A stretch of DNA of 32,672 nt from Methanosarcinales archaeon (GTDB taxonomy: Archaea > Halobacteriota > Syntropharchaeia > Alkanophagales > Methanospirareceae), in NCBI GenBank assembly GCA_025464325.1, contig JAODGH010000030.1, forward strand, positions 1 to 32,672. The letters are read 5' to 3'. The translations under genes were made by a program, and so were the position numbers. Numbering within the stretch: the stretch's first letter is position 1; each line of letters begins with the position of its first letter. The notes below the pieces were generated by a model. It had not been told where the DNA came from. It ran no database searches and worked only from the letters and a program-made list of their open reading frames with translations. Of the stretch, positions 1 through 32,672 are shown piece after piece.

Positions 1-45
1 TTAAAAGATTGTGCAACACAGCATGCCACATCACCACCACCCGAT

Positions 46-1242
46 TCAGTCGTCCTCACGTCCTCTCAGCACCAGATATGCGACCGCTATCATTACAGCA
101 ACGGCAGGTACTGCACCGAAGCCCGATGTTTTCGGTACCGATGGCGTTAGCGTTACGGGCTTAGTCGTTGAGGTCGGGGGCTGTATCGGCGTTGATACTG
201 GCTCCACGTGCTCAACGTTCACCAACCCCTTCAGTTCTTCCGGCAAATTACCGCTTCCTTCCGGCGGTACGATTGGTGGCTGCCCCGCATCGGCGAAAAT
301 CTGCTGTCCTGCATCGCCAATCACGAACTTCACGAACTCCAGCCCGCGTTCTGGATTTTCAGCATTCTTCGGTACTGTGATACCATACACGATCGGTTTT
401 CCTGTTTTTGTCTTACCATCCACAGTCTGCACTTTCACCTTACCGTACACATCCGCATACTCGATCCTGCTCAGGTCTATCTGCTCAGGTAAGTCCACGA
501 ACGCCAAATTATGCTGGACAGCGACGCTACGGTATTCAAATGCGTAGTCCAGCCCCCCCTGCTCGACAAGCGCCACGAGTTCAACCGATTTCGGTCTTAT
601 ATTTACCTTCCCGGTATCGGGTTTCGGGTCTTCTGGCACCGTTATTATGTATCCCCCATCTTCTTCCCGTACAGTAATCGCCGTGGTATTGAGAACCAGA
701 TCGTCGAATATATGATCATCACCGTAATGTAGCTCTGCAAGTTGCATCACCATCAGCGATCTGTACCCACAGGGATCAAGGTTCGGATTCGAGAACCCGA
801 AGACCACGTCATCTCTGCGGAGGATGTTATACCAGTTCTCAGGTGTGATTTCATCCGCATACATGCTCAACTCAGGATTATATGCAAGCACCATATCGTT
901 CGTCGCAAATCGCACGTACCAGTCCGCATACCCGGGATACATCATGCCCGGTATGAGCGAGTAATCAGCAACTGCGAGCACATCCGCCGGTTTCCCGACA
1001 TCTGTTATTTGCCGTACCGCCTTCACGCTGCCCATTGATTCACGTCGCACATCTATACCTGGATTAGCCACCTCAAACTGTCTCTCCGCCTCCGCCAGAG
1101 GAACTGCTAAACTCCCGGCGTGTAAGACCTTGACCGTTTTAGCCTGTTCTGCTTCTGCCGGAGGGATGTAATAGGGGGCAATGGATACACATGCAATTAC
1201 TGCAATCGCTATCACAAATACCAAAAAGCTTCTTCTTACCAC
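46..1242 (-). CDS. wtpA: Tungstate/molybdate ABC transporter substrate-binding protein WtpA, surface anchored
   Basis: This is the extracellular oxyanion-binding component of a tungstate/molybdate importer. The 398-residue product starts with a signal peptide or uncleaved membrane segment (about residues 5-25), then the class II binding fold: VLHAGSLAVPLAEAE, GSVKAVRQITD, PADVLAVADY and FATNDMVLAYNP are typical of the WtpA/ModA family. The C-terminal 60 residues are a Pro/Thr-rich stalk, then SGFGAVPAV, a hydrophobic segment and a charged tail (LRGREDD). That is the layout of archaeal PGF-CTERM surface anchors, although the motif reads SGF and not PGF. The start is a GTG preceded by GGTGGTGT at 1244-1251. 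A TATA-like element lies at about 1275-1285 on this strand. The gene is divergent from a molbindin, which supports a Mo/W role. WtpB and WtpC are not adjacent. A WtpC-like ATPase lies at the other end of the window. Confidence 0.9.
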   Translation of the reverse strand: MVRRSFLVFVIAIAVIACVSIAPYYIPPAEAEQAKTVKVLHAGSLAVPLAEAERQFEVANPGIDVRRESMGSVKAVRQITDVGKPADVLAVADYSLIPGMMYPGYADWYVRFATNDMVLAYNPELSMYADEITPENWYNILRRDDVVFGFSNPNLDPCGYRSLMVMQLAELHYGDDHIFDDLVLNTTAITVREEDGGYIITVPEDPKPDTGKVNIRPKSVELVALVEQGGLDYAFEYRSVAVQHNLAFVDLPEQIDLSRIEYADVYGKVKVQTVDGKTKTGKPIVYGITVPKNAENPERGLEFVKFVIGDAGQQIFADAGQPPIVPPEGSGNLPEELKGLVNVEHVEPVSTPIQPPTSTTKPVTLTPSVPKTSGFGAVPAVAVMIAVAYLVLRGREDD

Positions 1243-1274
1243 TCACACCACCGATATGCAAAAATATACATTTC

Positions 1275-1312
1275 GATATAAAAGGTTCTCCTTTTTATCG
1301 GAACTTACTTAA
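1275..1312. promoter_or_regulatory. Divergent promoter region of wtpA and the molbindin gene
   Basis: The gap between the two starts is about 100 bp and AT-rich. On the minus strand CCTTTTATATC (about 1275-1285) is a plausible TATA element for wtpA. On the plus strand ACTTACTTAAGG (about 1303-1314) is a plausible TATA element for the molbindin gene, leaving a short leader that carries the GGGTG ribosome-binding site. These are pattern readings, not mapped transcription starts. Confidence 0.4.
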
Positions 1313-1346
1313 GGGTGCTGTGTATATATGAACCTGGGTGCTGAAA

Positions 1347-1556
1347 ATGCCGCTAAGTGCAAGGAACCGGATTGAAGGCACTGTGAAGGCAGGAGAAAAA
1401 GGCGATGTCGCCTCTACTGTGAAAATCGAAGTCACCAAGCCGGTAACCATCACGGCGATGATAATAAAGGCGGCAGCGGAAGAGCTCAGTTTGAAAGAGG
1501 GCGATAAAGTAGAAGCGGTGATAAAAGCGACAGAGGTACTGGTGTCGAAGGACTAA
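1347..1556 (+). CDS. Molbindin: single Mop-domain molybdate/tungstate-binding protein
   Basis: A 69-residue protein consisting of one Mop (TOBE-like) domain. MPLSARNRIEGTV at the start and VTITAMIIKAAAEELSLKEGDKVEAVIKATEVLV at the end match the molbindin pattern. Such proteins bind molybdate or tungstate as oligomers and are thought to store or buffer the oxyanion in the cytoplasm. I chose the ATG at 1347 because GGGTG at 1336-1340 sits six bases upstream and the Mop domain begins at this Met. A GTG three codons earlier (1338) is also in frame. The gene is divergent from wtpA, which agrees with Mo/W homeostasis. Confidence 0.85.
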   Translation: MPLSARNRIEGTVKAGEKGDVASTVKIEVTKPVTITAMIIKAAAEELSLKEGDKVEAVIKATEVLVSKD

Positions 1557-1740
1557 AATTACTACTATGGTTAGAATACAGATGATTGCACCGGCTACGA
1601 TGGCTCAGTGGTGGTATTAAGCCGTACAGACCGGAACAGGTAGGACTTAATGGATTTTGCGGATGGGACTGTGTAAAGATTTCGCTGTGGAAGTAGTTGC
1701 TAAGTGTTAATAGCCGTTACTGCAGCGGAAATACGCCAGA

Positions 1741-2853
1741 TCATCTTCTTACCACGATCGTTACGATATCGCCATCGGCAAGTACATGCGACAGACCCAC
1801 ACGCTGACCTGCATGCCTGGCAGAACGCCCCCAGACCTGGGCATAGCGGAATTTAGCGATGAAATCGCGATGTATTGCGGCACAAACATCGGCAATAGTG
1901 GAGCCCTGTCTCAGGACTAACGGGTTTTCCATATCCGGGGTGCCACCCTGTGGCTTCATATATATCTGTATGAACCCAAGCGTGTTGTAAATCCGCTCCT
2001 TCAGCGCTTCGAGGTTGATATCACGTTCTGCTGAGATGAAGATCGCATCAGGAAAGAGTTGCCTGAGCTGTTCGAGCATGGACGGCTCTGCAAGGTCGGT
2101 CTTGTTCAGTACGGTGATGGCATCTATATATCTACGATTGCCCGTAACAGCATCTATGAACTGCTCTATGGTGAGTCCCTCCTCCCTTATGAGAACCTCA
2201 GCATTGTGTATTTTGTATTCCGATAGCACCGCTCGAATAAGAGCAGCATCGAGATCGTGCTTCACTGTGCTTTCTATCCTTATTCCACCCCGATCCAGTT
2301 TGCGTATGCTCACGTCAGGTGCTCTTGCATTTATACGAATGCCCGCATTGTAGAGCTCGTTCATGAGTATTCCGTACTGTTTCGTGGCATCATGAACCGC
2401 ATCGAGCACCACGAGGATCAGATCAGCATTTCTTAATGCCGAGATCACCTCTTTGCCCCTACCGCGACCAGAAGAAGCGCCCGGTATGAGCCCGGGCACA
2501 TCCAGTATCTGGATGCGGGTGCCTCTGTAATGTAGCGTACCGGGTATGACTTTCAGTGTGGTGAAGTCATAAGAGGCAACTTCGGCACTGGCGTTGGTGA
2601 GGTGATTGAGCAGTGTGGACTTACCGACCGAAGGATAACCAACCATGGCGACAGTTGCATCTCCCGAGCGCTTCACATCAAAACCCGTACCTGTCCGGCG
2701 TCCCGATGAAGTCGAACGTGCCAGTTTTCTCTCTCGCAATCGTGCCAGCTTCGCTTTCAACCGCCCGATATGATGTGATGTCGCCTTGTTGTACGGGGTT
2801 CTTCTTATCTCGTCCTCAATCTGCTTTATTTCTTCCTCTATGTTAGTGCTCAT
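1741..2853 (-). CDS. DRG/Rbg-type OBG-family GTPase with TGS domain
   Basis: A 370-residue developmentally regulated GTP-binding protein homologue. These proteins act on ribosomes and translation. An N-terminal basic helical segment (residues 1-50) precedes the G domain: G1 GYPSVGKS (72-79), G3 DVPGLIPGASSGRGRG and G4 NKTD, with the internal S5D2L-like insertion of DRG proteins. A C-terminal TGS domain follows (about 300-370, ending in DIVTIVVRR). Length and order match archaeal DRG. Its start overlaps the end of the RNA-kinase gene by 11 bp, so the two are probably co-translated. Its partner DFRP is not visible here. Confidence 0.93.
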   Translation of the reverse strand: MSTNIEEEIKQIEDEIRRTPYNKATSHHIGRLKAKLARLRERKLARSTSSGRRTGTGFDVKRSGDATVAMVGYPSVGKSTLLNHLTNASAEVASYDFTTLKVIPGTLHYRGTRIQILDVPGLIPGASSGRGRGKEVISALRNADLILVVLDAVHDATKQYGILMNELYNAGIRINARAPDVSIRKLDRGGIRIESTVKHDLDAALIRAVLSEYKIHNAEVLIREEGLTIEQFIDAVTGNRRYIDAITVLNKTDLAEPSMLEQLRQLFPDAIFISAERDINLEALKERIYNTLGFIQIYMKPQGGTPDMENPLVLRQGSTIADVCAAIHRDFIAKFRYAQVWGRSARHAGQRVGLSHVLADGDIVTIVVRR

Positions 2854-3694
2854 TTCGCCTCTGCTCTTCGTACAGTTCGGTCAATTTAACACGAGCGGGT
2901 CTTATTCTGTTTACGGGCTCCTCAACCGGTGTGAATATAACTACTGAGCCTTCGTTAACATTACGGATAACTCCCAGACCAAGACATGCATCGTTATTAC
3001 CAAAAAGCCCGACGAGGGTACCAGTTTCCGGCTGACCCTCTACAATTGCAGATGCAAAGACACGAAGCTTCGCATTTCTTAAGTATCGCCGGTATGAGAC
3101 AATACGCATTCGCCGCCGTTCGTCTCTTGTTCTCGGTACCACGCGTTCATCAACCCGTAGCCTTAGTAGCGGTATGTTACCAGTCAGTCGCCGGATTATT
3201 TCTGACAGTTCGTTATCACGTTCAATTGCGATGATAAGTGACGGGTTAATGGTGGTGATCTCCCGTAATTTGAAGTTACAGGCTTCTTCACCCTCTACCC
3301 AGCCGGTTGAGTCAACAAGTATAATGTCCGGCTTGAGCGCTTTTGCATCCTGCACAGCAGCAGCTATGCCACGCAGGCAGTTCTCAATACAACAGGCAGG
3401 CGAAGTATCACCAACGAAATAAAGTCTGCAGGGCGGTATATCATGTAGTTTTTGTATTCGTCCGTCGGGCTTACCCAGACCGATACAGCATGGAGGACCT
3501 ACATCACTCTGACCTACATCCGCGTCTATTACCGCTACTTTCAGGTTATGGTCACAGCACATGTTCGCTATTCTGGTCACCGTATGGGTCTTTCCCACAT
3601 CTGTACAGCCGAGCATATAAATAAGCGGCTGTTGTGTCCTTTTGAGCATGTCAAGCGCCACTCGTGCAGCGATATCTCTATCAGCTATCTCCAT
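2843..3694 (-). CDS. Clp1/Grc3-type polynucleotide 5'-hydroxyl kinase
   Basis: A 283-residue P-loop protein. Walker A is GCTDVGKT near residues 29-36, followed by VIDADVGQSDVGPPCCIGLG and VDSTGWV, the characteristic blocks of the Clp1/Grc3/Nol9 family. Archaeal members phosphorylate RNA (and DNA) 5'-OH ends. The C-terminal part is a beta-rich domain (GLFGNNDACLGLGVIRNV), as in Grc3-like kinases. The ATG at 3694 has a TATA-like AAAGTTATAAACG about 20 bases upstream, so transcription may start close to or at the start codon. It overlaps the downstream DRG gene by 11 bp. The specific RNA substrate cannot be told from the sequence. Confidence 0.87.
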   Translation of the reverse strand: MEIADRDIAARVALDMLKRTQQPLIYMLGCTDVGKTHTVTRIANMCCDHNLKVAVIDADVGQSDVGPPCCIGLGKPDGRIQKLHDIPPCRLYFVGDTSPACCIENCLRGIAAAVQDAKALKPDIILVDSTGWVEGEEACNFKLREITTINPSLIIAIERDNELSEIIRRLTGNIPLLRLRVDERVVPRTRDERRRMRIVSYRRYLRNAKLRVFASAIVEGQPETGTLVGLFGNNDACLGLGVIRNVNEGSVVIFTPVEEPVNRIRPARVKLTELYEEQRRNEH

Positions 3695-3748
3695 AGTATC
3701 GTTTATAACTTTTATGAGAGTGGATAGATAAAAATCCAGCCTGGGGGT

Positions 3749-4726
3749 TCATATCAAATTCTCCCAGTCTCGCAGACCAAGAACGATCTCGAACTCACGA
3801 GCCGAGAGTACAGGTACTTCAACCGAGATATCTTCCGTCAGGCGTGGACATGCGGTATTCACAAATGCATCCACCCTGTAACCGAGCAGTCGCTCTTCTA
3901 TTATATCATTCATCGCTATGAGATATGCACGCTTCCCACGCTCTATCGCGCTATCCTTCAATCGTCTCGCCTCTACCAGATTAAATTGCCCGCTCTTCAT
4001 GCCTATGATAATTCCAATCGATGTCGCGTCACATGCACGTGCAATTGCCATGTAACGTTTCTTACGCTCGGCTTCTCCGTTGAATATCTTAAGCTCTGTT
4101 GTGAATGGATCAGCAGCAACCACTCGCCCGCCCGTATACAATGCGAGTCCTGCAGGATGGAAACTGCCGGAACCGATGAAAAGGACCTCATCACAGGGCA
4201 GAGCAACAGCCGAGAAATCACAGCCCAGTACCTGACCTTCATACATCAGTCGCGGTGATTTGCCCGTTTCAGGTTTTTTCCCGTGCTGCTCAAGTATGGT
4301 CTTCACATCGGTCAACCGGTGTACGTGCTGCAAGGTGCTTACCACACATACCGTCTCGCCTTCAAGTTCATCTACCGCTTTCTCTGCCACCGGTTTCACA
4401 TCCACTTCACTCCTCAGTTCTATGTAGTGTACCTTCCTCATATCCGCAGGTGAGAGGTAACTCCTGAAGTAGGGTGTATGCCCGAAATGGAACAGTATAT
4501 CGACAACATTCAGCAGTCCAGTATCAATATCACATGCGCCATAGCAGGAATTACCCGAAATGATAACCTCCGCATCTGTTCTCCCGGTGATGTGCTCCAC
4601 GAGCCCGGCTGCTATGGTTCTGACACCTTCTGGTAGCTGAAGACCCACACATTTCGCGTCACTCGCATTTATAAGTTCCTCTATCCGCTCTAATTCGAAG
4701 TCATAAGTGAATTTTATCATCTGCAT
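3749..4726 (-). CDS. dph2: Diphthamide biosynthesis 4Fe-4S radical enzyme Dph2
   Basis: A 325-residue archaeal Dph2, the non-canonical radical-SAM enzyme that transfers the 3-amino-3-carboxypropyl group to the histidine of elongation factor 2. LQLPEGVR near residue 29 and the three separated cysteines that hold the cluster are present: SGNSCYGACD (about 58-66), GCDFSAVALP (about 168) and NTACPRLTEDI (about 290). Length is typical. An alternative ATG lies two codons in (4720). It lies 54 bp upstream of the RNA-kinase gene, which seems to have its own promoter. With the DRG GTPase this forms a translation-related block. Confidence 0.95.
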   Translation of the reverse strand: MQMIKFTYDFELERIEELINASDAKCVGLQLPEGVRTIAAGLVEHITGRTDAEVIISGNSCYGACDIDTGLLNVVDILFHFGHTPYFRSYLSPADMRKVHYIELRSEVDVKPVAEKAVDELEGETVCVVSTLQHVHRLTDVKTILEQHGKKPETGKSPRLMYEGQVLGCDFSAVALPCDEVLFIGSGSFHPAGLALYTGGRVVAADPFTTELKIFNGEAERKKRYMAIARACDATSIGIIIGMKSGQFNLVEARRLKDSAIERGKRAYLIAMNDIIEERLLGYRVDAFVNTACPRLTEDISVEVPVLSAREFEIVLGLRDWENLI

Positions 4727-5114
4727 CTGTATAGATAAGATAACTATTTCATATTGAAGAGCACATACACCAATCGTGCTTACGGGGGTTCACTGCGATG
4801 CGTGCTCCTTTGCTCTTTCAATATAAGACACTCTCTTGATATTGTACGCCCGTACTTTTATTGCAGGTTCTCTCCGCTTTAACCAGCCTCTTTTATGCAT
4901 TTCTTTGATACCGGGATGGGTCAAAACACCTTTTTATGCTTGAGAACACTGCCTACACAATCCATTCGTCTGGATTGCCCGAATACGCCTCGAATGACAT
5001 TTGCCATGCCGGACATCCCGTTACCTTTGCCGTAGCACTTGATTTGTGAAAGCCATAACATCTGTAAGGTTACTTTTAGTCCATCGTGGCGAAACACGTG
5101 CACGTCCTGTACGA
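4727..5114. other. Long gap between dph2 and the membrane protein gene
   Basis: About 390 bp hold no recognised gene. The left part carries one possible 44-codon minus-strand ORF (4790-4924), listed separately. From 4925 to 5114 I see no convincing ORF, RNA fold or repeat. The minus-strand open frame running in from the membrane protein gene is a shadow of that gene's other frame. Confidence 0.6.
4790..4924 (-). CDS. Possible small basic protein, unrecognised
   Basis: A short open frame of 44 codons on the minus strand begins with TTG (4924-4922), preceded by a GGTG four bases upstream. An alternative ATG at 4900 gives 36 residues. The product is strongly basic, with segments such as GWLKRREPAIKVRAYNIKR and a lysine-rich, charged C-terminus ending in EHASQ. 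Codon choice resembles its neighbours and the frame ends 64 bp before dph2 on the same strand. I recognise no family. It could be a real small RNA-binding-type protein, or chance. Confidence 0.3.
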   Translation of the reverse strand: MTHPGIKEMHKRGWLKRREPAIKVRAYNIKRVSYIERAKEHASQ

Positions 5115-5660
5115 TCATAAGAAAGAAGCCACACCCAGTGATACGAGTGTTAAGATTGTTGTGCGCATGAAAGTACCGAGTACGACGGCAACCCAGGTGG
5201 TCAGTGGAGGCATGCCTATCAACCTGCCTACTATCGATCCCACTGCCGAACCTGTCCACTGGAACGGGAACATGACAAGTAGTACAAGCCCGATAAAGCC
5301 GAATTTTCTCGCCCATTTGTATTTCCTGAGCGCCTTATTACCGTTTTCTTCCACATGCTCCACCAGCCTGCCCAACCCCGGTATCTTCTTTGCATAGTCG
5401 AAATTCCAGACCAGGAACATAGCCAATACTGCATCAGAGAAGACGATAAAAGCGACAAGCCCAACGGGTGAAATACCAAGCCCCAAACCCGCGGGTACGG
5501 CTGCTATCGGACCGCCAAATGGGATAAAAGAATATATGCTGAATACCGTTGCATATTTCGTGTATACCTCCTCCCCTGCCAGGCTGAGTACAACAATCGC
5601 AGCCGCAGCAAGGCAGAAGGGGAGTATAAGTTTCGCTACCACCAACAACCTCATCTTCAT
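5115..5660 (-). CDS. Small multidrug export-type integral membrane protein (COG2426-like)
   Basis: A 181-residue membrane protein with about four to five hydrophobic segments: residues 8-30, 35-60 with FIPFGGPIAAVPAGLGLGISP, 65-85, a 122-142 segment (FGFIGLVLLVMFPFQWTGS) and a C-terminal segment. The GGPIAAVPAG loop and the FPFQWTGSAVGSIVGRLIGMPP block match the family named 'putative small multidrug export protein' (PF06695 as I recall it). The function of that family is poorly proven, so transport of drugs should not be assumed. The gene is divergent from the phosphohexomutase gene. Confidence 0.75.
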   Translation of the reverse strand: MKMRLLVVAKLILPFCLAAAAIVVLSLAGEEVYTKYATVFSIYSFIPFGGPIAAVPAGLGLGISPVGLVAFIVFSDAVLAMFLVWNFDYAKKIPGLGRLVEHVEENGNKALRKYKWARKFGFIGLVLLVMFPFQWTGSAVGSIVGRLIGMPPLTTWVAVVLGTFMRTTILTLVSLGVASFL

Positions 5661-5732
5661 CAGTCGCTGCTACATCATGTTTACTGTCATAACCTTTAAT
5701 TGGTCACATACATAGTAAGATTTTAGATTCAA

Positions 5733-7127
5733 ATGAGCGGTAATGAGTTGATACCCGCGCACATATTCCGGGCATACGATATAAGAGGCATCTACAACAG
5801 GGAGATATATCCAGCAACTATGCTGAGAATAGGTTCTGCTCTGGGCACTTATGCGCGGGAACGCGGCTGGCGGAGCGCAGTTGTTGGTAACGACATACGT
5901 GCTTCTTCTGTGCTGTTATCGAACGCGCTCGTATCAGGGCTGCTATATACCGGTATTGAGGTCACAAATGTGTGCACGACCTCGTTTGGCGTCTGTGCTT
6001 TCGCCGGCTGGCTGCTGAAGAAGGATGTTATCGCGTACATAACGGCATCGCATTTGCCACCCGAGTGGAACGGATTGAAACTGTACACGGGCGAGGGAAT
6101 CGGTTTCTCAGCATACGAAAACGAGCGGATACGGGATATCGCACTGGCTGATTCTGGGTCACCCGCTGCGAGGATAGGGCACTGTCACGAGCTGAATATG
6201 AGGGACGAATATGTGGAGTACATATCAAAAATGTTTGATCCCGCGCTCTTCGAAGCGCGAAGAATAGCGATTGATTGTGGTAACGGTAGCATGGGACTGG
6301 TAGCGCCAGAGGTTATGGAACGTGTACAGCTCCGTGCAGATATGCTGTTCCCCAATCCTGATCCCGCATTCCCAAACAGACCATCTGAACCCACCGAAAC
6401 CAATCTTGGCGCGCTTAAAGCAGAGGTAACGCGGAAGAATCTGGATTTCGGCGCTGCTTTCGATGGCGATGGCGATCGCGTAGTGATCATTGATGACCGT
6501 GGCAGGGTACTGAGCGCAGATCAGTGTGGTACGATTTTAGGCAAGGCGCTGTTAACAGATCACGAAGGACCGGTTCTGGCTAATGTCGACTGTTCTATGC
6601 TCATAGAACGGGAGCTGAACTGCACGATAGAGCGAATACCGGTGGGTCACACGTTCCTGACAAAACAGGCTAAACAGAAGAATGCCGTTCTCGGTATCGA
6701 ATCCAGCGGGCATTACGTCATACCGCATATATTCCCGTTTGATGATGCGATGATCGTACCCCTGATAATCGCTCAGATCATTACGAACACCGGTAAGCGG
6801 CTATCAGAACTGGTGGATGAGCTACCATCCTATCCGAAAGAGCGCAGAAGTGTCAGTTGCAGTGACGAAGTGAAGTTCCGGGTGATCGATTCACTCGCAG
6901 CCAGGCTGAGTAAAGAATACAATTTGAACACGATGGACGGTATAAGGATCGATCTGGAAGATGGCTGGGTACTGATAAGGGCTTCTAATACATCACCCCT
7001 GATCCGCCTGACGGTGGAGGGTATAACAGAGCGGGCAAAGCAAGAACTGATGGATAAGTTCATCAAGCTTACGGAAGAGGAGATAAGGACGCTGAACGGG
7101 CAATCAAAACCGGATAAGTTCATGTAA
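5733..7127 (+). CDS. Phosphomannomutase/phosphoglucomutase family phosphohexomutase
   Basis: A 464-residue alpha-D-phosphohexomutase that interconverts hexose 1- and 6-phosphates for glycan and nucleotide-sugar synthesis. All four family signatures are present: N-terminal IFRAYDIRGIY, phosphoserine loop TASHLPPEWNGLK with catalytic Ser106, metal-binding DGDGDR (about 246-251), sugar-binding GIESSGH, and the phosphate-binding RASNTSPLIRL loop near the C-terminus. The serine loop reads TASHLPP where most members have TASHNP. Preference for mannose, glucose or glucosamine cannot be decided. Its last 24 bp overlap the convergent truA gene. Confidence 0.93.
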   Translation: MSGNELIPAHIFRAYDIRGIYNREIYPATMLRIGSALGTYARERGWRSAVVGNDIRASSVLLSNALVSGLLYTGIEVTNVCTTSFGVCAFAGWLLKKDVIAYITASHLPPEWNGLKLYTGEGIGFSAYENERIRDIALADSGSPAARIGHCHELNMRDEYVEYISKMFDPALFEARRIAIDCGNGSMGLVAPEVMERVQLRADMLFPNPDPAFPNRPSEPTETNLGALKAEVTRKNLDFGAAFDGDGDRVVIIDDRGRVLSADQCGTILGKALLTDHEGPVLANVDCSMLIERELNCTIERIPVGHTFLTKQAKQKNAVLGIESSGHYVIPHIFPFDDAMIVPLIIAQIITNTGKRLSELVDELPSYPKERRSVSCSDEVKFRVIDSLAARLSKEYNLNTMDGIRIDLEDGWVLIRASNTSPLIRLTVEGITERAKQELMDKFIKLTEEEIRTLNGQSKPDKFM

Positions 7128-7907
7128 TACCCGTGCAATGGTGGCATGAAAGACCATTTCCTGTTTCAACTGCTCCTCTATCCTTTTCATAGCATATTCA
7201 TCCAGCTCAAAGCCAGGCTCTTCATTATACGTCACTTCCCACAATACAAGCCCGTAAGGTGGTGCGGGTGCTATACCTTCCTCATGCCTCAATTCCAGTA
7301 GCGATTCCAGCCACTCCGTATCCCGCTCGCCACGTGCAACCATAGAGAGCGCGGACACGATCTTACGCACCATCTTACGTAGAAATCCGTTCGCCTCCAC
7401 ATCAAATACGATGAAAGGATATTCGCTTCTTATCGCCACATGCTTGATTTCGCGTATGTACGAGTTCGTTTCGTGCCGTTGTGCGAAGTTATAGAAATTG
7501 TGGCAACCTATAAGCAAATCCGCAGCTTCCTGCATCCGTGATAAGTCCAGTTCTTCTTCTCGATACAGGAAATATCGGTATTTTCGTGATTTCGCATCCC
7601 TGCGAGCATCGAACCCGGGTGAGGTTCGTGCAATTGCATAAACCCATATATCATCTGGTAACATGCCGTTTATCATTCGTGGTGTTAGATCCATACGGGT
7701 GGTCTCAAAAGATACGACCTGTGCGAACGCGTGAACACCCCTATCTGTCCTGCCGGCGGCTGAATAGCTCGCCGCTCGCCGATCTTCAAACAAGCCGAGC
7801 CGCGAAAACGCCCTGAATAGCTCACCCTCTATCGTCGGCACATCAGGCTGGATTTGAAAGCCGTGATAATTTGTTCCAAGATAGCCGATCTTCAGTGCTA
7901 CTCTCAT
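7104..7907 (-). CDS. truA: tRNA pseudouridine synthase TruA
   Basis: TruA forms pseudouridine at tRNA positions 38-40. The N-terminus MRVALKIGYLGTNYHGFQ and the catalytic block AAGRTDRGVHAFAQVVSF, with its catalytic Asp, are diagnostic. RKYRYFLY and FLRKMVRKIV complete the family pattern. I start at the ATG at 7907; an in-frame Met three codons upstream (7916) is possible. Even so the start lies 65 bp inside proB on the same strand, so the two are translationally coupled. The 3' end overlaps the convergent phosphohexomutase gene by 24 bp. Length (about 267) is normal. Confidence 0.95.
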   Translation of the reverse strand: MRVALKIGYLGTNYHGFQIQPDVPTIEGELFRAFSRLGLFEDRRAASYSAAGRTDRGVHAFAQVVSFETTRMDLTPRMINGMLPDDIWVYAIARTSPGFDARRDAKSRKYRYFLYREEELDLSRMQEAADLLIGCHNFYNFAQRHETNSYIREIKHVAIRSEYPFIVFDVEANGFLRKMVRKIVSALSMVARGERDTEWLESLLELRHEEGIAPAPPYGLVLWEVTYNEEPGFELDEYAMKRIEEQLKQEMVFHATIARVLHELIRF

Positions 7908-9021
7908 CCTTACCACAGCGTATCAGGTAGAGATTACCGCGATACACCACCTCATTATACTCTTTACGTCCCAGAATACGTTCGATATCCCCCGTGTGGT
8001 ATCCTTTTATCCGTTCTATCTCGGTAGAGGAGTAATTGGTAATGCCCCTGGCAAATTCGATACCACTGGTATCAACGATGCTGACAGTATCACCGGGCAT
8101 AAAACCCCCTTCTACACCTATGATGCCCGATGGTAACAGGCTACTACCCCGGCGCATTAAAGCTTCTTTTGCACCTTCATCCACAATTATCCTGCCCTTT
8201 GGCGGTGCGACAAAGAGAATCCAGCGTGCTCTGTCGTTCATCCTGCCTTTTGGGATGAAACGTGTGCCAACGGACTCACCATCTATGATACGAAGCAGGA
8301 CGTTATCTTTTGCTGCATCTGCGATGACCACGGGAATACCGGCGTTCATCGCGAGCTTTGCCGCTTCTATCTTCGTCTTCATGCCGCCAACGCTCCTGCC
8401 GTTGGACGCAAACCGTTCTATTTCGGGTGTTATCTCGCTGACGACCGGTATGAGTTCCGCCTTCTTACTCTTGCGGGGGTCATGCGTATATAAACCTTCT
8501 GTATCTGTGAGAATAATTAGCAGATTGGCTTCGAGATTGCTTGCTACGAGCGCCGAGAGGTTGTCATTATCACCCACCTTTATCTCTTCCACTGCCGTGG
8601 TATCATTCTCATTTATTATAGGAATCACGCCCGTTTTGAGCAGCGTGAGCAGTGTATTCCTTAGATTGAGATACCGGAGCCGATTGCAGAAATCGTCGTG
8701 TGTCAGCAGTACCTGGGCAATTATCTCACCATAAGCAGAAAAATAGCGATCATACGTGTTCATAAGCACATTCTGCCCAACAGCCGCAGTCGCCTGCAAC
8801 AATTTGACATCACGTGGTCTCTGTTTCAGGTTTAATTTGCTTATACCCGCGCTGATAGCGCCCGAAGAGACCAGTATTACCTCTTTACCACGCCTCTTCA
8901 GTTCCACTACCTCACGCACGAGCTTCTCCACCTTATTTGAATCAAGCCGGTATCGTTCATCCGTCAGGCTTCTCGTGCCCACCTTTACAACAATCCGTCT
9001 GGCTCTTGATATCGTATCCAT
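7843..9021 (-). CDS. proB: Glutamate 5-kinase ProB with C-terminal PUA domain
   Basis: Glutamate 5-kinase carries out the first step of proline synthesis. The amino-acid-kinase domain shows RRIVVKVGTRSLTD, VILVSSGAISAG, ENDTTAVEEIKVGDNDNLSALVA and SNGRSVGGMKTKIEAAK. A PUA domain follows from about residue 275 (GRIIVDEGAKEALMRRGSSLLPSG) and ends near GNLYLI. A tail of about 25 residues then runs inside truA. The ATG at 9021 has GAGG about nine bases upstream; a TTG five codons earlier is less likely. ProA is not present in the window, so the destination of the product is unconfirmed. Confidence 0.93.
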   Translation of the reverse strand: MDTISRARRIVVKVGTRSLTDERYRLDSNKVEKLVREVVELKRRGKEVILVSSGAISAGISKLNLKQRPRDVKLLQATAAVGQNVLMNTYDRYFSAYGEIIAQVLLTHDDFCNRLRYLNLRNTLLTLLKTGVIPIINENDTTAVEEIKVGDNDNLSALVASNLEANLLIILTDTEGLYTHDPRKSKKAELIPVVSEITPEIERFASNGRSVGGMKTKIEAAKLAMNAGIPVVIADAAKDNVLLRIIDGESVGTRFIPKGRMNDRARWILFVAPPKGRIIVDEGAKEALMRRGSSLLPSGIIGVEGGFMPGDTVSIVDTSGIEFARGITNYSSTEIERIKGYHTGDIERILGRKEYNEVVYRGNLYLIRCGKDESSTEDRLSWNKLSRLSNPA

Positions 9022-9062
9022 CCACACATGCCTCAAAAAGCGATTTGGTTTAAAAGAGTATA

Positions 9063-9072
9063 TTTTTTATAG
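9063..9072 (+). promoter_or_regulatory. TATA-like element of the cytochrome-CcmF operon
   Basis: TTTTTTATAG lies 26-35 bases upstream of the ATG at 9098. That is the archaeal TATA-to-start distance and would give a leaderless or nearly leaderless transcript. The spacing supports the ATG at 9098 over the in-frame ATG at 9110. On the opposite strand the same AT-rich gap holds a CTATAAAAAATATA element that could serve proB. Confidence 0.45.
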
Positions 9073-9097
9073 GCTCTATCTACATACTTATAGAATA

Positions 9098-9754
9098 ATG
9101 CATGATAAGATGAAGCTAACCATAGGCTTGTTGCTCATCGTTGTCGCTCTTTGCTTTGGGCTCGTAAATGCGAGTACGGACAATAAGACCGTAGAGGTGA
9201 TACCACCCAATCCTACGGGCTTTATTGGTAAATGGCATCCCGCACCGGAATGTGTGCAATGTCATGTCTCGCTACTTCCTGATAATAGATTGTCCTCAAT
9301 GGTTAGTTCCTGTGTCTGTCATGCGAATGAATACGAGACTGGTAGCTCCATAGATAATAAGAAGATCAGTGCGAAGGCACACGGAATAAAGACCTGTATC
9401 GACTGCCATATAGGTACCGGGGTAATAAAAGGAGAAGAGATCCCGAGCAGGGAGATACATCGCGTTCATGAAAATGTGAGTTGCGAAGGCTGTCATGGAA
9501 CGGCTGAAAAAACTGTGATACCAAAGAGCGCTAATTGCAACTCATGTCATACCGGAGGTGTGCATTCTATCCATGGAAACCGGACAGGTGACTTATGCGT
9601 CGTCTGCCACGGCGCTTTTGGTATAAAGTACAAAGAGGCAGGTTATCAGATGAAGGGGGAGATACCGGTAACGAAGAAAGAGGAGGAGAAGGTATATCCC
9701 ACTATCTTAAATATACTGAAGGCGCTATTCGAGTTCGTAACAGGAGCAGAGTAG
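9098..9754 (+). CDS. Secreted multiheme c-type cytochrome (five CxxCH plus one CxCH)
   Basis: A 218-residue exported protein with a hydrophobic signal (residues 6-25, ending near NAS). Five canonical heme-attachment sites are present: CVQCH (52-56), CIDCH (100-104), CEGCH (129-133), CNSCH (147-151) and CVVCH (167-171). A sixth cluster, CVCH at 72-75, has only one residue between the cysteines and may or may not bind heme. Additional histidines are available as axial ligands. A C-terminal amphipathic stretch (about 200-215) could associate with the membrane. I do not recognise a specific family; an electron-transfer role is inferred. Its stop codon is followed at once by the ATG of the next gene, in a tight operon with ccmF. 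Confidence 0.88.
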   Translation: MHDKMKLTIGLLLIVVALCFGLVNASTDNKTVEVIPPNPTGFIGKWHPAPECVQCHVSLLPDNRLSSMVSSCVCHANEYETGSSIDNKKISAKAHGIKTCIDCHIGTGVIKGEEIPSREIHRVHENVSCEGCHGTAEKTVIPKSANCNSCHTGGVHSIHGNRTGDLCVVCHGAFGIKYKEAGYQMKGEIPVTKKEEEKVYPTILNILKALFEFVTGAE

Positions 9755-10183
9755 ATGAAACTGACTAACATAATTATCATTAGCACACTCGTTGCGGCTG
9801 TATTTGTGGGTATCATCATATACATGCTGCTGGGTATCGGTCATGTACCGGTAATAAAGGTCCAGGCTGTGGTAACTGTAACAGACAATAAACCCACCAT
9901 ACGGATCGTTGAGATGAAACAGGATTTTATGAACGTTTTAGAATGCCCCAGGGGCGATTCAAAAGCGGTCTTTCCGGAAGTTGATGCGAAAGCGATAGTA
10001 AATAGAGCCACGATGAGTTATTGGGCAGCCAGGCATTATCACGGCAACGGTACTTATAACTTCACCATTGGCTTTCCTGAAGGAGCCGAGCCGAAGCCCG
10101 GTGATCGGGTTATGGTAATTGTGCAGGTGGTGGATCGCAGTGGACAACCGATAGCACGAGACGTGAAGGAGCAAGAGGTGTAA
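9755..10183 (+). CDS. Single-span membrane protein with extracytoplasmic beta-type domain, unrecognised
   Basis: A 142-residue protein with one N-terminal membrane segment (residues 5-28) and an extracytoplasmic domain of about 110 residues, rich in valine-alternating strands (VIKVQAVVTVTDNKPTIRIV, DRVMVIVQVVD). One cysteine (LECPRG) and the histidine-containing AARHYHGNG stretch are the only obvious candidate ligands. Gene order (zero gap after the cytochrome, five bases before ccmF) argues for a role in cytochrome maturation or in the same electron-transfer complex. Topology resembles CcmE (single span plus beta barrel), but I see no CcmE signature, so this remains a guess. Confidence 0.7.
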   Translation: MKLTNIIIISTLVAAVFVGIIIYMLLGIGHVPVIKVQAVVTVTDNKPTIRIVEMKQDFMNVLECPRGDSKAVFPEVDAKAIVNRATMSYWAARHYHGNGTYNFTIGFPEGAEPKPGDRVMVIVQVVDRSGQPIARDVKEQEV

Positions 10184-10188
10184 AAAGT

Positions 10189-12108
10189 ATGGAACTGGGA
10201 GAAGTGTTTATAATCACTGCCACCGTTCTGCTATTGTTTGATTTTGTTATCCTGCTCTCAAGAACACGTACGAAACGTGAGATCGAGACCTCGTTCTTTG
10301 TGGCACTGCTTGCATGTGTACTGATCGCAGCGGCATACTTCAGGCTTACCCTTGCGTTCCTTAACGATCTTTTCAGGCTGGCTGAGGTCTACAATTACAG
10401 CTCTTCCGGGCTCGCTATTGCGTATAAGATAGGGGGTCCCTGGATAGGCAGTAGTGGCTCGATGCTATTCATCGCATTCCTGTTTTCTATCGCGTATTTT
10501 CTATATCGTATGCGGATTTTTGGTGATGAGAGCGAATTCCACATAGCATCATGCCGTATACTGGACATCATGTTCATCTCTCTGCTTATCGTCACTTCAT
10601 TGAAGAGCCCATTTGAAGTGCTGCCGGTGACACCGCCCGATGGTGCGGGTCTCAATCCACTGCTCCAAACGTTCTGGGTGCTTGTGCATCCGCCGATAGT
10701 GTTTCTGGGTTATGTATTCGTCTTCTTCGCATGTGCATTCATGCTCGCCGGTATGGAATGTGGGTATCGACGTTTGAATCTCAATATCCTGTACGCCGCA
10801 TGGCTCTTCCTTGCGTTCGGGATAGCACTTGGTGGCTGGTGGTCTTACGAAGTACTGGGCTGGGGCGGTTACTGGGCATGGGACCCCGTAGAGACCGCAT
10901 CCTTACTACCATGGCTTGCACTCTCCGCATACTTCCATCTACCCGGTGGTATGCACCGTAAGGATCTGATGAGAGAGTTCACGCTCATGATCACTTTCTT
11001 CATGGTTATCTTTGCAACCGCACTTACCCGTGGCGGGTTGTTAGAATCGGTTCATGCGTTTGGCAAATCGCCTGTGGGTCCTGTACTGCTTATATTTGCA
11101 ATTGGTATAGTGATTTACTTCTTCTATCTCGCATTCCGGACGGGTAAGCCCATCTATGCTCTGGATGTTGACATCACCTCACTGAGATCCGTCGCCACCT
11201 TCACCGCCTTCTGGTCTTTGATGTTCCTCATGATCATATGTTTCATGGGCGATCTCGCACCGATAATAGGTAGTGCTGTGGTTGGAGCATCAATGACGAC
11301 TACACCGGAGTTTTATAACCTCTGGTGCTATCCATTCACACTCATCTTCGTCGCTGCTCTCGCAGGCTGTAACATCAATATGAAGATGAAACATTACGCA
11401 GTATTGATTCTCCCGGTAGTGATAACGGGCGTAGTTCTCGCAATGCTGCATCTACCAACGCCGAACTGGATGGCTAATTTCGGACTGCCTCTGCTATTTA
11501 CCGCTGGTTTCACCATCGTCTACTATCTCGTATCCGCTTTCCGTACCGGGAGTAGCTGGTATATCTGTGGCAGGTCTTTACTCCATCTCGCGCTGATCAT
11601 CATACTGATAGGTGTATTCATCAGTTCAACCGCGGTGAGTGAGAGCGGGGATATAATTGCAAAGCCCAACTCGGTAGTCAATGCCATAGGTATGAAACTA
11701 AACCTGGACAATTACACGATACAGCCGGGTAAGGGGCACGTCTACGCTCGAAGAACCCAGCATTTCTTCACTCTGCCCGAATATTCGAGTATGGACCTTA
11801 ATGTATCAATTGTCGACGGCTCCAGGGTGTATAACGGTAGCCTGGCAATGTACTATTACACAAATTATGGCATCATGTCAAAGCCTCTGATCATCTCCAC
11901 GGTACGAGGTGACCTGTACGTATTCATGCAACATACGAATTCCAGCTATGATGCGCTATTTTATGCGCTTATGGGCAAAGAGCAGCAGCCAGAAGATTTC
12001 ATTATAAGGGTGAAGCGCGTGCCACTGGTATGGACTGTCTGGCTTGGTGTGATAATGATAGCAATAAGTATGGTAATTCTGATATGTGACGAGTCACGAA
12101 AAAAATAG
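10189..12108 (+). CDS. ccmF: Cytochrome c biogenesis heme lyase component CcmF
   Basis: A 639-residue multi-pass membrane protein of the CcmF/heme-handling family, which ligates heme to apocytochrome c outside the membrane. The tryptophan-rich heme-binding block WGGYWAWDPVETASLLPW lies at about residues 225-242. The flanking conserved histidines are in FWVLVHPPIVFLGY (His167) and TRGGLLESVHAFG (His289). About 14 hydrophobic segments and a soluble domain near the C-terminus (about 500-610) before the last span match CcmF topology. It is the third gene of the cytochrome operon. No ccmA, B, C, E or H is nearby, so the rest of the system must be elsewhere. Confidence 0.92.
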   Translation: MELGEVFIITATVLLLFDFVILLSRTRTKREIETSFFVALLACVLIAAAYFRLTLAFLNDLFRLAEVYNYSSSGLAIAYKIGGPWIGSSGSMLFIAFLFSIAYFLYRMRIFGDESEFHIASCRILDIMFISLLIVTSLKSPFEVLPVTPPDGAGLNPLLQTFWVLVHPPIVFLGYVFVFFACAFMLAGMECGYRRLNLNILYAAWLFLAFGIALGGWWSYEVLGWGGYWAWDPVETASLLPWLALSAYFHLPGGMHRKDLMREFTLMITFFMVIFATALTRGGLLESVHAFGKSPVGPVLLIFAIGIVIYFFYLAFRTGKPIYALDVDITSLRSVATFTAFWSLMFLMIICFMGDLAPIIGSAVVGASMTTTPEFYNLWCYPFTLIFVAALAGCNINMKMKHYAVLILPVVITGVVLAMLHLPTPNWMANFGLPLLFTAGFTIVYYLVSAFRTGSSWYICGRSLLHLALIIILIGVFISSTAVSESGDIIAKPNSVVNAIGMKLNLDNYTIQPGKGHVYARRTQHFFTLPEYSSMDLNVSIVDGSRVYNGSLAMYYYTNYGIMSKPLIISTVRGDLYVFMQHTNSSYDALFYALMGKEQQPEDFIIRVKRVPLVWTVWLGVIMIAISMVILICDESRKK

Positions 12109-12128
12109 GGTAGCCGGAGAAATGGGCT

Positions 12129-12740
12129 TTATGGATGTTTCTCCGGTGGATGGCAGGCTTTGCAGGTCTCTTCCTTCACATCAATATCATGCTCGTTATG
12201 ACATGCCACACATTCACGCTCTTCAAATTCGGGACTCCAGTATCCATGGTATTCGGCAACCTTATGGTCTGTGTGTAAGATTGTACCATGGCACTTAAAA
12301 CAAGAAATATTCGGATCCGAAATTTCCTCTGCTGGTTGCTTCCTGGTACTGTGACATCTCATACAGGCTTCGGTCTTCGTTAGAGACTCAGTCCTGGGTG
12401 GTTCTCGCTCGAGTTTCTCCGCCATATCTTTATAAATCTCATCTAAATCCTTACCCTCACTCAAGCCCACGCTTATACCCTCTATATGGTTTGTCATCTC
12501 CTTTGCATACAGGAATAGCTCCGGTTCCGTAGTTTCATGACACGCATGGCAGTCAATACCGGCATGTGGAGAAGCCTGCATCGAATCATAGAAAGGCTGC
12601 ATCTCATGACAGTTCTTGGCACAGCTCTCAGGCTTGTGCATCTCTTCCATCATCACCGGTATTATCGCTGCAGCACCAGCAACAACGCCAAGTGTAACCA
12701 GGATAACCACCGCAATAATCACCTTCTCACCCTTCTCCAT
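12129..12740 (-). CDS. NapC/NirT-like membrane-anchored multiheme cytochrome c
   Basis: A 203-residue protein with one N-terminal membrane anchor (about 6-30). The block NCHEMQPFYDSMQASPHAG follows, typical of the NapC/NirT/NrfH quinol-dehydrogenase family, whose members pass electrons from membrane quinols (here perhaps methanophenazine or menaquinone) to outside partners. Heme sites are one CX3CH (CAKNCH, 40-45) and five CxxCH: CHACH 64, CMRCH 126, CFKCH 147, CVACH 177 and CKACH 193. Six hemes exceed the usual four. The ATG at 12740 has GGGGGG about six bases upstream. It is convergent with ccmF, whose product probably matures it. Confidence 0.9.
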   Translation of the reverse strand: MEKGEKVIIAVVILVTLGVVAGAAAIIPVMMEEMHKPESCAKNCHEMQPFYDSMQASPHAGIDCHACHETTEPELFLYAKEMTNHIEGISVGLSEGKDLDEIYKDMAEKLEREPPRTESLTKTEACMRCHSTRKQPAEEISDPNISCFKCHGTILHTDHKVAEYHGYWSPEFEERECVACHNEHDIDVKEETCKACHPPEKHP

Positions 12741-12774
12741 GTTCAACCCCCCTAACAGCTATATTCACGTCCAT
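12727..12774 (-). CDS. Possible 15-codon upstream ORF in the leader of the NapC-like gene
   Basis: An ATG at 12774 preceded by AGGAG (12783-12787) opens a frame of 15 codons (MDVNIAVRGVEHGEG). It stops at 12727-12729, overlapping the first codons of the cytochrome in another frame. Its ribosome-binding site looks at least as good as many in this window. It could couple or attenuate translation of the cytochrome, or be chance. A TATA-like AAGTTTATATG near 12809-12820 would place both in one leader. Confidence 0.22.
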   Translation of the reverse strand: MDVNIAVRGVEHGEG

Positions 12775-12880
12775 TTCTGTCACTCCTGATTCACGATTCT
12801 CAAAAATAACATATAAACTTTTCGATTTTTTTGCCGCGTTGCACAATTAAGCATTTCCTGTTTACAGGATAGGGATGTGA

Positions 12881-12920
12881 ACTCGCCGTGAAGTATTTTG
12901 AATCCGTCGTGAAATATTTT
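12881..12920 (+). repeat. Direct repeat in the promoter of the AAA+/VWA operon
   Basis: Two 19-base copies, ACTCGCCGTGAAGTATTTT (12881-12899) and ATCCGTCGTGAAATATTTT (12902-12920), match at 15 of 19 positions and are offset by 21 bp, two helical turns. The second copy leads into the probable TATA element (ATATTTTTAT). This placement suits an operator for a protein that binds one face of the helix. A perfect 5-bp hairpin, TCCTG-TTTA-CAGGA, lies just upstream at 12856-12869. No regulator gene is adjacent. Confidence 0.45.
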
Positions 12921-12969
12921 TATCTGTAGCGGTCAAGTTAATTATGTATAGAGTTTGTACTGTAACGAA

Positions 12970-13788
12970 ATGGAATCAAATGCGTACGGTGAGGCAGGCT
13001 TTGAGATAAAGGAGGAGCCGTTTTATCTGCCACAGGGCGACGAGATCGCACTATTTGAGGCAGCATACCGGAATAAACTACCTGTTATGCTTAAGGGACC
13101 CACCGGTAGTGGAAAAACGCGATTGGTGGAGTACATGGCGTGGAAACTGGGTCGACCGCTCTACACAGTGGCATGCCACGAAGATCTGAGCGGTAATGAC
13201 CTGATCGGCAGATATATCATCAAAGGAGACGAGGTGGAATGGATAGATGGTCCGCTTCTGATGGCGATAAAAAACGGCGGTATAGTTTATCTGGATGAGG
13301 TGGTAGAAGCGAGGAAGGACACCGTGGTCGTTATTCATCCGTTAACGGATTACCGGCGATACTTGCTGGTGGAGAAACTGGGCAAGATATTTTATGCGCC
13401 TGATGATTTCATGCTGGTGATAAGTTACAATCCAGGATACCAGAGTGTGTTAAAGGAGCTGAAACAGAGCACGAGACAGAGGTTCGTCAGTATCTCGCTC
13501 GGCTGGCCGGAGGAAGACCTTGAAACACAAATAGTGCAACAGGAGACAGGCATAAATGTAGAAACCGCGAAGAAGCTGGTAAAAGCGGCGAATAAGATAA
13601 GAAATCTTATACATCAGGGGCTCGAAGAGGGTGTTTCGACCAGAGAACTCGTCTATGCCGGTAGACTGCTTATGAGTGGTGTACCGGTCCGTGATGCGTT
13701 ATTCTCGACTGTGATAGAGCCATTAACGCATGATAGCGATCTTAAGAGGAGTATAGAGGAGATACTCAAGAATTATTTCGAGATCTGA
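12970..13788 (+). CDS. MoxR-type AAA+ ATPase of the CbbQ/NirQ/NorQ family
   Basis: A 272-residue AAA+ ATPase. Walker A is GPTGSGKT, then [29 protein letters not shown] (the CbbQ/NorQ block after Walker A), Walker [10 protein letters not shown], sensor [11 protein letters not shown] and arginine-finger region STRQRFV. Family members work with a VWA partner to remodel or activate metalloenzymes such as NO reductase (NorQ/NorD) or Rubisco (CbbQ/CbbO). The ATG at 12970 is taken; a TTG at 12955 is in frame, and no ribosome-binding site decides between them. The VWA partner gene follows after 15 bp. No NO reductase or Rubisco gene is in the window, so the client is unknown. Confidence 0.92.
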
Positions 13789-13803
13789 ATTAATAAAATA
13801 AAT

Positions 13804-16800
13804 GTGATGAGAGGGGTCGGAAACGGTAGGCGGAAGACCAGAAAGGTTCTCAAGCGGTATTACCCGGGCGATGTGCCCGAGAGTCTGGTGGAGGTACTGT
13901 ATCCGGTCGTTGATCGGGTGGGGTACGATGTTCTGGAGCATATCGTTAACGTTTGTACTCACCTGGACGGTAATAGTGAGCGTACGGTGTTGAATCTACT
14001 CAGGAGTTGTCCGGGACTCATCGATAAATTGCTTCTGAACGGTGATTCGGATATGGTCATGCAAGTTTATACGCTCTGTGGAGAGGTTGCCAGATATAAC
14101 GAGGGAACTGCGATCATGTTGCTCGAGCAGAGTCCAGCACTCGTGGACAGGGTGGGATATGATGGTCTGGAACGAATCGCGCGGTTGAGCAGTCGAATAG
14201 CGGACATAGATGGATTTGTCGCCGCCAGACTGATGAGTCTGAGTCCAGCACTCGTGGACAGGGTGGGATATGATGGTCTGGAACGGATCGCGCAGCTCTG
14301 TACCCGTGTGGGGCGTGACCGCCAATTTATTGCCGCGTTGCTCGAGATGACACCCGAACTGCTGGATAAGCTGGGTCTTGACGTTCTGGAGAAGGTAGCA
14401 GAACTTTGTGGTCGAGTCGTAGAGTACAGTAATAAGACCGCCATCAGGTTGCTTGGTGAGAGCCCGGAATTGATAAGTAGAAACGATTATACGCTTCTGG
14501 AGAAGGTGGTGAACCTGTGTAACAGAATAGCCATGCGTGACGGGTTCGTTGCTGCCCGTGTGCTGGAGATGAGCCCCGGGATTATCGATAGTATGGGGTA
14601 TGATGGTCTGAAGCAACTGGCGGAGCTCTGTGGCGCGATCAACGAGGACGATAATTTTATAGCCGTTAAAGTGCTCGATGAGACCAGGGATATCATTGCG
14701 AAACTCCATAGTGATAAAGACCTTGTCTCTGCGGTATACAACCTTTGTGGACGTATTGCACGGGAATACAACTGGCGAACCGCCGTCAGGTTGCTGGAGA
14801 TGAGTCCCTCACTGACTGAGCAGCTACTCAGGTACGGCGATAAGGCGTACGTGCTGAAGGTTTATGCACTTGCAGAGGCAGTTGGAGAAGATAGCTGGCT
14901 GACGGCGGTGGGATTGCTTGAAGAGAGCCCGAATATCATCGGCAGGGGCGGTTACAGTGGTCTGGAGAAGGTTGCGCACAAAGCTATGGAGATAGCACGT
15001 GCCGAAGGTAGTGAAAAAGCAACCTCTTTTGTCCGTGGTGAGTGTTCCGAATATGCAGATTTCTTCGATTCTATAACTGAAGGTCTTGAGTTGAAGCGGA
15101 TACGACCCGTTCTGGTGCACTATTTGAATGCACTGCTTGGCTACAGAATAGAGATCGTGGGGACAGAAGGTACCACCGGGACCGATGGCGCGCGTATTTT
15201 TCTGCCGGAACGTATAAAGGAGTTTGAGGATGAAGATAAGAATTTCACGCTCTATAAGGTTCTGGCAACGCACGAAGAGGCTCATCTGGAGTACGGCAGT
15301 TTTGATTTCGAACTGATGCGCATCAGGGATGTTGTGGGTGAGCACGAAGGCGACCTGAACGCCTTTTATTCGCTCTTTCCTGAGCCGGCTCTGGCAGAGG
15401 ACCTCATGACTATCCTCGAAGATTACAGGATCAATTCACGACTGAAGGCGGAATATCCGGTTTTGGGGATGCAGATATCGGAAATGAATGCTCATCTGGT
15501 CGCCAGAAGACCCTCGCTGCACGAGTTAGCCAATGATAAACAGAGAGTGGTGGAACTCATAGCCCAGCAGTTGATTGCCGGAACGACAAAGGAGCGGGTA
15601 CCGGTAGCCATGGAGCGAATACTCGAACGGGCGATATCAATAAGCAGTGTCTTAGCCGCACCCGGGGCTGACGTACACGAGACAGCACGGGTCACTACCA
15701 CGTTATATTCGCTGATAGATGAGGCGTATCGAGAACCTTACCGGCATGCGGATTATTTCTCACCGCCTCTGGACCAATCAGAGGTGGAAAAGAATATTGG
15801 TAATTTTGGTAGATCCGCGCGAAAAATCGCTGAAAAGCTTAATGCCGGCATGGATGATGAGGATAAGGGCGGTAATAATTCCAACACACATTCGGAAGAG
15901 AGCATACGGGAGCTACTGGTAGCACTGTATAAGGAGAAGGGCATTAAACCCCGGGAGGTGGAGACACAGGTCGATTCACTCGATGTGAATATGCTGAAAG
16001 ATTACCTGAGCGATCTTGAGACGATAATCACCGATGAGAATGCGCTTACAGCCGGGCGAGACACTTACCTGTACCCGGAATGGGGGATAGATATCAGAGA
16101 TTATCGACCCGACTGGGTGCGAGTACGTGAAGAGACTCTCGAGGGTGAATCTGATTCGTTCTATCACGAGACGATACGGAAATACAGTGGACAGATAAAG
16201 GTGATCAGACGGGAATTCCAGCAGCTTCGACCCGAAGGTCGAGTGAAATTACGCGGTCAGTTCGATGGAGACGATATAGACCTGGATGCCGCGGTACAGT
16301 ACTTCATAGATAAACGCTTAAAACTCTCGCTATCGGAGCGGAATTATCTACGAACCGAGAACAGATCACGGGATATAGCGGTCGCGTTTCTGGTGGACAT
16401 GAGCGGTAGCACAAGCGGGACAACAATCGCATGTGAGAAGGAGGCGCTGATACTGATGTCAGAGGCATTGAAAGAACTGGGCGATGCATTTGCCATTTAT
16501 GGGTTCTCGGGATACGGACGTGACAACGTGGTATTCTATGTGATCAAGGATTTTGAAGAGGCTTACGAGGGGGTACAACACCGGATATCGGCAATTCGCA
16601 GTAACCGATCCACCCGGATTGCGCCCGCGATCAGGCATACAGCGAGTAAATTGAGGAGTCGTGAGGAGCGAACGAAGATAATAATCCTGCTGAGCGACGG
16701 TAAACCGCTGGATCGTGATTATTATGGCAGTTATGCCATTGAAGATACGCGGATGGCGTTGAAAGAGGCACAGAGATATGGCATCAAATCGTTCTGTATC

Positions 16801-16926
16801 ACGGTAGACCGTGAGAGCGCCGAATATTTACCACGGATGTACGCCGATAGCCGGTGGGTGGTGATCGATGACGTTTCGAAACTGCCGGACAAAATAACGC
16901 GAATTTACCGCCGCTTCACCACCTGA
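13804..16926 (+). CDS. NorD/CbbO-like VWA protein with helical repeats and an HEXXH motif
   Basis: A 1040-residue partner of the upstream AAA+ ATPase. Residues about 25-400 hold roughly nine helical repeats of 36-41 residues, each starting like SPALVDRVGYDGLERIA (copies near 110, 147, 183, 220, 257, 334 and 375). Residues 484-545 contain THEEAHLEYGSF, with HEEAH at 490-494, and a downstream AEDLMTILEDYRI, resembling a gluzincin zinc site. Residues 857-1040 are a VWA domain with the complete metal-ion site DMSGST (865-870), Thr937 and LLSDGKP (about 962-968). Typical NorD is near 600-650 residues, so this is much longer. Start is GTG 13804 or ATG 13807. It is probably cytoplasmic, as there is no signal or span. 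The client is unknown. Confidence 0.88.
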   Translation: MMRGVGNGRRKTRKVLKRYYPGDVPESLVEVLYPVVDRVGYDVLEHIVNVCTHLDGNSERTVLNLLRSCPGLIDKLLLNGDSDMVMQVYTLCGEVARYNEGTAIMLLEQSPALVDRVGYDGLERIARLSSRIADIDGFVAARLMSLSPALVDRVGYDGLERIAQLCTRVGRDRQFIAALLEMTPELLDKLGLDVLEKVAELCGRVVEYSNKTAIRLLGESPELISRNDYTLLEKVVNLCNRIAMRDGFVAARVLEMSPGIIDSMGYDGLKQLAELCGAINEDDNFIAVKVLDETRDIIAKLHSDKDLVSAVYNLCGRIAREYNWRTAVRLLEMSPSLTEQLLRYGDKAYVLKVYALAEAVGEDSWLTAVGLLEESPNIIGRGGYSGLEKVAHKAMEIARAEGSEKATSFVRGECSEYADFFDSITEGLELKRIRPVLVHYLNALLGYRIEIVGTEGTTGTDGARIFLPERIKEFEDEDKNFTLYKVLATHEEAHLEYGSFDFELMRIRDVVGEHEGDLNAFYSLFPEPALAEDLMTILEDYRINSRLKAEYPVLGMQISEMNAHLVARRPSLHELANDKQRVVELIAQQLIAGTTKERVPVAMERILERAISISSVLAAPGADVHETARVTTTLYSLIDEAYREPYRHADYFSPPLDQSEVEKNIGNFGRSARKIAEKLNAGMDDEDKGGNNSNTHSEESIRELLVALYKEKGIKPREVETQVDSLDVNMLKDYLSDLETIITDENALTAGRDTYLYPEWGIDIRDYRPDWVRVREETLEGESDSFYHETIRKYSGQIKVIRREFQQLRPEGRVKLRGQFDGDDIDLDAAVQYFIDKRLKLSLSERNYLRTENRSRDIAVAFLVDMSGSTSGTTIACEKEALILMSEALKELGDAFAIYGFSGYGRDNVVFYVIKDFEEAYEGVQHRISAIRSNRSTRIAPAIRHTASKLRSREERTKIIILLSDGKPLDRDYYGSYAIEDTRMALKEAQRYGIKSFCITVDRESAEYLPRMYADSRWVVIDDVSKLPDKITRIYRRFTT
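14131..14285 (+). repeat. Perfect 44-bp tandem copies within the VWA gene
   Basis: Bases 14131-14174 and 14242-14285 are identical over 44 positions and are spaced by 111 bp, exactly one 37-residue protein repeat. Both begin AGTCCAGCACTCGTGG. Neighbouring repeats are similar only at the protein level, so these two copies look like a recent duplication or gene conversion within the solenoid. Confidence 0.85.
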
Positions 16927-16948
16927 TAGATGGATAGATAGATAAATA
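16925..16948 (+). repeat. GATA-type tetranucleotide run after the VWA gene
   Basis: Right after the stop codon comes an imperfect run of GATA/GATG units (GATAGATGGATAGATAGATA). It is followed by GGCAGGG-CTAAAA-CCCGTCC and CTTTTT, a weak hairpin with a T-run that may end the upstream transcript. The TTTTTAAAA at about 16972-16980 could also serve as the alaS TATA element. Confidence 0.4.
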
Positions 16949-17022
16949 GGAGGCAGGGCTAAAACCCGTCCTTTTTAAAACGACAGAAGATGAATAGTTT
17001 AGAGAAGTGAGGCGATAAAGGA

Positions 17023-19755
17023 ATGAGCGAGGGATACGACATAGCATACTTTGCAGACGCCGGCTTTGTGCGGAAGGTGTGCAGTAAGTGTGGTTCCGGG
17101 TTCTGGACACGTGATTATGAGCGGGATACATGTGGTGACGCACCCTGCGACACTTACGCTTTTATTGGCGCACCTGTATTAAAGGAGCACAGTACAGAGG
17201 AGATAAGAGAACTGTTCCTCTCTTTCTTCGAATCTAAGAACCACACGAGACTGAAACGTTATCCTGTGGTAGCACGCTGGCGTGATGATATTTACCTCAA
17301 TATCGCATCTATTGCGAATTTCCAGCCGCTTATCACCTCCGGTAGTGTACCACCACCCGCGAACCCGTTAGTCATTTCTCAGCCGTGTATCAGGCTTGAG
17401 GATCTGGAATCGATAGGCAGGACCGGGCGGCATCTGACTATGTTCGAGATGATGGGGCACCATGCGTTCAACAAACGCGGTGGTGAAGAGATATACTGGA
17501 AGAACGAGACCGTGCAGTACTGTGACGAGTTCCTGAAACAACTGGGTGTACCGGAAGCTGGAGTGACGTATAAAGAAGCCCCATGGGTGGGCGGTGGTAA
17601 TGCGGGTCCGTGTCTGGAGGTGATAGTCGGGGGTCTGGAGCTTGCCACGCTGGTATTCATGGATCTCGAAGCCGTTTATCATGGAAAAGGTGAGATATCC
17701 ATTGATGGTCAGTGGTACAGGAAGATGGACACCTACATTGTTGATACGGGCTACGGGCTTGAGCGATTTACGTGGGCATCAAAAGGTACACCCACGGTTT
17801 ACGATGCCATCTTCCCGATAGTGATAGAAGAATTATTGAACTCTATCGGGCTGGAACATCCGATGCAGAGCTACAGTAACGAACTGATAGAGATCGCGAG
17901 GCTCTCGGGTGTAATGACACGCAGGGAGCTGGAGCGTAAGTTGCAGCCACAGTTACCCGAAGATTTCTTTGTTAAGGTCATGGCGCCTCTGGAGACCGTC
18001 TATGCGATTGCGGATCATACGCGGTGTCTGGCGTTCATGCTTGCCGATGGTGTGGTACCTTCGAATGCGAAAGAGGGTTACCTTGCGAGACTGGTCATAC
18101 GAAGGACGCTCAGAATGCTTAATTCGTTGCGGTGTGAGATACCAATCGAGGAACTCGTAGCGATGCATATAAAACTCTTACATGGTTCTTTTCCTGAGCT
18201 CAAGGATTCTACGGACCGTATAAATGAGATACTGGCACTGGAGCGGCAGAGGTACCAAGAGACGTTATCTAAGGGCGAGAGGATAGTAAAACAGATCCTG
18301 AAGAAACAGAAAGAGCTATCGGTTGATACTCTCATCAACCTGTATGATACGCACGGTCTACCGCCGGAATTCGTGAATGAGGTCGCATCCAGTATAGCAA
18401 ATATTGAGATTGAACTACCGGAAGATTTCTATTCCCGTGTTGCGAAGATGCACGGAGTGGAGGAGCCGAAGCAGGTGTCAGATCCTGAGCTTGCGAGGTT
18501 GAAGGAGCGAGTAAGAGCAATCCCAAAGACTGTACGGCTGTACTATGATGAGCCGGGTTCGAGGGATTTCGATGCCACTGTACTGGATACTTTTGATAAT
18601 TTCATCGTTCTGGACAGGACGCTATTCTATCCCGAAGGAGGAGGTCAGCCCGCAGATACCGGTGTAATCGACGGAGATTTGAATGTTGTGGCTGTCCGGG
18701 ATGTGGATGGCGTGATACTGCACGAGATAGAAGGAGATACGGGTAAAATCAGTAGAGGTATGCATGTACGTGGCAGTATAGATTACAGGCGTAGAATGGC
18801 GCATACAAGGCACCATTCTGCCACGCATATAGTTATATGGGCGGCGAGAAAGGTACTTGGCGGGCACATATGGCAGGCGGGTGCCCAGAAGGGTGAAACG
18901 AGGTCAAGGCTTGATATCACGCATTACAAACGCATAACCGACGACGAACGGAGAGAGATAGAGCTACTCGCTAATGAGATGGTCATGAGGAATGAGGATA
19001 TAAAGGCAGCGTTTGTGGAACGTAACGAAGCGGAGCGGAGATATGGTTTTCGAATATATCAGGGTGGTGTGCCACCGGGTAAGGAATTGCGTATCGTGCG
19101 AATAGGCAATGACGAAGATGTGCAGGCGTGTGCAGGTACTCACTGTACGAAGACGGGCGAGGTGGGTCCGATAAAGGTACTGCGTACCGAACGCATACAG
19201 GATGGTATAGAACGATTGTGGTACTCTGCGGGTGAAGCTGCGGTAAGGGCGATTCAGGCACGTGATGCACTGATAAAGGAAGCAGCAGCGGTGCTCAGAA
19301 TACCGGAGGAGAAGTTACCGGCATCTGTGGAACGGTTCTTTGAGGAATGGAAACAGCTGAGGAAAGAGAACGAGCGGTTACGGGCTGAGATAGCAGATCT
19401 GCGTGTGGAGCATTTGAAACTGCGTGCAGTGGATATACGGGGTATGAAGGTAATATCCGAGGTGGTTGCGGATGCGACGATGAAGGATCTGATGCGGATG
19501 GCGTCGCGGCTTTCGGATGATGGGTTTGTAGTATTACTTATTTCGGGTGCGAATGGCAGTGTTGTGTGTTCGGTACCTCCTTCTGCTGCAACCACTGTGA
19601 ATGCGGCTGACGTGGTCACACATGTGTGTTCAGTACTCGGCGGTAGAGGAGGCGGGACGGCGACGAGTGCTAAGGGTGGTGGTAGCAGGCTGGACAGGGT
19701 GGAAGAGGCAAAAGAGGCGGGATTGAAGGTGATCGCATCTCGTATGTCGTCGTAG
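17023..19755 (+). CDS. alaS: Alanyl-tRNA synthetase, archaeal type
   Basis: A 910-residue AlaRS that charges tRNA-Ala and deacylates mischarged products. An archaeal N-terminal Cys4 zinc-like finger (Cys20, Cys23, Cys37, Cys42) precedes the class II core, with GNAGPCLEVIVGGLELATLVF and DTGYGLERFTW. The editing domain has HHSATH and CAGTHC (conserved His/Cys zinc ligands). A coiled segment (EEWKQLRKENERLRAEIADL) leads into the C-terminal DHHA1 domain with GGRGGGTATSAKGGG. The ATG at 17023 has GAGG about ten bases upstream. Length matches archaeal AlaRS (about 900). Confidence 0.97.
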   Translation: MSEGYDIAYFADAGFVRKVCSKCGSGFWTRDYERDTCGDAPCDTYAFIGAPVLKEHSTEEIRELFLSFFESKNHTRLKRYPVVARWRDDIYLNIASIANFQPLITSGSVPPPANPLVISQPCIRLEDLESIGRTGRHLTMFEMMGHHAFNKRGGEEIYWKNETVQYCDEFLKQLGVPEAGVTYKEAPWVGGGNAGPCLEVIVGGLELATLVFMDLEAVYHGKGEISIDGQWYRKMDTYIVDTGYGLERFTWASKGTPTVYDAIFPIVIEELLNSIGLEHPMQSYSNELIEIARLSGVMTRRELERKLQPQLPEDFFVKVMAPLETVYAIADHTRCLAFMLADGVVPSNAKEGYLARLVIRRTLRMLNSLRCEIPIEELVAMHIKLLHGSFPELKDSTDRINEILALERQRYQETLSKGERIVKQILKKQKELSVDTLINLYDTHGLPPEFVNEVASSIANIEIELPEDFYSRVAKMHGVEEPKQVSDPELARLKERVRAIPKTVRLYYDEPGSRDFDATVLDTFDNFIVLDRTLFYPEGGGQPADTGVIDGDLNVVAVRDVDGVILHEIEGDTGKISRGMHVRGSIDYRRRMAHTRHHSATHIVIWAARKVLGGHIWQAGAQKGETRSRLDITHYKRITDDERREIELLANEMVMRNEDIKAAFVERNEAERRYGFRIYQGGVPPGKELRIVRIGNDEDVQACAGTHCTKTGEVGPIKVLRTERIQDGIERLWYSAGEAAVRAIQARDALIKEAAAVLRIPEEKLPASVERFFEEWKQLRKENERLRAEIADLRVEHLKLRAVDIRGMKVISEVVADATMKDLMRMASRLSDDGFVVLLISGANGSVVCSVPPSAATTVNAADVVTHVCSVLGGRGGGTATSAKGGGSRLDRVEEAKEAGLKVIASRMSS

Positions 19756-19838
19756 TTTCGCAGTAAAACAAACAGATACAGATGCGGTCGCTGTCTCAAT
19801 ATTATTTAACTTGATCCATGTCCCACACGTAGCCAGTC

Positions 19839-19887
19839 AGTTCCCGATCGTTAATCTTTCGGGAACTATGTTACTTCAATTTTTTTC
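19839..19887 (+). terminator. Hairpin with T-tract downstream of alaS
   Basis: AGTTCCCGA (19839-19847) and TCGGGAACT (19859-19867) form a perfect 9-bp stem with an 11-base loop. A run of seven T's follows about 12 bases later (near 19880-19887). This is a plausible end of the alaS transcript. Archaeal termination usually relies on the T-run alone, so the hairpin could instead stabilise the RNA 3' end. Confidence 0.5.
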
Positions 19888-19995
19888 ATAGTCTTTATAA
19901 TCTCTTATGCATCATTCTCAAATAATTTAATAAGGTAGCATGTGCTATGTATGTGTTATAAGTCATGAGTAGGATAACGTAAGGGGTGTTACGCA

Positions 19996-20160
19996 ATGGA
20001 TGAAATATTGCTGATAAAATTAGTGAAGGAACTGTTGCAGTTGCTGCCCGGTATCTCTGAAATCACGAATGAGGATGAAATAGCCGAAGGGGTTGAAGCG
20101 ATAAAACGCGAGTTGGGAGCATGGTTTATCGATGATTATCAGATTTACCAGGGCTCGTAG
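19996..20160 (+). CDS. Small acidic protein of 54 residues, unrecognised
   Basis: An ATG at 19996 is preceded by AAGGGGTG with seven bases of spacing, the clearest ribosome-binding site in this part. The product is acidic and mostly helical: an N-terminal leucine-rich helix (ILLIKLVKELLQLLPGI), an acidic middle (TNEDEIAEGVEAIKREL), and an aromatic end (GAWFIDDYQIYQGS). No family is recognised and no cysteines are present. It stands alone after the alaS terminator-like hairpin and is convergent with cdhA. The good start signal and neighbour-like codons make it likely to be real. Confidence 0.6.
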   Translation: MDEILLIKLVKELLQLLPGISEITNEDEIAEGVEAIKRELGAWFIDDYQIYQGS

Positions 20161-20300
20161 CTAATGAAAGTGGTAGAAGGTGTGGGTTGTACATCCCTCT
20201 ACTGCCAGTATCAAGCAAGCCAGAGGATACCAGTGACTTTATCAACCCCCGAATGGAACGGACTGCTCCTACCCGTCGCTACTTACTATCGGTTACCTTA

Positions 20301-22691
20301 TCACTTCTTCACCCTTATCAACCTTTTAAGGTTGGTGGGATTGAACGAAGGGTCATAACCTCTTATCGGTCCCTCCAGTATCTTCTTACTCTTCCAGTCT
20401 ATCTTCCAGCCGTGATCATCCTCCAGCTTCTTCAGTAATTCATTCTTCGTGGCTACTGGTAGATCCGTCGCCGTCCTCACGAATAGATGCCAGTCAGGTG
20501 GATATGCTTTGAGATACTTCAGACTCAGATCTATGTAGTGCGTGAGCTTTATGGACCGTCCACGGTCTGTATCAGACGGGCGGAAGCATAACTTCGCAAT
20601 CATCGGTAGTGCCTCTTCCACTGTCTCGCACGCCACGAGCAAATCCTGCGGCGCCGGTTCGACATATATCTCTTCACCGTTACTCGCATCTATTATACGC
20701 CAGTCATCTTTCAGGTCCGGTCGTCCAAGAAACGCACGCCTGTATTTCGTACCATGAGGTCCAACAACCGCAGGTACACCCAATCTGTTGAAACCGGTGG
20801 CGATAGAAGCCGCCTTCTGCGACATCGCCCCCCATGCTACCCCGCATGCACCCACTCTGCAGAGTATGTAATCGGCGATCTCCTCATAATTCCCACGTAA
20901 TGATCGTCGCGCGAATATACTCGCTATCTTTATCGCCGCATCGTGTATATGCGCATTTGAGACACAGGAGCCGATATTGAGCACGCCCCCGGCATCGAAC
21001 CTGCCATGATGCTGCTCATAGACGGTCTTACCTTCTTCGTCCTTCCATAACGCCGCATCTATCGCCATGCAGCCCGTAAGTGTAACGATATAGTTACGTT
21101 CCGCGAACTCCTTCACAATGAGCCACGCATCCTTCGTGCCGTTCGGGTAATTGCCACAGCCTATCGGTGCAATGACACCCGGTATCGTTCCCAGCACAAT
21201 CGGCGCTCCGACTTCTCTTATCTCACTGTCCCATATCGGACCCCTGCCTATTCGCATCCGCCCCTTCTCTTCCTTTAACTGCGGATACGCCGCTTTCGTT
21301 ATCACGTCCACGATCGGGATATGTCGCTTACAGACCTGTTCACACCTGCCACAGCCAACGCATTTATCAAATAGATCTGCAAGAGGCTTGATATTACCCG
21401 TAGTGGCGCTTTGATTCGCTTCCCCTATACGCAGTCCGTTGGGACACGCAAGCGTACAGTTGCCACAGAGTATACACGAATTCACATAATACTTGAACTC
21501 TTCATCGCTGAGTATCAGCTTCAGTTTCCGCCTCTTCTTATCCATCTGCAACGCAGTCTTAACCGCTACCTCGCCCACACGTTCGGGATCGAGTATCACA
21601 ACGCCCGGAACACGCTCGTTCACCAGGTCATCTACTATCCTGTCCGGTGCGTCATCTGTTCTATCCACGAGACCATGCAACGCCTTGTCGTTTGTCACTA
21701 TCAGCGGTGAATGCACCCGCTGACACTGCTCCAGTATGTCAGCCCTGATACATTGCTCATCAACTACCACGACATCTGCGATACCCGCACGTAACACACG
21801 CAGCTGCCTGCCCAATGCAGAAGCGACTTTTGCTTTCTTATACACACGCGTCGTATCAAGTGCGGTACAGCATATACCTGCGAGCTCTACAACATCGTCA
21901 AGCCCGCTATCTATAAGATAATCGCCAATCTCCGCAGCCGGCGGTACGTTATGACCTATAACAAGTATGACCGGCTTGTCAGTATCTATCGTGCCTATCC
22001 CGACATCTACCATCGGCACATCGGGTCCACCACCCTCATGGCTCGATGGCATGCCGTATGCAGCGATCTGTATGATATCCGCGGCTTCTTTACTCAGCGA
22101 GTCCAGCATACCCATGTGCAGCGCTTTCGACTCGAAGTCCAGGTACGAACCCTCCTGCCCCGTATGGAGCGCATCTGCCAGCTGCACTATCTGCTCCTCT
22201 ATATAATCGAATACGCGTTCGTAATCCGCAATTGTACGTGGTTTAATACCACATATCAGCCTTGTGAGTGGCGCTTCCACGTTCACCTCCGGTCCAAAAT
22301 CTATCGGCACATCGGGTCCAAACTTCCTTATCATATCATGAAGAAGATGTCTGCCATGTCCACAATGAGCGCTACAGCCGACAAGACATGCAAGAAGAAC
22401 GATCCTGCCGTGCTGTGCATCCATCCTTATACCGCATGCACCCTTCTTATTGCCCGAGAGATCGCATTTCCCATATGTACACAGGCAACACATGTCGCAG
22501 AAAGGTGCATAAAAAGGTTTATAACGTTTCAATAATTTGAAATCCCAGTCACGGAGCGTGATTATACCAGGCATTGGATGTGGTCCCAGCGGCTCCCAGT
22601 CCTCGCCTTCCTCCTCTACACTACCTATACGAATCTGTACATTTTCAAGCCCTACAATCGAGAATAACCCACCTTTCTTCAGCGAGTCCAT
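20301..22691 (-). CDS. cdhA: CO dehydrogenase/acetyl-CoA synthase alpha subunit CdhA
   Basis: This is the Ni-Fe-S CO-oxidising subunit of the archaeal CODH/ACS complex, which makes or splits acetyl-CoA with the corrinoid protein. An N-terminal cysteine cluster region (CDMCCLCTYGKCD, KGACGI, CLVGCSAHCGHGRH) supplies the D/B clusters. A mid-protein pair of 4Fe-4S motifs (CILCGNCTLACPNG and CVGCGRCEQVCKRHIP) is the hallmark of archaeal CdhA. Later Cys/His blocks (LTGCMAID, NIGSCVSNAH, CRVGACGVAWG) form the C-cluster. The ATG at 22691 is chosen because CTTAAATAC (22713-22721) lies 26 bp upstream, giving a leaderless start. A GTG at 22709 is also in frame. cdhB, C, D and E are not adjacent. Confidence 0.95.
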   Translation of the reverse strand: MDSLKKGGLFSIVGLENVQIRIGSVEEEGEDWEPLGPHPMPGIITLRDWDFKLLKRYKPFYAPFCDMCCLCTYGKCDLSGNKKGACGIRMDAQHGRIVLLACLVGCSAHCGHGRHLLHDMIRKFGPDVPIDFGPEVNVEAPLTRLICGIKPRTIADYERVFDYIEEQIVQLADALHTGQEGSYLDFESKALHMGMLDSLSKEAADIIQIAAYGMPSSHEGGGPDVPMVDVGIGTIDTDKPVILVIGHNVPPAAEIGDYLIDSGLDDVVELAGICCTALDTTRVYKKAKVASALGRQLRVLRAGIADVVVVDEQCIRADILEQCQRVHSPLIVTNDKALHGLVDRTDDAPDRIVDDLVNERVPGVVILDPERVGEVAVKTALQMDKKRRKLKLILSDEEFKYYVNSCILCGNCTLACPNGLRIGEANQSATTGNIKPLADLFDKCVGCGRCEQVCKRHIPIVDVITKAAYPQLKEEKGRMRIGRGPIWDSEIREVGAPIVLGTIPGVIAPIGCGNYPNGTKDAWLIVKEFAERNYIVTLTGCMAIDAALWKDEEGKTVYEQHHGRFDAGGVLNIGSCVSNAHIHDAAIKIASIFARRSLRGNYEEIADYILCRVGACGVAWGAMSQKAASIATGFNRLGVPAVVGPHGTKYRRAFLGRPDLKDDWRIIDASNGEEIYVEPAPQDLLVACETVEEALPMIAKLCFRPSDTDRGRSIKLTHYIDLSLKYLKAYPPDWHLFVRTATDLPVATKNELLKKLEDDHGWKIDWKSKKILEGPIRGYDPSFNPTNLKRLIRVKK

Positions 22692-22712
22692 ACTAATACT
22701 ACCCACCACCTG

Positions 22713-22721
22713 TATTTAAGC
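22713..22721 (-). promoter_or_regulatory. TATA-like element of cdhA
   Basis: On the minus strand AAGCTTAAATACAGG carries CTTAAATAC centred about 26 bases before the ATG at 22691. It lies just after the stop of the CoA-binding gene, so cdhA probably has its own promoter as well as possible read-through from the ahbC operon. Confidence 0.4.
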
Positions 22722-22726
22722 TTTGA

Positions 22727-23125
22727 TTATTCGCTCGTTGATCGCCTCTTCATCATCACGCATACATTATGCACCACCTTTATATTGTTATCCCTGCAGA
22801 ACTGTATTGCGCGTTCGGATTCCGAACCCGGTTGCATCCATACCCGCTCTATTCCCAGTTCTTTGCATTCCTTCACTATCTCCTCCGTCACTTTCGGCGG
22901 CACTACGGTATCCACTACATCCGGTCTCACTGGCAGTTCGCTCAGTGAATGATAGCATTTGTCACCCAGCACTTCATCTATGTGCGGATTCACGGCATAG
23001 ACCTTATAACCAGCCTCTTTCAGATCCCTGTATACCTGATGCCCGTATTTATCGGGGTTACGTGATACACCGACAACCGCAAAGACATTATCTTTCCTCA
23101 GGAAATCGCGTATCAGGTCTGTCAT
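22727..23125 (-). CDS. CoA-binding domain protein (YccU-like)
   Basis: A 132-residue Rossmann-type CoA-binding protein: VFAVVGVSRNPDKYGHQVYRDLKEAGYKVYAVNPH, then VDTVVPPKVTEEIVKECKELGIERVWMQPGSES. These are the conserved blocks of the single-domain CoA_binding_2 family. Its biochemical role is not established. The start overlaps the end of thrC by four bases (ATGA), which implies coupled translation. cdhA follows 35 bp downstream, and the pairing with a CoA-using enzyme may be meaningful. Confidence 0.88.
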   Translation of the reverse strand: MTDLIRDFLRKDNVFAVVGVSRNPDKYGHQVYRDLKEAGYKVYAVNPHIDEVLGDKCYHSLSELPVRPDVVDTVVPPKVTEEIVKECKELGIERVWMQPGSESERAIQFCRDNNIKVVHNVCVMMKRRSTSE

Positions 23126-24375
23126 GCATATATCACCTCTTCTCGCCTCTCCCCTGACCCGGTTTCATGCAAAATACTCCGCACTGATTCTATATCTGCT
23201 GGCACTTCGTATGGTGGTTCGCATATCGCTATTGCACGCTCAGGGTCTTTCAGAAGATGCCCTGTGGTGATACACACAACCCGCTCATCTGGTTCTATCA
23301 CGCCCATATTGCATAACTTTCGAAGCCCTGCGATGGATGCCGCACTCGCTGGTTCCACACCTATACCCTCAAGCCGCGCAAGTTGCAGTTGCGCATCTGT
23401 TATCTCGTCATCAGTAACCGATTCCGCAATACCGCCGGAATCATAAATAGCACGTAGCGCCTTCATCGCATTCACAGGGTTACCTATCCTTATTGCGGAT
23501 GCTATCGTCTCAGGATGTGGTTCTGGTATTATATCCTCTCTACCTTCCTTGAAAGCTTTTACCACCGGCTGTGCCCGCTCTGCCTGTATACCCGTCATCT
23601 TCGGCACGGTGTTCGTGATACCCAGTTTCTCCAGTTCGATAAAGCCTTTATAAATCGCGCTTATGTTGCCGGCATTACCCACGGGTAGTACGACGCGATC
23701 CGGGATTTCCCAGTTCAACTGTTCCGCGATCTCAAAAGCAATTGTCTTCTGCCCCTCCAGCCGATACGGATTCACGGAATTCAGCAGGTAGAGATGCTCT
23801 TCATCGCATAGCGTACGAACAACCCTGAGCGCATCATCAAAATTACCCATGAGGGAGAATACCTTCGCACCGTGCATCATCGCCTGTGCGACCTTACCCA
23901 TTGCCACTTTACCCGCGGGTAGCATTACATAGCATGGCAGTCCTGCCTTTGCTGCAAATATAGCGAGAGACGCGGAAGTGTTACCCGTAGACGCACATGC
24001 AACACCACGTACTCCCAGTTCCATCGCTTTTGTCACACCAACGGTCATACCCCGATCTTTAAACGAACCCGTGGGGTTCAATCCCTCGTGTTTCACCCAC
24101 AGATTCACCCCTATCGATTCACCCAGTCGATGGCATCGATAAAGGGGTGTGTCTCCCTCGTTTATCGTTATCGGTACGGTATTTTCAACATCAAATGGCA
24201 GTAGTGCTATATACTTCCACACACCCCTGCCCTTCGCTTTTACTATTCGCTCTGCCTCTATCCCGGAATAGTCGTACTTGATATCTAACAACCCGCTACA
24301 TCTATCGCAGGTATATATTATCTCATCTCCGGAGAAACGTTTTCCACACCTTATGCACTCAACTCTATATCCCAT
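23122..24375 (-). CDS. thrC: Threonine synthase
   Basis: A 417-residue PLP enzyme that converts O-phosphohomoserine to threonine. An N-terminal zinc-ribbon-like segment (MGYRVECIRCGKRFSGDEIIYTCDRCSG) precedes the fold type II core. The PLP lysine lies in HEGLNPTGSFKDRGMT, with ASTGNTSASLA as the phosphate/substrate loop and LPVGNAGNISAIYKG downstream. The ATG at 24375 begins the zinc ribbon; the in-frame extension upstream runs inside ahbC and looks unlike the family. It overlaps ahbC by 11 bp and the CoA-binding gene by 4 bp. Confidence 0.95.
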   Translation of the reverse strand: MGYRVECIRCGKRFSGDEIIYTCDRCSGLLDIKYDYSGIEAERIVKAKGRGVWKYIALLPFDVENTVPITINEGDTPLYRCHRLGESIGVNLWVKHEGLNPTGSFKDRGMTVGVTKAMELGVRGVACASTGNTSASLAIFAAKAGLPCYVMLPAGKVAMGKVAQAMMHGAKVFSLMGNFDDALRVVRTLCDEEHLYLLNSVNPYRLEGQKTIAFEIAEQLNWEIPDRVVLPVGNAGNISAIYKGFIELEKLGITNTVPKMTGIQAERAQPVVKAFKEGREDIIPEPHPETIASAIRIGNPVNAMKALRAIYDSGGIAESVTDDEITDAQLQLARLEGIGVEPASAASIAGLRKLCNMGVIEPDERVVCITTGHLLKDPERAIAICEPPYEVPADIESVRSILHETGSGERREEVIYA

Positions 24376-25549
24376 TGTAATTACATAATGGGTCCTCAGC
24401 CCATATATCACCATATTCTGAGAATGCGCGAATGCGGCAGCCACCACCACATAGCTCCTTGTACGCGCATGAGCCACATTTGCCCTTGAGATGCTGTGTC
24501 TTCTCCCGGAACGCCTTTAAAATCGGATTGGTGGCATCATCCCACAGTTCATAGAACTTACTCTCCCGTATATTGCCGATTTTGAACTCATCCATCTGTG
24601 CGAACTGGCATGGATAGACATTACCGTAAGGATCAACGTTCGCTACACGATCGCCCGCACTACATGAGTCACCGGTATATTGTAGAAGCTTAAGTGCATT
24701 CTCGTACTCGGGATTGTCTTCGGCTTTCAGCTTCTCCAGTAGATAGATACCATCCTGTGGCGCATCAACGGTGAGTATCTCCATATCATCGGGACCCATG
24801 GCCTTTGCATACTGGTACAGCATTTCAAAGATCCGATACATCTCCTGTGGCGTCAGTTGCTTATTGTATATGTCCTTACCCCGACCACTGGGCACAAGCC
24901 AGTACACACAGAATCGTGGTACTTTCAACTCGCGCGATAGCGCCAGCAAATCTTCTAACTCATTATAATTGTCCCGCGTCAGTGTGACCCTGATACCTGC
25001 TTTGAGTCCGATCTCCGCGCAGTTGCGCAACGCCTGCACTGCCTTCCGGAAGCATCCTGGCTGATTCCTCATTGCATCGTGTGTCGCTTCTGTTGCACCA
25101 TCGAGCGATACCCCAACATACTCGATACCGGAATCTTTGATCCTCATGGCTACCTCTTTTGTTATCAATGTCCCGTTTGTGCTCAGCGCGGTCTTCAGAC
25201 CATTCTCAGCGGCATAATCTGCAATCGTCCAGAAGTCCTGCCTCATCAATGGCTCCCCGCCCGTGAAGAGCAACAGAGGTACCCGCATCTGCGCAAGGTC
25301 GCTTATAAATTCCTTTGCTTCCTCCAGCGATAGCTCCTGACCGCCATCATGCTGCCCGGTTCCTGCACTGAGGTAGCAATGCTCGCATGCCAGGTTACAC
25401 CTGCTCGTGATGTTCCAGAATACAACAGGTCTGCGCGTCTCCGCGAATGCCAATAACCTGCTCGGCACCTCATGGGGTGGCTTATTCCTGTGCTTCAGAG
25501 CATCACTGACCGTACCTTTACCGTGAACAAGCTGGGTTATTCGTATCAT
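24365..25549 (-). CDS. ahbC: Radical SAM/SPASM heme-pathway enzyme, AhbC (NirJ2) type
   Basis: A 394-residue radical SAM enzyme. The cluster motif is CNLACEHC (Cys51, Cys55, Cys58), followed by LLFTGGEPLMR and a SPASM domain with CSAGDRVANVDPYGNVYPC and a cysteine-rich end (CGSCAYKELCGGGCR). The N-terminal pattern (MIRITQLVHG...VSDALKHR...PVVFWNITSRC) matches AhbC, the 12,18-didecarboxysiroheme deacetylase of the siroheme-dependent heme pathway in archaea and sulfate reducers. The heme-synthase paralogue AhbD is the main alternative. Heme synthesis fits the multiheme cytochromes in this window. It heads a minus-strand operon with thrC and the CoA-binding gene. A TATA-like element lies about 35-50 bp upstream. 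Confidence 0.82.
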   Translation of the reverse strand: MIRITQLVHGKGTVSDALKHRNKPPHEVPSRLLAFAETRRPVVFWNITSRCNLACEHCYLSAGTGQHDGGQELSLEEAKEFISDLAQMRVPLLLFTGGEPLMRQDFWTIADYAAENGLKTALSTNGTLITKEVAMRIKDSGIEYVGVSLDGATEATHDAMRNQPGCFRKAVQALRNCAEIGLKAGIRVTLTRDNYNELEDLLALSRELKVPRFCVYWLVPSGRGKDIYNKQLTPQEMYRIFEMLYQYAKAMGPDDMEILTVDAPQDGIYLLEKLKAEDNPEYENALKLLQYTGDSCSAGDRVANVDPYGNVYPCQFAQMDEFKIGNIRESKFYELWDDATNPILKAFREKTQHLKGKCGSCAYKELCGGGCRIRAFSEYGDIWAEDPLCNYNGI

Positions 25550-25620
25550 TCTTACTCATTAAGCCAATAGAGGTATGGAAGGTTAAGTATTTATTTTAGA
25601 GGTACATACTATCTACTGAG

Positions 25621-25842
25621 ATGAAGAAAGAAGAGCTGATACATCTGCATCTGTTATTGGCTCAATTGAAGAAGTATTGTGAGGAAAAGGGTATAGATTG
25701 CGACTTCGCACGGTATAACGAGCTGGGTATCACTCCTTTCCAGGTGCACAGGAGTAAGGAGGAGCACAAGCAGGCGATATTTATACTTGGCTCTGAGCTT
25801 GTGTCACTGGCAGCGAAGAACAATCTACCACTCTGGAAGTAA
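25621..25842 (+). CDS. UPF0058 family protein
   Basis: A 73-residue archaeal protein. MKKEELIHLHLLLAQLKKY, a YNELGITPFQVHRSKEEHKQAIFILGSEL core and a helical end match UPF0058, a family widespread in euryarchaea with no known function. The product is soluble and helical, with two cysteines (KYCEEK, DCDF). A TATA-like TATTTATTTTAG at about 25587-25598 suggests a leaderless transcript. It is divergent from ahbC. Confidence 0.88.
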   Translation: MKKEELIHLHLLLAQLKKYCEEKGIDCDFARYNELGITPFQVHRSKEEHKQAIFILGSELVSLAAKNNLPLWK

Positions 25843-25857
25843 CCTGTGCCATGCATC

Positions 25858-25918
25858 GTTATCGCTCCCTTTTCCTTCGACGTCAGGGTTTACGCGGGCA
25901 AGGCGATAACAAAAGGGA
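25858..25918. repeat. Interleaved double inverted repeat between convergent genes
   Basis: GTTATCGC (25858-25865) pairs perfectly with GCGATAAC (25903-25910). The immediately adjoining TCCCTTTT (25866-25873) pairs perfectly with AAAAGGGA (25911-25918). The order A-B-A'-B' interleaves the two 8-bp stems, as in a pseudoknot or in two mutually exclusive hairpins with 37-base loops. It lies between the ends of the UPF0058 gene and the isocitrate-dehydrogenase-type gene, so a bidirectional terminator or 3'-end stability element is the simplest reading. Confidence 0.75.
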
Positions 25919-25959
25919 TTATTATTGACATAAATTGTGTTAATCTTGTTGACCTGTTG

Positions 25960-27120
25960 CTACTCTGCACCGCTCAGAGTCGCTAATACGTGGTCGGTAA
26001 ATTCACTACATGTGGCTCCATCTGGTCGACCTGTGATCTGTACCTTCTTCTCAGTTATATCCAGTGCATTGTCCAGTCTACGTGCCTCCTCGGAGAATCC
26101 TATATGCCGTAATAGCATCACTGCCGCACGCATAGCGCTCGTAGGATTCGCATATATAGCACGTCCCTCTTCTACCATTCTCAATGCTGAACCATGAATT
26201 GGCTCGAACATCGCGTATCGTGTGCCTATGTTTGCACTGCCTGCGGTACCAACACCGCCCTGGATCTCCGCAGCCTCGTCTGTTATTATGTCACCATAGA
26301 GGTTGGGGAGCACAACGACCCTGAAATCCGTCCTCCGTTTAGGATCCAGAAGTTTCGCCGCGAATATATCCACGAACCAGTGGTCCCATGCAACCTCTGG
26401 ATAGTCCCGGGCAACACGTTCTGCAGTTGCCAGAAACTTACCGTCTGTCGCTTTTATTATATTCGCCTTTGTGACGACCGTCACCCGATTGATCCCATTT
26501 TGCCGCGCATACTCGAAAGCCATGCGTATTATTCGTTCAGCACCCGTGCTGGTGGTGACCGAGAAATCAATCGCAAGCTCATCGGTGATATGGATTCCCC
26601 TGCTCCCGAGCACGTATGCACCTTCCGTATTCTCACGGAAGAATATCCAGTCTATACCCTTTTCCGGTACCTTCACCGGACGAACATTTGCAAATAGGTC
26701 CAGTTCTCGCCGCAATGTGACGTTCGCACTCTCGAGATTCGGATACCGATCGCCCTCACGGGGTGTGGTCGTTGGTCCTTTTAAGAGTACGTGGCAGTGC
26801 TTTACCGCTTCGAGCACGTCTTCTGGTACCGATTGCATAAGTTTCGCACGGCGTTCTAGCGTTAGCCCCTCTATCTTCTTGAAGATGATTTCTCCCGTAG
26901 CCAGCTTATCAGCCAGCAGGAACTTTAGCACACGTTCGGTCGCATCTATTATGTAAGGACCGATGCCGTCACCACCTACAAAACCTATGACTACAGGTCT
27001 CTGCTTCGGGTAATCGATCCACACCCCGGTCGTCTCCCTCAGACGCCGAATACGGTCCAGTTGTTCCTCAACGATCTGAGCAAAATGCCGTTTTGCTCTC
27101 TCTATCACGTCTTCAGTCAT
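25960..27120 (-). CDS. Isocitrate/isopropylmalate dehydrogenase family enzyme, probably isocitrate dehydrogenase
   Basis: A 386-residue beta-decarboxylating dehydrogenase. Substrate loop SANVTLRRELDLFANVRPVK has the Ser-X-Asn-Val-X-Leu-Arg pattern of isocitrate dehydrogenases and not the Leu-X-X-Leu-Arg of isopropylmalate enzymes. RENTEGAY, catalytic VTKANIIKATDGKF (Lys), and metal aspartates in DHWFVDIFAAKLL and NLYGDIITDEAAE are all present. The cofactor loop (EPIHGSALRMVEEGRAIYANPTS) does not clearly show NAD or NADP preference. An N-terminal extension of about 40 residues (ERAKRHFAQIVEEQLDRIRRL) precedes the fold. No other TCA-cycle gene is adjacent. Homoisocitrate-type activity is a less likely alternative. 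Confidence 0.82.
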   Translation of the reverse strand: MTEDVIERAKRHFAQIVEEQLDRIRRLRETTGVWIDYPKQRPVVIGFVGGDGIGPYIIDATERVLKFLLADKLATGEIIFKKIEGLTLERRAKLMQSVPEDVLEAVKHCHVLLKGPTTTPREGDRYPNLESANVTLRRELDLFANVRPVKVPEKGIDWIFFRENTEGAYVLGSRGIHITDELAIDFSVTTSTGAERIIRMAFEYARQNGINRVTVVTKANIIKATDGKFLATAERVARDYPEVAWDHWFVDIFAAKLLDPKRRTDFRVVVLPNLYGDIITDEAAEIQGGVGTAGSANIGTRYAMFEPIHGSALRMVEEGRAIYANPTSAMRAAVMLLRHIGFSEEARRLDNALDITEKKVQITGRPDGATCSEFTDHVLATLSGAE

Positions 27121-27135
27121 GTTTCGATATACATA

Positions 27136-27210
27136 CGGACCCGGCGGGATTCGAACCCGCGATCCCCGGCTTAGAAGGCCGGTGCTTTATCCTGGCTAAG
27201 CCACGGGCCC
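27136..27210 (-). tRNA. tRNA-Arg (anticodon UCU)
   Basis: The 75-base minus-strand sequence folds as a tRNA. The acceptor stem GGGCCCG pairs with CGGGTCC (one G-U), followed by discriminator G. The D arm includes GCTTAGCC. The anticodon stem CCGGC/GCCGG has loop CTTCTAA, so the anticodon is TCT (reads AGA/AGG). The T arm is CGGGTTCGAATCCCG. The CCA end is not encoded (TATG follows), and I see no intron. A TATA-like AATTAATATAC lies about 35-45 bp upstream. Confidence 0.95.
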
Positions 27211-27295
27211 CGGTCGGATGTCACTACTACTATACCACCTGTTGTATATTAATTTACGAATGCTCGTCTCTCCTGCCTTCTCACGCCTATTGAAG

Positions 27296-30250
<2,955 letters not shown>

Positions 30251-30252
30251 AA

Positions 30253-30262
30253 GTTTTATAAG
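30253..30262 (+). promoter_or_regulatory. TATA-like element of cofD
   Basis: GTTTTATAAG lies about 26-35 bases before the cofD ATG (30288), immediately after the trm5 stop. This suggests a separate, nearly leaderless cofD transcript. Confidence 0.45.
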
Positions 30263-30287
30263 TATCGGTTGAATCGAGAGTATTGGC

Positions 30288-31193
30288 ATGATCATCTTAT
30301 CTGGCGGTACGGGCACGCCCAAGCTGTTACCGGGTTTGAAAGAGGTATTTGGCGAAGAGAATCTCACAATAGTGGTGAATACCGCGGAAGATGTCTATAT
30401 ATCCGGCAATTTAATATGCCCGGATGTTGATTCCGTGATATATACTCTTGCGGGGATAATAGACCGTGAGAGATGGTGGGGCGTTGCAGGCGATACGTTT
30501 CATACTCATAACGCACTGAAGAGGCGAGGGCATGACGAGCGGATGATGATCGGTGATACCGACAGGGCGACCCATATATTGAGGACGGAACTGATAAAGC
30601 GTGGTATGACACTTACAGAAGCCACCTGCGAGCTCAAGGCACGATTCGGTATAAATGCCGAGATACTGCCGATGACCGACGAACGTGTGAGCACAAGGAT
30701 AATCACGCCCGACGGTGAACTCCATTTTCAGGAGTTCTGGGTTACGGAGCATGGAGAGCCCGAGGTATGTGATGTGCGATTTGACGGCATTGAGCGCGCG
30801 AAACCAACCCGGGCAGTTATAAACGCGCTGGAATCCGCACATGAAGTGCTTATAGGACCAAGCAATCCGATAACAAGTATAGGTCCGATCCTGGGTTTGA
30901 AAGGCGTAAGGGAGCTATTGAAGGGTAAAGAGGTGGCAGCGATATCGCCAATAGTGGGTAACGAGCCGGTAAGTGGTCCTGCGGGCAAGCTAATGCGAGC
31001 GAAGGGTTTTGAGGTATCGCCCTCTGGTATCTACAGATGCTATGAGGATTTCCTGGATGCGCTGGTGATAGATAAGAATGATAAGCTGGATGTCGATGTA
31101 GACCTAAAAGTGATAAAAACAGACATACTGATAAGAACACCGGAGGATAGCGTGAGATTGGCGATGCTCCTACGCGATCATCTGGCGTGGTAA
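30288..31193 (+). CDS. cofD: 2-phospho-L-lactate transferase CofD
   Basis: A 301-residue CofD that joins a guanylyl-activated lactyl-type side chain to Fo to give F420-0, in coenzyme F420 biosynthesis. The N-terminal MIILSGGTGTPKLLPGL, NTAEDVYISGNLICPDVDSVIYTLAG, WGVAGDTFHTHNAL, IGDTDRATHILRTELI and IGPSNPITSIGPIL are the family's conserved blocks. Length is typical. It is convergent with the S27ae gene (15 bp gap). It shows that the organism uses F420, as methanogens and ANME archaea do. Confidence 0.97.
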   Translation: MIILSGGTGTPKLLPGLKEVFGEENLTIVVNTAEDVYISGNLICPDVDSVIYTLAGIIDRERWWGVAGDTFHTHNALKRRGHDERMMIGDTDRATHILRTELIKRGMTLTEATCELKARFGINAEILPMTDERVSTRIITPDGELHFQEFWVTEHGEPEVCDVRFDGIERAKPTRAVINALESAHEVLIGPSNPITSIGPILGLKGVRELLKGKEVAAISPIVGNEPVSGPAGKLMRAKGFEVSPSGIYRCYEDFLDALVIDKNDKLDVDVDLKVIKTDILIRTPEDSVRLAMLLRDHLAW

Positions 31194-31208
31194 ACGCCAA
31201 TACCTGGT

Positions 31209-31373
31209 TTATAACTTCCGCCTGAATTCGGTATAGCCACACTTGCCACACGCGTAGCGATCCTTATGCTCCGCCAGGAATACACCCGCACCACAGCGGG
31301 GGCATGTCTTACGCTTATGCTTCAGCTTCAGGTCCTTGCCCTCTTTTACTACCTCATAATATTTATGTATCAT
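31209..31373 (-). CDS. rps27ae: 30S ribosomal protein S27ae
   Basis: A 54-residue ribosomal protein. A basic N-terminus ([20 protein letters not shown]) is followed by a Cys4 zinc ribbon: CPRC (24-27) and CGKC (42-45), ending GYTEFRRKL. This is the archaeal S27ae pattern, without the ubiquitin fusion found in eukaryotes. The ATG at 31373 overlaps the S24e stop by four bases (ATGA), the conserved archaeal S24e-S27ae order. Confidence 0.95.
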
Positions 31374-31663
31374 TTCTCTTTCGCACCTTCACCAAAATTC
31401 CTCTTTATTATATGCTCCTCCTCTATCTCCTTCAGTCTGTCTTCATTCTCGTACACCTTTGCATAGCCAACGGTCTCACGCTTGCCAAATTCAGCACGCA
31501 TCCAGTCGATTACAAGCATTTTCGGATTGCACCGAAGCGTTTTCATCAGTGCTGTTCGCACATCCTCCCGACTCGGTGAACCACCGTCATGGCTTACCCG
31601 GAAGAGAACTTCTCTGCGTTTCAACAATTTATTCTCTTTCTCCTTCTCTATCTCTACCTCCAT
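31370..31663 (-). CDS. rps24e: 30S ribosomal protein S24e
   Basis: A 97-residue archaeal ribosomal protein. [36 protein letters not shown] and [27 protein letters not shown] are typical S24e. The ATG at 31663 has GAGGAG about ten bases upstream; a GTG one codon earlier is in frame. It overlaps the downstream S27ae gene by four bases. The usual upstream archaeal partners (spt4, rpoE) are absent, and an ABC ATPase gene is divergent instead. Confidence 0.95.
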
Positions 31664-31816
31664 CACTGTATCTCCTCTTTATTCTGTATAATGTTAATGT
31701 AGATGGAATAACTTAAATAAAAGGTTTTTATAGAGAGATACAAGCACCTCTCTTTTTAGAAACGATGCCTGATCAAAGTGTCAGGAATGAATATTGATCG
31801 GAGCAAAGTAGAAGTG

Positions 31817-32672
31817 ATGATAAAGATAAAAGACTTGTACAAAGACTGGAAGGGATTCTCGCTCAAAGGCATAAACTTAGAAATAAATAGGGGCGAATAT
31901 TTCGTGATATTGGGTCCTACCGGTGCGGGTAAGACCCTGCTGCTTGAGACAATCGCGGGTTTTTACTACCCTGATCGCGGCGAGGTATGGATAGACGGGC
32001 GTGAAGTGACGAATTTACCGCCGGAACGCAGGAAAATAGGTTTTATCTACCAGGATTATTCGCTCTTCCCGCATCTCACCGTTGAACAGAACATAGAATT
32101 CGGATTGAAGCTGCGAAGATCAAAACTCGGTGATATTACCCGTAAGATAGAGGATATAATGAACTGGCTGGGTATATCGCATATCGCGGATCGGTATCCC
32201 GTAACGTTAAGTGGAGGAGAACAGCAAAAGGTCGCTATTGCCAGAGCGATCGCCATTGAACCTTCTGTATTGCTCCTGGACGAGCCATTGTCCGCATTAG
32301 ACTATCGAACGAGGGTATACCTGCGAGAGGAGTTGAAACGAGTGAAAAACGAATCAGGTATCACCATGGTTCATGTAACGCACGATCAGACGGAGGCGAT
32401 GGTGTTAGCGGATAGAATAGCAGTGATGATGCGCGGGCGAGTAATGCAGGTGGGAACGCCGTACGATATATTTAATAAGCCGCAGAACGAAGAGCTGGCG
32501 GATTTCGTCGGTATTGAGAACATACTGAATGGAGTGGTTAGAAACAATGAGGGCGGTATTGTCGAGATAGAAGTTGATGGATACAGTATATTTGCCGTTT
32601 CGGAATACCGGGCGGGTGATGTAAAGGTGTTCATAAGACCGGAGGATATAACATTGTCTGAACGGCGAGGTG
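31817..32672 (+). CDS. ABC transporter ATPase of the WtpC/ModC type, partial at the window end
   Basis: An ATPase subunit of an oxyanion importer, cut off by the window after 285 codons. Walker A is GPTGAGKT, then Q-loop IYQDYSLFPHLTVEQNIEFGLKL, signature LSGGEQQKVAIARAIA, Walker B LLLDEPLSALD and H-loop VTHDQTEAM. The C-terminal part begins a TOBE-type regulatory domain (ADFVGIENILNGVV...VFIRPEDI). The order and wording resemble tungstate/molybdate WtpC. Sulfate or other CysA-like substrates are possible. The ATG at 31817 fits the family N-terminus (MIKIKDLYKDW); an in-frame ATG at 31787 would add ten residues. It is divergent from S24e. Confidence 0.88.
   Translation, partial: MIKIKDLYKDWKGFSLKGINLEINRGEYFVILGPTGAGKTLLLETIAGFYYPDRGEVWIDGREVTNLPPERRKIGFIYQDYSLFPHLTVEQNIEFGLKLRRSKLGDITRKIEDIMNWLGISHIADRYPVTLSGGEQQKVAIARAIAIEPSVLLLDEPLSALDYRTRVYLREELKRVKNESGITMVHVTHDQTEAMVLADRIAVMMRGRVMQVGTPYDIFNKPQNEELADFVGIENILNGVVRNNEGGIVEIEVDGYSIFAVSEYRAGDVKVFIRPEDITLSERRG

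Follow-up and report, generated by a model that had tools for sequence, protein, structure and literature searches.

A putative gluzincin-like domain inside a NorD-type VWA protein of an ANME-1 archaeon, and its division between two genes in relatives

Introduction

The usual view of NorD-type proteins is that of scaffolds passing the force of a motor to a client, and the CobT-type chelatases act in metal insertion. In canonical NorQD, according to the accessible text of PMC13036017, a MoxR ring grips the finger of the VWA domain together with the C-terminus, rotates and stretches NorD, and the client is remodelled. The text of that paper mentions neither histidine nor zinc, and the available part of PMC9976466 contains neither HEXXH nor zinc. 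No report of the HExxH site described here was found among the papers listed by searches of the open-licence PMC literature. Pairs of MoxR and vWA proteins have been linked with proteases in ternary systems with FtsH or with an associated zincin, as described in the accessible part of PMC7159879. The protease is a separate protein in those systems, whereas the zincin-like domain described here lies inside the VWA protein itself.

Among the described gluzincins, the metalloprotease domain of BlaR1 binds its metal through H201, H205, and E242 (PMC9834060, available text), while the third ligand of the minigluzincins is a histidine (PMC6925264, available text). We describe a NorD-type gene in a stretch of 32,672 nucleotides, analysed as a whole and called the window below, and compare the protein with these systems.

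Results

The host of the NorD-type gene is an ANME-1 archaeon, a methane oxidiser. The source assembly comprises 1.42 Mb in 59 contigs and is 94.46% complete, and the closest named relatives are ANME-1/Methanophagales records. The features of a NorD-type partner were found at the locus, namely a C-terminal VWA domain with a MIDAS motif (DxSxS) and an adjoining gene for a NorQ/CbbQ-type MoxR ATPase (Table 1). The VWA Pfam match was 6.1e-11; residues 750-1038 matched NorD 9qhd by phmmer (E 1.2e-49), and the VWA region aligned with 9qh6_G in VIA (Z 29.0, 278 residues, rmsd 6.4). The VWA domain, the MIDAS, the finger, and the adjoining CbbQ/NorQ-type MoxR gene are thus shared with NorD of NorQD (Paracoccus, Jhaorihella; 9qh6, 9qhd), whereas the helical repeat array and the HExxH...ED site are additions of the window protein. 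In the N-terminal comparison with canonical NorD, the profile matches to NorD residues 34-118 were weak (E 0.16-0.18).

Table 1. Position of the NorD-type gene, its partner gene, and the observed or predicted features of the protein in the window
Feature	Position	Strand	Evidence
NorQ/CbbQ-type MoxR AAA+ ATPase, partner gene	12955..13788	+	AAA_5 1e-31, CbbQ_C 4.9e-27
NorD-type VWA protein, 1040 aa	13804..16926	+	ORF; VWA and CobT_C Pfam matches; phmmer to NorD 9qhd
Helical repeat array, residues ~5-410	13816..15033	+	Model all-helical, pLDDT mostly ~90
Gluzincin-like domain, residues 412-641	15037..15726	+	Domain model; best VIA matches are zincins
Active-site helix (putative), residues 477-496	15232..15291	+	Secondary structure of model
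HEEAH, H490-E491-x-x-H494	15271..15285	+	Sequence; HExxH in 75/95 relatives
Linker between ligand helices	15334..15384	+	Gene break point in many ANME-1 relatives; gene of the window uncut
Glutamate helix, residues 528-550	15385..15453	+	Secondary structure of model
E539, D540, R542	15418..15429	+	Conservation in intact relatives
VWA domain with NorD-type finger, residues 753-1040	16060..16923	+	VIA match to 9qh6_G
MIDAS motif DMSGS, residues 865-869	16396..16410	+	Sequence

An earlier note, made from the DNA letters, had placed HEEAH at residues 490-494 and read it, with a glutamate about 40 residues later, as a gluzincin-like zinc site. The placement was exact: HEEAH occurs once in the open reading frame and is the sole H-x3-H in the protein, where 0.023 HExxH motifs are expected from its own composition. 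The segment that comes after it, AEDLMTILEDYRI, contains E532, E539, and D540. Both glutamates named in the note were present; E539 follows H490 at a distance of 49 residues, slightly farther than proposed.

With near-copies and proteins shorter than 640 aa (hence all split C halves) set aside, 95 non-redundant relatives remained, and 75 of them have HExxH. Because of this conservation the motif is far beyond chance, and we conclude from the aligned relatives that HEEAH is not a chance string. All 75 HExxH-bearing relatives carry D540 and R542, and position 539 is E in 74 and D in one; they span ANME-1, Methanosarcinaceae, an Aenigmatarchaeote, and Nitrospirota. Position 532, the other glutamate proposed in the note, is E in 0 of the 75 and was rejected as a metal ligand for that reason. 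The site residues were constant in the ANME-1 homologues, where free variation would have spoken against a site. Loci in the family searches were taken from the best-scoring places only; among these, the Nitrospirota carried HE[AVM]GH and ED[AMT]R in 29/29 fetched loci. One of the two collecting patterns itself contains HE, and the intact full-length finds, with one exception, also carry the other, VWA pattern. A second paralogue of ~780 aa was seen at five Methanosarcinaceae loci; it has an intact HEVGH but no long repeat array, and the neighbour clustering showed no MoxR gene next to it there.

The domain alignment holds 78 of the 96 rows of the long-relative set, of which 60 are intact, H490, E491, and H494 being present by definition, and 18 degenerate. 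D540 and R542 were kept in all 60 intact rows and E539 in 59. In the degenerate rows H494 was gone in all 18 and E491 was replaced by Q in 16, while position 540 was G in 12 and D in 6. D540 therefore tends to disappear with the site (Fisher p 4e-10, relatedness ignored). E539 and R542 were retained in 18/18 degenerate rows, indicating that these two residues also serve a purpose independent of a metal site. Two other bacterial phyla, again sampled at best-scoring places, showed HExxH in 1 of 56 readable rows, 4 of the 60 rows being unreadable at the motif. In an annotated Agrobacterium NorD, whose gene lies next to a NOR gene, the corresponding residues are A-A-x-x-A by eye. To judge from these alignments, the pattern resembles that of an active lineage surrounded by many eroded relatives.

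The whole 1040-aa model yielded almost only VWA-type matches in Foldseek and VIA, and for this reason the gluzincin-like domain was folded alone. The isolated domain model (78 sequences) had a mean pLDDT of 89.9 and a pTM of 0.79, with 94-98 in the ten-residue blocks of residues 432-641. Its predicted order is a helix, two strands, the HExxH helix, a linker, and the glutamate helix, and both ligand helices are predicted with high confidence within the same single domain. Foldseek gave no match to the isolated domain model at E <= 0.001. VIA-align was run over the top 1000 Foldseek entries, and its seven top rows were all zincin chains (Z 4.7-6.3): selecase (4qhj, Z 6.3, rmsd 3.3, 97 residues; 4qhi, Z 6.0), BlaR1 (8exr, Z 6.0, rmsd 4.6, 128 residues; 8exp, Z 5.3), the minigluzincins abylysin (4jiu, Z 5.6) and jannalysin (4jix, Z 5.0), and ArdC (6sna, Z 4.7). 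The next row was an unrelated protein at Z 4.2; the thermolysin-type enzymes scored Z 3.3-3.7, and an HExxH oxygenase domain (8s5f) was a weak match at Z 3.4. The zincin Z values are low, in a range that, as the tool warns, may mean a common arrangement, and the weight of the comparison lies in the consistency of the list.

With the minigluzincins and selecase (4jiu, 4jix, 4qhj; Z 5.0-6.3 over 91-102 residues) the predicted domain shares the backing helix, the strands, the HExxH helix, and the next helix. It differs from them in having no detected sequence similarity, a longer linker, E/D in place of the histidine as candidate third ligand, and a position inside an AAA+ co-chaperone. In the alignment with 8exr (model 18-161 on chain 137-275), with the HExxH motifs superposed, the aligned ranges behind the motif are offset by a net 8 residues, which equals the difference between 49 (H490-E539) and 41 (H201-E242); this is arithmetic on the end points and not a distance. 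H201/H205/E242 would thus match H490/H494/E539, which points to E539 as the ligand and to D540 as a second-shell residue. BlaR1/MecR1, however, are membrane proteins whose gluzincin domain carries E242xxxD. The D at +4 of the classical gluzincin ExxxD is absent from the window domain (I at +4 from E539), while a glutamate in its own helix after the HExxH helix is present.

No peptidase family was among the Pfam hits of the 78 domain members. By hhalign in local mode, with small profiles of 13 and 5 sequences, no similarity to M48 or M78 was detected beyond HExxH (16 and 11 columns around the motif, probability 5% and 11%). Membership of M48 or M78 was rejected, the motif alone being aligned; the profile test is weak, since M48 against M78 themselves gives 5%. 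CobT, the VWA subunit of the aerobic cobaltochelatase, was weakly similar by profile in the region that follows the motif, near E539-R542 (PDB matches E 0.023 and 0.074), and Pfam CobT (PF06213) appeared in 21 of the 78 members as a sub-threshold type of hit (best E 0.0017) and was not listed for the domain of the window. HExxH itself precedes the aligned part, and the aligned CobT has Q at the position of D540. Taken together, a gluzincin-like site at H490, E491, H494, and E539 appears well supported by conservation and moderately by the predicted fold; of the earlier proposal, E532 is the part that fell away.

In many relatives the protein is encoded by two genes. A match (best places) was obtained in 28 genomes of the family to which the window belongs; the protein was present as two genes in 16 and as a fused gene in 5, the window included, and the remaining 7 had a single half or fragments. 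The break separates the HEEAH helix from the glutamate helix, in the linker that joins them, and any metal site there would therefore be shared between two chains. The two halves overlap by ATGA in 5 genomes, the N chain being only ~225 aa in one of these, and lie apart in 11: by ~0.7 kb in one, by ~10.5 kb in one, and on different contigs in nine; for two of these nine the C half was recovered incompletely, the glutamate helix not being in the recovered part. Twelve N halves stop 32-39 residues past the first His, HEEAH included, and a thirteenth runs off its contig; the C frames start ~27-52 residues ahead of the ED motif. Over the 12 closest pairs each, dN/dS was 0.13-0.34 for the N half and 0.07-0.25 for the C half, demonstrating that purifying selection acts on both halves. 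Sequencing error was rejected as the cause of the split in view of the five exact ATGA overlaps, the 12 further N stops at the same place, and the low dN/dS.

Fused and split forms were intermixed on the tree, on which three genomes with the C half alone seen were scored as split. The fused label needs 5 changes, at least 4 of them forced by supported branches, and a single fission was not supported. Split relatives surround the fused protein of the window on the tree, where its branch is long (0.42) and its place unsure. Compared with the other fused forms, this protein has a shorter stretch linking the ligand helices; it looks as if it had been re-fused or were evolving fast. At the ATGA pairs (L035 4449, L043 6372, L046 6369, L050 1870, L037 2331), GGTGAG or GAGGTGAGG stands ~6-9 bases before the C start. 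These strings resemble an archaeal ribosome-binding site and may equally reflect coding conservation, because a conserved Gly-Glu is encoded there.

Of 79 other loci, many of them cut short by the end of a contig, 40 had a MoxR homologue next to the gene (41 of 80 with the window). The second-largest cluster of neighbours reached 7 loci, and no gene besides the MoxR partner was found to travel widely with the NorD-type gene in the 80 loci. Small clusters that cross clades contained a HAD-like gene (5 loci) and a radical-SAM gene (3 loci), and an unnamed gene of ~144 aa recurs with NorD-type genes in six Nitrospirota loci. The only other neighbour in the window that recurs near the gene is gyrB, at 1 of 19 ANME-type loci. 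Directly upstream of the MoxR gene, at 8756-12746, lie genes for a multihaem cytochrome, a CcmF-type assembly protein, and a NapC/NirT-type cytochrome. Elsewhere the window encodes a Prismane/CO dehydrogenase-family protein with ferredoxin domains, likely the CODH/ACS alpha subunit (20301-22709, minus strand), CofD (30288-31193, plus strand), and a tRNA (27136-27210, minus strand); CofD and the CODH-family gene are ordinary methanogen-type genes. The NOR/haem-copper oxidase family (PF00115) had no match at E <= 0.001 in the host's own genome, 94.46% complete as noted, and NOR is an unlikely client there. CobN is present in two long copies, and nothing was found linking it to the MoxR/NorD-type pair.

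Discussion

The data suggest, somewhat more strongly than they suggest the opposite, that residues 412-641 form an AAA+-coupled, gluzincin-type metallohydrolase domain inside a NorD-type VWA co-chaperone, a reading drawn from conservation and from the predicted fold. H490, H494, and E539 would bind a divalent metal, most likely zinc, with D540 in the second shell or as an alternative ligand, and E491 would act as the catalytic base. The neighbouring MoxR ring would turn and pull the VWA domain by its finger, as in canonical NorQD, and this movement may shift the gluzincin domain and the repeat array, a possible platform for the client, relative to the bound client. The likeliest role would be ATP-gated cleavage of peptide bonds that serves to mature a specific protein or complex or to control its quality.

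A site of two histidines and a carboxylate could also hold a metal, iron or another, that is to be inserted into a client, and have no hydrolase activity. Non-haem iron can be bound by just such ligands, as the weak match to the oxygenase domain recalls, and relatives of NorD serve metal insertion (PMC13036017, accessible text). The annotated Agrobacterium NorD beside its NOR gene lacks the site, however, which indicates that iron insertion does not need it. Moreover, E491, which is not a ligand in gluzincins, is kept throughout the intact rows and becomes Q in most of the degenerate ones; hydrolysis is favoured over mere metal holding because this position of the catalytic base is invariant. 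We therefore regard simple metal delivery as rather unlikely.

That the domain persists in many relatives with a degenerate motif, and that E539 and R542 outlast HExxH, would fit a retired peptidase in which a structural metal or a polar core remains and the domain serves as a scaffold or as a platform for client binding. A purely structural site need not retain E491, though, and the set of H, E, H, and D540 is kept across archaea and in every fetched Nitrospirota locus and is lost together, so that such retirement seems improbable. The motif is short, and annotated NorD has the same region without HExxH, as would be seen if HEEAH were a meaningless string in a helix; against its low expected count, its retention in most long relatives, and its coupled loss, this explanation is very improbable.

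For the metallohydrolase reading, the two-gene form is the more surprising part of the finding. In many ANME-1 relatives the site would form solely upon assembly of the N and C chains, with the HExxH helix supplied by the repeat-array protein and the glutamate helix by the VWA protein. That the MoxR AAA+ ATPase and the VWA protein form a machine with a built-in gluzincin protease, whose metal site is assembled in trans in many ANME-1 members, is a tentative proposal that we consider possible. If it is true, only the complete motor complex would have protease activity, and the gene structure itself would act as a safety lock. The two-gene form would then also offer a natural test, in which each half alone is inactive and the pair is active. 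If the catalytic site is true, one large branch of NorD-type proteins would be enzymes, and MoxR ATPases would be linked directly with proteolysis; canonical NorD, and perhaps CobT as well, would carry an eroded peptidase as its N-terminal domain.
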